Origin: Cyclonatronum proteinivorum
Lineage (GTDB): Bacteria > Bacteroidota > Rhodothermia > Balneolales > Cyclonatronaceae
Reading direction: 5' to 3'
Length of the DNA: 64,000 nt
Assembly: GCF_003353065.1 (NCBI RefSeq)
Contig: NZ_CP027806.1
Coordinates: forward strand, 3,864,501-3,928,500
Shown here: in pieces, positions 1-64,000 of the stretch
Position numbering within the stretch: the stretch's first letter is position 1
Layout: each line of letters begins with the position of its first letter
Program-made: the position numbers and the translations under genes
The notes under the pieces: generated by a model
Databases searched by the model: none
The model's input: the letters and a program-made list of their open reading frames with translations, nothing else
What the model was told of the DNA's origin: nothing

Positions 1-512
1 TCGATTTTGCGCTCGTCACCGGGCAGGAATCCGGAATCAACCTGAACAATGGTGCCATCCTGCGCTACCATAAGCGCATAGGGCAGGCTTCTGCCGTTGA
101 GACGCTCGAACACCTGCGCGCTCGGATCGAGCAAAAGTGGCATGTCGTAGCGCTGACTCCGCCAGTACGACTCAACCCGCGACAGGCTGTTTGGGGTATC
201 TGTATTGATGACAAGAAGGGTGAAGCCTGCTTCACGGTAGGCATCCCAAATCGGCCTGAGGGTACGCAGTTTGTGCAGACACGGCTGACACCACATGGCA
301 AAGAAACTGATGTAAACCGGACCTTTATCCAAATACTGCTGTAAACTATGGCGATTACCATCAAGATCTTCCAAGGTAAAGTTTACAATTGTATCAGACT
401 GTGCATACACCTGTTGCGAAGGAGCCGTAATGGCAAGCAGGCAAACCGTACAAGCCACTAAAAATAAACTGTATAATAGATTGATTTTATTGGTTTTGCT
501 TACCTGTTCCAT
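1..512 (-). CDS. TlpA/ResA-like thioredoxin-fold protein (3' end outside window)
   Basis: A periplasmic thiol-disulfide oxidoreductase of the TlpA/ResA family, probably reducing or maturing exported proteins. The translated frame starts at the ATG at 512 and runs off the left edge, so about 170 residues are visible and the C terminus is missing. An N-terminal hydrophobic signal or anchor (residues about 11-38, ending in an AQS cleavage-like site) is followed by the typical FTLEDLDGNRHSL strand and the redox motif WCQPC at about residues 74-78, within FFAMWCQPCLHKLR. The later segment (LVINTD, LPYALMV, GTIVQVDSG) fits the thioredoxin fold with a cis-proline. No other gene on the same strand lies close upstream. 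The fold and active site are seen directly; the substrate is unknown. Confidence 0.85.
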   Translation of the reverse strand, partial: MEQVSKTNKINLLYSLFLVACTVCLLAITAPSQQVYAQSDTIVNFTLEDLDGNRHSLQQYLDKGPVYISFFAMWCQPCLHKLRTLRPIWDAYREAGFTLLVINTDTPNSLSRVESYWRSQRYDMPLLLDPSAQVFERLNGRSLPYALMVAQDGTIVQVDSGFLPGDERKI

Positions 513-869
513 GTATTGAGAAATTTTCTAAAAGGGTTGGTAGGAATCATAAATCACGTATTCAATGAATTAACAACTTCATTTAATTAAATCCAAACCC
601 TTTAAAGGCTTATCCGCATCCTTCTGCTTACATTCTTTGGCGTCATCTCTTTCAGGGCTTTAAAAGCGGTTTTTATATTTTTCCTGATGTCGCAATGGTG
701 ACTGCCCGGCCTGCCCGATATGTAAAAACGGCGAACGATTTCCGGCATCATATTTATTGAGATGAGCTGAGCCATCCAACCTTTGATTCTAATTGCCCGC
801 CCCATGCAAACGCAGCAACTGCTTAACCGTCCGATTTTTTTTCTGGAACCCGCCCTCATTTTTCATCTT
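513..869. other. Intergenic region, no feature recognised
   Basis: This stretch between the thioredoxin-like gene and the small plus-strand reading frame contains open frames on both strands, but none has a recognisable motif. The first 90 bases are AT-rich and could hold the promoter of the minus-strand thioredoxin gene. I see no clear hairpin or repeat. Confidence 0.3.
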
Positions 870-1142
870 ATGGACGCCAATGCCGTCATTCGTCTGAGCC
901 CGGGAAGCAGCGAAGATACCCCAAAAGCGGAAATGCTGCCCGAGAAGACCAAAGCGGGTGAATCCTGCGCATCTTATGATCAGGACGGCATCCGTATTTA
1001 TGTATCTGAAAAGCTAAAACTGCCCCCGGCTGCGCAGGTTTCCATCATGCTTAAAAAAGGATGGTTCAGCAAATCTGCCGAAGCCCGCATCGTACCCCGT
1101 CAGCGGGCAACCGGATTTATGGGAACAAAAGTAAGCACCTGA
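870..1142 (+). CDS. Small hypothetical protein, about 90 residues
   Basis: I do not recognise this protein. From the internal ATG at 870 it would be 90 residues, soluble, without signal peptide or membrane segment. The middle part (CASYDQDGIRIYV, then LKKGWFSKSAEAR) has the alternating pattern of a small beta-rich fold with one cysteine and a basic C-terminal half, and looks more like a real protein than the competing frame on the other strand at 602-859, which is rich in Arg/Ser and lacks structure. The frame is open upstream to an ATG at 783, but those residues look untranslated. There is no close neighbour on the plus strand. Whether it is expressed is uncertain. Confidence 0.4.
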   Translation: MDANAVIRLSPGSSEDTPKAEMLPEKTKAGESCASYDQDGIRIYVSEKLKLPPAAQVSIMLKKGWFSKSAEARIVPRQRATGFMGTKVST

Positions 1143-1214
1143 TTCCGGAAAGATAAAGCTGTTAGGTTTTGACCGGTTCTGATCATTGCCTGAAACTATA
1201 AAGCTGATCGTTTC

Positions 1215-2744
1215 TTATTTCTTGTATGCGGGCAAATGAATGATGAATTCGGCGCCGCCACCCATGCGGTCTCTTACGCTAATGGTTCCGCTGTGCTTTT
1301 GGATGATACTACGGGTAATGGCGAGTCCAATGCCCAGCCCGAATTCTCCGCCCGCAGTTTTGGTCGTGAAGCTGGAGTCAAAAATTTTTGCTTTGAGGTT
1401 GTCGGGCACGCCGGGACCGTCATCAGCGATCGTAACCCAGACCATATCACCGGCAGCGGTACCGCAGTTGATGTAGAGTTTACCGGTGTCTTCCATCGCA
1501 TCACAGGCATTGATAATGATGTTGGTCCACACCTGATTGAGCTCGCCGACATAACAGCGCACCATCGGGATCTCCGGCAGGTTGACCGTCACATCCACAT
1601 CGCGCAGACGGTTGCCAATAATCATGAGGGTTTCCTGAATACCAAGGCGGATATCCGCAACTTCGGGCTCGGCACGAGAGTCCCGGCTGTAGCTTTTCAG
1701 GCTCTTGACCAAATGTCCGATTCTGCCGGTCGATAGCTTGATACTTCCCAGAAAAACCCCGGCCTGATGGCTGTCCAGCAGCAGGCGGAGCGAGAGTGGT
1801 TTTTCGCTGTTATTGGCATAAGGCTCAATTTTTTCGAGCATTTCATTGCTAAGCTCGGCCATATCACGGACAACAGAGCGGCTGAGGTGCGGATATTTTT
1901 TCTGTATTTCCCGCATTTTGTTGCGCTGATCACCGGTGGACTGCATCTCGCGGGCAAGGCCGGCTTCCAGGAAAGCGCGGACGAGGCCGGTATCGGGCAG
2001 CGCTCCGGCCTGTTCGGCCATTTCGGGCAGCACGCGGGTCAGGTAATCGACCGACCTGAGCAAGGCAGAGGCCGGGTTGTTGATTTCATGCGCAAGACCG
2101 GCCGTAAGCTCTCCAAGGGTGGCCATTTTTTCCTGATTGATGAGCAGGTTCCGGGTTTGCTCCAGTTCGGTGATGGTGTTGCGCAGGTTGTTCCGCTCCT
2201 TTTCCAGCTCACGCGAAAGTTGCGCGACTTCCATGTGCAGGGTCACAACCCTTCGGTACCGCTCGCTCAGGTTATAAAAAATCAGCCTTTGGATAATTTT
2301 ACTGATCTCCGGGTAACCATCCTGAATTTTGTCAAGGGAAGACTGTCCGACCCGAAGAACTTCTACCTGCGTGTTGGCACGGGCCGTGGTAAAAACGGGC
2401 TGTCCCGTTGTGAAGGAAAGCAGCCCCATAAAATCACCGGGGCCCTGCAAGTCTATGGCAATATCAATGTCATCCAGCTTTTTGAGCTGATTGACGGAGC
2501 CGGACAGGATTACAAAAAGCCGTCGGTTATCCTGGTTTTCACGCAGAATAATTTCGCCTTTTTCATAGGTTTGATGATGTCTGGAAAGCAGTTCTGAACC
2601 CGGCAGCAGCTCTTTAATCGTCTTCACGAAAGCGTCTTTGTCCATACGACGGCCCGCAGCCCCGTATTCGATACGGTCCATCTGACCCAATACCTGATCC
2701 CTGGAATTTCTCAGAATCTGCATCCTGCGTTCATCATTTGCCAT
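1215..2744 (-). CDS. Cyclic nucleotide-binding-domain sensor histidine kinase
   Basis: A cytoplasmic sensor kinase of 509 residues without membrane segments. Residues about 45-150 form a CRP/cNMP-binding-like beta-roll (GEIILRENQDNRRLFVILSG, later GPGDFMGLLS). A coiled-coil linker (about 165-205) leads to the HisKA domain with the phosphoacceptor His219 in GLAHEINNP. The C-terminal HATPase domain shows the N box (NIIINACDAM), G1 (DDGPGVP) and G2 (FGLGIGLAITRSI). It lies 163 bases downstream of a stand-alone receiver protein and a DASS transporter on the same strand, so the three probably form one signalling unit. The ligand of the beta-roll domain cannot be read from the sequence; the classical PRAARL-type phosphate cassette is not evident, so a ligand other than cAMP is possible. 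Confidence 0.93.
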   Translation of the reverse strand: MANDERRMQILRNSRDQVLGQMDRIEYGAAGRRMDKDAFVKTIKELLPGSELLSRHHQTYEKGEIILRENQDNRRLFVILSGSVNQLKKLDDIDIAIDLQGPGDFMGLLSFTTGQPVFTTARANTQVEVLRVGQSSLDKIQDGYPEISKIIQRLIFYNLSERYRRVVTLHMEVAQLSRELEKERNNLRNTITELEQTRNLLINQEKMATLGELTAGLAHEINNPASALLRSVDYLTRVLPEMAEQAGALPDTGLVRAFLEAGLAREMQSTGDQRNKMREIQKKYPHLSRSVVRDMAELSNEMLEKIEPYANNSEKPLSLRLLLDSHQAGVFLGSIKLSTGRIGHLVKSLKSYSRDSRAEPEVADIRLGIQETLMIIGNRLRDVDVTVNLPEIPMVRCYVGELNQVWTNIIINACDAMEDTGKLYINCGTAAGDMVWVTIADDGPGVPDNLKAKIFDSSFTTKTAGGEFGLGIGLAITRSIIQKHSGTISVRDRMGGGAEFIIHLPAYKK

Positions 2745-2907
2745 AGCATTCGAAGATAAATTTTAACCAAACATTTGGGCTGAAGGCTCTAAAAATACAT
2801 ACCCGAGCTTTTAGCTTCCTGTTAAAAGACTAAAACATGCACCGGCCGGGCCCCACCATCAGGAGCGTGTCACCGGTCGGTGTACAGAGCCTGAATATCA
2901 AAAAAAA

Positions 2908-3405
2908 TCAGTAATCAGAAACGCTGCCTCTTGCACGAATGGCTTCCTGTAGCCTGCGCGCATCGAGCGTGCTCATGTACGGCAGCAGATTTTTTTCGGA
3001 CTCAATCACGAAAGTTGTAAGCTCATCGATGGCAATTTTGACCAGATTATCCGGATCCCACGGCTTAGCAATGTAACGGTTAAGGCGGGCATGGTTTACG
3101 GCCTCTATGGTTGCATCCAATCCTGCCTGACCGGTCAGCAGTACTTTCCGGGTCCGCTCCGTGAAAGCCTCGTTCTGCATCTCGATCATAAGCTCAACAC
3201 CCTTATCGCCGGGCATCACGTGATCACAGATAGCCAGCCCGACCTTATCGCCATTCTCTTCGATTTCCTTAATAATCTCACGCGCCTCCTCCGCTGAAAT
3301 AGCCATTTCAATGGGGAAAGTATCTTCCAGCGCGGCAAGATCACGAACAACCACATCGAGCACTTCGGGCTCGTCTTCGACACATAGAATATAGATTGTT
3401 GACAT
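2908..3405 (-). CDS. Stand-alone response regulator receiver protein
   Basis: A 165-residue CheY-like receiver without a DNA-binding output domain. The acidic pair is in CVEDEP (residues 8-13), the phosphoacceptor is Asp61 in CDHVMPGDKG, the conserved Thr91 is in LLTGQ and Lys114 is in YIAKPW. The KPWDP signature is common in receivers linked to HD-GYP or histidine-kinase partners. About 45 residues follow the receiver (FVIESEKNLLPYMS to the end) and are predicted helical; they may dock to a partner. It starts 20 bases after the stop of the DASS transporter gene and precedes the cNMP-domain kinase, the likely phosphodonor. Confidence 0.92.
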   Translation of the reverse strand: MSTIYILCVEDEPEVLDVVVRDLAALEDTFPIEMAISAEEAREIIKEIEENGDKVGLAICDHVMPGDKGVELMIEMQNEAFTERTRKVLLTGQAGLDATIEAVNHARLNRYIAKPWDPDNLVKIAIDELTTFVIESEKNLLPYMSTLDARRLQEAIRARGSVSDY

Positions 3406-3425
3406 AATTCAGTCTCCTCTTAGGT

Positions 3426-5063
3426 TTATAAAAGAACAGCAGGCCAGAACAGCATCGCATAGGCAAGTGCGACAAACAGGCCAATCACCCCGATGATACC
3501 ACCTACTTTCACCATATCGGCTGTCTGAATATAGCCTGTACTCATGGCAATGGCATTAGGGGGTGTAGAAATCGGAAGCAGCATCGCCATGTTACACGCC
3601 ATGCCAATCAGGACGGCTGAAATAACCAGGCTGAAGCCTTCACCGGCAATTCCGGATGTTCCCATACTCACCGCCAGCGGTATAAGCAGGGTTGCGGTAA
3701 CCGTATTGCTTAGGAAATTCGAGAGCATAAGTGCAACAAACCCGAACACCAGCAGCAACATAATCTGCGGCAGCATATCCCAGCTGATGCTCGAAACCAG
3801 CCATACGGCCAGGCCGGTGTTTTCCATCGATAGACCAAGTGAGATACCTCCGGCAACCAGCCAGAGCACTTCCCAGGGAAGCTTCCGGATGTCTTCTTTT
3901 TCCAGTACACTACTTACCGTGAGCCCCATAATCGGCAGGAAGGCTACCATACCGCTTGGAATACCATGCTGCGCTTCCGTGACCCACAAGATGACGGTCA
4001 GGGCAAATACCACATACATCATAATTGCCCGGGGGGATTTATCGAAGGCGCTGTCGAGTTCGAGTTTGAAGCTTTCGATGGTGGGCGGATAGAAAAAGCG
4101 CATGAGTCCCCAGGCGACAAGCAGCATTACCACGACCAGCGGGGTAGCAATGAGCATCCATGTACCGAAAGCCAGTTCAATACCTTGCTGATTAAGGGCT
4201 GAGATCACAATCGCGTTGGGCGGTGTACCGATAGGGGTCGCCATACCGCCAAGGTTAGCCGCAATCGGAATGCTCAGCGCCAGAATAATCCGGAATTTGT
4301 CTTTCACATCAATCTGAAGCGCAATGGGGATGGCGACTGTCATCATCATGGCCGTTGTTGCGGTGTTGCTCATAAAAGCCGAAAGCACGGCGGTTACCAG
4401 CATGAGACCCAGAATGATGAACATCGGCTTCTGCCCGAAAGGCTTGAGCAGCACATTGGTAAGGTTCTTATCAAGATTATACTTAACCGCGGCTGCCGCC
4501 AGCATAAACCCTCCCAGGAAGAGAATGATGATCGGACTTGCAAGCGTACCCAGAAACAGGGTGTAGGAAGCAGGCGTGTAGCCCACAAGCTTGTGGTTTA
4601 CATCTGAAACAATGGTTGTGCCTTCGCTCAGCGCCTCACTGCGAACAAAGGTAAATCCGCCTTCAGATTGCACGACCTCAATATCCAGTGCCTCTGAACT
4701 GCGGGCGTTTTGTCTGAGCCAAATGGTGGTTCCGTCAACAGCCGTATCCGGGACGCGCCAGACCTGTTCCTGTTCAGCGGCTTGAAGCTGGAATTCAGGC
4801 AGGGCTGAATCCTGAAACAGGGGCCCTTGTGTGCTCAGCAGCACAATCTGCAAAAAAATGACCAGCATGGATGTGGCGTAAATCGGAATGGGCTCGAGCA
4901 TCCAGAAGGAAGCAGCTACCAGAAAAATGCCAAGCGTAAGGTGCCCTGCGAATGACAGGCCGTCAAACTGTACCAGCAAGGGAATCAGGAAGCCGACAGC
5001 TCCCAGGGTAAGACCAACAACTGTTTTCGTCCAGTCGGGAAAACGTTTTTTCTTTTTTCTCAT
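3426..5063 (-). CDS. DASS family (SLC13-like) sodium/dicarboxylate symporter
   Basis: An inner-membrane transporter of 545 residues in the divalent anion:sodium symporter family, which imports C4-dicarboxylates, citrate or sulfate. The two family signatures are present: SNTATTAMMM followed by GTPPNAIVIS in the first half, and SNFLSNTVTATLLIPLA followed by ISTPPNAIAMSTG in the second. These SNT and TPPN motifs form the sodium and carboxylate sites. About 88 hydrophilic residues (about 78-165) separate the second and third membrane segments, an insert larger than the short loop usually seen there, probably periplasmic. It is the first gene of a run with a receiver protein (20-base gap) and a histidine kinase, which suggests substrate-dependent signalling. 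Confidence 0.92.
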   Translation of the reverse strand: MRKKKKRFPDWTKTVVGLTLGAVGFLIPLLVQFDGLSFAGHLTLGIFLVAASFWMLEPIPIYATSMLVIFLQIVLLSTQGPLFQDSALPEFQLQAAEQEQVWRVPDTAVDGTTIWLRQNARSSEALDIEVVQSEGGFTFVRSEALSEGTTIVSDVNHKLVGYTPASYTLFLGTLASPIIILFLGGFMLAAAAVKYNLDKNLTNVLLKPFGQKPMFIILGLMLVTAVLSAFMSNTATTAMMMTVAIPIALQIDVKDKFRIILALSIPIAANLGGMATPIGTPPNAIVISALNQQGIELAFGTWMLIATPLVVVMLLVAWGLMRFFYPPTIESFKLELDSAFDKSPRAIMMYVVFALTVILWVTEAQHGIPSGMVAFLPIMGLTVSSVLEKEDIRKLPWEVLWLVAGGISLGLSMENTGLAVWLVSSISWDMLPQIMLLLVFGFVALMLSNFLSNTVTATLLIPLAVSMGTSGIAGEGFSLVISAVLIGMACNMAMLLPISTPPNAIAMSTGYIQTADMVKVGGIIGVIGLFVALAYAMLFWPAVLL

Positions 5064-5578
5064 ATCGTGATTTTGTTCTTCAAATCAAGGCGTCCGTTTC
5101 AGCTTGCAGCGCTTATCGCGCAATACTATTTATCAATGGGGTGAAACCGTGTACATGCGATCCTGTGGACCGCTAAACTGTACAGGTCATATTCTAATAA
5201 TATCATGTGAATTTAAGCTTTTCAGGCACCAATTTCATGTGTTAAATACGCTTAACAAAGCCCGGCAATCGTGCCGGGGCATTTCCCTATCGCAAAACCG
5301 CTTTCATCACTACCCCTTTTACTCCTTTTTTTTTGCACCTTTTATTTTCAAAACCGGCAAAGCGCTTCCCGAACATCCTTCCTGTGACGCAGGCTTTTAA
5401 ACTTGTAAAAACGGTCTTAATTCGGTAATCTGAAAGAATGTGTCCTTTTCCATCCAAAAATCTTCTGACACCCGCTTTCCCAGCGTATTTATTTGCAGGT
5501 TTAGCGACTGTCCGGAGCGTTGCGGAGAGGAAGCTTTTCCGGCACTTTAACCTAGATCATTTACGCTAATCTATCTTC
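5064..5578. other. Divergent intergenic region with a GC hairpin and an AAAGCGCTTCC site
   Basis: This gap separates the divergent transporter and protease genes and should contain both promoters. Two elements stand out: a short GC-rich hairpin at 5260-5280 (GCCCGGCA, loop ATCG, TGCCGGGGC) without a T-run, and AAAGCGCTTCCC at 5359-5370, which matches sites upstream of glpK and dhaK. An open plus-strand frame at 5104-5400 has no recognisable motif. Confidence 0.35.
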
Positions 5579-8500
5579 ATGAAACACATCGTCACCACTT
5601 TTTTATTGGTTTTTGTCATACTTGCCGCAATCGCAGCGACGAAAGCGGAAGCTCAGTTTATTAAAGATCCCGAGATTATTTCCGAATATCTGGATACCCT
5701 GATTCTCACCCCTGAAGAAAGGCGGCATCTGCAGCAGATGTATGAAATGGTCGGACTCCGCGTCGGGAAAATTGTTGGCGGAGAAGACGCTGACATAGCC
5801 GACTACCCCTGGACCGTTGCCCTCGTTACCGCCGGCGGGTCGCAGTATTGCGGCGGCACAGTGATTGATGAAGAATGGATTTTAACCGCAGCACACTGTA
5901 TCGGTAGCTCCGCTTTTATACGGGCAGGCGTAACCAATAAGAACGACACCTCCGGTCAGGACCGGCAGGCCGTACAAATCATCAATCACCCTGAATATGT
6001 GAGCGTTACGCAGGGACGCGATATTTCGCTTTTGCGCCTCGGCGAGCCCCTTGACCTGTCAGACCCGAATGTGGCTATCGCCCCGATTTCCACTGAAATG
6101 CACAACCTTCTTGGTTTTGAAGATGAAGGCGTGCCTTCCATTATTACAGGCTGGGGCCGGCTATTCTCCGGCGGACCAGCACCGGACATCCTGCAGTGGG
6201 CAGAAGTGCCGATTGTATCAAACGAGCAGGCGCAGGTCGGTTACCCCAATGTGGTAATTACCGATGACATGATTGCAGCAGGGCTGTGGGGGGAAGGCGG
6301 TGTTGATGCCTGTCAGGGTGACAGCGGCGGCCCTCTTGTTGTACCCGACGACAGCAGCCCGGTTGGCTACGTTGTGGCCGGTATTACGAGCTGGGGCACC
6401 GGTTGCGCCGGACCAACACACATGGGCATGTATGCACGCGTTTCATACTTTGAAGACTGGATTTTCGAAAATTCCGGCCTCTCTTTCCCCGGTCCCGGTG
6501 AAGACGACGGCATCCCCCCTGCAACTATCACGGACCTGAGCGTAACCGGCCTACCGACGGAAAACAGCATTACCCTCAGCTGGACCGCCCCCGGCGGCAG
6601 CGGTGACGAAGGGCGTGCCGGTTCTTATGACCTGCGCGTTTCCGACGCCCCGATCGATGAAACCAATTTCGATGACGCTACCCCTGTTGAAGGCGTCGGG
6701 CGCCCTCTGCAGGCAGGTACAGCAGAAGTTTTCACCGTAGAAGCGCTCGAGCCGCTGACAGAATACTACTTCGCACTCAAAGCCAGCGATTTTTTCGGAA
6801 ATGAGTCCGGTCTCTCAAATGTGGTGAACACGGCAACCGACGGCTCGCCGAGAATTGAATTTAGTGCCACAAGTTTCGATCTCACGCTTTCTGCCGGCAG
6901 TACAGCCGAGCGTACCCTGACTCTAACCAACACCGGTGAAGGTTTACTCACCTATGCACTTCCTTCTTTTATGAATGAAGAACGCTTTACCGCTGCCAAC
7001 ATCCGCAGCCTGAACACCACGGCCTTTCCTGCAGGCACGGCAGAAAACCGGGCAGCCGATAACCTGCGTCAGCGGTTTCATTTATGGGAAAGCGGCGCGC
7101 GCGGTCCGCTCAGCACATACGATCAGCAATTGCTGGATGATCGGATTGAAGCGGCGCATCAGGGCATCATCCTCACAGACGAACCCTCCGTTACCATTCC
7201 GTTTGAAAACCTAACCGCTACGGGCGGAGAGTTTTTTGATGTCACCGGTGACGGCTTCACCAACGAGCTTACCGCTGTCCGCGCCGATTTTGTCATCAAT
7301 CAGGCCGGCGGACAAACCTGGGCAAGCGATCTTGCGCTCCTGATCACCAATGGGGATGAAATCAGCCCAAGCACAGTCGTGCTTCAGGTTGGCGGCTTTA
7401 GCGACTTTGGCCCATCCGGCACCCGCATACCCTGGGGAACAGGCAATACCGGCGCGCCGAACACACCGGTTCAAACGACCATCGCCATCCCGACACCCTT
7501 GCTGGTCGACGACCTTACGGTATGGATCGGTCACGGCTGGGGCAACGGAAGCAGCTCAACATGGAGCGGAGAGATCGAAATGATCGGTATCAGCGAAGCC
7601 GCAGCATTTATCAGCTCTATCAGCCCTGCATCGGGCAGCCTTGCTGTTGGCGAAAGCGTTGACCTCACCATTACCTTTGATACCGCAGATCTTGAAGAGG
7701 GCGAATACGAGGCCACTACGCAGCTGCGCAGCAACGACCTCACCAATCCGGTGACCATGCTGTCGTTTACCTTGCTCGTCGGCCCCGAAGACGGCCTGAT
7801 TGTAAGCCCGCGCAGTCTTGACTTTGGGGAAGCGGAGCAGGGTCAGTCGGTCGAACTTCCGGCTACCGTTATTAACAGTGCTGAAGAAGCCATTGAAATT
7901 ACCGGTTTTAGCCTTGATTCCGACGCCTTTGCTGCGGATGTACCGCTACTTACCCTCGCCCCCGGCGAGACTGCCGATTTCACCGTCAGCTTTAATCCGG
8001 TTGAAATCGGGGACTACAGCGCAACCCTTTCCATCGAAAGCACCGCTGAAAACAGTCCCGCCCTTATCAGCCTCAGCGGTGTGGGACTCGAAGCGGACGG
8101 GCCTTTCAGCATGGTTACGTTCCGCCTCGATATGTCCGTGATGAAGGCTGAAGGTACCTTTATCCCCGAGGCCGGCGATGAAGTATTTGTGCGCGGCAAC
8201 TTCGGCGCATGGGGCCTGAACCCGGATTTCATGCTGCAGCAAAACGGCGACACCATTTATGAGGCGGAACTCTTCCTCGATGGTGAACCCGGCCGGGTGT
8301 TCGAATACAAGTACTTTATTCAGGCGGGTGATGGTCGTTCGATCCCTAACGGAGGCTGGGAGCTGAATACCGTTGGCGAAGACGGCAACATCAACCGGGT
8401 AGTGACCCTCTCTTCTCCCTTCATTATGCTTCCCATCGTTTACTACAACAATCAGGTTACTGTTGATACAGAAACCGATTTCGAAATGCCGGCGCAGTTT

Positions 8501-8755
8501 ACGCTCAGCCAAAACTACCCCAACCCCTTCAACCCGACAACAACCATTCGCTGGGAAATGCCGGAGGCCGCCGAAGTTAGCCTCGAAGTATTCAACCTTC
8601 AGGGTCAGCGGGTAGCGCAGCTTGCAGGCGGAATGCACACGGCTGGCACGCACACCGTAAGTTTCGACGCAAGCCGCCTTGCTTCTGGCATGTACGTGTA
8701 CCGTCTCCGTGCAGGCGATTTCGTCCAAACCCGCAGCATGATGCTGTTGAAATAA
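5579..8755 (+). CDS. Secreted trypsin-like serine protease with T9SS sorting domain
   Basis: A 1058-residue exported multidomain protease. A signal peptide (1-25) and short propeptide precede the activation site at Lys64-Ile65 in GKIVGGED. The S1 domain (65-300) carries His106 in LTAAHC, Asp148 in RDISLL and Ser249 in GDSGGP; Asp243 at the trypsin-189 position predicts cleavage after Lys/Arg. Next come a fibronectin type III domain (about 313-418), a jelly-roll segment resembling the proprotein-convertase P domain (about 540-660), an ASH/HYDIN-like beta domain (about 735-835), a CBM20/CBM48-like starch-binding fold (about 843-950, FVRGNFGAWG) and a type A T9SS sorting domain (about 975-1058, YPNPFNPTTTIRW). 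It is the probable client of the secretion operon at 26.8-31.6 kb. Its own terminator follows. Confidence 0.93.
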   Translation: MKHIVTTFLLVFVILAAIAATKAEAQFIKDPEIISEYLDTLILTPEERRHLQQMYEMVGLRVGKIVGGEDADIADYPWTVALVTAGGSQYCGGTVIDEEWILTAAHCIGSSAFIRAGVTNKNDTSGQDRQAVQIINHPEYVSVTQGRDISLLRLGEPLDLSDPNVAIAPISTEMHNLLGFEDEGVPSIITGWGRLFSGGPAPDILQWAEVPIVSNEQAQVGYPNVVITDDMIAAGLWGEGGVDACQGDSGGPLVVPDDSSPVGYVVAGITSWGTGCAGPTHMGMYARVSYFEDWIFENSGLSFPGPGEDDGIPPATITDLSVTGLPTENSITLSWTAPGGSGDEGRAGSYDLRVSDAPIDETNFDDATPVEGVGRPLQAGTAEVFTVEALEPLTEYYFALKASDFFGNESGLSNVVNTATDGSPRIEFSATSFDLTLSAGSTAERTLTLTNTGEGLLTYALPSFMNEERFTAANIRSLNTTAFPAGTAENRAADNLRQRFHLWESGARGPLSTYDQQLLDDRIEAAHQGIILTDEPSVTIPFENLTATGGEFFDVTGDGFTNELTAVRADFVINQAGGQTWASDLALLITNGDEISPSTVVLQVGGFSDFGPSGTRIPWGTGNTGAPNTPVQTTIAIPTPLLVDDLTVWIGHGWGNGSSSTWSGEIEMIGISEAAAFISSISPASGSLAVGESVDLTITFDTADLEEGEYEATTQLRSNDLTNPVTMLSFTLLVGPEDGLIVSPRSLDFGEAEQGQSVELPATVINSAEEAIEITGFSLDSDAFAADVPLLTLAPGETADFTVSFNPVEIGDYSATLSIESTAENSPALISLSGVGLEADGPFSMVTFRLDMSVMKAEGTFIPEAGDEVFVRGNFGAWGLNPDFMLQQNGDTIYEAELFLDGEPGRVFEYKYFIQAGDGRSIPNGGWELNTVGEDGNINRVVTLSSPFIMLPIVYYNNQVTVDTETDFEMPAQFTLSQNYPNPFNPTTTIRWEMPEAAEVSLEVFNLQGQRVAQLAGGMHTAGTHTVSFDASRLASGMYVYRLRAGDFVQTRSMMLLK

Positions 8756-9118
8756 GCTGCTTTTTACGAGGCTGATTTTGTAAGCAACTTCAGCCTTTAA
8801 ACAGACAAAAGGCCTGTTCCGGAAAGTAACCGGGACAGGCCTTTTTATTTGAGCATAAGTTTTCGGGGAAAAACGCAGTTGAGCACTGATAAATCAACCC
8901 TGTTCGCAATTGATTTTTATATAGTTACAGCCCTACATTCATTCCATCAAGCTGACAGCTTACCCTAAATGAGCTCCCGTGCCTGCATATGCCCCTTTTC
9001 CTTCCACAAAGGTACATCGCAGCTGAGGTGAAAGCTTGCCGGGTTTTTGTTCTGTGAACAAATGATTAGCCGGTGACATAATATCCTGCTACTCATCGGT
9101 TGCATAGCAAATCAGTTC
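8756..9118. other. Intergenic region between convergent genes
   Basis: Convergent gap between the protease and the nitric oxide synthase gene. It holds the terminator listed separately; beyond about 8850 I see no gene, repeat or hairpin. Confidence 0.4.
8807..8846 (+). terminator. Rho-independent terminator after the protease gene
   Basis: The inverted repeat AAAAGGCCTGTTCCGG / CCGGGACAGGCCTTTTT with a loop of about seven bases ends in a T-run. The A-run at the other side makes it potentially bidirectional, which suits the convergent minus-strand gene. Confidence 0.9.
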
Positions 9119-10276
9119 TTACCCCCTCTTAAAGGGACAGCCTGTACCTTCTGTGCGTTGGAAATCCGGATAAGCCTCATCGCGCATCAGATAATTTGGC
9201 GTCTTGATTACATTCCTCACCTCTTTGTGGAAAAGCGGCGACACGCTGCCCGAAACGGGCGGTACCAGCCAGGCCCAGTCTCCGGTCGTTTCCCGCTCCT
9301 GACGGGCCTCGAGTGCTTCAAACTGAAGATATTGCTCACTTGCCGTATGGTGATCAACCATTTTTACCCCTGCCTGTTCAAATGAGTGCAGCACGGCCAG
9401 GTTCAGCTCTACAAGGGCACGGTCGCGCCACAGGCTGCGGTCACGCCGGGTATCAAGTCCCATCAGGCGGGCGATTTCAGGGAGCTTGTTGTAGCGGTTC
9501 ACATCGCTGAGATTCCGGGCCCCGATTTCAGTTCCCATGTAGTAGCCGTTGAAGGGCGCGGTTCGGAAACGCAGTCCGCCAAAGGCCAGATCCATATTGC
9601 TGATAACCGGCAGCGCATGCCACTGCAGCCCCAGCGGCTCAAAATCAAGTTCGGGATGACGGATTGGCACACGCAGCGCAACATCCGGGTCATCAGGCAG
9701 CTCGAAGACCCGGGGCGCTTCCCCTTCTGCCTGCAGAATGAGCGGGAGAAATTCGAAGGGACCGCGACGCGCAGGTTCCCACCCGAGACGCAGCGCAAAA
9801 TCGGTAAAATCTGCCAGCATGGGATCGCCGGTAATGCTGCCATCCGCATGGCGAAAACCCGCAAACCGGATCAGCTGCGGGTTCAGAATGCGGATTCGGT
9901 CAGAAAACACCGAGATCGTGGATCGGATACGCCCGCCATTGGTCGCAAAGCGCAGGTGCGCGATCAGGGCCTCGTAAGCGTCGCCGGCCGTACGGATGTC
10001 CCGACGATCAAACAGGTGCAGGGATCGCCAGTGCAGCCGGCCGATACAGCGGTTGCTGTTGCGCCAGGCCACTTTGGCAGCCCAATGCAGCTCTTCGGTG
10101 CTCGGCGTCCATGTGCCGTCAGCAGCGGCTTCCTGTTCCGCTGCAATGGCTTTGAGACGGCCCGAAGCGGCCTCCTCATCGTATGCTCCGGTTTCATTCG
10201 CGAACTGCGCAATACATGCTGCGGCCCTTTCTCCGGCTTCCGTTGATTTTACCTGTGGTGCAGTGCTTGTGTTCAT
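9119..10276 (-). CDS. nos: Nitric oxide synthase oxygenase (bacterial, stand-alone)
   Basis: A 385-residue NOS oxygenase that would oxidise L-arginine to citrulline and nitric oxide with haem and a reduced pterin or folate cofactor. The proximal haem thiolate is Cys77 in WRNSNRCIGR. Glu250 in YYMGTEIGARNLSD is the arginine-guanidinium ligand of the family, and WAWLVPPVSGSVSPLFHKE (about 334-352) is the pterin-site region. There is no reductase domain, as in Bacillus NOS, so electrons must come from a separate flavoprotein that I do not find in this window. The N terminus (about 55 residues) is slightly longer than in Bacillus and has no zinc-binding motif. It is transcribed alone, divergent from hflK. 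Confidence 0.95.
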   Translation of the reverse strand: MNTSTAPQVKSTEAGERAAACIAQFANETGAYDEEAASGRLKAIAAEQEAAADGTWTPSTEELHWAAKVAWRNSNRCIGRLHWRSLHLFDRRDIRTAGDAYEALIAHLRFATNGGRIRSTISVFSDRIRILNPQLIRFAGFRHADGSITGDPMLADFTDFALRLGWEPARRGPFEFLPLILQAEGEAPRVFELPDDPDVALRVPIRHPELDFEPLGLQWHALPVISNMDLAFGGLRFRTAPFNGYYMGTEIGARNLSDVNRYNKLPEIARLMGLDTRRDRSLWRDRALVELNLAVLHSFEQAGVKMVDHHTASEQYLQFEALEARQERETTGDWAWLVPPVSGSVSPLFHKEVRNVIKTPNYLMRDEAYPDFQRTEGTGCPFKRG

Positions 10277-10506
10277 CTGTTAAATATTATCCATTGATCA
10301 ATACCCAATTTTATAATTTAAGAAGCCAAGCTTAATTCCGCGTGAACATAAGACCAATTGCAGGTATATTCTGATATCTTTTATATGTGCTTCTTTTTTG
10401 GTACTTATTTTGAAATTTGGCACGTACCAGCTTTTTTTAAGCTCGTCCAAGTCAGCGCTGTATGCAAATCACGGCCTGACAGCTCCACATCCACCATACC
10501 TTAGCT

Positions 10507-11496
10507 ATGTCAAAAAAACCACCCTATTCAATGGGAGACCTTCCTCCCGAACTGAAAATGATGAAGCAGCATGTGCTCAAAATTGTTTTGGGCCTTGTGT
10601 TGCTCGCAGGTCTCTGGACTTCCGTGCATACCATCGCCCCGGAAGAAGAAGGCGTCGTTGTTACGCTCGGCAAGTACAACCGCACATTGCTGCCGGGCCT
10701 CAACTTTATTCTGCCGTTCGGCATTGAAACCATCTACAAAATCCCGGTACAGCGGCAGCTCAAGCAGGAATTCGGCTTCCGCACCGTACAGGCGGGACAG
10801 CGTACAACCTACAGCAAATCTCCCTACATGGATGAATCCATCATGCTCACCGGCGACCTCAACATCGCCGATGTTGAGTGGGTTGTGCAATACCGCATTG
10901 TGGATAGCTACCGCTTCCTGTTCCGCGTACGCAATGCCGAAGAAACCCTGCGCGTGATGTCAGAATCCGTCATGCGTAAAATCGTGGGCGACCGCACGGT
11001 AAACGAAGTCCTCACTGTCGGGCGTCAGGAAATCGCGACCCGCGCCGAAGAGCTTCTGCAGGCGATGTCCGACGAGTATGAAAACGGCATTCGCATTGAT
11101 CAGATCGTACTTCAGGATGTAAATCCGCCCGATCCTGTGAAGCCATCCTTCAACGAAGTAAATCAGGCTCAGCAGCAGCGTGAAACGCTCATCAACCAGG
11201 CCGAAGCCGAATACAACCGCGAAGTACCGCGCGCGCGCGGGGAAGCCCGGGAAATGATCGAGCTCGCCGAAGCCTACGCCCTCAACCGCGTAAACGACGC
11301 CATCGGAGACGCTGCCCGCTTCAACTCTATTTACACCGAGTACATCCTTGCCCCCGAAGTTACGCGGCAGCGCCTCTACCTCGAAACCATGGAGCGCGTA
11401 CTGCCAACCATGGGCAGCAAAATTATTGTAGACGAAAGAGGCAACAACGTACTGCCCCTCCTCAACCTCGAACAAACCAGAAGGGGAGCCAACTAA
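10507..11496 (+). CDS. hflK: HflK-like SPFH/prohibitin protein, FtsH modulator
   Basis: A membrane-anchored SPFH/band-7 protein of 329 residues. One N-terminal membrane segment (about 23-40, VLKIVLGLVLLAGLW) is followed by the band-7 domain (IAPEEEGVVVTLGKYNRTLLPGLNFILPF) and an Ala/Glu/Arg-rich coiled coil (about 225-270). In E. coli HflK and HflC form a periplasmic cage around FtsH and regulate its membrane proteolysis. The stop is one base before the ATG of hflC, showing a tightly coupled pair. It is shorter than E. coli HflK because the Gly/Pro-rich N-terminal extension is nearly absent. Confidence 0.93.
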   Translation: MSKKPPYSMGDLPPELKMMKQHVLKIVLGLVLLAGLWTSVHTIAPEEEGVVVTLGKYNRTLLPGLNFILPFGIETIYKIPVQRQLKQEFGFRTVQAGQRTTYSKSPYMDESIMLTGDLNIADVEWVVQYRIVDSYRFLFRVRNAEETLRVMSESVMRKIVGDRTVNEVLTVGRQEIATRAEELLQAMSDEYENGIRIDQIVLQDVNPPDPVKPSFNEVNQAQQQRETLINQAEAEYNREVPRARGEAREMIELAEAYALNRVNDAIGDAARFNSIYTEYILAPEVTRQRLYLETMERVLPTMGSKIIVDERGNNVLPLLNLEQTRRGAN

Positions 11497-11497
11497 A

Positions 11498-12430
11498 ATG
11501 AAGAACATCATTCTTATTGCAACAGCCATTGCCCTTTTCGTCGTCGGACTCAACGCCATGTTTATCGTTGACGAAAAAAATCAGGCCATCGTAACGCAGT
11601 TCGGACGCCCGGTCGGCGAGCCGATCACCAGCCCCGGACTTCAGTTCAAAATCCCCTTCATTCAGAAAGTACAGTTTTTCGACCGCCGCTTTCTGGAATG
11701 GGATGGCGACGCCAATCAGATTCCGACCAGCGATAAAAAGTTCATCTTCGTTGATACCTTTGCCCGCTGGGAAATCACCGACGCGCTGCAGTTCTTCCTG
11801 CGTTTGCGCGACGAGCGCGGGGCACAATCCCGCCTTGACGACATCCTCGACGGTGAAACCCGGAACGCCGTCGCCAGCAACGACCTCCTCGACCTGGTCC
11901 GCTCCACCAACCGCGAACCCGAAGTCACCGAAGATTTCCTCGACGATATCGAAACCCTCGAAGACATCTCCATCGGCCGCGACGCCATCGAAGCCCTCGT
12001 ACTCGAACGCGCCAACGAACGCGTACTCGATCTCGGCATACGGATTCTCGATTTCCGCTTCAAGCGCGTCAACTACGTCGAAGACGTACAGCAAAACGTA
12101 TTCGACCGCATGATTTCCGAGCGAAACCGGATTGCCGATCAGTTCCGCTCAGAAGGTCAGGGCGAAGCCCGCGTCATTTTGGGCGAAATGGAACGCGAAC
12201 TCGCGCGTATCCGCTCTGAAGCCCGCCGCGAAGCCCAGCAAATCCGCGGCCGCGCCGACGCCGAAGCCACGCGCATTTACGCTGAAGCCTTCAACCGTAA
12301 CAACGTATCGCGCGATCTGTACCAGTTCCTCCGCACCATGGAAGCCTTCGAAAAAACCATGGATGAGAACACAACCGTAATTCTCTCCACCGACAGCGAA
12401 TTCTACCGCTTCCTCATGGGCGGCAATTAA
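11498..12430 (+). CDS. hflC: HflC-like SPFH/prohibitin protein, FtsH modulator
   Basis: The HflC partner, 310 residues. An N-terminal membrane segment (about 2-22) is followed by the band-7 domain beginning FIVDEKNQAIVTQFGRPVG and a long charged helix rich in E, R and A (about 205-275), ending with YQFLRTMEAFEKTMDENTTVILSTDSEF, the typical HflC tail. It starts one base after hflK and is followed by a long-stemmed terminator. Codon use here is unusually rich in GCC, CGC and GAA repeats, giving long open shadows in the other frames. Confidence 0.93.
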   Translation: MKNIILIATAIALFVVGLNAMFIVDEKNQAIVTQFGRPVGEPITSPGLQFKIPFIQKVQFFDRRFLEWDGDANQIPTSDKKFIFVDTFARWEITDALQFFLRLRDERGAQSRLDDILDGETRNAVASNDLLDLVRSTNREPEVTEDFLDDIETLEDISIGRDAIEALVLERANERVLDLGIRILDFRFKRVNYVEDVQQNVFDRMISERNRIADQFRSEGQGEARVILGEMERELARIRSEARREAQQIRGRADAEATRIYAEAFNRNNVSRDLYQFLRTMEAFEKTMDENTTVILSTDSEFYRFLMGGN

Positions 12431-12460
12431 ACCCGCAAACCGAAGCGCCCGCTTTACCAC

Positions 12461-12542
12461 ATCCCTGCAAAAGGTGCCACGGATACCGCAGCGCGTCCCG
12501 CCTGCAAACTTCCGGACCGACACCCTTTTGCAGGGATTTTTA
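12461..12542 (+). terminator. Large hairpin terminator after hflKC
   Basis: A perfect 16-base stem (ATCCCTGCAAAAGGTG at 12461-12476 with its complement ending at 12537) encloses an unusually large loop of 44 bases and is followed by TTTTTATT. The position 30 bases after hflC supports a terminator; the loop is longer than usual for a simple one. Confidence 0.7.
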
Positions 12543-12592
12543 TTTCCCGCACCCAAACCTGCCACAGGCGTCCCCGCTGGTACGGTTTTTCT

Positions 12593-12680
12593 ATTTTTTT
12601 GGGGGAAACTCCGTGAGCATCACGGTCAGCGTTGCTGGTTCGCGGCATCCCAAATCGGTCTCGAAGCACCTTGCTTTTTA
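12593..12680 (+). repeat. Dispersed 85-base repeat, copy A
   Basis: One of four copies of an intergenic repeat in this window. It starts with a T-run and GGGGGAAACTCCGTG, contains CATCACGGT, GCTGGTTC and CCCAAATC at fixed spacing, and ends CCTTGCTTTTT. The segment CCGTG-agcat-CACGG can fold into a small hairpin. The other copies are at 41261-41346, 41782-41869 (reverse strand) and 55346-55432. Confidence 0.85.
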
Positions 12681-12730
12681 ACAGAAGCGCCCCCGCAAGC
12701 AACTGCCGACCAAATGCAGAGACCGAGTCA

Positions 12731-12905
12731 GTGGACGGATGACAGTGCTCAGTGGTCAGTGCTCAGTGGTCAGAGATCCGTAATCCGTCTCTGGTCTTCG
12801 GTCCTATCCATTCTGCCGTCAACGGTCAGCGGTCTGCCATCCGACTTCGGTCCTACCCCAATCTACCGTCCGCGGTCTGCGGTCCGCCGTCCGCCGTCCA
12901 TCCCT
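12731..12905. repeat. Low-complexity degenerate repeat tract (GGTCAGTG / CGGTCYGC units)
   Basis: Two blocks of short degenerate repeats lie side by side: GTGCTCAGTGGTCAGTG-like units at about 12745-12775, then units of the type CGGTCAGCGGTC, CTTCGGTCCTA and CCGTCCGCGGTCTGC at about 12795-12900. No reading frame in it resembles a protein. It directly abuts the 3' end of purU. Such tracts probably arise and spread by slippage. Confidence 0.8.
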
Positions 12906-12909
12906 CCCC

Positions 12910-13776
12910 TCAGCGCCGGAAAATAATGGTCCGCCGGCCCGACACAATGATCCGCTGTTCCAGGTGCGCCTGAACCGCACGCGAGAGCACAATGCGCTCC
13001 ACATCCCGCCCGATTTGCTTGAGCTCAGCCGGCGTTTCCTCGTGCATAACACGCTGCACATCCTGTTCAATGATGGGCCCCTCATCAAGATCCTCGGTTG
13101 CATAGTGCGCGGTCGCTCCGATCATCTTCACACCCCGCTCATACGCCCGCTGATACGGATTTGCCCCCTGAAAGGCCGGCAGAAAAGCATGATGAATGTT
13201 GATCACGCGGCCATCCCACGCCTGCACAAAATCCGACGAAAGCACCTGCATATAGCGTGCAAGCACCACAAGATCAATGTGATGGGTTTCAAGCAGCCGC
13301 CGAATCTGCGCCTCCTGTTGCGGCTTGGTTTCAGCATTTACCGGCAAACAGTGAAACGGCACCTTAAACTGATTGGCAACCGCTTCAAGATCGGGATGGT
13401 TGCTGATAATGAGCGGGATATCGCAGTCGAGCTCACCCTCCTTCCAGCGCAGCAGCAGATCATACAGACAGTGCGAAGTTTTGGAAACCAAAATGGCAAC
13501 ACGCTGTTTTTCGTCGGTATAATGCACCGACCAGTTGAGAGAAAGTTCCGCACCAAAAGTGCCGAAATCTTCTTCAAGCTGCCGCCGCGAAGTACGCAAA
13601 TCCGCAAGAGCGACTTCAATGCGCATGAAGTAATTACCGGTCAGCAAATCAGAGTATTGCTGACACCCCAGAATATTAAACTGCCGCTGAAAGAAAAAAC
13701 CACTGATGGAGGCAACAAGCCCCCGCTGATCGGGGCATTGCACCAGAAAAATGGCCGTAGCCGTATCGGACGTCAT
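12910..13776 (-). CDS. purU: Formyltetrahydrofolate deformylase
   Basis: Hydrolyses 10-formyl-THF to THF and formate, which balances one-carbon pools and can supply formate for purine synthesis. The 288-residue protein has an N-terminal ACT regulatory domain (about 8-80, QCPDQRGLVASISGFFFQ) and a C-terminal formyl-transferase fold with ISNHPD, VVLARYMQVLS, VINIHHAFLPAFQGANPY and the catalytic-region GATAHYATEDLDEGPII. Length and order match E. coli PurU. It is a single gene divergent from rtcB, with its 3' end touching a low-complexity repeat tract. Confidence 0.95.
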   Translation of the reverse strand: MTSDTATAIFLVQCPDQRGLVASISGFFFQRQFNILGCQQYSDLLTGNYFMRIEVALADLRTSRRQLEEDFGTFGAELSLNWSVHYTDEKQRVAILVSKTSHCLYDLLLRWKEGELDCDIPLIISNHPDLEAVANQFKVPFHCLPVNAETKPQQEAQIRRLLETHHIDLVVLARYMQVLSSDFVQAWDGRVINIHHAFLPAFQGANPYQRAYERGVKMIGATAHYATEDLDEGPIIEQDVQRVMHEETPAELKQIGRDVERIVLSRAVQAHLEQRIIVSGRRTIIFRR

Positions 13777-13998
13777 AGCTATAGAGTAAATAAGGTGATC
13801 GGGATTTTAAAAAGCCCGAAATTAGGAGGATACCGCCACAATCCCAACCCAAGTTGCAGCAGAAGTCACGGAGGCAATTCGTCATCCGCCGGAAGGGTGA
13901 CCGAAGCCTGGGCAAAAAAAAAAAGCTACAGGCCCGAAGGACGAAAAATGCCCGGAGGACGTCATCCCTCGAAAAAAAATTAAACCGTATTTCAGATT

Positions 13999-15171
13999 AT
14001 GAAAAAGACGATAACAACTGAAAAAATCCCCCTTTACCTGTGGCTTGATGATCTTGAGGATGGTGCCCTGTTACAGGCGCTTGACCTGGCGAACCTGCCG
14101 GTCGCCTTTCACCATATCGCGATCATGCCGGATTCGCACATCGGGTTCGGGATGCCGATCGGCGGCATTCTCGCCACGAGGGACGCGGTCGTGCCGAATG
14201 CGGTCGGGGTCGATATCGGCTGCGGGATGTGCTCGCTGCGTACGAGCCTCACCGGGCTGCACCCTGCGCAGTTGCGTGAAATCATGGGCCTGATCAGGCG
14301 GCTCGTACCGGTCGGGTTTCAGCACCACAAGGAGGATCAGCCGGAAAGCGTGATGCCCGCGCTGCCCGACGAAAGCAGCAGGCTTACACCGGTTTCTGAG
14401 CGCGAATTCGCGAAAGCGCGTCGTCAGGTTGGCACGCTCGGGGGCGGGAATCACTTCATTGAGCTGCAGCAGGGCAGCGACGGTTATGTGTGGATCATGA
14501 TTCACTCCGGCTCGCGCAATATCGGACTTCAGGTGGCAGAGCATTATCACAAGCTCGCGATGGCACGAACCGAAGCGCGCAAAGAAAAAGGTGCCGTACC
14601 CAAGGATCTATCGTTTTTCCGCGCAGACGACCCGCTTTATCACGCCTACCTCGCGGAGATGCGCTTTTGCATCGCTTTTGCCCTCGCCAACCGCAAGCTG
14701 ATGATGCAGCGCGTACAGGAGGCCGTTGCAGCAGTAGCGGGCGATATAAGCTTTTCGGGCTTCATCAACAAACCGCACAACTTCGCAGATACGGAAACAC
14801 ACTACGGCGAGGAGGTGCTTGTGCACCGCAAAGGCGCAACCCGCGCCCGGGAAGGCGAACCCGGCATGATACCGGGCTCGCAGGGATCGCCCTCTTATAT
14901 CGTGCGCGGCAAGGGCAACCCGCTCTCGTTTGCGTCGTGCTCGCACGGGGCCGGTCGCGTGATGAGCCGCAACGCCGCCCGCCGGAAACTCGACCTCAAA
15001 GCCGAACAGCAAAAGCTCGAAAAGATGGGCGTGCTGCATGCCGTACGCGGGAAGCGCGATCTTGACGAGGCCCCATCCTCCTACAAAAACATCCGGAAGG
15101 TTATGGCCAATCAGCAGGATTTAGTGGAAATCGTAACCGAGCTGAAACCCCTCGCGGTCATCAAAGGCTAA
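13999..15171 (+). CDS. rtcB: RtcB family RNA ligase
   Basis: A GTP- and Mn-dependent ligase that joins 2',3'-cyclic phosphate or 3'-phosphate RNA ends to 5'-OH ends, used in RNA repair or tRNA splicing. The 390 residues contain the family blocks: MPDSHIGFGMPIGG, VGVDIGCGM, LGGGNHFIEL, MIHSGSRNIG, and the guanylation site region CSHGAGRVMSR. It is closer in size to E. coli RtcB (about 408) than to the archaeal enzymes. No rtcA or rtcR lies beside it; the gene stands alone, followed by a tandem repeat array. Confidence 0.93.
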   Translation: MKKTITTEKIPLYLWLDDLEDGALLQALDLANLPVAFHHIAIMPDSHIGFGMPIGGILATRDAVVPNAVGVDIGCGMCSLRTSLTGLHPAQLREIMGLIRRLVPVGFQHHKEDQPESVMPALPDESSRLTPVSEREFAKARRQVGTLGGGNHFIELQQGSDGYVWIMIHSGSRNIGLQVAEHYHKLAMARTEARKEKGAVPKDLSFFRADDPLYHAYLAEMRFCIAFALANRKLMMQRVQEAVAAVAGDISFSGFINKPHNFADTETHYGEEVLVHRKGATRAREGEPGMIPGSQGSPSYIVRGKGNPLSFASCSHGAGRVMSRNAARRKLDLKAEQQKLEKMGVLHAVRGKRDLDEAPSSYKNIRKVMANQQDLVEIVTELKPLAVIKG

Positions 15172-15245
15172 GACCGGGTTCGCGATTTTGGAGCACGGCT
15201 TTTGTAGATTGAGCCGGGTCAGGGTGAATTTTTCGTCTCTTCATC

Positions 15246-16055
15246 GGGTCTGTTACGGGCTGTACGCCCAACCCCGCGGGCGCGCCTTTGGCGCGCGCAG
15301 GGGGAATGAGCTGGGGCGATGCGGTTTCTACGAAGAATACACCGCTACGCGGCTTGTCGCTGGCATTGGCATTCAGGCGTGTTGAAATAAGGATGCCATG
15401 CATATCATTTTGATCATCCTGTAATCCTAAAAATCCTGTTCAACAATATAGGACGGACGTGATTTTGCATTCGGCAATTTAGAATTGGGGGCGTATCCCG
15501 GCACGGTAGAGACGCAATGCATTGCGACTCTACGACGCGGCTGTGGCGGGGTCTGTTACGGGCTGCACGCCCGGCCACGCAGGCGCGCCTTCGGCGCGCG
15601 CGGGGAATGAGCTGGGGCGATGCGGTTTCTACGAAGAATACACCGCTACGCGGCTTGTCGCTGGCATTGGCATTCAGGCGTGTTGAAATCAGGATGCCAT
15701 GCATATCATCCTGATCATCCTGTAATCCTAAAAATCCTGTTCAACAATACAGGACGGACGTGATTTTGCATTCGGCAATTTAGAATTGGGGCGTATCCCG
15801 GCACGGTAGAGACGCAATGCATTGCGTCTCTACACTGGGTTTCTCGTGGGGCTGTTACCGGTTGCACGCCCGACCACTCAGGCGCGCCTTCGGCGCGCGC
15901 GGGGGAATGGGGGGGCGTCATGCCGTGGTTATAAACATGTCACTCCTTCGGAGTGGGTGCCGATGTAGTTCGGCGTGCAGATGTTGAAATCAAGCGTTCA
16001 TCTTGTTCATCCTGTGAATCTTACAAATCCTGTTCAACAAAACAGGAAATTCGGG
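15246..16055. repeat. Tandem array of a 303-bp palindrome-rich repeat unit (three copies)
   Basis: Two near-identical copies begin at about 15246 and 15549 (period 303), and a third, diverged copy runs from about 15851 to 16055. Each unit contains CTGTTACGGGCTGYACGCCC, the hairpin GGCGCGCC-TTCG-GCGCGC, and at its end GATCATCCTGTAATCC and AAATCCTGTTCAACAA. Between units lies the palindrome AGAGACGCAATGCATTGCG. The third unit has CACTCCTTCGGAGTG in place of the middle part. A related fragment lies at about 55625-55770. The short open frames inside are copies of each other and not credible genes. No terminal inverted repeats or transposase are seen. Confidence 0.85.
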
Positions 16056-16152
16056 ATAGGCGCCGACGGATTTTTCTATAAAAATTGCACCATTACGCGA
16101 CTGGTGTTCCTGAACCGGTATTCAGCTTTGTTTCAAGTTTCAGGCTTCTTTT

Positions 16153-16992
16153 TTATTTGCGGATGAACACAAAGTAGTACACCAGCGCAATAAAGACGCC
16201 CCCACCTATGATGTTGCCTACGGCCACATAGAATAGATTTGCACTGATGGACCAAAAGGTGATTTGAGAAGGCAGTTCGAGATCGACTGTGGGGGATTCG
16301 GTGGCAAGCGCCATGAAGAATTGAAACATGTTGCCCGTACAGTGCTGAAAGTTCATGGCAGGCACAGCAGCTACCGGCAGAAGCAGGGAGAAAAACTGAT
16401 CGGTTACAGAACGGCCCGCCATGGCAACCCAGAGTCCGGCACAAATAAACAGGTTCCCAAAAATGCCGATCACGATGGTTTGCAGCGGGGTGAAGGAAAC
16501 CTTGATTGCAGCTATGGTTTTTGCCGTATCAATGAGGGCACCATCATACTGATTCGCAAGTCCTGAGATCAGGAAGAGACCGGCAATGGAAGCTGCCCCT
16601 ATAAGGTTGGCGAAGAGAACAAGGGTCCAGTTTCGGGTGATTTCCCAGAGGGTAACTTTGCCCGAAGCCCAGCTCATGGCGGCAAGATTGTTGGTTGTAA
16701 AGATTTCGGCACCGGCAATGAAGGCCAGTATATACCCCATGGCATAAAAAATCGGCCCCAGAATAAAAGCCGCGCCCGGTTCAACCGCAGGATGCGCACG
16801 CACATAAATATCCCAAAGCGCACCAAGTGAAATAAAAGAGCCGCCCAAAATGCCAAGCACCATCGTTTTATGGAAAGGCGACCGGGTCTTCTTAACCCCA
16901 ACTTTGAGAACCCGTTCGGCTACCTCGTTCGGATCGTAGGCGTCGAAACGGCTTTTCTGATCAGGAGCTTCGTCTTTGTTCTGTGCTGACAT
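16153..16992 (-). CDS. Formate/nitrite transporter family channel
   Basis: A 279-residue inner-membrane channel of the FNT family (FocA/NirC/HSC), with six membrane helices. The family signature appears in GAEIFTTNNLAAMSWASGKVT and in NWTLVLFANLIGA, and GNLFICAGLWVAM marks the second half-repeat. About 45 cytoplasmic residues rich in charge precede the first helix. It moves formate, nitrite or hydrosulfide; which one cannot be told from sequence. It lies downstream of a TorF-like outer-membrane protein and an Amt channel on the same strand, which makes nitrite the more attractive substrate, but a terminator separates it from them. Confidence 0.9.
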   Translation of the reverse strand: MSAQNKDEAPDQKSRFDAYDPNEVAERVLKVGVKKTRSPFHKTMVLGILGGSFISLGALWDIYVRAHPAVEPGAAFILGPIFYAMGYILAFIAGAEIFTTNNLAAMSWASGKVTLWEITRNWTLVLFANLIGAASIAGLFLISGLANQYDGALIDTAKTIAAIKVSFTPLQTIVIGIFGNLFICAGLWVAMAGRSVTDQFFSLLLPVAAVPAMNFQHCTGNMFQFFMALATESPTVDLELPSQITFWSISANLFYVAVGNIIGGGVFIALVYYFVFIRK

Positions 16993-17160
16993 GCAGATAA
17001 AATAGGCTTTTGAGAGTTGCCCGCATTCCCCTTCGTTAATAATCTCCCTTCATATGCCGAAAGGCAGAGAAAATCCATCTGAAGGTTGCGAAACAGATCA
17101 TTCGTATTCAGCGCAAGATAACCCTATCTGCCGCAAGTATGTTCAATAGCCGGAAAAAGT

Positions 17161-17207
17161 TCAGGCCGGAAGCAGTCCGCTTACAAGCGTACCGGCTCCC
17201 GGCCTGA
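17161..17207 (-). terminator. Terminator after the TorF-like gene
   Basis: Stem TCAGGCCGG / CCGGCCTGA, with a smaller inner hairpin. Read on the minus strand it is followed by AACTTTTTCC, just downstream of the 17238-17951 gene. Confidence 0.6.
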
Positions 17208-17237
17208 TCAGATATTTTTGTGTTTTTTGAAGAACCC

Positions 17238-17951
17238 TTAGAAACCGATGGAAGCGCCAAAAACAAAGAACATCCGCTCTGCATAAGGATTGGTAATAAG
17301 GGATGCGGATACTCCCAGAGGTGTATTGCTTGTGAGCATAACTTCACGGGAAAGCGTCGCACCTACATTAATAAAGGAAAACTGTGTGGTTTCGTAGGCT
17401 TCTGATTCACCGGTTGTAAACCCTGAAAAGAGAGCAAGCTCATAATCTTCCAGCGCCTGTGTAATTGAGACTTCATGATACATGGAGTTATCGTCGTCGT
17501 TGTGAACGAAGATGTTGGTGCTGAGGCCCAGCGATGTATTTTCAGAAAGCGCCGTTTCGTAAGAAAGGCCTACTTCTATAAAGTGAAAGTCGCTTTTCAG
17601 AAATGAAACCGGGTCATCCGGAAACATATAATCGGTAACGTGCAGTGAAAAATCACCGGCAGAGGTCTCGAAGGTATAGCCGGCAAAGAAGTTGATTTCA
17701 CTGCCGTCAGGATTACCATTGGTGGCATAGGCCGCCCAGGCACCGATTTCAAGGCCGCCGAAGGCAAAGGTTACCTCGGGCATGAGGCTTGGGGAACTTC
17801 CAAAATCAAAGCCCCGCCACACGTAGCGGCTGTTGTATTCGAGACTCATATCGAATTGGGCTTCAGCCTCAGATGCCGCGAAGCCTAAAAATGCGGCGCT
17901 AAGGATGGCGACCTTCGCCAAACCGCTGAAAGTATTAGATATATTTTTCAT
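17238..17951 (-). CDS. TorF-like putative outer-membrane porin (paralogue 1)
   Basis: A 237-residue outer-membrane beta-barrel protein. A signal peptide (about 1-32, ending SEAEAQF) is followed by alternating strands and a terminal aromatic (GASIGF), the barrel-assembly signal. The start SRYVWRGFDFGSS matches SRFIYRGLDLGSS of the second paralogue at 47588-48322, and both end with NPxxER and an Ile-Ser/Gly-Phe terminus. The family, annotated in databases as TorF/Gcw_chp-type, has no proven substrate. It lies between an Amt ammonium channel and an FNT channel, so it may let small solutes such as ammonium or nitrite through the outer membrane (inference). Confidence 0.75.
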   Translation of the reverse strand: MKNISNTFSGLAKVAILSAAFLGFAASEAEAQFDMSLEYNSRYVWRGFDFGSSPSLMPEVTFAFGGLEIGAWAAYATNGNPDGSEINFFAGYTFETSAGDFSLHVTDYMFPDDPVSFLKSDFHFIEVGLSYETALSENTSLGLSTNIFVHNDDDNSMYHEVSITQALEDYELALFSGFTTGESEAYETTQFSFINVGATLSREVMLTSNTPLGVSASLITNPYAERMFFVFGASIGF

Positions 17952-18122
17952 AGGGGAATTTTATTGATGATTTACTTAAAACCTGATAGGTGGAAGTGAG
18001 ATTGATTTTTGTTTTCCGCAGCAGCAGTTTTTTATGAGTGTATTCACTCTGATAATGCGGAAAAAACAGTTCTCAATCGGTGGCACAGAACAAGCTTTCA
18101 TAGATGAAAAGCCGGTAAAAGA

Positions 18123-18147
18123 ATCTCCGGATTTTCAGTCCGGAGAT
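18123..18147 (-). terminator. Terminator after amt
   Basis: A perfect nine-base stem (ATCTCCGGA / TCCGGAGAT, seven-base loop). On the minus strand it is followed by TCTTTT, 47 bases after the amt stop codon. Confidence 0.8.
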
Positions 18148-18193
18148 CTTTAGGTAGTTATTCGATTGAGTGGTTGATCAAAAACCTGAGCGG

Positions 18194-19576
18194 TTATTTA
18201 TCCATTACGGGCTTGAGTTCGGGGCTTTCGAAGCCATTGGTTTCAACCCCTGCAAAGTTCGGATACGCAGGGACGCCGTGCTCTGCCATGTCAAGGCCTT
18301 TCAGCTCGAATTCTTCACTCACCCGTACACCGATCGTGTACTTGAGGGCTGCAAACACGCCAAAAGCAAACAGGAAGGTGAAACCGTAGATGGCAAGCAC
18401 GCCGATCAGCTGTGTAAGTACTGAAAATTCAGCGACAAATATCCCGACGGCAAGTGTGCCCCAGATACCGCATACCCCGTGCACGGCAACTGCGCCAACG
18501 GGATCATCCCACTTCATTTTGTCAATGCCAATGATCGCAAATACTACAATGGCTCCCGCAATGGAGCCTACAATGGCTGCGAAGAGGGGCGAAATGACAT
18601 CCGCACCAGCTGTGATACCGACGAGACCCGCAAGTATACCATTCAGAGCCATGGTTGCGTCGAGCTTGTTAATAAAGAGTTTGGTGACCAGCATGGCACT
18701 GAGCGCCCCCGCAGCAGCTGAAATTGCCGTCGTTACAAACACGAAGCTGACTTCTGCCGGATTGGCACTAAGTACTGAGCCACCATTGAAGCCAAACCAG
18801 CCAAACCAGAGCAGGAAGGCCCCGACTGTAGCCAGTGGAATATTGTGGCCCAGGATCGGCTTGATGCTGCCGTCTTTGCCATACTTCCCTTTTCGTGCAC
18901 CCAAAAGGATGATACAGGCCAGACCAGCTACGCCGCCTACTCCATGTACAAGGGTTGAACCCGCAAAATCATAGAAGCCCAGCTCATCGAGCCATCCGCC
19001 TCCCCACAGCCAGCTGCCTGTGATAGGATATGAAATGGCAACGAGCAAAAAACCAAAAATCATGAATACATGAAGTTTAATCCGGCCGGTTACGCAACCC
19101 GATACAATGGTTGCCGCCGTAGCCGCAAACATGGCCTGGAAAATGAAGTCTGTCCAAATGGTCATGTCTTCACCGTATGCCGGGCTTAGAAAAGCTACCG
19201 GATCAGCGCTATCGAAACCAATGCCGAAGCCTCCAAATCCAAACCATCCGTTAAAGTCACCGGGGTACATAATCTGAAAACCGATAAAGGCATAAGCCAA
19301 AATACCGGTACACAAAATGAAGACATTTTTATAAGTGACGTTCACTGTGTTTTTGGCCGCGGTCATGCCGCTTTCAACTGAAGCAAAGCCCAGGTGCATA
19401 ATAAAAACCATGGCTGCGGCGAGCAGAATCCAAAGGTTATCGATGATGAACTTTACATATTCAGGCGAGGCCATGAATTCTTCCATTGTGCTGTAAACCG
19501 GCTCAGCCGCTACAGGTGATCCATACAACAGTCCCGAAAGAATTAAGGCAGTAGTAGCAGTTATTCTTTTTTTCAT
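18194..19576 (-). CDS. amt: Ammonium transporter Amt
   Basis: An inner-membrane ammonium channel of the Amt/MEP/Rh family, 460 residues from the ATG at 19576 (an ATG nine codons upstream is also open, but MKKRITATTALILSG begins a proper cleavable signal peptide ending PVAAE). Membrane helices fill the rest; family landmarks include STLVHGVGGVAGLACIILLGARKGKYG and GAVAVHGVCGIWGTLAVGIF, with the pore histidines in VHGVGG and VHGVCG. No PII (glnB/glnK) gene is adjacent, unlike many amt loci. A TorF-like porin gene lies downstream. The upstream gap holds a long palindrome around AAAAGCGCTTTT. Confidence 0.95.
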   Translation of the reverse strand: MKKRITATTALILSGLLYGSPVAAEPVYSTMEEFMASPEYVKFIIDNLWILLAAAMVFIMHLGFASVESGMTAAKNTVNVTYKNVFILCTGILAYAFIGFQIMYPGDFNGWFGFGGFGIGFDSADPVAFLSPAYGEDMTIWTDFIFQAMFAATAATIVSGCVTGRIKLHVFMIFGFLLVAISYPITGSWLWGGGWLDELGFYDFAGSTLVHGVGGVAGLACIILLGARKGKYGKDGSIKPILGHNIPLATVGAFLLWFGWFGFNGGSVLSANPAEVSFVFVTTAISAAAGALSAMLVTKLFINKLDATMALNGILAGLVGITAGADVISPLFAAIVGSIAGAIVVFAIIGIDKMKWDDPVGAVAVHGVCGIWGTLAVGIFVAEFSVLTQLIGVLAIYGFTFLFAFGVFAALKYTIGVRVSEEFELKGLDMAEHGVPAYPNFAGVETNGFESPELKPVMDK

Positions 19577-19709
19577 AAGGTTAAATGTGTGATTGATGTG
19601 CATTTAGTTAGCAGTTAGATTCCGGAACTAAATTCCCCTTAATGAACCTGCATGTCAATACTTTTTTAATCACAAGCAGCAATTAGGTTAAATAAATGAG
19701 CCAATCAGA

Positions 19710-19730
19710 AATAAAAAGCGCTTTTATTTT
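19710..19730. promoter_or_regulatory. Palindromic operator-like site between amt and the sialidase-like gene
   Basis: A near-perfect palindrome centred on AAGCGCTT (AAATAAAAAGCG then CTTTTATTT) in the divergent gap. The core is the same as in sites upstream of glpK, dhaK and the protease gene, so a LacI/CcpA-type or similar dimeric regulator may bind. It lies 134 bases upstream of the amt ATG. Confidence 0.45.
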
Positions 19731-19923
19731 AATAACTCTTGATAATTAACCTAAATTAAAAGCCCTTACAAACGGTGTTAACGGATGCACTTCAGCTTTT
19801 AATGAAGTGCATTTTAGACTAATCGATATGTTTAAATGGCGTCATACCGGAAAGGATTTCCGAATTCAGCTCACTGATTTATCTATATTTCCGCCTAACT
19901 TTGATGCCATTAGCTTTCTCCAT

Positions 19924-21201
19924 ATGAAATATCCCACACCCTTTGTCTTAGTCGCATTTCTTTTTTGTGCATGTCATTCAGCGCCCAAAACCGGTATTGC
20001 TGAAATCAGCTTGATCGACCATCCCGCCGCCGAGGGAAGCCGGTATCCGCACCTGCATACAACACCTGACGGGAAAGTGCTGATGAGCTGGCTGCAGAAG
20101 CTTTCGGAAGGCAGCTTCAGTCTGAAATTCGCCACGCTTGAAGACGGGATCTGGAGCGATACGGCTACCATTTTTACCGGTGATGATTTCTTCGACAACT
20201 GGGCCGACTTTCCCTCCGTTACCTGGTCGCCGGCGGGGTATTATGCCGCGCATTGGCTCCGAAAGGTGGAAGGCGGTTATTTTGCCTATCATGTGCAAAT
20301 GGCCTTCAGCGATGACGGCCGGAACTGGTCGGCCCCCATTACGCCTCATCTTGATCTGTCACCTTCTGAACATGGCTTTGTCTCCCTCGAACCTCTCCCC
20401 AACGGCCGCATACTTGCGGTCTGGCTCGATGGTCGGAATACGGCAGCCGCTTTTGAATCGGGCCCTTCAGATCATGCACACACACAGCAGGATCAGCACG
20501 CGCATGCAGCAGGGGCAATGACCTTACGCTCGGCAGAGATTGGGCGCGACGGCAGCATTCATCACAAACATGAAATTGACGCGCGTGTGTGCGATTGCTG
20601 CCCCACGAGCCTGGTACGAGACGACCTGACGGCTTGGGTTGTGTATCGCAACCGCAGTCAGGAAGAAGTGCGTGATTTTTATATAGTGGCCTATGATATC
20701 GCAAATGCTGAATGGGGAAGCCCGTCGCCTGTACATGCTGACGGGTGGCAAATCGGGGGCTGTCCGGTTAACGGTGCGGCCCTTACTGTGCTGAACGATG
20801 AACTGCACGTAAGCTGGTTCACGGCAGCCGGCGACGACCCGCGGGTGCTTACTGCAGCGGCTTCTACAGAACAACTTCATTTCGGTGAACCAGTTCGGCT
20901 TAGCACCGGCGATGCATTGGGGCGGGTAAACAGTGCGGTAAACGGCACTTCAAAAGGGGTACTATGGATGGAAGAAGGGGCAGAATCTTTCTCTTATGGT
21001 CAAATCTACCTCAGCAAACTTCCCGCAGAAAACGATATGCCGGTGCAAACAGAAGTGGAAGGGATTGGTATAAGCCGCTCCCGCCTCACAGGCTTTCCAC
21101 AGCTCACTGCCCTGCCAGGTCAGGCGGGCAGCTACCTTCTGGCCTGGACCCGGCATGAGCCCTCATTTGGTATTGAGATGCGCAAACTACAGGTTCGCTG
21201 A
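19924..21201 (+). CDS. Sialidase-like beta-propeller lipoprotein
   Basis: A 425-residue exported protein with a sialidase-like beta-propeller fold. The ATG at 19924 is chosen because it begins a short signal peptide with a lipobox-like FCAC (cleavage before Cys), although the frame is open to 19807. Repeated Asp-box-like segments appear (FSDDGRNWSAP). The motif VCDCCPTSLV, followed by AWVVYRNRSQEEVRDFYI and WQIGGCPVNGAAL, is characteristic of a sialidase-like group found in Bacteroidota and Proteobacteria. Enzyme activity is not shown, and a His-rich stretch (about 179-195, SDHAHTQQDQHAHAAG) could bind metal. TAACTTTG at 19896-19903 resembles a Bacteroidota -7 box. Confidence 0.8.
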   Translation: MKYPTPFVLVAFLFCACHSAPKTGIAEISLIDHPAAEGSRYPHLHTTPDGKVLMSWLQKLSEGSFSLKFATLEDGIWSDTATIFTGDDFFDNWADFPSVTWSPAGYYAAHWLRKVEGGYFAYHVQMAFSDDGRNWSAPITPHLDLSPSEHGFVSLEPLPNGRILAVWLDGRNTAAAFESGPSDHAHTQQDQHAHAAGAMTLRSAEIGRDGSIHHKHEIDARVCDCCPTSLVRDDLTAWVVYRNRSQEEVRDFYIVAYDIANAEWGSPSPVHADGWQIGGCPVNGAALTVLNDELHVSWFTAAGDDPRVLTAAASTEQLHFGEPVRLSTGDALGRVNSAVNGTSKGVLWMEEGAESFSYGQIYLSKLPAENDMPVQTEVEGIGISRSRLTGFPQLTALPGQAGSYLLAWTRHEPSFGIEMRKLQVR

Positions 21202-21570
21202 TTATAAGGTGTTCTAATCGGCTTTGTCTCGCCGGTTTGACTGGTACGAAAACGAGCCCGACGGAACGTACATATAATCGCGACCTTGATTGCTGGGTTG
21301 CCTCCTCAGCGGCGCCCTTCAATCCATGCGCATACCCTATCTATCTTATGCTGTAGTAGTCAAGTCACCCCCATTCCGAAAAGCAGGGGGGTGGCTTTCG
21401 CTCTGCAAAGTCCCGAAAGAAGATTGCAGGACCTGACAGCTGAGCGTTCTTTATCAAACAAAGCAAACCGGGAATACCGGATGATCCGGATATCAAAATA
21501 CCGGGCTATGGAAATTGACTGATGTCTGCCTATTTTGAGCGTCCATCCCAAATCATCTTTACCCTTATCT
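21202..21570. other. Intergenic region, one weak hairpin
   Basis: No credible gene. A small hairpin (CACCCCC at 21366, GGGGGTG at about 21392) lies 180 bases upstream of the SemiSWEET gene. An open minus-strand frame at 21360-21701 overlaps the SemiSWEET gene and looks like a shadow. Confidence 0.3.
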
Positions 21571-21852
21571 ATGGAAATTTCTCCCGTCACAGTTATCGGA
21601 TTGCTGGCAGCAAGCTGCACAACCATTTCTTTTCTTCCGCAGGTGCTTAAAACGTGGAAGTCAAAATCTGCCAAGGATCTTTCCTGGGGAATGTTCTCCA
21701 TTTTTGCAACCGGGGTTTTCCTGTGGCTCGTTTATGGCCTCATGATCAGCGATCTGCCGATTATACTGGCCAATGCTGTCACCCTCTTGCTGGTACTGAC
21801 CATTCTGTACTTTAAGTTCACCTTCGACCGTGATGAACCCGCTGCCAACTGA
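21571..21852 (+). CDS. SemiSWEET-type sugar transporter (PQ-loop)
   Basis: A 93-residue membrane protein with three helices (about 6-26, 37-55, 62-82), the minimal half-transporter that dimerises to move sugars down their gradient. The PQ-loop signature is in TTISFLPQVLKTWKSKSAKDLS, and WGMFSIFATGVFLWLVYGL carries the aromatic residue of the second helix. The ATG at 21571 fits the family start; the frame is open 12 codons further upstream. It has no operon partner and precedes the DUF302 gene by 180 bases. Confidence 0.9.
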   Translation: MEISPVTVIGLLAASCTTISFLPQVLKTWKSKSAKDLSWGMFSIFATGVFLWLVYGLMISDLPIILANAVTLLLVLTILYFKFTFDRDEPAAN

Positions 21853-22032
21853 AGGCAGCGCAGACAGACTGTTTGTAGCAGGCTGAAGGGAATCAAAATG
21901 TTGTGTTGCAGCTTATGCAACCAAAGTAACTTACGTTCGATATTCGATTAGCTATATTTACTATCAGATAAACAAACCTAAACGGTGCCAGCAATGCTCG
22001 TGCAGACAGCACCAAACCTAACAGATAGTAAA

Positions 22033-22512
22033 ATGAATAAGAATATCATTCTCGCAGCAGCAGCAAGTTTCATTGGCGGACTCGTTATCATGGGTTTCGT
22101 TGGCTTTTACTCCCTTCCCGGTATGATGATGCTGGAAGATGAAAGCAAGTACGATTTTGAAACAACCGTAGAAGTTTTTGAAAAAGAAGTCCGGGAAGCC
22201 GGATGGAGTATCATTACCGTACACGACATGCAGGAAACCCTTTTGGGACACGGACATGAAGTGTTGGAAGTCAAGATTTTCGAGCTTTGCTCAAGCCGCT
22301 ACTCCGCTGAAATCCTTAAGCTCGATGATGAGCGCATTGTGAGTCCGCTGATGCCTTGCCGGGTTGCCATTTACAAGAAAAGCGACGGCAAAACCTACAT
22401 CGGCCGCATGGACTCTGAACTCCTTGCCAAACCTTTTGGCGGCGTCATCAATCAGGTAATGCAGCAGGCCGCAAGCGAAACCGAAGTTGTACTTGCCAAG
22501 CTGATTCGGTAG
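22033..22512 (+). CDS. DUF302 domain protein, membrane anchored
   Basis: A 159-residue protein with an N-terminal membrane anchor or signal (about 4-30, Gly-rich) and a DUF302 domain (about 38-155). The domain shows the typical order: KYDFETTVEVFEKEVREAGWSIITVHDM, a VLEVKIFELCSSRYSAEIL strand, PLMPCRVAIYKKSDGKTYIGRMD. DUF302 proteins form dimers of a small alpha-beta fold and their function is not established. The ATG at 22033 is preferred over the open upstream frame because it begins the hydrophobic segment. A terminator follows. Confidence 0.88.
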   Translation: MNKNIILAAAASFIGGLVIMGFVGFYSLPGMMMLEDESKYDFETTVEVFEKEVREAGWSIITVHDMQETLLGHGHEVLEVKIFELCSSRYSAEILKLDDERIVSPLMPCRVAIYKKSDGKTYIGRMDSELLAKPFGGVINQVMQQAASETEVVLAKLIR

Positions 22513-22541
22513 TACATCATCCTTTGAGATTGTAAAGTCAG

Positions 22542-22571
22542 AGCCGTCCGGTAAACCGGGCGGCTTTTTTT
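22542..22571 (+). terminator. Rho-independent terminator after the DUF302 gene
   Basis: Stem AGCCGTCCGG / CCGGGCGGCT (one mismatch), four-base loop, followed by seven T. Confidence 0.9.
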
Positions 22572-22665
22572 ATGTGCGGCAATCCGTGTTTTTCTGCTAC
22601 TCTGACTTTGGTTACATTTTTGGAAGCACACTGCATTCCAAACCTTTAACCAATCAGGCGGGTGT

Positions 22666-23343
22666 ATGATAGGCACGTACGAAACCGGTAAGGGCGGTAA
22701 ATCCAGGCCGCGTTCTTTTTGGCTGTTGCTGCTGCTCGAGATGAGCACCATTATTGTCGCGGTGATGCTCGGCTTTTGGGTAAATGAATGGCGGGAGAAC
22801 CGTCAGCATCAGGCGCAGGTGGAGGAGGCCAAATACCGGGTTGCTTCCGAGCTGAATTACAATCACCCGCGGATGGCTATGCTCTACAGCTATTACGATC
22901 TGATATTACGCAACATCGAAGCGCGCATAGCGAACGACCCGGATTTCAACCCGATGACGTCCTACGGCTATCAGATTGAAGATTTTCGGGGTGCGATGCC
23001 ACCTCTGCTCCGCTCTTCAACATTCCACATGCTGCTCAATTCCGGTATTCTCGCCCATTTTGATGTGGAGACCGCCGACGACATCGCCTTTATCTACAAC
23101 ATGCAGCGCATCATCGAAACCCTTGATCAGGCGATTTTAAGCAGCGTTTCGGATGACACCGGCTTTACACGCATTGCAACCATCCGCCATACGTTTGGCC
23201 TGTTTACCGAGCTGATTCCGATTGTGCTTGCGACCTATGAGGTGCATGGACTGAAGCATTTCGCTGCGCATGGATTCCGCAATGAAATTGAGCATGAGCG
23301 CCTCAGGGAAGCCATTGCTTTTCAGATGGCTGAGTTCCAATAA
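22666..23343 (+). CDS. Single-pass membrane protein of unknown function
   Basis: A 225-residue protein with one membrane helix (about 18-38, FWLLLLLEMSTIIVAVMLGFWV) followed by NEWRENRQHQAQVEEAK and a mostly helical domain (about 55-225). This layout, a short basic N terminus, one helix ending in WVNEWRE and a helical C-terminal part, is seen in a family of uncharacterised proteins in Bacteroidota and relatives. No catalytic motif or cysteine pair is visible. It stands alone between two terminators. Function unknown. Confidence 0.75.
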   Translation: MIGTYETGKGGKSRPRSFWLLLLLEMSTIIVAVMLGFWVNEWRENRQHQAQVEEAKYRVASELNYNHPRMAMLYSYYDLILRNIEARIANDPDFNPMTSYGYQIEDFRGAMPPLLRSSTFHMLLNSGILAHFDVETADDIAFIYNMQRIIETLDQAILSSVSDDTGFTRIATIRHTFGLFTELIPIVLATYEVHGLKHFAAHGFRNEIEHERLREAIAFQMAEFQ

Positions 23344-23379
23344 AAAAAGCTGCCCGGCATGGTGCCGGACAGCTTTTTT
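23342..23379 (+). terminator. Bidirectional terminator between convergent genes
   Basis: AAAAAAGCTG(T)CCGG-type hairpin: AAAAAAGCTGCCCGGCA / TGCCGGACAGCTTTTTT with one mismatched pair. Flanking A- and T-runs make it work in both directions, for the membrane-protein gene and the LruC gene that converges on it. Confidence 0.9.
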
Positions 23380-23429
23380 AAGGTATGGACGGGCTAACTA
23401 TTTATTAATATCTGCCTGGTTTCAGAGGA

Positions 23430-24815
23430 TTAATCTTCCGGCTCAGGTTCTGGTTCCGGAACAGCTGTGCCGAACAGGACATCAAGATCGCGGTATTCGG
23501 GTATATCAAGATACCAGTCAGCATTTTCAACTCCGTCGGTTTCGGCCCAGCGAGCAAATCGCAGGTAAGCGTGCTCTTCACCATCTATTGCACTTGCAAA
23601 ACGGGCTTTCTGAATCGCATGCGGAATGAGCTCCGGCACACTAATGGCAAAGTTCATGTTGTCGCCTACACGTGCGACATTGGTGCTTTTGTAGAACATT
23701 CCGGCAAGCGAGTTATCCTCATACTGTCCAAAAAGTTCATCAAAAACCAGGTCGGTTGGAACGTGATCCGGCAGATGGACTTCCTGTCCGCGACCGCCAT
23801 AAGGAACAGCGGTTGTATCTCCATCTACGATTACATTTTTTGTTCCGTGGAAGAACGCAAACGGATTATAAGGTGCATTGCCCAAAACTTCGCGGCTAAC
23901 CGGATTTTCAAAGGTAACTGTTAGTGCCACTTCATCAGGAGTTCTTTCCGTACTTCCTGCGAATACATTTCCCATTCTCGGGAAATTCTGATTGGCGTCA
24001 TCGAAAGCGATCACAACAGCGCGGCTCTGTTCGGCTTCTGTTCCGTTGGGGTTTAGCACAATAAATGAACCGGCATTCAGGCGGGTTCCTACAACTTCTT
24101 CTATATCGTCAGGGAACAAATCATCAAACTGAATTCCAAATCCCGCTTTAACAGCAGTACCGGTTGCACGAATTTGGAAGATCATATCAATGGAGAGAAT
24201 ATTATTTTCCTCATTGGTCAACTCGGAGAACTGATAACCGATTACAAGATCATTCATGTCGTAATCCCCGAAGGAAGGCCAAAGGTCTTCAAACATAATG
24301 GTTCCGAAAGCATCTTCCGCAGGAAAAACATTACGTACAGTTCCGGCAGGGTCATCCATCAGACCGGCAGCAATACCGGCATTACCCGCGTCAAGACCGC
24401 GGCCTGCAACTTGCGGGAGGTTGTATTCATACTGAACCACGCCGTTTCTGACCTGAATCTGAACAGGTTCTGCAGCGGGGTGATCCGGAAGAATGAAAAC
24501 AGATTTAAGGTGAGTAGGCAAACTGTGCTCTATCGCAAGCTCACCGCTATCATTGAGGAAATAGGTTGCGAGCCTTCTGCCACCCTGATCAGGATGGGCA
24601 TCAAAGACGCTGATACGTCCGCGGTTCATATCCGCTGCATTCTGCGAGGCAGCTTTGACAGTGAAATTAACAGAACCAGTGGTTGAAAAATCAAAGTTAT
24701 AAGGTACATTAATACCCCTGACATCTTCTTCCCCCGAAGGACTAAGGCTTGTGTTACAGGCAACGAGACCTGCACCCGCCAACATCGCCAGCACTATGTA
24801 GGTAATTTTTTTCAT
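23430..24815 (-). CDS. LruC domain-containing lipoprotein
   Basis: A 461-residue exported lipoprotein. The signal peptide ends in the lipobox GLVAC (Cys20). The central region carries the LruC/DUF4842 landmark MFEDLWPSFGDYDMNDLVIGYQF (about 174-196), with an Asp-rich loop that could bind calcium, and then an all-beta region. The C terminus ends in EPEPEPEPED, a low-complexity acidic tail. LruC was described as an outer-membrane lipoprotein in Leptospira; the role is not known. The promoter region contains the inverted repeat GTACGTGATTGTAC at 24842-24855. Confidence 0.85.
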   Translation of the reverse strand: MKKITYIVLAMLAGAGLVACNTSLSPSGEEDVRGINVPYNFDFSTTGSVNFTVKAASQNAADMNRGRISVFDAHPDQGGRRLATYFLNDSGELAIEHSLPTHLKSVFILPDHPAAEPVQIQVRNGVVQYEYNLPQVAGRGLDAGNAGIAAGLMDDPAGTVRNVFPAEDAFGTIMFEDLWPSFGDYDMNDLVIGYQFSELTNEENNILSIDMIFQIRATGTAVKAGFGIQFDDLFPDDIEEVVGTRLNAGSFIVLNPNGTEAEQSRAVVIAFDDANQNFPRMGNVFAGSTERTPDEVALTVTFENPVSREVLGNAPYNPFAFFHGTKNVIVDGDTTAVPYGGRGQEVHLPDHVPTDLVFDELFGQYEDNSLAGMFYKSTNVARVGDNMNFAISVPELIPHAIQKARFASAIDGEEHAYLRFARWAETDGVENADWYLDIPEYRDLDVLFGTAVPEPEPEPED

Positions 24816-25000
24816 GATAAACTATATTTAGGTGTAAAGTCGTACGTGATTGTACGGTTTCATAATATCTATTATTGACATTAGATATTCTATATTTTCG
24901 ATGAACACCCCTTATTTATCGATGAATGATCTTGCCAAAAGTAATTTTTTATGTAAAAAAATTAAGCTTACATGAATATTTTGGTGCTTTAAAAGTCAAC

Positions 25001-26341
25001 TTAAGCATCAAAAAGCTTCTTCATTCGCTTTTTAAACTGATTTAACGCAAAATCGACAAACCATGCTTTTTCGAGCTTAAATGGCATGGTTTGATACGGC
25101 GCAAAGATTTCATCTACGACATCAATTACCAAACCGGCTAAGCGTCCGGCCTCGGTTTCGAAGGCATCACGCAGTTCAGGGTTTTCCCGCAGAAGTCTGT
25201 CTATCAGATACAGCCCGAACGCGATATGCCGGGATTCATCCCGTTTCAGTAACCCGATGCCTTCACGCAGGCCCGGCAGCATATCCTGTTCAGTCAGCAT
25301 CCGGTGATATGCTTCGTAGCCCGTTTCTGCCAGCGTGCCCTCCACTATCATATTATAGGTAAGCGAAGCGAAAAGCTGTGCTTTGGGGCTGTCGTCCTTA
25401 TGCAGACGCTGCAGGGCTGTTTCGAGTTCACCGTGAAAAAGCCTGCGATACGCCGGGCCGTGATAATGTTCCATATCAAAAGGTTTCCCGATCACATCGC
25501 GGAGAAAGAGTGCAAAAAACTCGGTGTGCTTGGCTTCCTCCCACAAAAAGCTTGTTAGAAACAGTTCTTCTTCAATGCGACCTTCTCTCGCAAGCGTTTG
25601 GATGAGGGGGAGCAGATCGAGGGTAACCGCCTCTTCGCCGCCCATAAACATGGCCGTAAGCCTGAAAATGAGATCTTTTTCAGTATCTGTAAATGTTACC
25701 CACTGCGCCCGATCCTTGCTGAAATCAATGTCAGCGGGGTTCCATACCCCAAGTTGTTTCGCCTTCTGAAAAAGCTGCATGGGGATACTTTCAAAATCAA
25801 GTCCCCTGCTTGTGGTTGAATAGCTGCTTCTTCCGTCTGACTTTTCCGTTTTACGGTGGCTGAGGCCTGTTTTTGAAGGATCCTGTGCCTGAGATGCCTC
25901 AGCTGAATACGGTGTATCTGGTTTGGCAACTGCCTCAGCGGCTGCAGAAAGGAGGGCTTTGGCCGCATTCCGCTGCAAGCCAAGGGTGAGCATGCTTCCT
26001 TTTTCAACCCGTATTACCCCGCTCATGATCATAAACAGCGGGTCTTTGTTATCTCTTATGAGTTTTTCCCAAATATGGTAGGGCGCAGTAAGTATGTAGG
26101 GAGCGGATTGAAGATCTGCTTCACCTGCATAGCGCAGCTGCTTACAGCTACCGTTTTCAAGGTCGAGGAAGAAGCCTGTATGTTTTTTCCCGTCCGCATT
26201 GAGCCCGTCATCGAATCTAAGGACGATAGCATCTTTCCATTTTTTGCCAGCTTCCCTGTATGCTTCACTTGCGTTAATCGTACGCATCCAGGAACTCATC
26301 CATGAATCTGAAAATAGCGCGTCTTTTTTAGTCATACCCAT
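25001..26341 (-). CDS. SCP2-like domain fused to R2-like ligand-binding oxidase (R2lox)
   Basis: A 446-residue fusion. Residues about 1-140 resemble an SCP2 lipid-carrier domain (GFFLDLENGSCKQLRY, YHIWEKLIRDNKDPLFMIMSG, GSMLTLGLQ); a polar linker (about 140-180) follows. Residues about 180-446 are an R2lox: a ribonucleotide-reductase-R2-like protein that assembles a Mn/Fe site, binds a fatty acid and makes a Val-Tyr ether cross-link. All metal ligands are present: Glu236, Glu269, His272, Glu334, Glu369, His372, as are the cross-link residues Val239 and Tyr329. Their spacing equals that of Geobacillus R2lox, as I recall it, with a constant offset of 167. It lies 61 bases after ytxJ, at the end of the T9SS operon. 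The reaction is unknown. Confidence 0.88.
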   Translation of the reverse strand: MGMTKKDALFSDSWMSSWMRTINASEAYREAGKKWKDAIVLRFDDGLNADGKKHTGFFLDLENGSCKQLRYAGEADLQSAPYILTAPYHIWEKLIRDNKDPLFMIMSGVIRVEKGSMLTLGLQRNAAKALLSAAAEAVAKPDTPYSAEASQAQDPSKTGLSHRKTEKSDGRSSYSTTSRGLDFESIPMQLFQKAKQLGVWNPADIDFSKDRAQWVTFTDTEKDLIFRLTAMFMGGEEAVTLDLLPLIQTLAREGRIEEELFLTSFLWEEAKHTEFFALFLRDVIGKPFDMEHYHGPAYRRLFHGELETALQRLHKDDSPKAQLFASLTYNMIVEGTLAETGYEAYHRMLTEQDMLPGLREGIGLLKRDESRHIAFGLYLIDRLLRENPELRDAFETEAGRLAGLVIDVVDEIFAPYQTMPFKLEKAWFVDFALNQFKKRMKKLFDA

Positions 26342-26402
26342 TCCGCTGATATTTGTGCTTCGTAATAAAAAAAACGGAGCAAAGCTCCTGTTTCCAGCTC
26401 AA

Positions 26403-26789
26403 TCAGAGCTCATCGAGCGCTTCCATTACCGCTTCGCCCCTCACCGCTCCGTGCGAGCCATGCCAAAAAGCCTGACCTTTATACAAAACAATAGCCTGTG
26501 GGGACTGATGCTGCACACCCGATTTTTCTGCAACATAATTCGAGAGTGGTCTTTCAGCTCTTACGTCAATAAAATAGACATCCGCCTTTTCCATAATTTG
26601 TTCCATATTCCGTTCAAGGCTCAAAAGGGAATAGGTGCAGACGCTGCAGGCAAAACTGTGCTTATAAATCAAAGCCGGGCGTGCATTCGAATCAAATATC
26701 GGCTCCGCCTGATCCTTGTTTTCAAAACGGGCCCACTTATCTGAAATGGACGGACCGCCTGACGATTTGAATATGTCTAAGAAACTCAT
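26403..26789 (-). CDS. ytxJ: YtxJ-like bacillithiol-system redox protein
   Basis: A 128-residue thioredoxin-fold protein of the YtxJ (DUF2847) family, linked by genome context in other bacteria to bacillithiol and to removal of bacillithiol from proteins. The active-site region is IYKHSFACSVC (Cys48 and Cys51), with LVID-like FIDVRAERPLSNYVAEKSGVQHQSPQAIVLYKG containing the cis-Pro. The start codon overlaps the stop of the GldK-like gene by four bases (ATGA), so translation is coupled. Having it inside a secretion operon is unusual and suggests that thiol control matters for one of the neighbours. No bshA, bshB or bshC gene is in the window. Confidence 0.85.
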   Translation of the reverse strand: MSFLDIFKSSGGPSISDKWARFENKDQAEPIFDSNARPALIYKHSFACSVCTYSLLSLERNMEQIMEKADVYFIDVRAERPLSNYVAEKSGVQHQSPQAIVLYKGQAFWHGSHGAVRGEAVMEALDEL

Positions 26790-28771
26790 TCGAACTCCCG
26801 GTCCAGCATGTCAAGAATACTTTCACCGTCTTCCCCAATTCCAGAGCTTACGGCTACACGAAAACCAATACGTGGTGACGCCTGATGACCAAGGCCAAAG
26901 TTACGCACACCTGATCCGATAAAGAATCGGGATGAAGCCCAGCTGCCTCCCCGGTGAATTTTACGGGGCTCATCCAGTTTGAAATAGAGCGAGCTGGTGT
27001 ACCGCTGCTCCCGGTTCAGAATCTGATAGGAGTTGGAATACGCATCAAGCACCCATTCGGAAACATTTCCGGCCATGTTATAAAGGCCAAAATCATTAGG
27101 ATCAAAAGCATTAACCGGAGCCATGAGGGTATACCCGTCAAGGTTGTAGACACCGGGTTCCTGCATGTAATTGGCAAGGAAATTCCCCTGCCGGTCCTGA
27201 ACCGTATAGCCATCCCACGGGAATACGCGTCCGCCTACCCCCGATTTAGCCGAGTACTCCCACTCTGACTCGGAGGGCAGCCGGAAACCAGCCCATTCAG
27301 CGAACATCATAGCCTGATACCAGTTTACTGCAACAACGGGATGGTTATCGTAACGCTGATTATAAAAATAATCTTCAAATCGGAGAATGGTTTGCAGGTT
27401 TTGCTCTTTCCACGAATCTTCAACAGGAAAAAGAAATTCAGGACCATCTATAGAAACGCCTTCGGGCAGCTGATCGGGAGTGAATTCCAGCTCACCGGTA
27501 ATATCGTCGAAAGATTGCCCGTCTTCTGTTATGTACGAGGCATAATAAGCTGCATCAGGGAAATCAAGCCCCATAGCAGCGAGAAACAACTTGTACTCTT
27601 TGTTGGTTACGGTGGTCCTGCTAAGTTTGAAATCCGGTACAAAAACGCGGATACGGCCATAGTTTTGAATCTGAAAGGGATCTTCGTCCATGTGCCCCAA
27701 AACAAAGGTTGAGCCCGGAATTCGTGAAAAGCTTTTAACGTAGGAAGTATTTCCCAATGCAACATCCGTGAATGTCACCCGCGCAGCCAGATCATTTCGT
27801 TTAAGCCCCAGCGTATTGCGGTCAATAGCAATATCTCCAAATGCGTCAAAAAAGGCTTCGCGTTGTGCTTCATTCGCGCTATCCATGTTTTCACGGATAT
27901 ACCTGAACTGGGAATTAAGATCGCGTCCGAGCCGCTGCTCACGTACACCTCTCGAAAGCGGTATTCGAATACCCAAAGCGATTACAACAGAGTGATTTGC
28001 ATCCGGCTTTTCTATAAGCTGATCAATGCCATCAAAGTAGTTATTGAGAAAAATATTATACCTGTACGTTGCAAAAAACTCCGTGCCTAATATCATGGCT
28101 TCAAGACTGCCACCCAGGGAGTAAGAAGGGATCATTTCCGGGATCACTTCATCAATTGCTTTTCCTCCCTCCGTTCTTCTGAGCGGGAAATCCTGTGTCC
28201 ATTCATTACGAAAACCTGAACCCGGTACGATAGCCTGTCCGCTCTCATTTAGAAGATAATCTGTTCTGGGGTTGTGGTACTGATAGGCAAAAGAGGCTTC
28301 AGGACTTACAGCTATGGTTCCGTACACGGGGATCCTTAATGAAAGACCGATTTCAGGACCAATAGCCGTGTTCTTTATATTTCCCGGAATCAGCCCTAAT
28401 TCTGCTATATCATAATCCCATCGAATAGCAGAGCGCTGTAAATCTGAGGAGTAACTCAAGACCGAAAGGCCGAAACGGGCCTGTGCTGTTATGCCCCAAA
28501 AATTATAAACAGGCCGTTGCAGAGTTAACCGAAGGCTGTATCCGTTGATCGGTAGTGGCAACGGATTAAACACATTTGCAAAATTGCGGTAGTTCCCGAT
28601 GAAACTGGACGTTCCGACTTCTAAATTCAGATCAACATTTCGGAGGAGTGAGAAACGTGACTGAACAGATTCCTGCTGATCCCGCAAGTCAGGCTCTGAC
28701 TGAGCGAAACTTTCATTTGAAGAAGTTGCGGCTATGAAGACCACAAAAAAAAGAACAGTAACAAGTTTCAT
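26786..28771 (-). CDS. GldK/GldJ-like FGE-fold protein with N-terminal beta barrel
   Basis: A 661-residue exported protein. A signal peptide (1-24, ending SFAQ) lacks the lipobox cysteine that GldK and GldJ have. Residues about 45-275 look like an outer-membrane beta barrel (alternating strands, LGIRIPLSRG at its end). Residues about 345-645 are a formylglycine-generating-enzyme-like fold: IPGSTFVLGHMDED, RTTVTNKEYKLFL, NHPVVAVNWYQAMMFAEWAGFRLPSE, YNMAGNVSEWV, HRGGSWAS. This is the fold of the T9SS/gliding proteins GldK and GldJ, which form rings at the outer membrane. The barrel may replace the lipid anchor or a separate PorP/SprF-like partner (inference). It lies 55 bases after gldN; ytxJ overlaps its end. 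Confidence 0.8.
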   Translation of the reverse strand: MKLVTVLFFVVFIAATSSNESFAQSEPDLRDQQESVQSRFSLLRNVDLNLEVGTSSFIGNYRNFANVFNPLPLPINGYSLRLTLQRPVYNFWGITAQARFGLSVLSYSSDLQRSAIRWDYDIAELGLIPGNIKNTAIGPEIGLSLRIPVYGTIAVSPEASFAYQYHNPRTDYLLNESGQAIVPGSGFRNEWTQDFPLRRTEGGKAIDEVIPEMIPSYSLGGSLEAMILGTEFFATYRYNIFLNNYFDGIDQLIEKPDANHSVVIALGIRIPLSRGVREQRLGRDLNSQFRYIRENMDSANEAQREAFFDAFGDIAIDRNTLGLKRNDLAARVTFTDVALGNTSYVKSFSRIPGSTFVLGHMDEDPFQIQNYGRIRVFVPDFKLSRTTVTNKEYKLFLAAMGLDFPDAAYYASYITEDGQSFDDITGELEFTPDQLPEGVSIDGPEFLFPVEDSWKEQNLQTILRFEDYFYNQRYDNHPVVAVNWYQAMMFAEWAGFRLPSESEWEYSAKSGVGGRVFPWDGYTVQDRQGNFLANYMQEPGVYNLDGYTLMAPVNAFDPNDFGLYNMAGNVSEWVLDAYSNSYQILNREQRYTSSLYFKLDEPRKIHRGGSWASSRFFIGSGVRNFGLGHQASPRIGFRVAVSSGIGEDGESILDMLDREFE

Positions 28772-28826
28772 AAATAATTTATTAGGAATAAGCGTCTCTG
28801 GTCGTCAGGAATTTTTAATTATCGCC

Positions 28827-29762
28827 TTAAGGTCGGGCGTTTCTGAGAAGGTTAGGAATTTCCCCATAGGTAAACTGCATCATGATTGAGAACAGCTGTG
28901 TCCGCACTTCTTCACGAATAAAATCCAGCTCATATTCAAATGGCGGATCTACTGCCCGGGCAAGTTCGATACCATCTATACTATAAAAATGATGGGGATA
29001 CCTGAATGACATCATCAGATCGTAAAAGGAGTTGCTTTCATCAACAAAAGAGCGGCCCACCCCGCGTGAAAAAAAGAACTCCATGGTTGAATGGTCACTG
29101 AAATCGAGCAAAAAGCCAAGACCGTTTTCCAGATCGCTGAAATAATCGTCGGGATTGCTGTCAAACGTGAAGCGCCCTGGATACAGAGCACTACCAAGAA
29201 TAAGCTGCCCTGGTTTAACATTTAAACCATTTTCATCAATTCGAACTCGGAATTCAAATTCAAACATGCCAATGGCACTGAAATTTGCGAAATAGCTGTC
29301 ATTGTCATCAACAAAATTTCTCAAATTGAATACATCGCCCCGGGCAGGTAAAAAAATAACCTCACCGGTTCTGAGCCTGGAAACGACCTCCAACTGCGTG
29401 TCAAGCTGTGCAATAAGCTCATCATAGCCTAATGGCTGATCTTTAACAAATATTCGCTCCATGCCAGCTCTCATACTGGGCTGCACGCTGTACGCCTGCA
29501 CAAAGCCACCTCTGATGGCATCATTTAAAGAGTCGCGTAATGCGTGCCAAAAACGTTGATTATTTCCGCTTAAGCGGATGAGATCCTCATTTTCTCTTGA
29601 AGTTGTAAATCTAAGAAAAGGATCATGAGGCTCAATTAATCCGGTAATTCGCGCCGTGGATTCCCATGAGGATGAGACTGGTGGAATGAGGTCTTGTGCC
29701 CGGACCGACATACTTAACAAAAGCAGAAAGAATACAGTCAGGAAAACGGAACGCATGTTCAT
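28827..29762 (-). CDS. gldN: GldN/PorN-like T9SS periplasmic protein
   Basis: A 311-residue exported protein with a signal peptide (about 1-22, ending VRAQ). The segments SLNDAIRGGFVQAYS, DNDSYFANFSAIGMFEFEFRVRIDENG and FYDLMMSFRYPHHFYSIDGIEL match the layout of GldN/PorN, which sits in the periplasm with GldK as part of the ring complex. The C terminus (EEVRTQLFSIMMQFTYGEIPNLL) is helical. The start overlaps the gldM stop by four bases. Assignment rests on these segments and on the operon position after gldL and gldM; the sequence is divergent. Confidence 0.75.
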   Translation of the reverse strand: MNMRSVFLTVFFLLLLSMSVRAQDLIPPVSSSWESTARITGLIEPHDPFLRFTTSRENEDLIRLSGNNQRFWHALRDSLNDAIRGGFVQAYSVQPSMRAGMERIFVKDQPLGYDELIAQLDTQLEVVSRLRTGEVIFLPARGDVFNLRNFVDDNDSYFANFSAIGMFEFEFRVRIDENGLNVKPGQLILGSALYPGRFTFDSNPDDYFSDLENGLGFLLDFSDHSTMEFFFSRGVGRSFVDESNSFYDLMMSFRYPHHFYSIDGIELARAVDPPFEYELDFIREEVRTQLFSIMMQFTYGEIPNLLRNARP

Positions 29763-30901
29763 CGGGTGTTTAGTGAAAATAAATCCTGAAATTGGTTATT
29801 TGGCACCGGCTCCGTGACCCCTTCAAAGTTTATTCGGTTTACTCCCTGAATTTCAAATCGAACTTCATTACCTCTTATGCTGCTGTCGAGCTGAGAGAGC
29901 CGGAAGGGGCCGTAGATAAACTGTCGTGTCGCCTGGTTACGTCTGTTGTCCCGGGGCAAATCGGCTGCATTTACAGTTATAGTTTGCGGCGGACGCCCTT
30001 GCTGATAGGAGCTGATGCGCATGATATCGAGCGCGTAACGCGCATCATTTGGATAGTCCTGCAGGAAAGCCGGATCCGGCTGAACGACAATTTCGATCTG
30101 ATCGTCATTAATATTCACAACATCCCCAGGGCTTAGAATTTCTTCTGTCAGATGCCGGCGCATAAAAACCCTTGGCGGAGGAGGGGGGACTACTTCAAAG
30201 TTTCTTACATCAATTAGACGGGGTTCACCTGATTCAGAAAGCCGGTAAACAGAAATATTAGTTTCTGAACCAGCAGGAGACCATCTTATGCGGTTTCCCT
30301 GAACCCTGAGCCCCCGGGAAGACTCTCTTAATTCAATTTCTGATGCAGAAACACCTTCAATCAGAAAACTGAGGTCGTTTTCAGCATTACTTACCAAACG
30401 CTGCGGCGTATTTGAGAAAATATTTACCGTAGGCCTGCGAACTACAAATGTGCGCTCGACTTCACGGGCTTCAACTTCATTATCAACAATGGACTCTATG
30501 AAGATATTTGCTCTGAAACTCACCTCTACTTCATTTATTTCCGGTGAAACCCCTTCAAATAATTGAGAGGTATCAAATCGGAATTTTCGCGCTCCTGCAT
30601 CATATACAAGCCCTTCAGGACCTTCAATAATTTCAACACCAGGGTTTGCAAGTGTGTTGAGTGCATTCCCGTTAATCCCCGAATCAAGCGGTTGAAAGAA
30701 TATATCGGCCGAAAACTCATCACCGGCAAAAAGCAATCTGCTTTCGGGTATCGCAACAGGACTGATATCATCCCGGTCAATCACCAATGCACCTGATTCA
30801 AGCTGGTATGTTGACATCGCATAGAGCAGTATTGGCAAATATATAGCGGTCATAAAATATAACCGCAATCGCATAATATTACTTCCGCTTGGTGCTGGCA
30901 T
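29759..30901 (-). CDS. gldM: Short GldM/PorM-like T9SS motor protein
   Basis: A 380-residue protein with one N-terminal membrane helix (about 10-30) and a periplasmic chain of beta domains. PVAIPESRLLFAGDEFSADIFF resembles the second domain of GldM, and RTFVVRRPTVNIFS plus NAENDLSFLIEGVSASEI resemble the start of the third (the V-x-P and GV-NP-like elements). GldM of Flavobacterium is about 510 residues; here the helical-bundle domain D1 that normally follows the membrane helix seems to be missing. GldM with GldL forms the proton-driven motor of T9SS. Gene spacing: five bases after gldL, four-base overlap with gldN. Function by homology and context. Confidence 0.72.
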   Translation of the reverse strand: MPAPSGSNIMRLRLYFMTAIYLPILLYAMSTYQLESGALVIDRDDISPVAIPESRLLFAGDEFSADIFFQPLDSGINGNALNTLANPGVEIIEGPEGLVYDAGARKFRFDTSQLFEGVSPEINEVEVSFRANIFIESIVDNEVEAREVERTFVVRRPTVNIFSNTPQRLVSNAENDLSFLIEGVSASEIELRESSRGLRVQGNRIRWSPAGSETNISVYRLSESGEPRLIDVRNFEVVPPPPPRVFMRRHLTEEILSPGDVVNINDDQIEIVVQPDPAFLQDYPNDARYALDIMRISSYQQGRPPQTITVNAADLPRDNRRNQATRQFIYGPFRLSQLDSSIRGNEVRFEIQGVNRINFEGVTEPVPNNQFQDLFSLNTR

Positions 30902-30906
30902 ATAGT

Positions 30907-31635
30907 TTAGCTGCGGTTAAACTGATCAAATTTTTGGGAAGCCTGCTTCACATTTTTGTCAAGCTGCGCGATACTTTCAGTAGCCTGTTTCAGGTTTTGG
31001 TCAAGCATTTCGACCCGTGAAGACAAATCCATCTGCTGCATTTTCACGAGTGAACCCATGTTTTTCTCATAACTTTCGATGGATTGACCAAACTTTGCTA
31101 CCTGCACCCCCAACGCTAAAAATTGCTGCTGAAGATCATTCATCTGCTGGTTGTATTTACTTGTTACCGCCGCCTGCTGGGCGATTACTTCAACCATTTG
31201 ATCGAGGCGGTGATCAAGCTTTTGCTCCAGCTGCTGCTGTACCTGTTGCTTTAGCTTATCCGTGTAGTCTTCCCCAAAGTCCAGACTCGGGCTTACAACA
31301 TTATTAGCCCCTGCAAAAGCAGGAGCGGCTGATTTTACAAGTTCCAAATCGGCTTTATCAGGGTGAATTTCTTCATAGTCTTCCCCTTTAACAAACCCCA
31401 TAATTATGAATACAATACACTCACCAAGAAAACCAATGGGCATGAATATCTGAAACAGAAGATCCCCTTGCTCTGCAGTAAGCAAGCCCCAAAAAGGAGG
31501 TTGCCAAAGTTTCATCAACACTCCAAAAATAGCAAAAGCGCCAAAGACGCCTACAAAAAACTGATCCCACTTAATTCTGCGAACCAAATAATAAATCGGG
31601 ACGTGGTCCGGGCGGTACTTATCTTCTAAATTCAA
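30907..31635 (-). CDS. gldL: GldL/PorL-like T9SS motor protein
   Basis: A 242-residue inner-membrane protein with two helices (about 24-44 and 60-82) and a long cytoplasmic coiled coil rich in Gln and Lys (about 120-240). Lys42 in GVLMKLWQPP and Glu72 in GFLGECIVFIIMGF correspond to the membrane Lys and Glu of the GldL proton path; the loop between them is about eight residues longer than in Flavobacterium. GEDYEEIHPD matches the conserved segment after helix two. GldL and GldM together convert proton flow to rotation or force for T9SS export and, in some species, gliding. It is the first gene of the operon. Confidence 0.85.
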   Translation of the reverse strand: MNLEDKYRPDHVPIYYLVRRIKWDQFFVGVFGAFAIFGVLMKLWQPPFWGLLTAEQGDLLFQIFMPIGFLGECIVFIIMGFVKGEDYEEIHPDKADLELVKSAAPAFAGANNVVSPSLDFGEDYTDKLKQQVQQQLEQKLDHRLDQMVEVIAQQAAVTSKYNQQMNDLQQQFLALGVQVAKFGQSIESYEKNMGSLVKMQQMDLSSRVEMLDQNLKQATESIAQLDKNVKQASQKFDQFNRS

Positions 31636-31920
31636 TGCTTTAATAACTTTAAGTACATTATTTTATCGAAAACCTAATCAAATTGTAGTCCAAAACAATC
31701 GGAATATACAACTCTGAGTCCTATTAGAATCAACAACTTTGCAAGACAGTTTTGCCTTTATTTTGGCTACCTACGGAGATTAAATTAAACTAATATTTTC
31801 CTCTGCAAATTACTAACTATCAGGCTGTAAAATTCTGAATAACAGCTTACTATTGTAGCTAAACCTGCTAAAAAGCAAGTAGCTATAGCCTTTCCCCAAC
31901 GCTAAAGTATTTATTACGCT

Positions 31921-32391
31921 CTATTTATATTTCTCAGCTGCTTTTACAGCCAGCTGATCCGCCCGCTCATTCAGCGGGATGCCTGAATGGCCTTTAACCT
32001 TAACCCACCGAACCTGATGCGGCTTCATAGCCTGTATCATCTCCTGCCACAAATCCTTATTCTCAACAGGTTTCTTATCCGCTTTCAGCCAGCCCCGCTT
32101 TTGCCAGCCGTAAATCCATCCCTTTTCAAACGCGTTGATAATAAGTGCGCTGTCGCTGTTAATCTGCACTTTGCAGGGGCGTTTCAGGGCGTTTAGGGCT
32201 TCAATCACAGCCTGCATTTCCATCCTGTTGTTCGTTGTATTTCGCTCACCGCCACTCAGCTCCTTTTCTTTACCCTTCCAGCTCAGGATTGCCCCCCAAC
32301 CTCCGGGACCAGGATTGCCACTGCATGCACCGTCAGTAAAAATGACGACTTCAGAAACAGGCGATTCGCTTCCTTTTCGGGTCACAGGCAT
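31921..32391 (-). CDS. rnhA: Ribonuclease HI
   Basis: Degrades the RNA strand of RNA-DNA hybrids, removing primers and R-loops. The 156-residue protein has the four acidic residues of the active site in [43 protein letters not shown] and [11 protein letters not shown], and the [16 protein letters not shown] motif with the conserved His. The basic protrusion segment ([14 protein letters not shown]) is present, as in E. coli. The first eleven residues before [10 protein letters not shown] may or may not be translated. It is a single gene behind a 285-base AT-rich gap that also holds the gldL promoter region. Confidence 0.95.
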
Positions 32392-32702
32392 TAAAAATAT
32401 TGAGCTTAGATTAATGGTATGTCAGCTTCGGTCCGTCTATTATTCATCCTGACAAAGCTAATACCATCACGGCCTATTTCCAACTTAAGTCGTAGAAATC
32501 ACTAAAACCGGGTTATCAGGTTGCGGTCAATTGATTGCTTTGGACTTAAGTTATAGCACAGCACACACCAAAACCAGGCCTGCATACGAAACAGCATAGT
32601 AATCCCCACGCTAAAAATCCGCGCGTGATGATTAAGATATCTCATCTAACGATCTTTTAGCCTGAGCTTGCAAGCAACAGATTTTCGGTATAATGAGGCG
32701 GG
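32392..32702. other. Intergenic region, no feature recognised
   Basis: The gap between pyrF and rnhA, both on the minus strand. It contains two copies of ACTTAAGT (about 32484 and 32549) in loosely similar context but no hairpin, repeat family member or credible gene. Confidence 0.3.
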
Positions 32703-33569
32703 CTAAGCCTGATAAAAAGCATTCATATTTCTCATCAGGGGCTGGAACATCTTCCGGTAGTGTTTGGTCGCAAGAATGACTGTTTTATACCATTTGTACT
32801 CATCTTCATCAGAGAACTCATAGATAATGGAACGGCCAACAACCGGAAAAGCAGGGTGCTCCCGATCTGCTAAGAGATTTACAAAGGCTTCAATATCTCC
32901 TCCTTGCGCTCCGAAACCCGGTATAAGCAAAGGCGCCTGAGGAAATTTATCGAGAACAGACGCGAGTCGCTCTGTCTGCGTTGCACCTACAACCATTCCA
33001 AGCGTACCAAGGGCAAGATCATGGCGGCTGAGTTCATGCAGGCGAACAGCTATCTCCTCGGCTAATGTGTGCCCCTTATCCAGCTTTTGCATCAGGAAAT
33101 CATTCGCGCCTGCATTGCTTGTAAGCGCGAGGGCAAAGACGGCGCGGCGGCTGTCTTTAAGGAACGGCAGCAGCGTTTCAATACCCATTAGCGGGTTTAG
33201 GGTTATGGCATCAGCCCTGAATGCCTTCAGGTAAGCTGCGGCATATTTCTTTGTAGTATTGCCAATGTCGCCACGCTTGGCATCCGCGATCAGTAATTTA
33301 TCATAAGGTATAGCGCTGCATACCTGACCAAATACATCCAGCCCTTCGTCTCCCAGGGCTTCAAAAAAAGCCAGGTTTAGTTTAAAGCCCGCGCAGTACG
33401 GAATGGTGTGTTCAATGATTTCCCGGCAAAAAGTAGTTACAGCGTCTGCTTTCGAGGACGCTTTTCTCCTTATAATTGCGGGTAATTTATCATAGTCCGG
33501 ATCCAGTCCGATAAGCAGACTTGTATCAGCAGAACCGACTGCGATACGCATTTTATCACGAAAATTCAT
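32703..33569 (-). CDS. pyrF: Orotidine 5'-phosphate decarboxylase, type 2
   Basis: Converts OMP to UMP, the last step of pyrimidine synthesis. The 288-residue length and the active-site block LIADAKRGDIGNTTKKYAAAYL (about 91-112) identify the longer type 2 (mycobacterial-type) family. GLDPDYDKLP near the N terminus and ITLNPLMGIETLLPF and LLIPGFGAQGGDIEAF further on are phosphate-binding and family-specific blocks. No other pyrimidine gene is adjacent. The upstream gap is rich in A and T. Confidence 0.95.
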   Translation of the reverse strand: MNFRDKMRIAVGSADTSLLIGLDPDYDKLPAIIRRKASSKADAVTTFCREIIEHTIPYCAGFKLNLAFFEALGDEGLDVFGQVCSAIPYDKLLIADAKRGDIGNTTKKYAAAYLKAFRADAITLNPLMGIETLLPFLKDSRRAVFALALTSNAGANDFLMQKLDKGHTLAEEIAVRLHELSRHDLALGTLGMVVGATQTERLASVLDKFPQAPLLIPGFGAQGGDIEAFVNLLADREHPAFPVVGRSIIYEFSDEDEYKWYKTVILATKHYRKMFQPLMRNMNAFYQA

Positions 33570-33987
33570 CTACAGTTCTCTATCGTTAATTTGGGGCATG
33601 AACAAAAACCGCCCTCCATTCTAGTCCTTATTTATACAACTGAATACAATGTTTGAAAACTTACCATGGGGATAAATATAGTTAAAAAAAAGCAGTATAC
33701 CGACAGATATCAGTTTGCTTTCAAAATAAACTGAAAACAAAAACGCCTTTAAATTATGACACGCCAGCTTGGTCCGCGATTCACCTCACAGGTGCATTGT
33801 AGGGTGCAACTTAGCGCTGTCTTTTCAGGAAACTTTGAATGACAGATAGGCTTATCTGAATATAATGACTAAAAGAAAAACGGATGTAAAATGAACGCTT
33901 CGGACTTTTCCCGTTTATGGCATCAAGCTTTAAAAACGGGAAAAGTCCGGTACAGAAAAAGGTTATCCCCAAATAACGCTGTGCATG
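33570..33987. other. Intergenic region with a 16-bp perfect hairpin
   Basis: Holds the pyrF promoter region and, next to the GH97 stop codon, a long inverted repeat: CGGACTTTTCCCGTTT at 33901-33916 and its complement ending at 33949, loop about 16 bases. There is no T-run on either side, so intrinsic termination is doubtful; protection of the GH97 mRNA 3' end is possible. Confidence 0.5.
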
Positions 33988-36033
33988 CTATTCATCCAGT
34001 GGCACGAAACGAACGGCCATGCCTCCGCCAGCAGCAAGTCGCAGCGGCAGTATCGTTGTGCTGCTGACTTCCATTTCGACATATTCGAGTGCGTAGGGGT
34101 TGTGCTCCCAGTGCGCGTCGGTGGCATCGCGGTAGATTTCGGCCCGGTAGCGGCGCCCTTCATCGAGGAAGGAGAGCGGCGTTTCGAGCAGTCTTCCCTG
34201 CTCGTTGGTGATGCTGCCCAGGAACCATTCATCGCTGTTGCGGTCCTTGCGCACTACGGTGATGAAGTTTCCGATGCTGCCATCCGGCACAAGGGTATCG
34301 TACCAGTCAGCCGGTACATCCTTGATGAACTGCAGCGGCAGCGGGGCGTTTTCGTAGTTTTGGGGCAGATCGGCTGCCATTTGCAGCGGACTGTAAATCA
34401 CCACGTAAAGTGCCAGCTCTTTTGCGAGCGTGTGCGGCACGCGGTTATCGGGGCGCCATTCTTCGAAGAGAAGGTCAACTACCCCGGGAGTGTAGTCGAA
34501 CGGACCCGCGAGGTTTCGGGTGAAGGGCAGCATGAGCACGTGATTGGGCGGGTTGCCGCCGTTTTCGCCCCAAGCGTTGTACTCCTGACCCCGGGCCACT
34601 TCGCGGGTCATCAGGTTGGGCCAGGTGCGACGCAGGCCGGTGTCCTTCACGCCTTCGTGCACATTCAGCGAAATCTGATGCTGCGCCGCCAGCTCCACAA
34701 CCGTTTGATGATGCTCCACCATGTGCTGTCCGTGATGCCATTCATAATTGCGGTTGCCATCGGCGTCGGTCCAGAAAATTTCCTGACCGTGCCCGACGTA
34801 GCCGGTTTTCACCGCGCGCACGCCGAGGCGCTCATACAGGGCAAACGCTTCTTCCATCTGCGCTTCGTAGTGCTCCACGCTTGCGGATGTTTCGTGATGC
34901 CCCATCAGCCGCACGCCCCGTTCCAGCGCATAAGCGGCCACGCCTTCGAGATCAAAAACATCATAGGGCCGCGTAAAATCGAAGACCACGCCGTCTGCGA
35001 ACCAGTCGCCTTCCCAGCCGGGATTCCAGCCCTCTACCAGCACGTGATCAAAGCCGTGTTCGGCGGCAAAGTCGATGTAGCGCTTCGCGTTTTCGGTCGT
35101 TGCCCCATGCCGCGGCCCCGGTTCCCAGGTTGATTTATCGAGGTGCATTTCCCACCAGATGCCGACGTACTTGGCCGGCTCAATCCAGCTTGTGTCCTCG
35201 ATTTGGTTCGGTTCGTTGAGGTTCAGGATGAGGTAGGAGGTGATCAGATCGCCGGGGCGGTCGGCTACCTGTAGGGTGCGCCAGGGCGTGACCGCGGGCG
35301 CCTGCGTACGCACCCGAATGCCATCGGCCCACGGCATAAGGTTCGCCTTTAGGGTGAAATCCGCAACGCGCTCGAGCGTCATGCTGCTGTAATTGGTGAG
35401 CGCCGCTTCGTGAAAACTGAGGTAAATATCATCCGCGGTACGCATCGTAAGCGGCGTGTGCACGGTATCAACGGCAGCCAGCGGTGTATTTTCGGTGAGG
35501 TACTCAAACCGGTTCCACTGATAGGCGCCAATCCACCAGCTTTCGTGATTGCCGGTAAGCGTGAACTCGGTCAGCTCATCATCGATCAGAATTTCAGACA
35601 GGTTCGGCTGCTCCGGGAATTCGTAGCGAAATCCAAAGCCATCATCATACACCCTGAAAACGACGTCAATGCGCCTCGCGAGGGCATCCCGCTGCTGTAA
35701 CTGCACCCGCAGTTCGTTGTAGTGATTCCGGATGAAGCGTTTCTCGCCCCACACCTGCTCCCAGGTTTCATCGAAAGTGCTGCTCTGATGACCCAAGAGT
35801 TCAAAGTTGGTGTCGAAATCAGGCGCACCGGCCAGTTTGAAGCCCAGCTTCGAAGGTAAAATCAGCGTCTGCCCAAGTCGGCTGAGGCTGTATTTCGGCA
35901 CCCCGTCTTCAAGGGTGAAGCTCACTTCGAGCACATGCTCAGGAGAGGCAAGCTGCAGCGGCTGTGCATCCGCGCGCTGGGTAAAACTGAAGGACAGGGC
36001 GGCTACTAAGCACATCATCAGAAAAGGTATCAT
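33988..36033 (-). CDS. Glycoside hydrolase family 97 enzyme
   Basis: A 681-residue exported enzyme of family GH97, whose members hydrolyse alpha-glucosides (inverting) or alpha-galactosides (retaining). A signal peptide (1-23, ending ADAQ) precedes an N-terminal beta-sandwich (about 28-280, GVPKYSLSRLGQTLILPSKLGF, FRVYDDGFGFRYEFP), the catalytic barrel (about 290-560: YVGIWWEMHLDKSTWEPGPRHGATTENAKRYIDFAAEHG split over the first strands, LVEGWNPGW, AVKTGYVGH, LNVHEGVKDTGLRRTWPNLMTREVARGQEY) and a C-terminal beta domain. VEGWNPGWEGDW and NVHEGVKDTG are typical GH97 blocks. It likely acts in the periplasm on alpha-glucan fragments, in keeping with the GH13 enzyme encoded nearby. Confidence 0.92.
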   Translation of the reverse strand: MIPFLMMCLVAALSFSFTQRADAQPLQLASPEHVLEVSFTLEDGVPKYSLSRLGQTLILPSKLGFKLAGAPDFDTNFELLGHQSSTFDETWEQVWGEKRFIRNHYNELRVQLQQRDALARRIDVVFRVYDDGFGFRYEFPEQPNLSEILIDDELTEFTLTGNHESWWIGAYQWNRFEYLTENTPLAAVDTVHTPLTMRTADDIYLSFHEAALTNYSSMTLERVADFTLKANLMPWADGIRVRTQAPAVTPWRTLQVADRPGDLITSYLILNLNEPNQIEDTSWIEPAKYVGIWWEMHLDKSTWEPGPRHGATTENAKRYIDFAAEHGFDHVLVEGWNPGWEGDWFADGVVFDFTRPYDVFDLEGVAAYALERGVRLMGHHETSASVEHYEAQMEEAFALYERLGVRAVKTGYVGHGQEIFWTDADGNRNYEWHHGQHMVEHHQTVVELAAQHQISLNVHEGVKDTGLRRTWPNLMTREVARGQEYNAWGENGGNPPNHVLMLPFTRNLAGPFDYTPGVVDLLFEEWRPDNRVPHTLAKELALYVVIYSPLQMAADLPQNYENAPLPLQFIKDVPADWYDTLVPDGSIGNFITVVRKDRNSDEWFLGSITNEQGRLLETPLSFLDEGRRYRAEIYRDATDAHWEHNPYALEYVEMEVSSTTILPLRLAAGGGMAVRFVPLDE

Positions 36034-36222
36034 CTGTTTCGGTATTCGGGTTCATGGTTGAGGGGCGCAGAGCGGTCAGGCTGTTGATTGTACCGCAAAA
36101 TTAATAGTATTTGAATATACGGATTATGTTTTAAAGTTGCGCTTTCCCGTAATTGGACCCTTCAAAAGCACTAATATTCACTCTGTCCAATAGCTTGTTC
36201 AGCGCTTGAATTAATATGCCAA

Positions 36223-36599
36223 TTACCGCTCCGGCAAATCTGATAATTTTATGCGTGTGTATGCGCCGGATTTTTTATCCTCAGGGTGAGGCTCAATCCC
36301 TAAAATGGTAATCTCCATTCGATTGGGTCCATAAGTCCAGTAAAATCTGCGTGCCGTCTTGCCCTGATCCATGTATGATTGCCAAATCCTGAGATCATAT
36401 TTCTTGCTTAAAGGCTTGATTTCATGCGTATTCAAACCGGGATGTTTAGGATTTAAACTCAAATTCCCAATGGCTTTTCCAAAAATTTAAACAGCTCCCT
36501 TTCGTCCGCACTGAGCGAGTCGGACTTTCGCTTCTCAAGCAAATCATCCCAAAAACTTTCCATTTCGGGAACACCCATTCGAATGACATACGCCGGCAT
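36223..36599 (-). pseudogene. RelE/HigB-like toxin gene broken by a one-base frameshift
   Basis: Two overlapping frames together make one toxin. The first (ATG at 36599, right after the stop of the antitoxin gene) gives 46 residues starting MPAYVIRMGVPEMESFWDDL and stopping at 36459-36461. The second gives NPKHPGLNTHEIKPLSKKYDLRIW and ends GIEPHPEDKKSG. Read as one chain with one extra A in the A-run that lies at 36475-36478, the junction becomes LEKAIGNLSLNPKHPGLNTHEI, as expected for this family. Total length 377 is one base short of a full frame. The second frame alone would need a TTG start. It may be an inactivated toxin, a sequencing error, or frameshifting. Confidence 0.65.
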
Positions 36600-36857
36600 T
36601 TAGCCCAGAAGCTCGTCTAATTCATCCAAATCCACAGCACGTGATACGTTTCCCGCTTTCAGGTTGGCAACAGATTGGTCTAACATAGATACTGTTTTTT
36701 CCGAAATCTCGTCAGGGTGCACGAGTACACGCGGACTTAGTTCTATGGTACCATCTTTATGCTCGCGCACGCGGTAATACGTGTTTTTTGCTCCGCGAAG
36801 CGTGATTCTCTTTTTGGAATCAAGACGGGCGTCATATTCTTTGATTTCCTGTGTCAT
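36600..36857 (-). CDS. Antitoxin-like protein (AbrB/MazE-type beta-strand start)
   Basis: An 85-residue protein beginning with YDARLDSKKRITLRGAKNTYYRVREHKDG, a swapped-hairpin-like AbrB start, followed by ELSPRVL and a helical acidic tail (DLDELDELLG) that could wrap around a toxin. Its stop codon TAA is followed at once by the ATG of the toxin frame at 36599, the usual antitoxin-first order. The intact antitoxin beside a broken toxin is discussed under findings. Confidence 0.7.
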   Translation of the reverse strand: MTQEIKEYDARLDSKKRITLRGAKNTYYRVREHKDGTIELSPRVLVHPDEISEKTVSMLDQSVANLKAGNVSRAVDLDELDELLG

Positions 36858-37133
36858 TGCATGTGAACTTAGTTTAACTGAATATGATGCAAAATAAGCC
36901 TAAGTGGGATATCCCACAATGATACCTTTACCCTATTCCTCGGAGCTTTTCCAAAGCATAAAACCTACCCCAAACTCCAATCCTTTTGCTACGTCTGCCC
37001 GCTTTTTTATGGATGAAGCCCAGTATCACATCAGCGTTTCTTGTGCGGACTCAGTAGGCCTCGACAAAAGAGAAGCTCCTTGTTTATACGCCCCCAAATC
37101 ATCATTCATCCCAAAAAATCGTCGTGCTATCGT

Positions 37134-37502
37134 TCAGCCAACCGCCTCCATTTCCTGAATCAGAATTTCCGCGGGTATTCCAAGTTTTTTGTGGAGTACC
37201 CTGATGTAGCGCAGCGATAAAGGTCTTTTCCCGTTGAGGATTTCACTCGCCCGCGAGCGGGAACCCAGCAATTTGGCGAGGTCTGACTGCTGCATACCGA
37301 GCTGTTCCATGCGAAAAGCAATAGCTTCAACCGGACCTGGCTTTTCAATAGGGAAATGCTTTTGCTCCCAGGCTTCCACAAGGAGTCCAAGCACTTCCAG
37401 TTCATCTCCTTCAGGAGTGCCGGGACGCGCATCGAAAATCGCTTCAATGCGTGCGAGGGTTTTTTGGTAGTCTGCTTCAGTAAGTATGGGACGAATGCTC
37501 AT
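37134..37502 (-). CDS. higA: HigA-type antitoxin with helix-turn-helix
   Basis: A 122-residue antitoxin. The N-terminal helical part (MSIRPILTEADYQKTLARIEAIFDARPGTPEGDELEVL) is typical of the longer HigA group, and the C-terminal XRE helix-turn-helix (about 70-120) has FRMEQLGMQQSDLAKLLGSRSRASEILNGKRPLSL. It would neutralise HigB and repress the operon. It starts 15 bases after the higB stop, the toxin-first order of higBA. The frame is intact. Confidence 0.9.
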   Translation of the reverse strand: MSIRPILTEADYQKTLARIEAIFDARPGTPEGDELEVLGLLVEAWEQKHFPIEKPGPVEAIAFRMEQLGMQQSDLAKLLGSRSRASEILNGKRPLSLRYIRVLHKKLGIPAEILIQEMEAVG

Positions 37503-37517
37503 AATTGAAAACTTAAC

Positions 37518-37811
37518 TTAGATTTTAGATGCATCGATTTTTTCATATTCAGCATGTGTACCGACGAATCGAATAAAAACCTGACCGTAATCATAGTTGA
37601 TCTTTACAATCAATCGGTACTTATTGCCTTTAATATTGAACACAACGCGATTATCCGGTAGAATGCTGGCACTCGGATATTTCTTTTTGATGATATGCGG
37701 TGACGACCACTTTGATCGCTCCGCTTCAAAAAACCATGCTTTTAAAGCGGATTCACTGTCAGGATGAATTATCCAAAAGTCGCGTAGAGTTTTTCGGGCA
37801 ATAATTCTCAT
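37518..37811 (-). CDS. higB: HigB-type mRNA interferase toxin
   Basis: A 97-residue ribosome-dependent endoribonuclease toxin of the HigB (RelE fold) family. MRIIARKTLRDFWIIHPDSESALKAWF is the family start, so the ATG at 37811 is chosen over the upstream one at 37847. The middle NRVVFNIKGNKYRLIVKINYDYGQVFIRFVGTHAEYEKID is the RelE-like core with the conserved basic residues and GTHAEYDKI-type end. With higA directly downstream it forms an intact toxin-antitoxin pair. Confidence 0.9.
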   Translation of the reverse strand: MRIIARKTLRDFWIIHPDSESALKAWFFEAERSKWSSPHIIKKKYPSASILPDNRVVFNIKGNKYRLIVKINYDYGQVFIRFVGTHAEYEKIDASKI

Positions 37812-37917
37812 GAATATAAAGATAACGAGTTCCAATTTATGGAACAACTCTTAGTGGTTTCTTTTTGGCTAAAAATTATCTCATTCGCACCACATACTAA
37901 GTTTCGCAAATGCTATG

Positions 37918-39183
37918 TCAATCCGCACGCCCTTCTGCCGCCTTCATCCCCGCAAGCCGACCGCTCACCCAGGCCCAGTAGAAATTGAAACCGCCGATGC
38001 GTCCGAATACATCCATGATTTCCCCGCACAGATACAGTCCGGGATGCAGCCGGCTTTCCATGGTTGCGGGATTGATTTCCTCCAACGGTACGCCGCCGCC
38101 TGTGACTTCAGCTTTGCGGTAGCCTTCGTCGCCGTTTACGGGTAACTCGCAGGCCGTGAGGAGCTTCAGCAAACGCTTGCGCTCTTCCCGGCTCAGCTCT
38201 GCGGCTTTGCGCTCGCCTGGGTTTTGGCGGCTGTCTGTTGCAGCTTCCGCACACAGCACTTCGGTGAGCCGGTTCGGAAGATACTGACGCAGCACCCCGT
38301 TTACCGTCACCCCGCCTTTGCCCTCAAGGCGGGTCCGCCAGGTTTCATGATCGGCGTCATCCCAGCTGACTTCATATCGCAGGTTCTCGCGACTCAGCTC
38401 TGATTTCTTTGCAAATTCTTCCCGATAAAAATGAGAGACATCCAGCACGGCCGGTCCGCTGTAGCCGCGGTGCGTAAACAGGAAACCGGTGCGGTTGGCC
38501 TCAAACAGGCATTTGTCGCCGTGCATTACGCGCATACGCACATTCAGGCTGAGTCCGCTCAGGGCCTTGTGCGCGGCATTGGTACCGAGCAATGGGGTCA
38601 GTGCCGGATAGACCGGACCCGTGAGATGGCCGTGTGGTTTCAGGAAACGGTGTCCCATCCCGTCGGTGCCGATCGTAGGCACTGAAAGCCCACCGGTGGC
38701 TATGATGACGGCATCCCCCGAAAAAACCTCCCCCGTAGTCAGCTTCACCTGCCAGCCCGTGTCCAGGGGCGTGATACCTTCAACCGCGCTCTCATATCTT
38801 ACTTTGACACCCGCATCAAGCGCTCGCGTCAGCAGCAAGTCGCGGACTTCCTTGGCCGAATTGCTCACCGGAAACCACTTGTTCGATTCCTCTTCGCAGG
38901 CAAGCCGCAGCCTGAGTTCATCGGTGAACCAGCGCTTGCAGGCGGAAACCGACCAGGTTTTGAAAATCTTTTTGAGGATGTTCGGGGATGAGGCTGTGTG
39001 ATAATCAGCCAGCGTCGCCTTCACCGGGAGCACGTTGCAGCGGGTACCGCCGCTCATCAGGATTTTCTTGCCCGCCTGTTTGGTGCGTTCAAGTACCAGG
39101 ACCTCAGCACCCTGCTCAGCGGCAAAAATGGCAGCGGTCAGACCGGCAGCACCGGCACCGCACACAAGTAAGCGTTTACTCAC
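37918..39183 (-). CDS. HI0933-family flavoprotein (NAD(P)/FAD-dependent oxidoreductase)
   Basis: A 421-residue FAD-binding protein of the HI0933/YhiN family, annotated in databases as an aminoacetone-oxidase-like family, physiological role not settled. The dinucleotide fold is GAGAAGLTAAIFAAEQGAEVLVLER (8-32), then GKKILMSGGTRCNV, the family hallmark. DAVIIATGGLSVPTIGTDGMGHRF and a C-terminal CGEIMDVFGRIGGFNFYWAWVSGR complete the FAD site. It is separated by 36 bases from the GH13 gene upstream, so they may be cotranscribed. Confidence 0.9.
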   Translation of the reverse strand: MSKRLLVCGAGAAGLTAAIFAAEQGAEVLVLERTKQAGKKILMSGGTRCNVLPVKATLADYHTASSPNILKKIFKTWSVSACKRWFTDELRLRLACEEESNKWFPVSNSAKEVRDLLLTRALDAGVKVRYESAVEGITPLDTGWQVKLTTGEVFSGDAVIIATGGLSVPTIGTDGMGHRFLKPHGHLTGPVYPALTPLLGTNAAHKALSGLSLNVRMRVMHGDKCLFEANRTGFLFTHRGYSGPAVLDVSHFYREEFAKKSELSRENLRYEVSWDDADHETWRTRLEGKGGVTVNGVLRQYLPNRLTEVLCAEAATDSRQNPGERKAAELSREERKRLLKLLTACELPVNGDEGYRKAEVTGGGVPLEEINPATMESRLHPGLYLCGEIMDVFGRIGGFNFYWAWVSGRLAGMKAAEGRAD

Positions 39184-39219
39184 AGGAACAGTCCGTTTTG
39201 GGTTTGGGATGCCATCCCC

Positions 39220-40983
39220 CTACCCTCTCTTTTTGAGAATAACGGCACTGCCCGGGTGCATGGAACAAATGCCGCCCTCGAGCATTCGGGCATTCAGTGA
39301 AAAAAGAAGTTCGGCATTCCCATAGCCCGCATGACGGCTTTCATACATTTTCGGCCCTGTGTTGAACATCACAAGTGTGATTTCACCGCCGAGGTAGCGC
39401 TCAAAACCAAACACCTGATATGCATCATCGGTCACGAAAGTGCGGTATTCGCCCTTGGCGAGCTCCGGGTAAGCCTTGCGGAGCGCGATCAGGCGTTTGT
39501 GCAGGTTGTGCAGGTTGTGATCGAAACCATAGCTTTCAGCTGCACGGCCCGGCTCGTTCGGGAATACCGCTTCGACATCATATTTCAATTCGGGCCACAC
39601 CATTGGCTTGCGGTTGCAAGGGTCGTTTGGCCCCCACATCCCGGCTTCGTCCCCATAGTAAATGCCGGGCGAGCCGATGTAAGTCATCTGAAATACGACC
39701 ATGAGTTTTTGGATGAGGCGGGCAGTATCGTTAGGGCGACCGGTTTTGTAATCCGGATTCACCTTTTTGGCCCGCTCATAGTATTCGCTCCAGTTCCGCA
39801 TCGTGAACAGATTTGAGTTGACAATACGCGAGGCCACACGGTCGGTGTCGTGACTGCCGAGTAGGTTGTGCATCACATGTGTGACCTCGTGCGGATAGGC
39901 TTCGCGAAGCACGCGGAGTTTGGTGTCGAGCTCCGATGGCAGGGCATCGTTGCCGTCTTTGATGAAGTATTCGGACAGTGCAAACGCAAAATTGTAGTTC
40001 ATGACGGCGTCAAATTCATCCCCTTTGAGATATGGCACCTGCTTTTCAGGGGCGTCGATGACCTCAGCGAGTAAATAGGCCTCAGGGTTGATGCTGCGCA
40101 CGTGCTTCCGCCATTTTTTCCAGAAAGGATGCTTCACGCAAAAGGCTACGTCAAGGCGCCAGCCATCCACGCCCTTGCTCAGGTCGCCGTTGCCGAGCGG
40201 GTCCATCCACCGGCGGGTGATATCGAAAATGTACTGCCGCGGCCCTGCAGTGATGCCCGCACGGTTCTGCATGATCTCCGGCAGCTCTTTAAAGCCCCAC
40301 CACGTTTTGATCTGCGTACTGCCATCCTCGGTTTCGTCGGCCCACTTTTTAACCTTCATCCAATCGCTAAAAGCGGAATCCCGCTGTTTCTCTACCAGAT
40401 CATTGTAAACCCAGCTGTTGAGGCCCATGTGATTGAACACCCCGTCTATAATCAGCCGCATGCCGCGGGCGTGCAGTTCCTCGATCAGACGCAGGAAAAG
40501 TTTATCAGCGGAAGTCCACACCCAGGTTTTGGGATCATGCGGGGTTTCGGTCGCGATGAGTGCCCGGTCGCCATCGGGATCAGGACCAAAATTGGGATCA
40601 ATATGATGATAGGTCGCACCGTCGTATTTGTGGCTCGAAGGGGCTTCGAACAGCGGATTGAAATAGATCGCTTCCACGCCCAGATCCTGCAGATAGTCAA
40701 GCCGGTCGAGCACGCCCTGAAGGTCGCCACCGTAGCGCCGCCGCTGCAGCGTGTCGGAGAGATTCATGCCGTTGCCCTGCTCGTAAGGCTGCCGCGCATA
40801 CCAGTCGCTGTTCCAGGGGTGCGTCTGATACGGCGCATCCAGATTATGCGGCCAGGCATTCCGCTGATCGTGAAGAGTTGGGTCGTTGTGTTCCAGTCCG
40901 CGCCAAAAACGCTCCGGGAAAATCTGATACCAAACAATGCCCTTCGCCCATTCCGGCACAAAACCGCTGCGTGCTTCGCTCAT
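39220..40983 (-). CDS. GH13 alpha-amylase family enzyme (cyclomaltodextrinase/neopullulanase-like)
   Basis: A 587-residue cytoplasmic (no signal peptide) alpha-glucan hydrolase of family GH13. The conserved regions are LIIDGVFNHMG (about 177-187), GVDGWRLDVAF with nucleophile Asp278, LLAEVID with acid/base Glu307, and LLGSHDTD with Asp379. It lacks the N-terminal N domain of classical cyclomaltodextrinases and starts directly with VWYQIFPERFWRG. A long insert after the barrel strand three (DPDGDRALIATETPHDPKTWVWTSAD) is typical of neopullulanase-like enzymes. With the periplasmic GH97 enzyme it suggests growth on maltodextrins or starch. Confidence 0.92.
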   Translation of the reverse strand: MSEARSGFVPEWAKGIVWYQIFPERFWRGLEHNDPTLHDQRNAWPHNLDAPYQTHPWNSDWYARQPYEQGNGMNLSDTLQRRRYGGDLQGVLDRLDYLQDLGVEAIYFNPLFEAPSSHKYDGATYHHIDPNFGPDPDGDRALIATETPHDPKTWVWTSADKLFLRLIEELHARGMRLIIDGVFNHMGLNSWVYNDLVEKQRDSAFSDWMKVKKWADETEDGSTQIKTWWGFKELPEIMQNRAGITAGPRQYIFDITRRWMDPLGNGDLSKGVDGWRLDVAFCVKHPFWKKWRKHVRSINPEAYLLAEVIDAPEKQVPYLKGDEFDAVMNYNFAFALSEYFIKDGNDALPSELDTKLRVLREAYPHEVTHVMHNLLGSHDTDRVASRIVNSNLFTMRNWSEYYERAKKVNPDYKTGRPNDTARLIQKLMVVFQMTYIGSPGIYYGDEAGMWGPNDPCNRKPMVWPELKYDVEAVFPNEPGRAAESYGFDHNLHNLHKRLIALRKAYPELAKGEYRTFVTDDAYQVFGFERYLGGEITLVMFNTGPKMYESRHAGYGNAELLFSLNARMLEGGICSMHPGSAVILKKRG

Positions 40984-41260
40984 AAAAATGTTGTTTAATC
41001 TTCAGGTTTATAATTTGCGCCTAAGGTAGCAAGAAATGCCCCTGCCAGCAAACCGCGCGGCATTTTGAGCGAACTAACGACTCACCTGCAGCCTGAGGAA
41101 GGCCATCAGCAATCGAAGAGCAGCCAAAGCAGCAATACAAAAAGAAGAACACCCATGACCTGTCTTAGTTGAAGAAATTCGGGTTATACCAACATCTGAA
41201 AACACAAAAATGAGACAACGCTCAAACCGTAATCCCGGCATTCCGGGTAATTCTGATCTC

Positions 41261-41346
41261 TTTTTTTTGGGGAAACTCCGTGCACATCACTGTTTTTCGT
41301 GCTGGTTCCTGACACCCCAAATCAACGGAAAACGCCTTGCTTTTTG
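41261..41346 (+). repeat. Dispersed 85-base repeat, copy B
   Basis: Same family as copy A: T-run, GGGGAAACTCCGTG, CATCACTG, TTTTTCGTGCTGGTTCC, CCCCAAATC, GCCTTGCTTTTT. It is more like copy C (which shares TTTTTCGTGCTGGTTCC) than like copies A and D. Confidence 0.85.
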
Positions 41347-41398
41347 TGATGCCGGCGCTCCGTGCAAAACCAATCAGTCCCATTTTTGAACAGAATGT

Positions 41399-41500
41399 AT
41401 GAGCTCGCTCCGAAAAGTCAATTTTATTGGAAAAAGTGGCCTCTATTGCAAATTTAGAGGGGTGAAAACCCTAAAAGTGGTCTTTTCGGAGTAGGCTCAT
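41399..41500. mobile_element. MITE-like element with terminal inverted repeats, 102 bp
   Basis: The ends ATGAGCTCGCTCCGAAAAG and CTTTTCGGAGTAGGCTCAT are inverted copies (19 bases, differing only at the three central bases). The inside has no coding capacity and carries a second, smaller dyad (CCTCTATTG / TAGAGG). This is the layout of a miniature inverted-repeat element or of joined insertion-sequence ends. No target-site duplication could be made out with confidence. Confidence 0.55.
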
Positions 41501-41506
41501 GTATAA

Positions 41507-41760
41507 GATTCACAGTATAAACAAGATGGCATCGGGCCCTGAACATGTCCCATATTCGTAGGGGCGCACCCTTGTGGTCGCCCGACGAAGGCCGGAATCA
41601 ACCTCGGAACCACGACTGGCCTTCCCGTCCCATTTTTTGAACAGGATTTGCAGGATTCACAATATGAACAAGATGGCATCGGGCCCGGTAACATGTCCCG
41701 TAATCGTAGGGGCGCACCCGTGTGATCGCCCAACGAAGGCCGGAATCAGACCCTGAATCA
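41507..41760 (+). repeat. Direct duplication with period 147 (GTAGGGGCGCACCC unit)
   Basis: Two units, each running from RATTCACARTATRAACAAGA through GGCATCGGGCCC and GTAGGGGCGCACCC to GAAGGCCGGAATCA, start near 41507 and 41654. The part GGGGCGCACCC-N-TGTGGTCGCCC can form a hairpin. The region before the second unit (GAACAGGATTTGCAGGATTCAC) is the reverse of sequence in the array at 15.2-16.1 kb (GTGAATCTTACAAATCCTGTTC), so the two repeat families meet here. Confidence 0.75.
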
Positions 41761-41781
41761 AGACCAGGTCTTTACGCACCC

Positions 41782-41869
41782 AAAAAGCAAGGGATTCTCC
41801 GCCGATTTGGGATGTCCGGAACCAGCACGAAAAACAGTGATGTGCACGGGGTTCACCCTAAAAAAATTG
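41782..41869 (-). repeat. Dispersed 85-base repeat, copy C (reverse orientation)
   Basis: Read on the minus strand it gives a T-run, AGGGTGAACCCCGTG, CACATCACTGTTTTTCGTG, GGTTCC, CATCCCAAATC and CCCTTGCTTTTT. Only a few bases differ from copy B. It ends 110 bases before the start of the antitoxin gene at 41980. Confidence 0.85.
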
Positions 41870-41979
41870 ATGTATGTGTAATTCAGGTGCGCTTCATTAT
41901 TTTGATGCCGAATTCCTATCTTGACTCAATAACCTTTAAGCAAAAGCTTTTCTTAACCCTTCGAAACCACACTCCTTTT

Positions 41980-42213
41980 ATGCAGGCACAGATCATCAAA
42001 AATAAAAAAGGCGAAACCAAAGGTGTGTTCATACCCATCGCTGAATGGAGAAGACTAAAAAAAGACTACGGGTTACCAGATCATGCTGACTTCACGGATG
42101 CTGCTACAGATGGTATTTCAGAAGAACTCCATCAGGCAATCAAAGAGCTTGAAATGGTTATGAAAGGAGAACTTAAAGCAAGACCGGCATCGGAGCTGCT
42201 TGATGAACTTTGA
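41980..42213 (+). CDS. Small antitoxin of a RelE-type toxin-antitoxin pair
   Basis: A 77-residue protein. MQAQIIKNKKGETKGVFIPIAEWRRLKKDY begins with a short beta segment and helix as in RelB/PHD-like antitoxins; the rest is helical and acidic (GISEELHQAIKELEMVMKGELKARPASELLDEL). The ATG at 41980 fits; the frame remains open upstream into repeat copy C, which is not credible as coding. The toxin gene starts inside its last codons (ATG at 42203, overlap 11 bases). Confidence 0.75.
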   Translation: MQAQIIKNKKGETKGVFIPIAEWRRLKKDYGLPDHADFTDAATDGISEELHQAIKELEMVMKGELKARPASELLDEL

Positions 42214-42542
42214 TGTTTTCACCATCCCGATTTTTGACAAACAGGCTAAAAAACTATCAAAGATATATCCCTCTTTCAAAAAAGACCTTTTCCCGGCTGA
42301 TAGAATCACTGACCGCTAACCCTGAAACCGGAATTTCGATTGGGAACGGCTTTTATAAAATCAGAATGGCAATCACTTCGAAAGGAAAAGGAAAATCTGC
42401 AGGGGCGAGGGTAATTACGTTTGTAAAGATTACTGACTCTTCGGTTTTTTTGACGAGTGTTTATGATAAGTCAGACAAAGTGACCATTTCAGAGAAAGAA
42501 ATTGAGAAGATTGTAGCTCAACTTCCCGGGTGTGAAAGTTGA
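42203..42542 (+). pseudogene. RelE/HigB-like toxin gene broken by a one-base insertion
   Basis: The first frame from ATG 42203 gives MNFDVFTIPIFDKQAKKL, then SKIYPSFKKDL and after that leaves the family pattern and stops (TAA at about 42317). The next frame continues the family: SRLIESLTANPETGISIG, YKIRMAITSKGKGKSAGARVI, VYDKSDKVTISEKEIEKIV. Removing one T from the TTTT at 42288-42291 joins them as FKKDLSRLIESL. The total of 340 bases is one more than a multiple of three. The frame at 42210-42542 is open by itself, but its start would be inside the antitoxin stop. It may be inactive, a sequencing error, or slippage-dependent. Confidence 0.7.
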
Positions 42543-42680
42543 GATTGAGAACTTTTTGATGTCTTAAAAAAAGCCCCACATTTCGGGAAATGACTCTGAA
42601 GCAAAAGGTTAATTACCCACTCTCCCATCGGTCTTGGCTCGATTACATCCAGGCGCAAAAACAAATCATTAATCCTGCTT

Positions 42681-45200
42681 TCAGCTTGCAGCAAAGCGGC
42701 GCAGGGTTTCACGGACTTCGTCGGGGCTGGTGCAGCCTGCAATGGCGCCGGAAAGGTCAGCGAACCTTTCCTGATGGATTTTGCGGGCCATATATTTGAA
42801 CTCAGGGATGCCGGCTGCGCTCATGCTGTATTTGCGCAGGCCCCAGGCCACGAGAAGCGGTGATACCAGCGTATCGCGGGCCATTTCGCCGCACATGGAA
42901 ACGTCGGTTCCGGATTCGTTGGCCATGCGGATAACCCGCTCAATCACCCGCAGCACCGCCGGCTGATAGTAGCTCGCAAGGCCGGAAACGGCAGCATTGG
43001 TGCGGTCAGCGGCCATCACGTACTGCGACAGATCGTTGGTGCCTATGCTCACAAAATCGACCAAAGGCAGAATCTCCTTCAGGTTTTCGACGGCTGCGGG
43101 GACTTCCACCATGATGCCTTTTTTCAGGTCTTTGTCGTACTTCTGATTTTGGGCGTCGAGTTCGGCAGCTGCTTCATCCAGCAGCTGAAACGCGGCTTCC
43201 AGCTCACCGATATTGGCAATCATCGGGAACATGATTTCAATGTGTCCATAGGCTGAGGCCCTGAGTATCGCCCGAAGCTGCGTTTTGAACAGATCGCGCT
43301 CATCGAGGCAGTACCGGATACCGCGGCGACCCAGAAACGGGTTTTCTTCCCCTTCGATGTGGAGGTAAGGCACGGGCTTGTCGCCACCCACATCAAGGGT
43401 TCGGATGGTAAGCGGTCGCTTTTTGCCAAGCGCTTTCGCTGCCAGTTTGTAGGCTTCAAACTGCTCCTGTTCATCGGGCACTTTTGTGCGCTCCATGAAC
43501 AGGAATTCGGTCCGGAATAAACCGACGCCTTCGGCACCCAAATCAAGCACCTGATTGATTTCGTGCTCATTGCCCACATTGGCAAGTACCCGAAGGCGCG
43601 TACCGCAGCCGGTTTGCCCTTTTTCCTTGCGGGAGAGGTGCGCCTTTTGCTTCACTTCAAGCCAGCGTTCGCGCTCGGTCGCAATCCGGGCAAGTACCGC
43701 CTGATCCGGATTAACAAACAGCTCACCCGTTTCGGCATTAACTGCTGCCATTTCTCCTTCCGGAATTTTATGCATGATTTTGCCGATGTTGAAAATAGTC
43801 GGAATGCCCAACGACCGCGCTATAATCGCGCTGTGTGAAACGTCGCTGCCGCTTTCGCAACAGATTGCCAGCACCTTGTCCGGTTCCAGGGAAGCTGCGT
43901 CTGAAGGGCTGATGTCGTTCATGCACAAAATGCTGGGCTGATCCGGCGTTGCAGCCGAATACCGGATACCGGTAATGTTTTCGAGCACCCGAATACCTAC
44001 ATCAATCAGATCGATCATGCGGGTTGAGAGTAAGGTATTCTCGCCGATGTTCTGATAAAGACTCACCACATCATTGAGTCCGCTCCGCCAGGCACTTGCT
44101 GCTGTTTTTCCCTGTATAATCCGCTCTTCAACCCCGCTCAACAGTTCCGGATCGCGAAGAAGAAGGATTTGGGCGTCGAATATTGCGGCGTCTTCTTCTC
44201 CGATTTCCGCGATACTTTGCCGCTTGATGGTTTCGATTTCTTCAGCTGCTTTTTCCAGCGCGTCTTCAAGAAGTTGCTGCTCGGCCTGCGGGTCGTCGGC
44301 GTTTTGTTCTTCAACATCAGGCAGGCTCATGGTGCGCTTCACAACCGGACCAACCGCATAGCCGGGGGAAATGGGCAGGCCGGTGAGCAAGCCGTTTTCA
44401 GGCAGATTTGTCCCGGCTTCTTTCTCAAGGGAAGGCCTGCGCCTTGGTGCGGGCGCTGTAGATTCACCGAAATTGGACTGAAACATTTCCGCGATTTCAG
44501 CCATCAGCGCTTCGCTGCCGCTTTCCGGAAACAGAAGCTCCACGACGTCATGCTGCTGTGCATTCAGGGACAACAAGCTGTTCATGCTGCGTCCTGACAC
44601 ATAAGCGCTGCCCTTGCTGAGGTTCCTTACCCGTACGTTCGCTCCGGCCTGTGCAATAGCTGCGACGAGCCGTGCTGCGGGCCGCGCGTGAAGTCCCATG
44701 GTGTTTTTGAGCGTAAATTCTTTCCCTATCGCTTTATCGCCGCTTTCAGCGTCCGCTCCGGTACTGCCACCGCCATAGATGGCTGCATAATCGACACCCA
44801 GCTGACTTGCTTTGCCACGTACCGAAAACCGGGCTTCTTCTATAATTTCTTCAATTCCTGCTCCTGTTGCCGCAAGTGCTGTAGCCGCTACAATACCTTC
44901 AACAAAAGGTGCTTCACAAAGATGAATATTTGACCGCCGTTCTTCATCAAAAAAGTCAAGAGCGAGCTCAGTGCTCATGATGGCACTTCCCATATCCATG
45001 AAAACAAGAACCCCGTCATCGGAATATACTTTTTCAATGGCTTCAAAAATCTTCATGGCATCGGTGCCAATAGGATTCTCAGGGTCATCGACCCCGCCAG
45101 CCGAAGCCACTTTAAGATGATCTCTTCCCATTTCCATTGCGAGCTCGAGTACACTCTCAGCCAGTTTAGCACTATGTGAAACGGCGACAATTCCGGTCAT
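42681..45200 (-). CDS. dhaM: DhaM EIIA - HPr - PTS Enzyme I fusion protein
   Basis: An 839-residue phosphotransfer protein for dihydroxyacetone phosphorylation. In order: the DhaM EIIA-mannose-type domain (about 1-125) with His9 in AVSHSAKLAE; an HPr domain (about 160-245) with His171 in MGLHARPAA; and a full-length Enzyme I (about 270-839) with the phospho-His456 in GSDVSHSAIIARSLGIP, the PEP-binding barrel (RTLDVGGDKPVPYL, GVGLFRTEFLFM) and the active-site cysteine in MCGEMARD. E. coli DhaM has only a truncated Enzyme I and depends on PtsI/HPr; here the whole chain from PEP to DhaL is in one protein. It lies 232 bases after dhaL on the same strand. Confidence 0.93.
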   Translation of the reverse strand: MTGIVAVSHSAKLAESVLELAMEMGRDHLKVASAGGVDDPENPIGTDAMKIFEAIEKVYSDDGVLVFMDMGSAIMSTELALDFFDEERRSNIHLCEAPFVEGIVAATALAATGAGIEEIIEEARFSVRGKASQLGVDYAAIYGGGSTGADAESGDKAIGKEFTLKNTMGLHARPAARLVAAIAQAGANVRVRNLSKGSAYVSGRSMNSLLSLNAQQHDVVELLFPESGSEALMAEIAEMFQSNFGESTAPAPRRRPSLEKEAGTNLPENGLLTGLPISPGYAVGPVVKRTMSLPDVEEQNADDPQAEQQLLEDALEKAAEEIETIKRQSIAEIGEEDAAIFDAQILLLRDPELLSGVEERIIQGKTAASAWRSGLNDVVSLYQNIGENTLLSTRMIDLIDVGIRVLENITGIRYSAATPDQPSILCMNDISPSDAASLEPDKVLAICCESGSDVSHSAIIARSLGIPTIFNIGKIMHKIPEGEMAAVNAETGELFVNPDQAVLARIATERERWLEVKQKAHLSRKEKGQTGCGTRLRVLANVGNEHEINQVLDLGAEGVGLFRTEFLFMERTKVPDEQEQFEAYKLAAKALGKKRPLTIRTLDVGGDKPVPYLHIEGEENPFLGRRGIRYCLDERDLFKTQLRAILRASAYGHIEIMFPMIANIGELEAAFQLLDEAAAELDAQNQKYDKDLKKGIMVEVPAAVENLKEILPLVDFVSIGTNDLSQYVMAADRTNAAVSGLASYYQPAVLRVIERVIRMANESGTDVSMCGEMARDTLVSPLLVAWGLRKYSMSAAGIPEFKYMARKIHQERFADLSGAIAGCTSPDEVRETLRRFAAS

Positions 45201-45432
45201 ATTTATCCTGCCTAAAGTTCATAAAAAACAAAGGGGGAACCGGCGTATCCGGGTCCACCCCAGTTGTAGGTATTGCTGATATCCGCGCAATTCCGGTTGA
45301 TTGCAAACTGAAGTCCTATCCCGCCAATCCTTTTTTTGGAATGTACGGCCCGCATTACTCACTGGTTAAATAGTTGCGGGCAAAACTATCATTAATGGCA
45401 TTTAATGTGAGGCTGTTACCTGAGTACAGGGA

Positions 45433-46068
45433 TTATGAATCCGCGCGGGCTGCCTTGTAAAGACACTCAACGATGAGTTTGGAGGAGGTTGCTCCGGGAT
45501 CCTGATGGCCTTTGCTGCGCTCTCCCAAATAACTTGCCCGTCCTTTTTTAGCAACAAGCGGAATGGTGTCTTTCACCCCCTGCTCCGCCACTTCAACCGC
45601 CTTAGCAAGCGCTTCAATGACCGGCATGCCATCATTAATGTTTTGCTCCAATGCTTCTGTTACCGGGCTCAGCACATCAACCATCGTTTTGTCACCGGGC
45701 TGAGCCTTGCCACGCATTTTCACACCGTCGAGACCGGCTCTCATCATGGCGGCCACATCCGTTTCAGAAAGCTCCTGCTTCCCTGCCATTTTGTTACCGG
45801 CCTGCAAAAAGAATGTGCCGTACAACGGACCGGAAGCACCACCAACCGTGGAAATGAGGGTCATTGCCACGGCTTTGAATATCGCCCCTATATCCTTATC
45901 TGCTAATTCAGAGAGCTGTGCATGTACTTTTTTGAACCCGCGGTGCATATTGTTACCGTGATCAGCATCCCCGATTGCGGTATCGAGTTGGGTCAGCCAT
46001 GTTTTATTCTCTTCAAGCACTTCATGGCAAAGGGTCAGCCATGTAACAATTTGTTTTTTTGAAAGCAT
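45433..46068 (-). CDS. dhaL: Dihydroxyacetone kinase subunit DhaL (ADP-binding)
   Basis: A 211-residue all-helical subunit that carries ADP as a prosthetic group, which is phosphorylated by DhaM and passes phosphate to dihydroxyacetone bound to DhaK. TAIGDADHGNNMHRGF (about 28-43) holds the Asp and His residues that bind Mg-ADP; STVGGASGPLYGTFFLQAG and ERSKGHQDPGATS are the other nucleotide-binding blocks. The gap of 266 bases to dhaK contains a hairpin (GGCAACC at 46221 and GGTTGCC at 46252). Confidence 0.95.
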   Translation of the reverse strand: MLSKKQIVTWLTLCHEVLEENKTWLTQLDTAIGDADHGNNMHRGFKKVHAQLSELADKDIGAIFKAVAMTLISTVGGASGPLYGTFFLQAGNKMAGKQELSETDVAAMMRAGLDGVKMRGKAQPGDKTMVDVLSPVTEALEQNINDGMPVIEALAKAVEVAEQGVKDTIPLVAKKGRASYLGERSKGHQDPGATSSKLIVECLYKAARADS

Positions 46069-46334
46069 AAGGAAAACAGTAGGAATGGTGTTTAATTTCT
46101 GATGAAATCAGACCCGTGAAGCCTGGCTCAGAATCACAGGATAAGTGCTGCCTGCTTACAAGCCATGTAGTCAAATCAGTTTGCTGCCTTTGAGGTCTGT
46201 AATAAAGCCTGCCGGTTACAGGCAACCATACCGCTGTAACCGTACGGTTGCCTTCTTACCCGGAGTAATAGCATTCAGATTACTTTCATTCTGCTAAAAA
46301 AACAACTTTATTTGACCTTTTTCAGGACTGATTT

Positions 46335-47408
46335 CTACATGCCCCATTTCAGGCCGGGCGTGTAAACCGGTGCATCCCACAGTTTCACCATTTTATCGTC
46401 TACTTTCATGAGGGTGATGGAACAGCCCTGCATCTCAAGGGAGGTAATGTAAGGACCAATCAGGTTGCGCACGATTTTAATGCCGAATTTATCGGTTACC
46501 TGCGCCATTTTGCGGTACACGCCGTAAAGCTCAGAGACGGGTGTGCCGCCCATGCTGTTCACAAATGCGATTACGTTGTCACCTTTTTTAAAGGGCTCAT
46601 CAACGTATTCAAACTCCGCCCATTCGCCTTTATCCTGATCCCATTCTTTCAGTATTCTGCTGTAGGCGCCGTCTTCGAGAATACCGACGGTCATCATTTC
46701 GGCAATTTCATCGACCGTCTTCATTTTGTCGCGCTGAATGCCGGGCTCGCCGTGAATGCCGATTCCGATTTCCATTTCATCATCACCAATTTCAAAACTC
46801 GGGGAACCGTTGGCCGGGGTGATGCAGCTTGTGAGGGCCATCCCCATGCTGCGGGCGTTTTGGTTCAGGGTGCGGCAGAGTGCTGAGAGGGCTTTGAGGT
46901 CGTAGCCTTCTTCTGAAGCGGCACCGCAGATTTTCTCAATGAGGACGGTGGCCCCAACGCCGCGACGGCCGGCTGTATAGAGGCTGTCTTTTACGGCCAC
47001 ATCATCATCAATCACAATATTCTGCACCTGAATGCCTTCGGCAATGGCAAGTTCCGCGGCCATTTCAAAATTCATGACGTCGCCAGTGTAATTCTTCACA
47101 ATATTGAGAACGCCAGCGCCCCCATGTGCAGCTTTTGCCGCTTCGTGCATCTGATCAGGTGTGGGGGAGGTAAACACCTCACCGGGGCAGGCCGCATGCA
47201 GCATGCCATGACCTACAAAGCCACCGTGCATGGGTTCATGACCGCTTCCGCCGCCGGAGACAAGCGCGACCTTTCCCTGTACCGGACCGCCAGCACGGGT
47301 GATGTAATAAGGTTCAAAATTCACTTTGATGAGGTCTGCATGTGCAGCCTGCATGCCTTCAAGTTGCTCTTTAATGACGTTATCGGGGTGATTGATGAGT
47401 TTTTTCAT
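46335..47408 (-). CDS. dhaK: Dihydroxyacetone kinase subunit DhaK (substrate-binding)
   Basis: A 357-residue subunit that binds dihydroxyacetone covalently through a histidine. [17 protein letters not shown] (about 50-66) is the substrate-loop, [16 protein letters not shown] (about 102-117) the family block, and His219 in [10 protein letters not shown] is the hemiaminal-forming residue. Length matches E. coli DhaK. It is the first dha gene; AAAAGCGCTTCC at 47461-47472 lies 53 bases upstream. Confidence 0.95.
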
Positions 47409-47460
47409 GATTGCTGGATAGGATTAAAGTTGGGTTTATAACAATGGCTCAGGATAATAT

Positions 47461-47472
47461 AAAAGCGCTTCC
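47461..47472. promoter_or_regulatory. AAAAGCGCTTCC operator-like site upstream of dhaK
   Basis: The 12 bases AAAAGCGCTTCC are identical to those at 52943-52954 upstream of glpK. The core AAGCGCTT is palindromic and resembles the centre of LacI/CcpA-family operators. Its position 53 bases before the dhaK ATG suits transcriptional control. Confidence 0.5.
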
Positions 47473-47522
47473 TGAATGCTTCAAAAAAATGCCTTTTTAA
47501 AACAAAAAATTACGATCCGCAT

Positions 47523-47557
47523 TAAAAAAAAGCATCTGCCCGATACCGGGCAGATGC
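47523..47557 (-). terminator. Rho-independent terminator before dhaK, after the TorF-like gene
   Basis: A perfect 11-base stem (GCATCTGCCCG / CGGGCAGATGC, four-base loop) followed on the minus strand by a T-run of eight. It separates the glp/porin part from the dha part of the cluster. Confidence 0.92.
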
Positions 47558-47587
47558 CTTCGTTATGCATTGTTGCAAGCTCAAGAC

Positions 47588-48322
47588 TTAGAAGCTGATT
47601 GAGAAAGCGGTGAAGGCGCGCTCGGTTTTGGGGTTGATGGCAACCAGAACGCTCATTGGTACTGAAATGGAGTCAGAGATCCGCAGGTGACGGGAAGCGC
47701 TGAGACCAAGCTGATTAAAGACGAAGTCGCCTTCGTAACCAAGGTCAACGAAACCGCCTTCCTCAGAGTACTGACCGGAGAGGAACGCGCGAAGACCGGT
47801 ATCACCTACGCTGAAGTTCACACCTGCTTCGAGGTAGAGGGTAGGCTCGAATCCGTCGGCACCCCAGAAGGCATAACCGAGAAGGAAATCAGGCGCTACA
47901 TCACCTTTAGCGGCAGCGCGTACCGAAGCCTGAAATACATGTGTGGTAGTATCTTCGTCAAAATCGAACAAATCAGCATTTGCATTGAAGTGGTTTTCGA
48001 TTTGTGGCGTAAGGGTGAAGTTGCCCAGATCAAAGGTGTAGTTCATCCAGAACTTTACTTCTTTGTAGTCAGACCCGTCTGGTGTAAGCGACAGCGGGTG
48101 AGATCCCCAAAGGGTAAAGTTAAAATCGCCGTAGTTGAACGCAATACTGGGCTGCACCTGCGGTGAGGAACCGAGGTCAAGACCGCGGTAAATAAACCGG
48201 CTTGTGATGGTTGCACCAGGCTCAATAGAGAGCTCCTGAGCCTGGGTTGTTTGCGGCGTCATGGCAAACGTGGTGATCAGGATTAACGCGGCAGCGGCCA
48301 TGCTAATAACAGATTTTTTCAT
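47588..48322 (-). CDS. TorF-like putative outer-membrane porin (paralogue 2)
   Basis: A 244-residue outer-membrane beta-barrel protein with a signal peptide (1-28, ending TTQAQE) and a C-terminal Phe (FSISF). SRFIYRGLDLGSSPQVQPSIAF parallels SRYVWRGFDFGSSPSLMPEVTF of the gene at 17238-17951, and NPKTERAFTAF parallels NPYAERMFFVF. It lies 133 bases downstream of glpF within the glycerol cluster. Together with the first paralogue beside amt, this suggests an outer-membrane pore that partners inner-membrane channels for small neutral solutes; here glycerol is the candidate. Confidence 0.78.
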   Translation of the reverse strand: MKKSVISMAAAALILITTFAMTPQTTQAQELSIEPGATITSRFIYRGLDLGSSPQVQPSIAFNYGDFNFTLWGSHPLSLTPDGSDYKEVKFWMNYTFDLGNFTLTPQIENHFNANADLFDFDEDTTTHVFQASVRAAAKGDVAPDFLLGYAFWGADGFEPTLYLEAGVNFSVGDTGLRAFLSGQYSEEGGFVDLGYEGDFVFNQLGLSASRHLRISDSISVPMSVLVAINPKTERAFTAFSISF

Positions 48323-48352
48323 AATTCGGGATGCTTAATTTTTTGTGAAAAA

Positions 48353-48382
48353 TTTTCCTGCCGGCAAAGTACCGGCAGGAAA
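48353..48382 (-). terminator. Hairpin between glpF and the TorF-like gene
   Basis: Stem TTTTCCTGCCGG / CCGGCAGGAAA with a seven-base loop; on the minus strand it ends in AAAATTTTTC, giving a short T-run. It may terminate or attenuate transcription after glpF. Confidence 0.7.
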
Positions 48383-48455
48383 GTGAAATAATGTTTGTGC
48401 AAATGTGCTGACAGAAACAGCATGTAAGCCAAATAGTTTTAACTTCTGCGCCGGC

Positions 48456-49226
48456 CTACGAGAGCGCTCCGAACAGCAAGGCTGCAATTACAGCACCTGC
48501 AATGGGACCAGCTATCGGGATCCAGGAGTATCCCCAGTCAGAGTCACCTTTGTTTGGAATAGGGAGAACAGCGTGTGCAATCCGCGGACCGAGGTCACGT
48601 GCAGGATTGATCGCATAACCAGTAGGTCCGCCGAGTGACAAACCAATCGCAAGTACGAGAAGGCCGACAGGTAGTGCTGACAAGGCACCAAGACCAAATC
48701 CGACTTCCTGACCATTTATTACAATGGCTGTGAGCATTTCGCCATCAGCTGGGTTGAAGAAACCCGGGCTTGCCAGATAGAACACACCAAACACGAGCAT
48801 AATCGTACCGATAATCTCTGTTATCAGGTTTGAACCGGTGTTCCGGATAGCAGGACCGGTTGAGTGAACCGCCAGTTTGGCTGGTCCGTCTTCCGTGGCT
48901 GCAAAGTGATCTTTATAAGCGAGCCAAACCAATACGGCACCTGTGAAAGCACCTAGAAGCTGAGCTGCGATATACGGGCCTACCATGGCCCAGTCGAACA
49001 GACCGGCAACAGCAAGGCCGACCGTAACAGCGGGGTTAATATGCGCACCGCTAAACTGACCTACAACAAAGACGGCCGTAAAAACTGCCATACCCCAGCC
49101 GAATGTTATCACAATCCAGCCTGAATTGTTGCCTTTGGTTTGGTTTAACACAACATTGGCCACAACACCATTACCCAACAGGATAAGAATAGCGGTACCA
49201 ATGAATTCACCGAGAAAAGGACCCAT
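48456..49226 (-). CDS. glpF: Glycerol facilitator (aquaglyceroporin)
   Basis: A 256-residue inner-membrane channel of the MIP family. Both NPA boxes are present: [12 protein letters not shown] in the first half and [13 protein letters not shown] in the second. The Asp after the second NPAR is the mark of glycerol facilitators as opposed to water channels. The ATG at 49226 starts the usual [20 protein letters not shown]; a longer open frame upstream is unlikely. It lies 183 bases after glpD and completes the uptake step for GlpK. Confidence 0.95.
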
Positions 49227-49409
49227 GATATGAATCTCCTTTAGTTTTATTGATTGAGTTATAATGCTTGTGCAGAACGGAAAGGCTCCATAATCAGTCA
49301 CTCACCCCTATGAATGAGCTGTTAGGGATTTAATCCTTTCCGATATCTGCAGTTGCATTGGTTAGGTTTTGAGAATGCTCTGTTTTTTAAAAAAAGATGA
49401 GACCGGCGC

Positions 49410-50972
49410 TCAGCCGAGTGTATACCCCTCTGCAAGTTTGGTATAGGCATCCACCTGCGCTTTTTGCCAGGCCTCATCATGTCCAAGTTCTGCAGCCAAC
49501 AGACGTGCTACTTCCGGAGCGGCTTCAATACTTGCTTTCGCGTTCAGAAGTATAGCTCTGGTTCTTCTTGACATTACATCTTCTATCGTCATTGCCATTT
49601 CGTGGCGTGCGGCCCATACGATCTCGGCTTTGATGTACGGCAAATCTTTGTGGAGCTTGTTTTCGAGATCAGGCGTCTCAGCATACAGCTTGCGAACGCC
49701 GGGTGCGTCCGAACCATAAAGATGCAGCGGGTCGCTGATATCCTGATGCTTCACCCATCCGTGGATACGCATGTTTTCGGTAACACACTCACGGCTTTCA
49801 AGTCCGGCTACCAAAGCAGCCTGATTGATCGTATCCTGCCCCATCTTTCTGTAGGTAGTCCATTTCCCACCGGTGATGGTTACCAGTCCCGACTCAGAAA
49901 CAAGCAGGGTATGATCTCTCGAAATGGCAGAAGTACCTTTGGCGTCCTGTGGCTTAACAAGCGGACGCAGACCTGCAAATACGCTGCGAACATCCTTCAT
50001 TTCAGGATCTTTATTCAGGTAACGGGCAGCGTGCGTCATTACGAATTCGATCTCTTCGTCGAAAGCACGTGGCTCATAATCAATGGTATCTACAGCAGTA
50101 TCAGTGGTTCCAACTACTACCTTATCGTGCCATGGCACCGCGAAGAGCACGCGCCCGTCGTCAGTTTGAGGCACCATAATGGCAGAATCGCCTGGCAAAA
50201 ACTCTTTATCTAAAATGATGTGGATTCCCTGACTCGGCTGAACCATCGGTTTAGCTTCGGGATCGTCCATCTTGACGATGGAATCAGTAAATACACCGGT
50301 GGCATTAATCACAACATGCGCATTCAGCTCATAATCATCATTGTTCAGCGTATCGGTTACTTTTACGCCGCTTGTGAAGCCGTCTTTGGATTTGAGAAGG
50401 CCGGTAACATTCATGTAGTTTATTACGCTTGCCCCTTGTTCTACAGCTGTTTGGGCAAGGTTTACAGCAAGGCGGGAGTCGTCAAACTGCCCGTCATAAT
50501 AAATTACCCCGCCCCGTAAGCCTTCAGCTTCAATGGTTGGGATGCGTTTGACAGTTTCGTCACGGGAAAGAATTTTGGAAGGTCCCAGGCCCAGTTTTCC
50601 GGCGAGCATATCATACACTTTCATACCCACGCCATAAAAGGGGCCGCCCCACCAATCGTAGTTTGGTACGATAAAAGACTGATTTCTGCACAAATGGGGT
50701 GCGTTTTGAATCATAAGTCCGCGTTCGCGCAACGCTTCTAATACGAGGCTTACGTTACCCTGCTGCAGGTATCGAACCCCGCCGTGAACCAGTTTGGTTG
50801 AGCGGCTGGACGTACCCTTGGAGTAATCATATTTTTCAAGCAGCAGGGTTTTATATCCCCTTGAAGCCGATTCTACCGCGGCACCGAGTCCGGTTGCACC
50901 ACCACCAATGATGATAACATCCCAGAAACCGGAATAATCGCGGATTTCTTTTAACATGTCTTGTCTTTTCAT
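49410..50972 (-). CDS. glpD: Glycerol-3-phosphate dehydrogenase, FAD-dependent (aerobic type)
   Basis: Oxidises glycerol 3-phosphate to dihydroxyacetone phosphate at the membrane and passes electrons to quinone. The 520 residues start with the FAD fold DVIIIGGGATGLGAAVESASRGY (about 18-40), then LLLEKYDYSKGTSSRSTKLVHGGVRYL, the GlpD signature. GLRPLVKPQDAKGTSAISRDH and ITGGKWTTYRKM are the other conserved blocks. It follows glpK by 99 bases, with a long hairpin between (51001-51037). Confidence 0.95.
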   Translation of the reverse strand: MKRQDMLKEIRDYSGFWDVIIIGGGATGLGAAVESASRGYKTLLLEKYDYSKGTSSRSTKLVHGGVRYLQQGNVSLVLEALRERGLMIQNAPHLCRNQSFIVPNYDWWGGPFYGVGMKVYDMLAGKLGLGPSKILSRDETVKRIPTIEAEGLRGGVIYYDGQFDDSRLAVNLAQTAVEQGASVINYMNVTGLLKSKDGFTSGVKVTDTLNNDDYELNAHVVINATGVFTDSIVKMDDPEAKPMVQPSQGIHIILDKEFLPGDSAIMVPQTDDGRVLFAVPWHDKVVVGTTDTAVDTIDYEPRAFDEEIEFVMTHAARYLNKDPEMKDVRSVFAGLRPLVKPQDAKGTSAISRDHTLLVSESGLVTITGGKWTTYRKMGQDTINQAALVAGLESRECVTENMRIHGWVKHQDISDPLHLYGSDAPGVRKLYAETPDLENKLHKDLPYIKAEIVWAARHEMAMTIEDVMSRRTRAILLNAKASIEAAPEVARLLAAELGHDEAWQKAQVDAYTKLAEGYTLG

Positions 50973-51000
50973 AATAATAACTTTTCTTGCAGAGGTTCAT

Positions 51001-51037
51001 AAAGTCTTCCCCGGCCACTACAGCCGGGGAGGACTTT
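51001..51037 (-). terminator. Hairpin between glpK and glpD
   Basis: Stem AAAGTCTTCCCCGGC / GCCGGGGAGGACTTT (one G-U pair, seven-base loop). No T-run on the minus strand side, so it may set the mRNA balance between glpK and glpD and not act as a full terminator. Confidence 0.45.
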
Positions 51038-51071
51038 TGATTTAAATTTAGCCGTGTTGCAGACGCTTTTT

Positions 51072-52568
51072 TTAGCGTGATTCAGCCCATACGCGGGCAG
51101 CTTTTACAGCGCGCTTCCATCCTTTGGTGAGTTCTTCCACTTTTCCGGCTTCCATGGACGGCTCGAAGCGTTTTTCAACCTGCCACTGCTGGCTGATGCT
51201 GTCCATATCCGGCCAGTAGCCGACAGCGAGTCCTGCCAGGTAAGCCGCTCCAAGTGCTGTAGTTTCTGTAACCTTCGGGCGAATAACAGGCACCTGCAGA
51301 ATGTCAGACTGGAACTGCATCATCAGGTTGTTAACCGTTGCACCGCCATCTACACGCAGTTCGCGGATGTCGATACCAGAGTCAGCATTCATGGCTGTGA
51401 GCACATCAAGGGTCTGATAACAGATAGAATCGAGCGCTGCACGTGCGACGTGTGCTGCACTTGTTCCGCGGGTCATACCAACCATGGTTCCGCGTGCATA
51501 CTGATCCCAGTATGGGGCACCTAATCCTGCAAACGCAGGTACGAGATAGGCATCGCCGCTGTCTTCTACTGAAGCCGCAAGTTTTTCAATCTCACTGGAT
51601 TTCTTAATAATACCCAGTTCATCGCGCAGCCACTGTACAACCGCACCGGCAATAAAGATGGAACCTTCAAGGGCATAGTTGGTTTTGCCGTTAACTTTCC
51701 AGGCTACGGTTGCGAGCAGGTTGTTTTTGGATGGTACCGGCTTCTCACCAACATTCATCAGCATAAAGCAACCGGTTCCGTAGGTATTTTTAACCATACC
51801 TTCTTTGTTACACATCTGACCAAACAAGGCAGCCTGCTGATCTCCGGCGATACCTGCAATAGGTACTTTGGTTGCAAAAATGGTAGTCTTGGTATGACCG
51901 TAAACTTCAGAAGACTGCTTCACTTCAGGAAGCATGCTCTTAGGCACGGTCATAATGGAAAGCATTTCCTCATCCCATTCCATGGTGTTGATGTTGAACA
52001 ACAACGTCCGGGAAGCATTGGTCACGTCAGTTACATGAACTTCACCACGGGTGAGATTCCAGATCAGCCAGGTATCAATCGTACCAAAAGCAAGTTTTCC
52101 GGCTTCAGCTTTTTCGCGGGCGCCTTCAACATTGTCAAGGATCCACTTAACTTTTGTGCCTGAGAAATAAGCATCAAGAACAAGGCCTGTTTTTTCCTGA
52201 ATCTTGGCAGCGAGTCCCTGATCTTTTAGTTCATCACAAAATTCGGCTGTTCTTCTGTCCTGCCAAACAATGGCATTATAGACCGGCACACCAGTTTCGC
52301 GATCCCATACAACTGTTGTTTCACGCTGGTTGGTAATACCAATGGCGGCAAGGTTCTCGCCATTAAAACCTTTAGCGGTAACGGCCTCAGCAGCTACACC
52401 GGCTTGTGTTGACCAAATTTCCTGAGCATCATGCTCAACCCATCCGGGCTTGGGATAAATTTGGCGAAATTCTTTTTGTGCTACAGATACGATAGAGCCA
52501 GCCTTGTCAAATAGTATTGCTCTTGAGCTTGTTGTTCCCTGATCTAATGCGAGGATATATTTTTCCAT
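51072..52568 (-). CDS. glpK: Glycerol kinase
   Basis: Phosphorylates glycerol with ATP. The 498 residues begin [19 protein letters not shown] and carry the FGGY-kinase blocks: [59 protein letters not shown] and [19 protein letters not shown]. Length matches GlpK of E. coli. It is the first gene of the glp cluster. Two AAGCGCTT sites lie 63 and 375 bases upstream. Confidence 0.97.
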
Positions 52569-52630
52569 AATGATTATTCCGCCTAATGTTTAAGGTTGAT
52601 TACAGCTATTCACGCAGTGCGGGAGTAGGC

Positions 52631-52645
52631 TGTAAGCGCTTTTCA
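52631..52645. promoter_or_regulatory. cre-like operator TGTAAGCGCTTTTCA upstream of glpK
   Basis: This 15-mer matches the catabolite-responsive-element consensus WTGNAANCGNWNNCW of CcpA in Firmicutes at nearly all positions. A half-similar AATAAGCGCATTTGA follows at about 52652. It is 63 bases before the glpK ATG. The binding protein in this organism is unknown; a LacI-family regulator is likely. Confidence 0.5.
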
Positions 52646-52942
52646 ATTTTTAGAATAAGCGCATTTGAATTTGTGTGTAACAAAGAAATGAATTTTCAAT
52701 ACAAAATGAAAGTGGTTTCATTTATTTTTGAAAATAAATTATTTGCTTCGTCCCTTCGCGTTTCTTATACTCTAAAGCTTTGCTAATTAGGGCTTTTGGG
52801 GTTTCATGAGGCAGCCCGTAAGGTCGGATAATTTTGTATCAGCGCACCAATTTACATTCAGTAAAACGAGGCTACCAGAAATACCTAACATATTTATTAG
52901 GGGTAAATAGGGGGCTTCTAATTCTAAATTTATCAGTTAATT

Positions 52943-52954
52943 AAAAGCGCTTCC
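52943..52954. promoter_or_regulatory. AAAAGCGCTTCC operator-like site, distal to glpK
   Basis: Identical 12 bases to the site upstream of dhaK, set in AT-rich sequence. Together with 52631-52645 it could support looping by one regulator. Confidence 0.4.
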
Positions 52955-53865
52955 CTAAATCAAACATCCCTTATTGTAATAATAGCATTTGATTAGTAGC
53001 TCCCACGGCACTGCTGTTACATTTTAACTTTGTAAAGTATTGAGATTCATGCCATTGCTGAAATAATGACTTTCTGCTATACCTTTTTTATCTGCTTCAC
53101 CGCCGCTTTCAAAACAGCTTCATGGTATTGATTTGTATTTTCAGGAGCACTACGGACGTCATCAAAAGACTTTTATGCTTCCGATTTAAAGGCTATTCAG
53201 ACATGAAAGACAACAAGTCAGGCGGATAAATACCTATTGCTCCCAATAAACAGTGCGGCCTTTTTAAATGCTGATAAGACGAATCTTTGAGCTTCTGAAG
53301 CAGAGTAAGACTTTCAAATCGTGATTTGTACCCGCATATAGGGTTTGCTATGGGTAACCGGACCCCTTTTTGTAATGAGGCCGGGCTTATCGGAGAAACC
53401 ATTTTTTTCTACTTGATCTTAATACACTGCCACGGGTATTTGGTGCGAAGCTGCACCCTCTGATTAGCCGGCACCCTCCCGCAAGAACATTATTAGTGCG
53501 TATCCGAATCGAAAGGATTTTAGGTATCTCTCCCCCTTTAAGAGTATAATTTTGTTACTTTTAAGCCTGCAAAAAACAGCTTGCAAATTATTTTTTGGCT
53601 TTCAGGAAATATTTTTCGGTTCATACCTATTCTTAAGATTCCGCCTCCACCATGCACTAGTCACACCTCAGGTACGGCAATCCCGGTTAATCAGCCTGCA
53701 CTTCCAGCAAGATCACTTATTTTTTTTAGTTTGAACCCGAACAGCTTATCTTAATTCCAATATATCTATTTGATTATTGCGGGCGCGCGTCTCCAATGCC
53801 CACTTGACGTGACCATGCCCGCAGCACTCACGGAACTAACCTTCAATTTTTAACCCAAAAATGTT

Positions 53866-55212
53866 ATGCCACAGACACCAAGACGCGTCATCATCATCGG
53901 TGCCGCAGGCCGTGATTTTCACAATTTCAACACCGTTTACCGCAACGACGACCGCTATCGCGTAGTCGCATTTACCGCCGCTCAAATTCCGGATATAGAC
54001 GGACGCCGCTATCCTGCAGAACTTTCAGGTCCGCTCTACCCCGAAGGCATCCCCATATTTGATCAGGCTGAGCTGCCCGAGCTCATCCGCCGCTTCGACG
54101 CCGATGTGTGCGTTTTTTCCTACAGCGATGTCTCCTATCAGGAAGTCATGCACGTCGCCTCGCTCGTACACGCCGCCGGGGCCGACTTCCGCCTCATTGG
54201 CCCGCGCGCGAGTATGATCAGCTCAACCAAACCGCTGATTGCCATCGGCGCCGTCCGCACCGGCTGCGGCAAAAGTCAGGTCTCCCGCCACATCATCGAA
54301 TCGCTGATGAAACAGGGTCTGCGCGTCGTCGCTATCCGGCACCCCATGCCCTACGGCGACCTTGTTGCCCAAAAAGTGCAGCGCTTCGCCACCGTTGAAG
54401 ACCTAAAAAAACACAACTGTACCATCGAAGAGATGGAAGAATACGAGCCGCACGTCGTACGTGGTAACGTGATTTACGCCGGCGTTGACTACGAAGCCAT
54501 CCTCCGCGAAGCCGAAAAAGAAGCCGACATCATCGTCTGGGACGGCGGCAACAACGACTTCCCGTTCTACCGCCCCGACCTCATGATCACCATCGCCGAC
54601 CCGCACCGTCCGGGCCACGAGCTCAACTACTTCCCGGGCGAAACTACGCTTCGCATGGCCGATGTCGTCATCATCAACAAAATGGACAGCGCCGCTCCGG
54701 AAGGCATTCAAACGGTGCGCGAAAACATCTACGCCATCAACCCGACCGCTGTGGTTGTGGACGCCGCCTCTCCCCTCACAGTGAGCGAACCCGGTCTGAT
54801 TCGCGGCAAGCACGTGCTTGTTGTTGAAGACGGCCCGACCCTCAGTCACGGCAATATGAAAATCGGAGCCGGCACCGTCGCCGCACGCAAATTCGGCGCG
54901 GCCTCCTTCGTTGATCCGCGTCCGTTTGCCACAGGCAAGCTCAGACAAACCTTCGAAAGCTATCCGGAAATCGGCATGGTGCTTCCGGCCATGGGCTACG
55001 GCGAACAGCAAATGCGCGACCTCGAAGCCACCATCAACGCCTCCGACGCCGAAGTTGTCGTCATCGGCACCCCGATCGATCTCAGCCGCGTCATCGACAT
55101 CCAAAAACCTGCGGTGCGCGTCACCTACGACCTGCAGGAAATCGGCAAACCCGACCTGCACGAAATCCTTGAAGCCTTCACCAAAAAACACCTCAGCCAC
55201 GAACCCGCCTGA
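53866..55212 (+). CDS. Cyclic 2,3-diphosphoglycerate synthetase-like GTPase
   Basis: A 448-residue cytoplasmic P-loop protein. Residues 8-25 (VIIIGAAGRDFHNFNTVY) form a Rossmann-like N-terminal part, and the P-loop is GAVRTGCGKSQVS (about 128-140). Further on are DIIVWDGGNNDFPFYRPDL, VVIINKMDSA (a GTPase-like NKxD element) and VEDGPTLSHG. The archaeal homologue makes cyclic 2,3-diphosphoglycerate, a thermolyte; bacterial members are annotated as GTPases and their role is unknown. It is a single gene with its own terminator; codon use is very regular and GC-rich at third positions compared with the neighbours. Confidence 0.82.
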   Translation: MPQTPRRVIIIGAAGRDFHNFNTVYRNDDRYRVVAFTAAQIPDIDGRRYPAELSGPLYPEGIPIFDQAELPELIRRFDADVCVFSYSDVSYQEVMHVASLVHAAGADFRLIGPRASMISSTKPLIAIGAVRTGCGKSQVSRHIIESLMKQGLRVVAIRHPMPYGDLVAQKVQRFATVEDLKKHNCTIEEMEEYEPHVVRGNVIYAGVDYEAILREAEKEADIIVWDGGNNDFPFYRPDLMITIADPHRPGHELNYFPGETTLRMADVVIINKMDSAAPEGIQTVRENIYAINPTAVVVDAASPLTVSEPGLIRGKHVLVVEDGPTLSHGNMKIGAGTVAARKFGAASFVDPRPFATGKLRQTFESYPEIGMVLPAMGYGEQQMRDLEATINASDAEVVVIGTPIDLSRVIDIQKPAVRVTYDLQEIGKPDLHEILEAFTKKHLSHEPA

Positions 55213-55237
55213 GCAAGCCGGTGAAGCAACAACCCTG

Positions 55238-55284
55238 AAGCCCGAATGTCATCCAAAACATTGGAAAGCGTTCGGGCTTTTTTA
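55238..55284 (+). terminator. Rho-independent terminator after the GTPase gene
   Basis: Stem AAGCCCGAA / TTCGGGCTT with a loop of about 24 bases, followed by TTTTTTAT. It lies 26 bases after the stop codon. Confidence 0.85.
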
Positions 55285-55345
55285 TATCGTCCATTTGTGC
55301 CAGCCTTCACGGTGCTGAAAACCAGCCACAAGCCATGCCAGGTCT

Positions 55346-55432
55346 TTTATTTTTTGGGGGAAACTCCGTGAACATCACGGTCTTTCGGGGAAGATCAGAA
55401 ACCCCAAATCAAAGATAGGTCCCTTGCTTTTT
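55346..55432 (+). repeat. Dispersed 85-base repeat, copy D
   Basis: T-run, GGGGGAAACTCCGTG, AACATCACGGTCTTTCG, ACCCCAAATC and CCCTTGCTTTTTT at the same spacing as copies A-C; the middle part (GGGGAAGATCAG in place of TGCTGGTTC) is the most diverged. It lies 62 bases after a terminator. Confidence 0.85.
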
Positions 55433-55589
55433 TGCCATAACGCCGCCAACCGCAGATCACCGCACAATATCCTGTATGAAAATTCCCCGGATCAGGCCGA
55501 TCGATCACGAATCAAAATTTACAGAAGCAAACCCAATTAGAAATGTACTATTTGCACAAAACCCCCGCCTGGCAACAGCCCCGATTTTC

Positions 55590-56125
55590 AACCCAAGGCC
55601 CCAAGCCCTGAAAGGGTGATATACAGAAAGACGCAAAATCTTGCGTCTCCACACGGGTTTGTCACGGGCTGTACGCCCGGCCCGCAGGCGCACCCTCGGC
55701 GCGCGCGGGTATTTATGGGGGGCTGTGCCGATTGCTATAAACATTTAACTCCTTTGGAGTTAGGGCCGGGGCAGGTCGAGCACCGGTCATAGTAAATTAC
55801 GACCAGGTAAAATGGTTTTGGCAATTTGGTAGCGCCATGCCTTGACAGGATACAGGTATAGAATGGCGGCACCATCCCGATTTTAGCGGCAGGACTCTCA
55901 TTTGCGTGGTGTTTTGTGCCGCAATTTAAATGCTACCCAAACCCAAGCCCTGAAAGGGCGACATACCAAAGCACAGGGTGCAAACCCTGTGACTGGCGTA
56001 ACCCAAACAAAAAGCCCTGAAAGGGCGGCATATCATCGGAGCGCGTATCAGCACGAGAGCACATCTACAGCAACAGCCCCAATCACGACCACCAACCTGC
56101 CCTGTAAGGGCAGCATGTGGGTAGA
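55590..56125. repeat. Cluster of short palindromes (GCCCTGAAAGGGC type) and array fragment
   Basis: Copies of the palindrome occur at about 55604 (AGCCCTGAAAGGGTGATATA), 55946 (AGCCCTGAAAGGGCGACATA), 56012 (AGCCCTGAAAGGGCGGCATA) and 56099 (GCCCTGTAAGGGCAGCATG). Between them, 55625-55770 resembles the 15.2-kb array: AGACGCAAAATCTTGCGTCT, GGGCTGTACGCCCGG, GGCGCGCGCGGG and AACTCCTTTGGAGTTA. Each can fold as a small hairpin. Similar palindromes are common between genes in Bacteroidota and other phyla. Confidence 0.75.
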
Positions 56126-56479
56126 ATACCAAACCCCATTCAAAAAAGCGTGCCGTAGGTACGCCATGTGCATTCGGGGTTTTGCTGTGCCACCATGTGC
56201 GGGTCGGCCTCCCGGGTGGTTTAATAATCTGGCCCATTAAATACATGCGGGTTTTGCGGATAATTCGGAATTGACGCGGGTTTGCGCGGATTTTTTTTTG
56301 CGCAGCCACCGACCAAAAATCCCGGTTCCAACAAATGAGCACTTCATCTCAAAGATCAGCTTAGCTGCTAAACACTTGTTATTACACAAAAACCCGCAAA
56401 CACACCGGGCTATTGCAGCCGGGCACGCATGCGGGTTTCTTAACTATAAATCGGAAACAGGCACTATCTGCTCAAACCA

Positions 56480-56746
56480 CTACCGCTGAATCCACCACAG
56501 GTAGGAAAGGAAGAACATCAGAATCATCATAAGTACAAAGAGTACTGCAACGATAACATTGGCTATATCATAGCCTTTTATCTCGCGCTTAATTACACCG
56601 TCGCGTACTTCAAACGTACGCTCGTTTCCTTCTTTGTCTTTGATGCGGATTTCCGCATTCAGAATATCTTCAACGAAATCCCCCGCCGATGGTCCGCCGG
56701 TAGACTGCTGCCGGATTTTATAGTTGCCGTAGGTAATTGCTTCCAT
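56480..56746 (-). CDS. Small membrane protein of unknown function
   Basis: An 88-residue protein. Residues 1-55 are soluble, probably cytoplasmic, with a beta-rich pattern (YGNYKIRQQ, AEIRIKDKEGNERTFEVRDGVIKREI); residues about 62-85 form one membrane helix (VIVAVLFVLMMILMFFLSYLWW). The start ATG at 56746 is followed by a plausible frame without a signal peptide. I do not recognise the family. It stands alone between the repeat nest and the S9 peptidase gene. Confidence 0.65.
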   Translation of the reverse strand: MEAITYGNYKIRQQSTGGPSAGDFVEDILNAEIRIKDKEGNERTFEVRDGVIKREIKGYDIANVIVAVLFVLMMILMFFLSYLWWIQR

Positions 56747-57029
56747 GAGAAAATGAATTGGATTCGGGATAAAAACAGGCTATCTGCGCGGCAGATAAGC
56801 ACATACTATATATTGAGATACATAAATTATAATTTAGCTATTGTGATTATAAAATCAAACAGTTGAAGGTTCTTTAAGCGGAGAAAACCGCAACAATCAT
56901 CACACTATCCGGCAGAAATGACGGCTTCCTGCCCTGCACTGCAAATCATTTTTAACTGACTGCACAGTACAAGCCTTGTCCGGTTCATCCCCTACCGGGC
57001 AGAGAAAACAATCAGGCCCGCTGCGCTAC

Positions 57030-59222
57030 TCAGTTTTCCGCGGTGTAGCGCTTGAAGAATTCAATCATGCGAAGCAGCCGGTCTTTGCGGTGATGGACGT
57101 TTCCGGAGCGCGAGAGTTCATGATCTGCGCCGGGGTAGCGGATAAATTCGACATCCCGCTCCAGTACCTTCAGCGCTTTGTACATCATTTCGCTTTGACT
57201 CACCCCGGTCCGCAAATCTACATCTCCATGCAGGATAAGCAGCGGCGTTCGGATCTGATGCACATGGGTGAAGGGGGAATCGTGCCGGAGCACCCGCTGC
57301 ACATCGGATTCCCAGGGGAATCCGCCGAAGCGGTCCGGTACAAGGCGCCAGGCGTTGCCTTCCCCGAAGAAAGTGCTCAGTTCGTACACCCCGCGCTGCG
57401 CGGCAGCCGCAACAAAGCGATGATCTTTGGCAATAACATAGGCAACGAGATATCCGCCGTATGAGCCGCCGGTAATTACAAGCTGATCGGTATCAATCCA
57501 GCTATACTGCCTTGCAGCTGCATCGAGTGAACCAAGCACGTCGTTCATCGGACCGATGCCCCAATCCCGGTGATTGGCCCGCTGAAAGTCGTAGCCGTAA
57601 CCGCCCGACCCCCGCGGATTTGAAAAAACGATGCCAAAGCCATGGGCGGTAAACAGCTGAAACTCATGCCACATACTTGCTTCGCCCGTTCCCCACATGG
57701 CACTCGGACCGCCGTGTATTTGCAGCAGGGTCGGGAAGCGCTGTCCCGGCTCATAGTTGGCCGGCTTCATGACCCAGTATTCAATTTCGAGCCCTTCGCT
57801 GTTGGTGAAGGTGTGTTTCACAGGTTCAGAAAGCTGACGCCCGGCAATCCAGCTGTGATTGTGATCGCTTATGCGGCGGGGGTTTTCCGCATTAAGGGTA
57901 GCGGTGTAGAGTTCGAACGGGTTTTCCCAGCTTGTGAGTACATACACCAGCACGCCGCGGTTGAGATCAAAGGCGCGCACCCCAGTTTCGGTATCTGTTA
58001 TACGCTGCGCTTCGCCGGTTCGGGCATTAATCCGGAACAGCGGAAAGCCACCGTTTTTGGGTGCTGTTGCGTAGAGGTTGTTGCTGTCGCGGCTCCAGGT
58101 CATGTTGCCGAGATTGCGGTCTACATCCATCCCAATATAGCGGGTAGTATTGCTGCGCAGGTCATGAACTCCCATGTATGCCTGATTGTACCCGCGCTCG
58201 CTGTTATCGAATACGCGAAATGCGATCAGGCGCCCGTCAGCAGAGGGCAACGGATTGCTGTAGCTGAAGCTTGGCGTACCCAGCATGCGCGCGGGCTCCG
58301 GTTCGTGGATATTCAGGGTATAGATATATGAATCCCGCACACGGTCAGGGTGCTGAGCCGTTTGCATATTGCCGGACAATACGATGTTCTGATCATCCCA
58401 CATCCAGGCGGCACCGCTGAAGCTATGGAAGCCGGTATGCAGCGTAAGCGCCCGGGGCTCAGCGCGCGGACGATCATCCATGACGAACCAGTGCGTGTAG
58501 CTCCGTTCAGGACTGAGACGGCGTTCTCCCTGAAAATCGAGCCGGTTCAGCACCGCCGGACTGTTTTCCCGCTCATTCTGATCGAGCCAGGCGCGAATCT
58601 CTTCCAGGCTTCCGTCGGGATCCGGAGTGATGGTGTGATTGCGCGGCAGCGGATCAATGCCGGGCTTTTCAACCGGCCATGCCGGTCCCTGACGGAAAGC
58701 GTCTTTGGCAAGCAGCTCGCTGTGACTGTACGTACTTGAGAAGAGCAGCATGCTGCCGTCTGAACTCCATACCGGATTCGCGGCTCCTTGTTCAGCTTGG
58801 GTGTACGGGACCGCTTCACCGCCCCGCAGGCTCATCACATAAATCTGAGACGTCCCGTCTATGGTGCGCGTGAAGGCAATTCGTTCATTATCCGGGTGCC
58901 ATGCGGGCTGCGAAGCGCCGGCGGGATGCCGCGTAAGCTGAACGGGCTGATGGCCTTCTTCATCAATGCGGACCATCCAAATCTGATTGACATATCCGTA
59001 GCTGTCATCCTGCGGCACAACTGAGCGCACAACGTACAGAGCATGCGTACCGTCGGGAGATACGCTGACCTGAGTGAGCTGTTGAATGCGGGTGAGGTCG
59101 GTCGTCCGTACCCGCTGATCGCTGTCAGCAGCTGCAATGCCCGTAACCGGCAGGCTGAGCACGGCAGACAGTAATACTACAAGCATGCAGCGCAAAAACA
59201 GATTTGTGGCGTAAAGTTTCAT
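57030..59222 (-). CDS. S9 family peptidase (prolyl oligopeptidase/acylaminoacyl-peptidase type)
   Basis: A 730-residue exported serine peptidase. The ATG at 59222 starts a signal peptide (ending about TGIAAAD); an ATG 11 codons upstream is also open. Residues about 35-460 are a beta-propeller with TolB-like repeats (LTRHPAGASQPAWHPDNERIAF), which gates access. The catalytic alpha/beta-hydrolase domain (about 480-730) has HGGPSAMWG (oxyanion region), the nucleophile in GGSYGGYL, the Asp in HGDVDLRTG and the His in GADHELSR. It would degrade peptides in the periplasm. Confidence 0.93.
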   Translation of the reverse strand: MKLYATNLFLRCMLVVLLSAVLSLPVTGIAAADSDQRVRTTDLTRIQQLTQVSVSPDGTHALYVVRSVVPQDDSYGYVNQIWMVRIDEEGHQPVQLTRHPAGASQPAWHPDNERIAFTRTIDGTSQIYVMSLRGGEAVPYTQAEQGAANPVWSSDGSMLLFSSTYSHSELLAKDAFRQGPAWPVEKPGIDPLPRNHTITPDPDGSLEEIRAWLDQNERENSPAVLNRLDFQGERRLSPERSYTHWFVMDDRPRAEPRALTLHTGFHSFSGAAWMWDDQNIVLSGNMQTAQHPDRVRDSYIYTLNIHEPEPARMLGTPSFSYSNPLPSADGRLIAFRVFDNSERGYNQAYMGVHDLRSNTTRYIGMDVDRNLGNMTWSRDSNNLYATAPKNGGFPLFRINARTGEAQRITDTETGVRAFDLNRGVLVYVLTSWENPFELYTATLNAENPRRISDHNHSWIAGRQLSEPVKHTFTNSEGLEIEYWVMKPANYEPGQRFPTLLQIHGGPSAMWGTGEASMWHEFQLFTAHGFGIVFSNPRGSGGYGYDFQRANHRDWGIGPMNDVLGSLDAAARQYSWIDTDQLVITGGSYGGYLVAYVIAKDHRFVAAAAQRGVYELSTFFGEGNAWRLVPDRFGGFPWESDVQRVLRHDSPFTHVHQIRTPLLILHGDVDLRTGVSQSEMMYKALKVLERDVEFIRYPGADHELSRSGNVHHRKDRLLRMIEFFKRYTAEN

Positions 59223-59477
59223 GTGAGGCCTTTTTGATGAAGGTTCTGAGTCCATGACCTAAGAATACTTTACTTCATGGTTTTTTGCACGATAAAAAAA
59301 GTCAAATCTGCGACGGCGCTGTCATCCCTGAAATACAAGGCTTTATACCATGCGTACCTAAGCTGAACTAAGCAATACAAGTGCAGAGCATATATCCCCA
59401 TAAAAGCTTCGCCCGAAACGGACTGATTCCGGGCGAAGAAATAAACTGTCTCAAAAAATGTCTAAGAAACCCTTGCG

Positions 59478-59780
59478 CTACTCCGCTGATTTTTTCAGGT
59501 CAACAGATGTTGCGCCCCAGTTGCCGGTACCCGTGCCGGGGTAATAGGCGGCAACCTGCGGATGTTTGTCGAGAATGCTGTGCACCAGCCGCCGCAGCGT
59601 GCCCGTGCCCTTGCCGTGAATGATACGCAGCTCAAATATGCCGGTTTGCAGACAGGCTTCGATATAATCGGGCACCAGGGCTTTCACATCTTTGGGCCGG
59701 AACAGGTGCAGATCGAGCACGCCGTCAATAGGCAGCTCGTGATCTTCGGGGAAATCGCTGTCGTCAAAGGGCTCTTCCAT
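59478..59780 (-). CDS. Smr domain protein
   Basis: A 100-residue protein that is essentially one Smr (small MutS-related) domain. LDLHLFRPKDVKALVPDYIEACLQTG holds the LDxH motif and IIHGKGTGTLRRLV the HGxGxG motif, both needed for nuclease activity where it was tested. Full MutS2 proteins have this domain at the C terminus; the stand-alone form may act on nucleic acids or ribosome-associated RNA. The acidic N terminus (EEPFDDSDFPEDHE) is disordered. Confidence 0.92.
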   Translation of the reverse strand: MEEPFDDSDFPEDHELPIDGVLDLHLFRPKDVKALVPDYIEACLQTGIFELRIIHGKGTGTLRRLVHSILDKHPQVAAYYPGTGTGNWGATSVDLKKSAE

Positions 59781-59870
59781 AGATGGTTACAGGCTTAAAG
59801 CAGATGGGGTTTGGGAACACATCCATCGAAAATAAATAAAATCGAACGCAATGACGCAGCTGCGATATCT

Positions 59871-60173
59871 TTATTCCGGCACTTCCAGCATTTTAAGGGC
59901 GGTATCGTAGGTGCAGAGGCCGCCAAGGTAGCAGCGGACCCAGTAGCGCACGCTTGCCCGGCGCTGTAATACTGCGGTATCGCGTGTTGAAAACTGACCG
60001 GTAAGCTCATTGTGAAACCCGATCAGATCGGCTTCGATGGCTTCGATGAGACGGTCGGGCAGGTCATGCCAGCCGAGCAGCTTAACGCATTCGAGGGCGC
60101 GCGCGTCAATGTCGTGCAGGTTTACGGGCTGAAGGCCTGGGAAAGCGTAGTTGAGTTTTAATGCGGTAGTCAT
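59871..60173 (-). CDS. Hypothetical protein, about 100 residues
   Basis: I do not recognise this protein. It is predicted mostly helical and soluble, with LGWHDLPDRLIEAIEADLIGFHNEL in the middle and two cysteines (about 29 and 87, the latter in RCYLGGLCTYD). The ATG at 60173 and composition make it a credible gene. It lies downstream of the histidine-kinase-like gene (86-base gap) and 90 bases before the Smr gene on the same strand. Confidence 0.65.
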   Translation of the reverse strand: MTTALKLNYAFPGLQPVNLHDIDARALECVKLLGWHDLPDRLIEAIEADLIGFHNELTGQFSTRDTAVLQRRASVRYWVRCYLGGLCTYDTALKMLEVPE

Positions 60174-60259
60174 GGGTAAATCTCCTGTGTTGTGTGTAGT
60201 GTTTATCAGAAGATACCGCAGATGTGTGACAGCATTATGTCACCCTGTTTTGACTTTTT

Positions 60260-61177
60260 TTATTTTTTTTTCGCTACACCTTCCGGCATGGGTAATTCGA
60301 ATTTAACTGAGGTTCCTTTGTTAAGCTCCGAGCTGATCCACATTCTGCCGCCAAGTCCTTTCACCACTTTGTAGGCTTTGGTAAGCCCGAATCCGCCGCC
60401 CATGGTCCGGACTTTATCCTTCACATTGCTTGCGCGGTAACCGTACTGTACAACTTTATCAAGCTCATCTGCCGGAATGCCCATACCCGAATCCCGCACT
60501 ACAGCCCGCAGGATTTCATTGCTCTGCATAATGCCGATATCAATCGTGCCGCCCGGCATCGTGTATTTGCGCGCGTTGGCGGCAAGGTCGCGAATGACAT
60601 CTTTCACGGAAAGCGGCATGTAAAGATAAGGATCAAAAGCGCTGTCCACTTCAAAGCTGAGCAGATAATCCTGCCCTTCAGTTACGGCAGCAATGTTTTT
60701 TACGATACGGTAGCGGCCCCGGCTGTTTTTTTCCATCGCTCCAAAAAAGCGCGAAAAATCATAGTGAAACTGTGAAATTTGGAACTGAAGCCATTCATCG
60801 GGATTCTCCCATTTCCGGTAGATTTCAGCAAACCGAACCTTCATCACTTTGACGATATCTTCGATGGTTTCCGTATAAAACGCCAAATCATCATCATTCA
60901 CGGAGCAACCTGCCTGAACAAGCGATTCCGGCAAACCCAGTAAGGCTTCCGCAAAGGCTTCGACTTCCTTCTCGGCCAAACCGGCCTGATCCTGTTGTTT
61001 TACCGCCTGCAGCAGCTTCTCCGTTCTGCGCATCATGTGCTGCAGCACTTCACAAGGTTCGGAACCGCCAAGCATATGCAGCTGCGCTTTTACTACCGAA
61101 ACAAGATTAACGACCGAGTGCATGTCAATCTCGGCATCGTGTGATTTGCTGAGTTCTAAATCATAAACAATTTCCAT
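60260..61177 (-). CDS. Histidine-kinase-like ATPase
   Basis: A cytoplasmic kinase of about 305 residues from the ATG at 61177; the frame is open 38 codons upstream, but those residues do not look like a domain. HSVVNLVSVVKAQLHMLGG (about 20-38) could be a dimerisation helix with phospho-His20, as in the HisKA helices. A helical region of about 120 residues follows. The HATPase domain shows DLAANARKYTMPGGTIDIGI, DSGMGIPADELDKVVQYG and GGGFGLTKAYKVVKGLGGRMWISSELNKGT. No response regulator is adjacent and there is no sensor domain; it may receive a signal from a partner. Confidence 0.8.
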   Translation of the reverse strand: MEIVYDLELSKSHDAEIDMHSVVNLVSVVKAQLHMLGGSEPCEVLQHMMRRTEKLLQAVKQQDQAGLAEKEVEAFAEALLGLPESLVQAGCSVNDDDLAFYTETIEDIVKVMKVRFAEIYRKWENPDEWLQFQISQFHYDFSRFFGAMEKNSRGRYRIVKNIAAVTEGQDYLLSFEVDSAFDPYLYMPLSVKDVIRDLAANARKYTMPGGTIDIGIMQSNEILRAVVRDSGMGIPADELDKVVQYGYRASNVKDKVRTMGGGFGLTKAYKVVKGLGGRMWISSELNKGTSVKFELPMPEGVAKKK

Positions 61178-61396
61178 ATGCGTAGCGAATTGTGTCCCTG
61201 AGGTTTTGGCTGCAAGGGCAGTTGAACTGTGAGTAAATTTGAGGGAAATGAGAAAGTTATCCGGAATGCCTAAAAATTCTGTTCCGGGCATGTATGACCG
61301 ATTTTATGGTTCAATTTACAAAATTAAGCGGCCTAATTCTCTTTGTATCTTCCTGCAGCCAGAACAAACTTCATCAATATTCAGAAATCCTTACCA

Positions 61397-62053
61397 ATGG
61401 AATCCGCCAATCCGCCCTTCAGCTGTCCGCTGTGTCATGAATCGCAGCGGCTGTACCCGCAGCCGGGTCAGGATAAACGCCGGTATTACCACTGCCATAA
61501 CTGTCGGCTTGTGACGGTACATCCGGCGGACCGCATCGGGCCGGAAGCGGAGCAGGAACGCTACCTGACCCACAAAAACGGTCCGCAGAATGAGGGACAC
61601 GTGAAGTTTCTGATGAACGCCATCACACCCGCCCTGCCCTATTTAAAGGACGGCGCTTCGGGGCTCGACTATGGCTGCGGGCACGTGCCTACCCTGAGCG
61701 TTCTTATGCGGGAGCGCGGCTTCCAGTGCGCTGATTACGACCACTACTTTTTTCCAGAGCTGCCACCGGGGCCTTTCGACTTCATCTTTTCGACCGAAAC
61801 CATCGAGCATTTCACCCATCCCGGTCCTGAGTTCGACCGCCTTTTTGGCTTGCTGAATCCCGGCGGCATCTTCACCGTCATGACGCTTTTCTGGAAAACC
61901 CCCGACGACTTCCTGCGCCATTTCTACTACCGCGATACCACGCACTTCGTATTCTACCATGCTGAAACCATGGCCTGGCTCGCGCAAACCTACAAGCTCG
62001 ATCTTCTTTATAGCGATAATTTTCGGGTGATGGTCTTCCGGAAGCGAAATTAG
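61397..62053 (+). CDS. Class I SAM-dependent methyltransferase with zinc ribbon
   Basis: A 218-residue protein. An N-terminal zinc ribbon (Cys10, Cys13, Cys33, Cys36 in CPLCHE and CHNC) precedes a Rossmann-fold methyltransferase with LDYGCGHVPTLS (about 88-99) as SAM-binding loop, FDFIFSTETIEHF as motif II and LLNPGGIFTVMTLFW as motif III. The ATG at 61397 begins MESANPPFSCPLCHE; the open frame upstream is not needed. The ribbon-methyltransferase layout is known from small proteins with unknown substrates. It is convergent with the next methyltransferase gene. Confidence 0.85.
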   Translation: MESANPPFSCPLCHESQRLYPQPGQDKRRYYHCHNCRLVTVHPADRIGPEAEQERYLTHKNGPQNEGHVKFLMNAITPALPYLKDGASGLDYGCGHVPTLSVLMRERGFQCADYDHYFFPELPPGPFDFIFSTETIEHFTHPGPEFDRLFGLLNPGGIFTVMTLFWKTPDDFLRHFYYRDTTHFVFYHAETMAWLAQTYKLDLLYSDNFRVMVFRKRN

Positions 62054-62062
62054 CTCCGAAGC

Positions 62063-62893
62063 CTACTCCGGCCTGAGCAGGCTGAAATACACGATACCCA
62101 GCTTCCGGCTTTTTTCAACCCGAAACCCGTGATCGTTGAAGAGCTTGAGCGACTCGGTTTCTGACCAAAATGAAATACCACCCACTCCCGAAGCCTTCTG
62201 TGCGAGACTGCCGGCAAACGTATCCGCGCGAAGCAGGTGCATCATAAAGAGGCGGCCGTCATCTTTTATGACGCGTCGCATCTGATGGAGGGCTGCCGCA
62301 GGACTCCGAAACTCGTTAAGGCTTCCGCCACATACAAGCAGGTCCGCCGACTGCGCGTAAAACGGGAGGCGACTTACATCAGCTTTAAGGAGATAGAGGT
62401 CCGTGCCTGCCGCAAGTGCACGGTTCCGGGTTTCATCAAGCATGGGAGCCGAAAAGTCTATCGCAACCACCTGTGCATTGGGGCTGTGGGCTTTAATACT
62501 GCGCGCATAAAAGCCGGTCGAGCAGCCGAGATCAAGTACAAGCTCCCCCGCTTTGGGCTGAGCCCACTGCAGCAGCAGTTCGCGCTCGTCTTCGAAAGAA
62601 AAATCTTCCCCGGATAAAATCCCGATGGAGCGCTTTCGCCAGCTGTCTTCGTAAAACTGCGCGGTAGCCGTCAGAAAATTGCTTTGCTGCGCAGGCGTAA
62701 TGCCGGAAGGCTTGCCGGGCAGGTATTCGATGATGTTATCGCGAATGCCAATGGTGTCACCTGTTGCGCAGCCCGCATCTCCGTTGAGCCGTTCTTGCAG
62801 CCGGGCCGCAGCGGCCGGAACGTGGTAAAAATGCCGTTCATCAAGCGGGTGTTTGAGTGTCAGGCCGTCGGTGTGTGAAGCGGGCTGTGTCAT
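62063..62893 (-). CDS. Class I SAM-dependent methyltransferase
   Basis: A 276-residue methyltransferase. An N-terminal region of about 110 residues (HFYHVPAAAARLQERLNGDAGCATG, then GKPSGITPAQQSNFLTATAQFYEDSWRKRSIGILSG) leads to the SAM motif ELVLDLGCSTGFYARSIKAHSPNAQVVAIDFS (split over two strands), SADLLVCGGSLNEFRSP and RVIKDDGRLFMMHLL. The ATG at 62893 is favoured over an open longer frame starting at 62956. Substrate unknown. Confidence 0.85.
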   Translation of the reverse strand: MTQPASHTDGLTLKHPLDERHFYHVPAAAARLQERLNGDAGCATGDTIGIRDNIIEYLPGKPSGITPAQQSNFLTATAQFYEDSWRKRSIGILSGEDFSFEDERELLLQWAQPKAGELVLDLGCSTGFYARSIKAHSPNAQVVAIDFSAPMLDETRNRALAAGTDLYLLKADVSRLPFYAQSADLLVCGGSLNEFRSPAAALHQMRRVIKDDGRLFMMHLLRADTFAGSLAQKASGVGGISFWSETESLKLFNDHGFRVEKSRKLGIVYFSLLRPE

Positions 62894-63033
62894 GGTGGCA
62901 GGGTGAGATTTTTCAGATTCGTGAGAGGGCAGCAGATTGGCACAATATACGCGCAAGCCCTGCCCCTGCCCAAATCCAAGGGCTGTTACGAATATCCGTG
63001 TTCTGTCTGCAAGTACAAATGACGAAAGCCCCG

Positions 63034-64000
63034 CTATCGCAGGCGGGTGCTGATGATCTCCTTCAGCTTTTCCTTGAAGGCACCCGGATAATCGAGATTG
63101 TCTTTGGTGTCGAAGAACGGATTCATTACCGTCAACCGAATCAGGACAAGCTCCTGCGTATCGTGCACGGCCTGCCAGTTTTGGGTGAAGTCGTCAATCA
63201 GGCGGTCGTAGGCCGGACGCTTCAGCGTGGTTTTGGAGACGTAAAACTCGTGGTTTTCATCCGGACTGAAGGCTTCGTACACTTTCAGGGTGCGGGCGTT
63301 GCTTACGCCGAGCGCTTCGTTTTCGCGGGCAATACAGAAAGTGATGATGTTGGTTTCTGCGTGCGGAAAAATCCGGATCTGCGGATGGGCCGTGCGAAGC
63401 AGCCCTTCGAGTTTGATCCGCGATTCAATGGTGCGCTCCAGGATACGTCCGTAGCCTTCGGCGTTGAGGCCGATGGTGCGCGCGGTGAGCCAGGTCGAAA
63501 CGGCACCCGCGGCGGAGCGTGAACCTTCAATAGTCTGCGGACCCCGCTCGCTCACATTCACAAAGTTGATGTAGGGCGCGATGGATTTCCGGTAGAAGTA
63601 CTCGCGGCGGTTGCGGCACAGGAACGCGCCTGAGGCATAAGGCACATAGCCCAGCTTGTGCGGATCTATCGTGACCGAGTTGGCCCTGCGGATGGCGCCC
63701 AAAGCAAGGCGCATGTTTTCGGACACGACTTCCGCTTCCATATCGAGGGAGCACAAAAATCCGCCGTAGGCCGCATCCACATGGTGCCAGATGTGCCAGC
63801 CGCGCTCTTCGCGGTATTCGTCGAGCATCGCCTGTACTTCGTGTATGGGATCCATCTCGCCCAGCTCGGTCGTGCCCGCAACGGAGACGACCATAAGCGG
63901 CGGACGCTGTCGCTGACGACAGTTTTCCAGGGTTTGGCGCAGCGCAGGAATGCACATGCGGCCCTGTTTGTCCGTTTGCACCCCTACAAAGGCTTCTTCA
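63034..64000 (-). CDS. PLP-dependent group II decarboxylase (5' end outside window)
   Basis: A decarboxylase of the glutamate/aromatic-amino-acid family, visible for about 320 residues; the frame remains open at the right edge, so the N terminus is missing. HVDAAYGGFLCSL holds the Asp that contacts the PLP ring nitrogen, SVTIDPHKLGYVPYASGAFL has the PLP lysine in PHK, and VSVAGTTELGEMDPIHEV precedes it. The C-terminal part (about 190-315) is the small domain. The actual amino acid decarboxylated cannot be assigned with the N terminus missing; tyrosine/glutamate-type decarboxylases are the closest by pattern. Confidence 0.9.
   Translation of the reverse strand, partial: EEAFVGVQTDKQGRMCIPALRQTLENCRQRQRPPLMVVSVAGTTELGEMDPIHEVQAMLDEYREERGWHIWHHVDAAYGGFLCSLDMEAEVVSENMRLALGAIRRANSVTIDPHKLGYVPYASGAFLCRNRREYFYRKSIAPYINFVNVSERGPQTIEGSRSAAGAVSTWLTARTIGLNAEGYGRILERTIESRIKLEGLLRTAHPQIRIFPHAETNIITFCIARENEALGVSNARTLKVYEAFSPDENHEFYVSKTTLKRPAYDRLIDDFTQNWQAVHDTQELVLIRLTVMNPFFDTKDNLDYPGAFKEKLKEIISTRLR

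Follow-up and report, generated by a model that had tools for sequence, protein, structure and literature searches.

The window, a stretch of 64,000 nucleotides of the Cyclonatronum proteinivorum genome, carries on its minus strand (25001..26341) a gene encoding a protein of 446 aa in which an SCP2 (sterol carrier protein 2) domain is fused to an R2-like ligand-binding oxidase (R2lox). The gene is a single uninterrupted open reading frame and full-length homologues of its product are found in related genomes. The SCP2 domain occupies residues 8-142 (25916..26320, minus) and the R2lox part is encoded at 25013..25828 (minus). These are joined by a linker of residues 143-171 (25829..25915, minus), which is variable and mostly disordered, with pLDDT below 50 at residues 152-164, poor conservation in the alignment and a high pN. 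A frameshift, a chimera or an assembly artefact behind the fusion was ruled out because many independent assemblies show the same architecture in one frame. The AlphaFold model of the two-domain protein has a pTM of 0.84, which is above the expectation for random placement and is a sign that the SCP2 and R2lox domains may be placed against each other.

The gene ytxJ/brxC (26403..26789, minus) lies on the same strand, 61 bp upstream of the fusion gene, and encodes a monothiol bacilliredoxin-like protein (Pfam BrxC E 2.9e-26; TIGR04019 above its cut-off). Among the fusion loci examined this gene accompanies the fusion only in the window and in a genome of the same genus (G005, the same as L064/L065), and its product is a possible redox partner of the fusion, coming from a neighbour that is not conserved. 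Positions 26786-28771 (minus) encode a protein of 661 aa. Its C-terminal third resembles GldK/PorK, with 168 bits and thus below the cut-off of 350, and its long N-terminal part falls outside the GldK/PorK model.

The R2lox domain

Residues 172-443 were assigned to R2lox by the NCBIfam model NF006202 (E 1e-111; 373 bits, cut-off 315), and the best solved relatives of this part found by phmmer are R2lox chains, including PDB entries 4hr0 (GkR2loxI of Geobacillus kaustophilus) and 3ee4 (R2lox of Mycobacterium tuberculosis). Residues 194-446 of the AlphaFold model match 3ee4 with Z 33.0 and 4hr0 with Z 32.0. The original prediction had claimed that eight landmark residues of R2lox are present, and all eight were found: E236, E269, H272, E334, E369 and H372 as the six carboxylate or histidine metal ligands, and V239 and Y329 as the ether cross-link pair. 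Moreover, A338 and Y342 are the equivalents of A171 and Y175 of the Geobacillus R2lox, which have been named as residues of its ligand channel (PMC4118035). All ten residues are kept in the 36 distinct fused sequences (36/36), in the SCP2-adjacent R2lox (18/18) and in the other R2lox collected (72/72). GkR2loxI and the M. tuberculosis protein are like the fusion in their R2 fold, their six metal ligands, their Val/Tyr pair and their channel residues, but the 4hr0 and 3ee4 chains (316 and 323 aa, respectively) have no SCP2 domain. Judged by its family score and conserved active-site residues this part of the open reading frame is an R2lox, for which an Mn/Fe cofactor, a formed ether cross-link and a bound fatty acid are predicted.

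The R2 subunit of class I ribonucleotide reductase was also considered as an identity for this domain and was rejected, as the best R2 models, which have cut-offs of 237-310 bits, reach 33-37 bits. A search of its own genome with the complete fusion protein gave no second R2-like match at E <= 0.001. The sole ribonucleotide reductase large subunit found in that genome is a single open reading frame of 1225 aa with a Cys-rich C-terminus (G000:C1:4259180-4261375), which we take to be a class II enzyme, needing no R2.

The function of R2lox was called unknown in a review of 2014, where a fatty-acid ligand and a large channel are described (PMC4118035). The assignment of R2lox as an alkane hydroxylase in 2024 is based on the loss of alkanes in lysates containing GkR2loxI, the gene cluster of which includes an alcohol dehydrogenase (ADH) and an aldehyde dehydrogenase (ALDH) (PMC10867098). 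As this activity comes from crude lysates, and a metal-ligand mutant was barely impaired and retained most of it, it is weak evidence for the function of R2lox. The R2lox account in that paper does not mention SCP2 and the word 'sterol' is absent from its main text. No paper describing the pairing of SCP2 with R2lox was found in the open-access papers searched, subscription papers lying mostly outside this search.

The N-terminal SCP2 domain

That the N-terminal 140 residues or so resemble SCP2 had also been claimed, and similarity to SCP2 was found in sequence, profile and fold. With the whole protein as query, phmmer matched residues 8-142 to Thermus TT1886 (1wfr, E 1.4e-15; 2cx7, annotated 'Sterol carrier protein 2', E 9.7e-15). 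This is the closest solved relative of the domain, with 27-29% identity, and is a stand-alone protein, whereas the domain described here is fused to, or encoded beside, an oxidase. The proposed comparison with SCP2 profiles gave a divided result. A profile of 15 N-domain sequences found 2cx7 with E 1e-31 and a Yarrowia SCP2 with E 0.004, but the copy in the window remained under the cut-off of Pfam SCP2 (PF02036; E 0.16 and 12.8 bits, gathering score 21.3). The same Pfam model matches 14 of the 15 homologous N-domains at E values up to 10, the best being 3.9e-9, and stand-alone homologues lie above its cut-off. No fitting family for the N-domain was found in NCBIfam.

Since a search with the complete model listed R2-type folds alone, the N-domain was folded and searched by itself. 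Its model (pLDDT 93.4) matches 2cx7 with Z 19.1 and an rmsd of 2.2 A over 128 residues (Foldseek E 8e-11), and weaker matches were obtained to the SCP2-like domains of alkylsulfatases, to human MFE-2, to UbiJ and to an insect SCP2. In MFE-2 (1ikt) and in the alkylsulfatases SdsA1 and Pisa1 (2cfu, 2yhe), which match the N-domain with Z 7.9-9.4, the SCP2 fold is likewise part of an enzyme acting on alkyl or fatty substrates. Its partners there are, however, sulfatases and, in MFE-2, a multifunctional enzyme (presumably of fatty-acid metabolism), and not a ferritin-like oxidase as in the fusion.

Ten positions of the N-domain are invariant across 15 fused and stand-alone members. A chance resemblance to SCP2 is ruled out by the sequence, profile and fold matches together, by which the N-domain is a true SCP2 domain, with lipid binding as a predicted property. 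The domain is under purifying selection in the one close pair compared (L074/L075; dN 0.09, dS 0.99), and it evolves faster than R2lox. Of the SCP2 domains examined, 37/38 fused, 17/21 adjacent and 5/6 unlinked ones have a G-x-C motif at SCP2 residues 64-66 (window 26144-26152).

Fused and separate forms of the pair

The search for the same architecture in other organisms, which the original prediction had called for, was productive and gave 36 distinct fusion sequences from several phyla (Balneolota, Calditrichota, KSB1, Gemmatimonadota and further relatives). Among 59 related genomes the full fusion is present in 8, the own genome included, and one more has the N-domain at a contig end. Among 394 genomes of the phylum the fusion occurs in 18, counting the own genome and one copy cut at a contig end. 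In five of these 394, G119 with its separate SCP2 among them, R2lox lacks a fused N-domain. Two others have SCP2 alone, the remaining matches being weaker and R2-type. The scan of named genome contigs, in which 80 of 110 loci were kept, comprises 28 fusions, 3 loci with a separate SCP2 and 49 with R2lox and no SCP2 in the stretch covered, proportions that are not prevalences because the loci were found with fusion queries. The 28 named fusions, three of which are cut at a contig end, belong to Balneolota, to four loci labelled only Bacteroidetes, to KSB1 (L086), to Calditrichia (L087) and to Ca. Kutchimonas (L089). One further fusion (G821) was found in 201 Chloroflexota genomes. Among the 15 of 36 records listed in a plasmid search, R2lox appeared in actinobacteria and haloarchaea and no place covered 80% of the query.

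In Ignavibacteriota and Bacilli, SCP2 is encoded by a separate gene beside R2lox. The SCP2 gene of G119 ends 13 bp before the start of R2lox and in a different frame, and on two contigs (one of Ignavibacteriales, one labelled Bacteroidetes) the stop codon of SCP2 overlaps the start codon of R2lox in the sequence ATGA. The order in Alicyclobacillus pomorum is SCP2, Zn-alcohol dehydrogenase, R2lox, aldehyde dehydrogenase and ABC1 kinase.

A profile restricted to the SCP2 domain found 15 strong SCP2 genes in 14 of 250 Bacilli genomes, which contain 58 R2lox loci in 47 genomes. All but one of these SCP2 genes (14/15) lie within 3 kb of R2lox, in 13 cases on the same strand, for which a simple model gives a chance of about 6e-33, and for 12 of them the nearest R2lox is directly downstream. 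In G446, SCP2 is on the opposite strand at 2.8 kb from R2lox, and G455 has an SCP2 gene and no R2lox. Both genes occur in 13 of the genomes, SCP2 only in 1, R2lox only in 34 and neither in 202 (Fisher p 1e-9), although the loci are not independent events because related species share operons.

SCP2 of the same subfamily is also found without R2lox, in G455, G076 and G122. In the Chloroflexota genomes that have both SCP2 and R2lox the genes are apart, one fusion excepted. SCP2 is missing near most Chloroflexota R2lox, which form the majority of the 49 named loci without SCP2; R2lox can therefore apparently work without this carrier or with an unlinked one.

On a quick R2lox tree, obtained from 94 of 126 sequences including 40 of the 72 without SCP2, the fused state takes 2 changes and the adjacent state takes 4. 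The distances among SCP2 domains correlate with those among R2lox (Mantel r 0.87 for 16 split pairs and 0.86 for 35 fusions), in part because of shared organismal descent; excluded from this comparison were a fusion whose N-domain is cut and, of the 18 adjacent pairs, the one in G446 and that of the second R2lox in G519. The tree of the SCP2 domain, from which the loci below L045 and with them the window copy were left out, is short, its branches are long and its support is weak, and nothing was concluded from it. We infer that neighbouring SCP2 and R2lox genes came before the fusion.

Proposed lipid delivery to R2lox and its alternatives

A carrier in the same chain had been taken as a hint that R2lox acts on lipids or is fed with them. 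The recurrence of the fusion and the stand-alone SCP2 neighbours strengthen this hint: the carrier in the same chain, along with the side-by-side genes elsewhere, suggests that R2lox works on lipids delivered by a carrier, and we infer on these grounds what its substrate may be. The fusion is probably an enzyme that oxidises lipids and brings its own carrier, in which the SCP2 domain would present a long-chain lipid or alkyl compound to R2lox or take the product away. The SCP2 domain would hold such a compound in its hydrophobic cavity and would offer it over the flexible linker to the R2lox ligand channel, where the Mn/Fe (or Fe/Fe) centre would oxidise it with O2. Removal of the product by the carrier would be equally possible as feeding of the substrate. 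In Ignavibacteriota and Bacilli the same arrangement would be realised by adjacent genes, in Balneolota and their relatives by one chain.

The fusion loci have no ADH, ALDH or ABC1 kinase gene close by, with the exception of fragmentary ALDH-like matches at the edges of L074 and L075, and therefore the operon argument comes from Bacilli. In 9 of the 14 linked Bacilli loci both ADH and ALDH are present in the region fetched, which is consistent with a processing of alcohol to aldehyde and then to acid. In 13 of the 14 loci an ABC1 kinase gene is no more than 5 kb from the linked R2lox, whereas the one in G446 lies beside the second R2lox. The two ABC1 kinases scanned are UbiB-like (TIGR01982 E 1e-70 to 1e-72) and fall under the UbiB cut-offs. 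UbiB-like ABC1 kinases are also found near Bacilli R2lox without SCP2 (the loci with such a kinase are L175, L179-L188, L190-L193, L196 and L198), and in most such genomes another full-length copy scores higher (230-285 bits) than the kinase near R2lox (about 150-175 bits).

The SCP2 protein UbiJ binds ubiquinone intermediates and UbiB is an ATPase, and the ubiT-ubiU gene fusion on record joins an SCP2 to a hydroxylase, a precedent for SCP2 serving such an enzyme (PMC6747719). The UbiJ-UbiB ubiquinone hydroxylases thus bring together an SCP2 lipid presenter, an oxygenase and an ABC1-family ATPase, and by analogy the role of the SCP2 that accompanies R2lox would parallel that of UbiJ. The UbiJ system differs, however, in its hydroxylase families and in its substrate, and UbiJ is a distant fold match to the N-domain (Z about 8). 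Tentatively, SCP2-R2lox may be an unrecognised lipid-oxidation module shared across phyla, a ferritin-like counterpart of UbiJ-hydroxylase-UbiB that would have an ABC1 ATPase in Bacilli and be drawn into one chain in Balneolota. If this is the case, the natural substrate of R2lox would be whatever lipid its SCP2 carries. The carrier, present within the fusion and encoded next to R2lox in other phyla, argues independently for a lipid substrate, and the contents of the SCP2 cavity of the fusion would offer a direct route to it.

The parallel could also be a literal one, with SCP2 presenting an isoprenoid or quinone-type lipid as UbiJ does, R2lox acting as an O2-dependent hydroxylase and ABC1 as the ATPase, so that the substrate would be a prenyl lipid and not an alkane or fatty acid. 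The ABC1 genes of the Bacilli loci, the likeness of the two scanned copies to UbiB, the UbiJ structures among the fold matches of the N-domain (Z up to 8.2) and the ubi gene precedent all agree with such a complex. Nevertheless, we consider it rather unlikely, as the ADH and ALDH of the Bacilli loci fit the oxidation of alkyl compounds or alcohols better (quinone-ring enzymes being covered by a small reference set), ABC1 is absent from the vicinity of the fusions and R2lox has been described as co-purifying with fatty acids and not quinones (PMC4118035, PMC10867098).

Another explanation is that SCP2 serves as a sink, which removes an oxidised or toxic lipid product or protects membranes, while R2lox takes its substrate directly from the membrane or the cytosol. 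The evidence fits feeding and product removal alike, and ADH and ALDH would need the product to be handed on. The SCP2 gene usually precedes R2lox in the operon, a weak argument against a sink, and a common view of carrier domains that are part of lipid enzymes is that they recruit substrate; this explanation seems to us quite improbable. That SCP2 is a passive scaffold for oligomerisation, membrane attachment or stability, with no transfer of ligand, is very improbable given its ten invariant positions, its fold close to ligand-binding SCP2s, the purifying selection on it and its repeated pairing as a separate gene, even if Chloroflexota R2lox apparently manage without SCP2 and its ligand binding is a prediction.

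The SCP2 subfamily of the fusion is found with other enzymes as well. In one Anaerolineae genome, L177:5086-7125 (+) encodes a wax-ester synthase/DGAT with an SCP2 of the same subfamily fused at its C-terminus, and a gene for a patatin-like phospholipase (3995-5068) adjoins it. In another Chloroflexota genome (L178:7544-9802, +), a stand-alone SCP2 gene lies directly before an aldehyde ferredoxin oxidoreductase gene. The association of the SCP2 subfamily with these two enzymes, fused or side by side, is in favour of a lipid role of the SCP2 carrier as such.

A divergent R2lox-like family is encoded in two Bacilli genomes (L199:3612-5101, -; L200:2899-4387, -), in which the eight landmark residues are kept and the channel Tyr is replaced by Met. 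In both genomes a divergent SCP2 gene directly follows the R2lox-like gene, and these two examples possibly represent an independent pairing.

Follow-up and report, generated by a model that had tools for sequence, protein, structure and literature searches.

A probable PorG-GldK fusion protein in a divergent type IX secretion operon of Cyclonatronum proteinivorum and its relatives

Introduction

PorG is an eight-stranded outer-membrane protein of the type IX secretion system (T9SS) (Liu et al. 2025, PMC12635249). Its C-terminal tail is disulfide-bonded to Cys343 of GldK, equivalent to Cys356 of PorK, and this bond matters for both secretion and gliding (PMC12635249). GldK is a subunit of a moving track, to which SprF is likewise disulfide-bonded (PMC12635249). 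In P. gingivalis and F. johnsoniae, the disulfide lets the movement of the track drag the PorG barrel, and the dragged barrel is proposed to help eject carrier-client complexes from SprA (PMC12635249). The model of T9SS and gliding put forward in 2025 holds that outer-membrane proteins need a covalent connection to the moving track, and the authors described this use of disulfides as unprecedented (PMC12635249). In the P. gingivalis PorKN ring (PDB 9MZU, 9OTS, 9MYJ and 9P6H), PorK is a lipoprotein and PorG is a separate, sub-stoichiometric partner.

Here we describe a locus of the Balneolota bacterium Cyclonatronum proteinivorum that shares with this ring a predicted GldK domain fold and a partner gene in the GldN position, and in which the GldK-type domain is continuous with a predicted outer-membrane barrel. 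The protein, of 661 amino acids, is probably a fusion of PorG and GldK encoded in a T9SS motor/track operon, in which a peptide bond would stand in for the disulfide as well as the lipid anchor.

Results

A four-gene operon with divergent GldL and GldM

The window analyzed is a stretch of 64,000 nucleotides (contig NZ_CP027806.1, positions 3,864,501 to 3,928,500) of a complete genome that consists of a single contig of 4.29 Mb. Four consecutive genes on its minus strand encode a GldL-like protein, a GldM-like protein, a protein in the GldN position and a protein with an FGE-fold domain. Their junctions measure 5, -4 and 55 bases, in agreement with the first-pass annotation of the window.

The GldL-like inner-membrane motor subunit (30907-31635; 242 amino acids, TTG start) was recognized by a class-wide alignment and by a match to TIGR03513 (E=1.5e-7) that lies below the cut-off of this family; in a PDB search, GldL chains appeared among coiled-coil noise. 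Lys42 and Glu72, previously proposed as retained motor residues, are indeed invariant in the class-wide alignment. By motif reading, Glu72 fits the position of E49, the proton-path residue of F. johnsoniae GldL (PMC8986121). The GldM-like shaft (29759-30901; 380 amino acids) matches the PorM crystal structures (E=4e-7) and TIGR03517 (E=8.7e-10), the latter at profile positions 232-482 only. The GldM proteins of the class operons are 340-400 amino acids long, versus 507-539 in canonical operons; given this short length and a match that starts only at profile position 232, domain D1 seems to be absent.

The third gene (28827-29762) encodes a protein of 311 amino acids with a signal peptide, for which neither a family match nor a PDB match was found. 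Comparisons with canonical or Rhodothermota-type GldN profiles gave hhalign probabilities of 9-26%, with barrel controls at 0.2%. The assignment as GldN is thus a weak one that rests mainly on position, with this profile similarity beside it. Of the three matches first proposed, those to GldL and GldM hold, in divergent form, and that to GldN is mostly positional.

The genome also encodes a full-length SprA (1541 bits), 12 PorV-family matches that are over or near the cut-off, and 91 matches to the T9SS sorting tail (TIGR04183). One of these 91 is a trypsin-like protease with a C-terminal sorting tail, read from its open reading frame at 5579-8755 on the plus strand of the window, and it is the likely client that the first-pass annotation had placed near 5.6 kb. 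The T9SS of this genome is probably functional, in agreement with that annotation.

A GldK-type domain without cysteines

The fourth gene (26786-28771, minus strand) encodes the 661-residue protein. It starts with a signal peptide (residues ~1-23; 28703-28771), read from the sequence, which is devoid of a lipobox cysteine; this absence had been noted before and extends to the whole protein, as not a single cysteine is found in its 661 residues. Residues 349-640 (26852-27727) match PF03781 with an E-value of 2.1e-44. The top NCBIfam family for this part is TIGR03525 (GldK) with 168.5 bits, followed by GldJ (86 and 76) and then by other FGE-fold families. It should be noted that this score is lower than the curated equivalog cut-off of TIGR03525 (350 bits), that relatives score 193-230 bits, and that the GldK, GldL and GldM of the window all miss their curated cut-offs. 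PorK chains (9ots, 9mzu, 9p6h and 9myj) are the best PDB sequence matches of the FGE part, ahead of true FGE. Three of these four entries also top the fold search made with the predicted structure, in an alignment that spans the full length of PorK.

By sequence and predicted fold, the domain is therefore of the GldK/PorK type, and not an FGE enzyme or other sulfatase-modifying factor. It differs from GldK/PorK by an extra insert at residues ~401-445, in addition to the N-terminal barrel and the lack of a lipobox. The gene lies with those of GldL and GldM, and of GldN by position, and no second gldK was found in the complete genome, which makes it the only GldK-like protein there. A tree built from 58 FGE domains places all members from the class (Rhodothermia), whether fused or barrel-less, in a single group apart from the Bacteroidia GldK and related FGE-fold lipoproteins.

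The residue that bonds to PorG is also lost. When 48 GldK-type proteins were aligned, the column corresponding to PorK Cys356 was occupied by a cysteine in all six lipobox GldK of Cytophagales and in none of the 19 fusions included, which have N, T, S, K, E, R, Q or A there. In the protein of the window, this alignment and a pairwise alignment with PorK both place Asn530 (codon 27182-27184) at the position of PorK Cys356/GldK Cys343. The loss fits a fusion that dispenses with the disulfide but is not diagnostic by itself, because the barrel-less paralogues of the class also lack this cysteine, as do four Chitinophagaceae GldK without a barrel (N or A in this column, with two other cysteines near the C-terminus).

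A predicted eight-stranded barrel resembling PorG

The model obtained with AlphaFold2 (30-row alignment) contains eight meander strands, mostly with pLDDT of 83-96, at residues 47-58, 77-91, 94-108, 128-150, 153-165, 213-227, 230-241 and 260-271. An eight-stranded outer-membrane barrel is thus predicted at residues 47-271 (27959-28633), close to the span of about 45-275 given in the first-pass annotation. It is followed by a linker with helices (residues 272-345; 27737-27958) that leads to the GldK-type domain. The even number of strands puts both ends of the barrel on the same side of the membrane, and we assumed from the OmpA type that the C-terminus faces the periplasm. The barrel fold matched OmpA, Ail, OmpX, NspA, OmpW, PagL and OprF; these matches were taken from an earlier AlphaFold2 model built on 6 rows, whose folded part was the barrel alone.

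DUF6089 (PF19573) was taken as the PorG family, since the members recovered from Bacteroidota have a short, cysteine-containing tail at the C-terminus, which is a described property of PorG. All 14 Bacteroidota genomes tested contain it, and it exceeds the cut-off in none of 15 Balneolota. Pfam/HMM searches gave no PF19573 match in the C. proteinivorum genome or in the fusion proteins, and the barrel of the window, used as a single sequence, did not match PorG. Homology to PorG there depends on merged profiles and on structure. In two Rhodothermota-like families, the operon gldK carries an N-terminal barrel-like domain of ~150-200 residues, and hhalign linked this domain to PorG with a probability of 97.4% (E=9e-12). 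A separate barrel encoded upstream in some Rhodothermota-like genomes was linked to PorG at 94.5%. The barrel of the window clade gave 7-8% with the PorG profile alone and 76% (score 43) with the merged profile of PorG and the upstream barrels. The maximum reached by 40 column-shuffled decoys on this merged profile was 19.4, and the control barrels (PorP, PorV and two barrels of the window) stayed at or under 12%. A second merged profile, of PorG and the N-terminal domains, gave 50% for the window clade, a value to be read with care as PorV reaches 17%.

PorG and the fused barrels also share motifs, G..x-Y/F-x-G-D/N-like near the N-terminus and D/N-Y-F/L-D before the last strand. In strand number, in these motifs and in a C-terminal side that leads to GldK, the fused barrel is like PorG. 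It differs in that its sequence has diverged beyond the Pfam model and in that a peptide chain, rather than a disulfide, joins it to GldK. We infer from the profiles and the model that the barrel resembles PorG and is probably homologous to it in the window clade as well.

The fusion is found throughout the class

Among 245 genomes of the class, GldM was detected in 32 and clear matches to GldL in 31; these are the same genomes that encode the fusion, so that GldL, GldM and the fusion co-occur. In all GldLM-bearing genomes seen (~32 of 245), the GldK of the operon carries a barrel at its N-terminus in every case where the contig covers this part. The fusion is therefore not a one-off of this genome. 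An assembly or frameshift artefact was ruled out, as the same architecture occurs in many independent genomes with no internal stops, and chance is excluded by some 30 relatives of the class in which the open frame is again found with both domains.

Outside the class, none of the matches listed in a sample of 394 genomes of the phylum extends into the barrel part. Protein length was rejected as a marker of the fusion: the GldK of Chitinophagaceae (600-654 amino acids) are long through an internal insert. At another locus, several class genomes encode a GldK-like paralogue that lacks the barrel and in many cases has a lipobox; no such paralogue is found in the genome studied here. Some Rhodothermota-like genomes have the second, upstream PorG-like barrel gene and may therefore possess a PorG besides the fused barrel.

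Discussion

The idea that a GldK-type domain is joined to an outer-membrane barrel is upheld by the best matches of the FGE part to GldK/PorK and by the barrel prediction. The main alternative to a PorG-GldK fusion is that the barrel is a generic OmpA/OmpX-type anchor that replaces the lipid of GldK and does not do the job of PorG. The absence of a PorG match for the single sequence, fold matches that are generic eight-strand barrels, and a stoichiometry expected to be 1:1, unlike that of PorG, all speak for such an anchor. We nevertheless consider it unlikely, in view of the profile links to PorG within the class, the motifs shared at both ends of the barrel, and the failure to find a separate DUF6089 PorG in a genome whose GldK has lost the PorG-reactive cysteine.

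Less likely still, the operon could encode a related motor with another role, with secretion running without it, as is seemingly the case in many GldLM-lacking Balneolota. In several genomes of the class, SprA, PorV and tens of client tails are present although neither GldL nor GldM could be detected; carrying a T9SS therefore does not require the operon in those genomes. The apparent lack of GldM domain D1 and the weak GldN point the same way. This is countered by the conserved motor residues of GldL, by the match of GldM to PorM domains, and by the ring protein PorK being the closest match of the FGE part.

A PorP/SprF-type carrier fused to GldK, which would tie the adhesin carrier to the track, is very improbable. 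The first-pass annotation had used PorP/SprF as its comparison for the barrel, a PorP/SprF-like gene directly precedes gldK in Algoriphagus, and SprF, like the barrel described here, is an outer-membrane barrel covalently attached to GldK (PMC12635249). PorP/SprF barrels are larger, at ~320 amino acids versus eight strands in ~225 residues; the PorP/SprF profile gave a probability of 1.6% for the barrel, and the family (PF11751) had no match in the genome. On this size and profile evidence the carrier was rejected, and PorG replaces PorP/SprF as the relevant comparison. Finally, the FGE fold and the PF03781 match could suggest a barrel-bearing enzyme of the usual FGE or sulfatase-modifying kind. 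This reading is refuted by the complete lack of cysteine, which excludes FGE-type catalysis because FGE enzymes require catalytic cysteines, as well as by the better rank of PorK in sequence and fold searches and by the operon shared with GldLM.

If the protein is a PorG-GldK fusion, its N-terminal barrel would sit in the outer membrane, and the chain would exit on the periplasmic side, like the C-tail of PorG, to continue into the FGE-fold GldK domain. Together with the GldN-position protein, this domain would form a moving periplasmic track driven by GldLM. The barrel would do the work of PorG, and its connection to GldK by a peptide chain would make the disulfide and the lipid anchor of GldK dispensable. 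The fusion, originally suggested to anchor the periplasmic ring in a new way, is upheld with a barrel that is PorG-like instead of PorP/SprF-like, and ring assembly and force transmission are what we infer for it.

Stoichiometry is the main difficulty for this mechanism: in canonical systems GldK is in large excess over PorG, but the genome studied here encodes no other GldK. If the protein is not processed, a barrel would be present on each subunit of the track. Published rings have 33 subunits and measure 380-540 angstrom (PMC12635249), which gives ~36-51 angstrom per subunit, sterically enough for one eight-stranded barrel each. A more tentative extension, which we hold to be somewhat less probable than not, is that the whole moving track is made of subunits each with its own integral barrel: a ring of tens of barrels, free of cysteine and lipid, would then turn in the outer membrane, instead of a ring of lipoproteins that carries a few PorG proteins attached by disulfides. 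Genomes with an additional barrel-less GldK paralogue could form mixed tracks instead.

No description of a PorG-GldK fusion was found in the literature on T9SS in Balneolota, Rhodothermota or Salinibacter that we located, nor in the PorG/GldK papers searched, and the fused barrel-GldK appears, from its sequence and model, to be a new variant of the T9SS track. A natural PorG-GldK fusion without cysteines would be independent evolutionary evidence for the 2025 covalent-track model. It would suggest that a permanent link suffices and that reversible bonding is unnecessary, and it raises the question of whether a track can work with a barrel on every subunit. The cysteine-free, single-chain version may also be a simpler target for structural work.

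The order of the genes varies among the fusion-bearing genomes. The FGE gene is last in the window, as first described, in place of the canonical K-L-M-N order, but this is not a general trait of the fusion: L-M-N-fusion was seen in two of the relatives examined and fusion-L-M-N in five, with the operon split across contigs in one relative and running off the contig in another. Since most relatives keep K-L-M-N, the K-last order is, by this comparison of gene orders, a local rearrangement.

T9SS genomes lacking a recognisable motor

GldLM was present in only ~32 of the 245 genomes searched in the class. Four near-complete Balneolota genomes (G004, G013, G014, and G030) encode a full-length SprA (e.g., at locus L050) as well as PorV family members, and sorting-tail matches numbered 46-80 in these genomes. 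No GldL, GldM, or operon GldK was detectable in any of the four. They possess a T9SS translocon, and a motor is not recognisable in them.

Variation in the motor and ring proteins

Canonical GldM is longer than the GldM of the class by about 130-190 residues, and the domain D1 region appears to be missing from the latter, both in the window (29759-30901) and in class relatives. The C-terminal tail WW..G.G..NG.F of the GldN-position protein is lost in the window (28827-29762) and at loci L033 and L034; it is kept in the gldK-first relatives (L035, L036, L037, and L038). Chitinophagaceae-type GldK (L154, L167, L180, and L181) is missing the RGC cysteine and has two C-terminal cysteines, which suggests that its PorG disulfide site differs. 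Some Rhodothermota-like operons carry a separate, second PorG-like barrel gene immediately upstream of the fused gldK (L084:7180-7917, L088:4250-4843, and L094:4867-5472), and these upstream barrels do not have a cysteine tail.

Genes near the fusion operon

A bacilliredoxin (YtxJ/BrxC) gene (26403-26789) shares a 4-base overlap with the fusion stop codon and also adjoins the fusion in G005 (L033:5435-5830), an odd neighbour for a cysteine-free protein. In four relatives, an oppositely transcribed sigma-factor-like gene, ECF-type by eye, flanks the fusion operon (L035:1417-2055, L036:7214-7786, L037:10254-10820, and L039:2742-3317), whereas none lies beside the operon in the window. Positions 25001-26341 encode a 446-aa protein in which a ribonucleotide-reductase small-subunit-like domain follows a 190-residue N-terminal extension.
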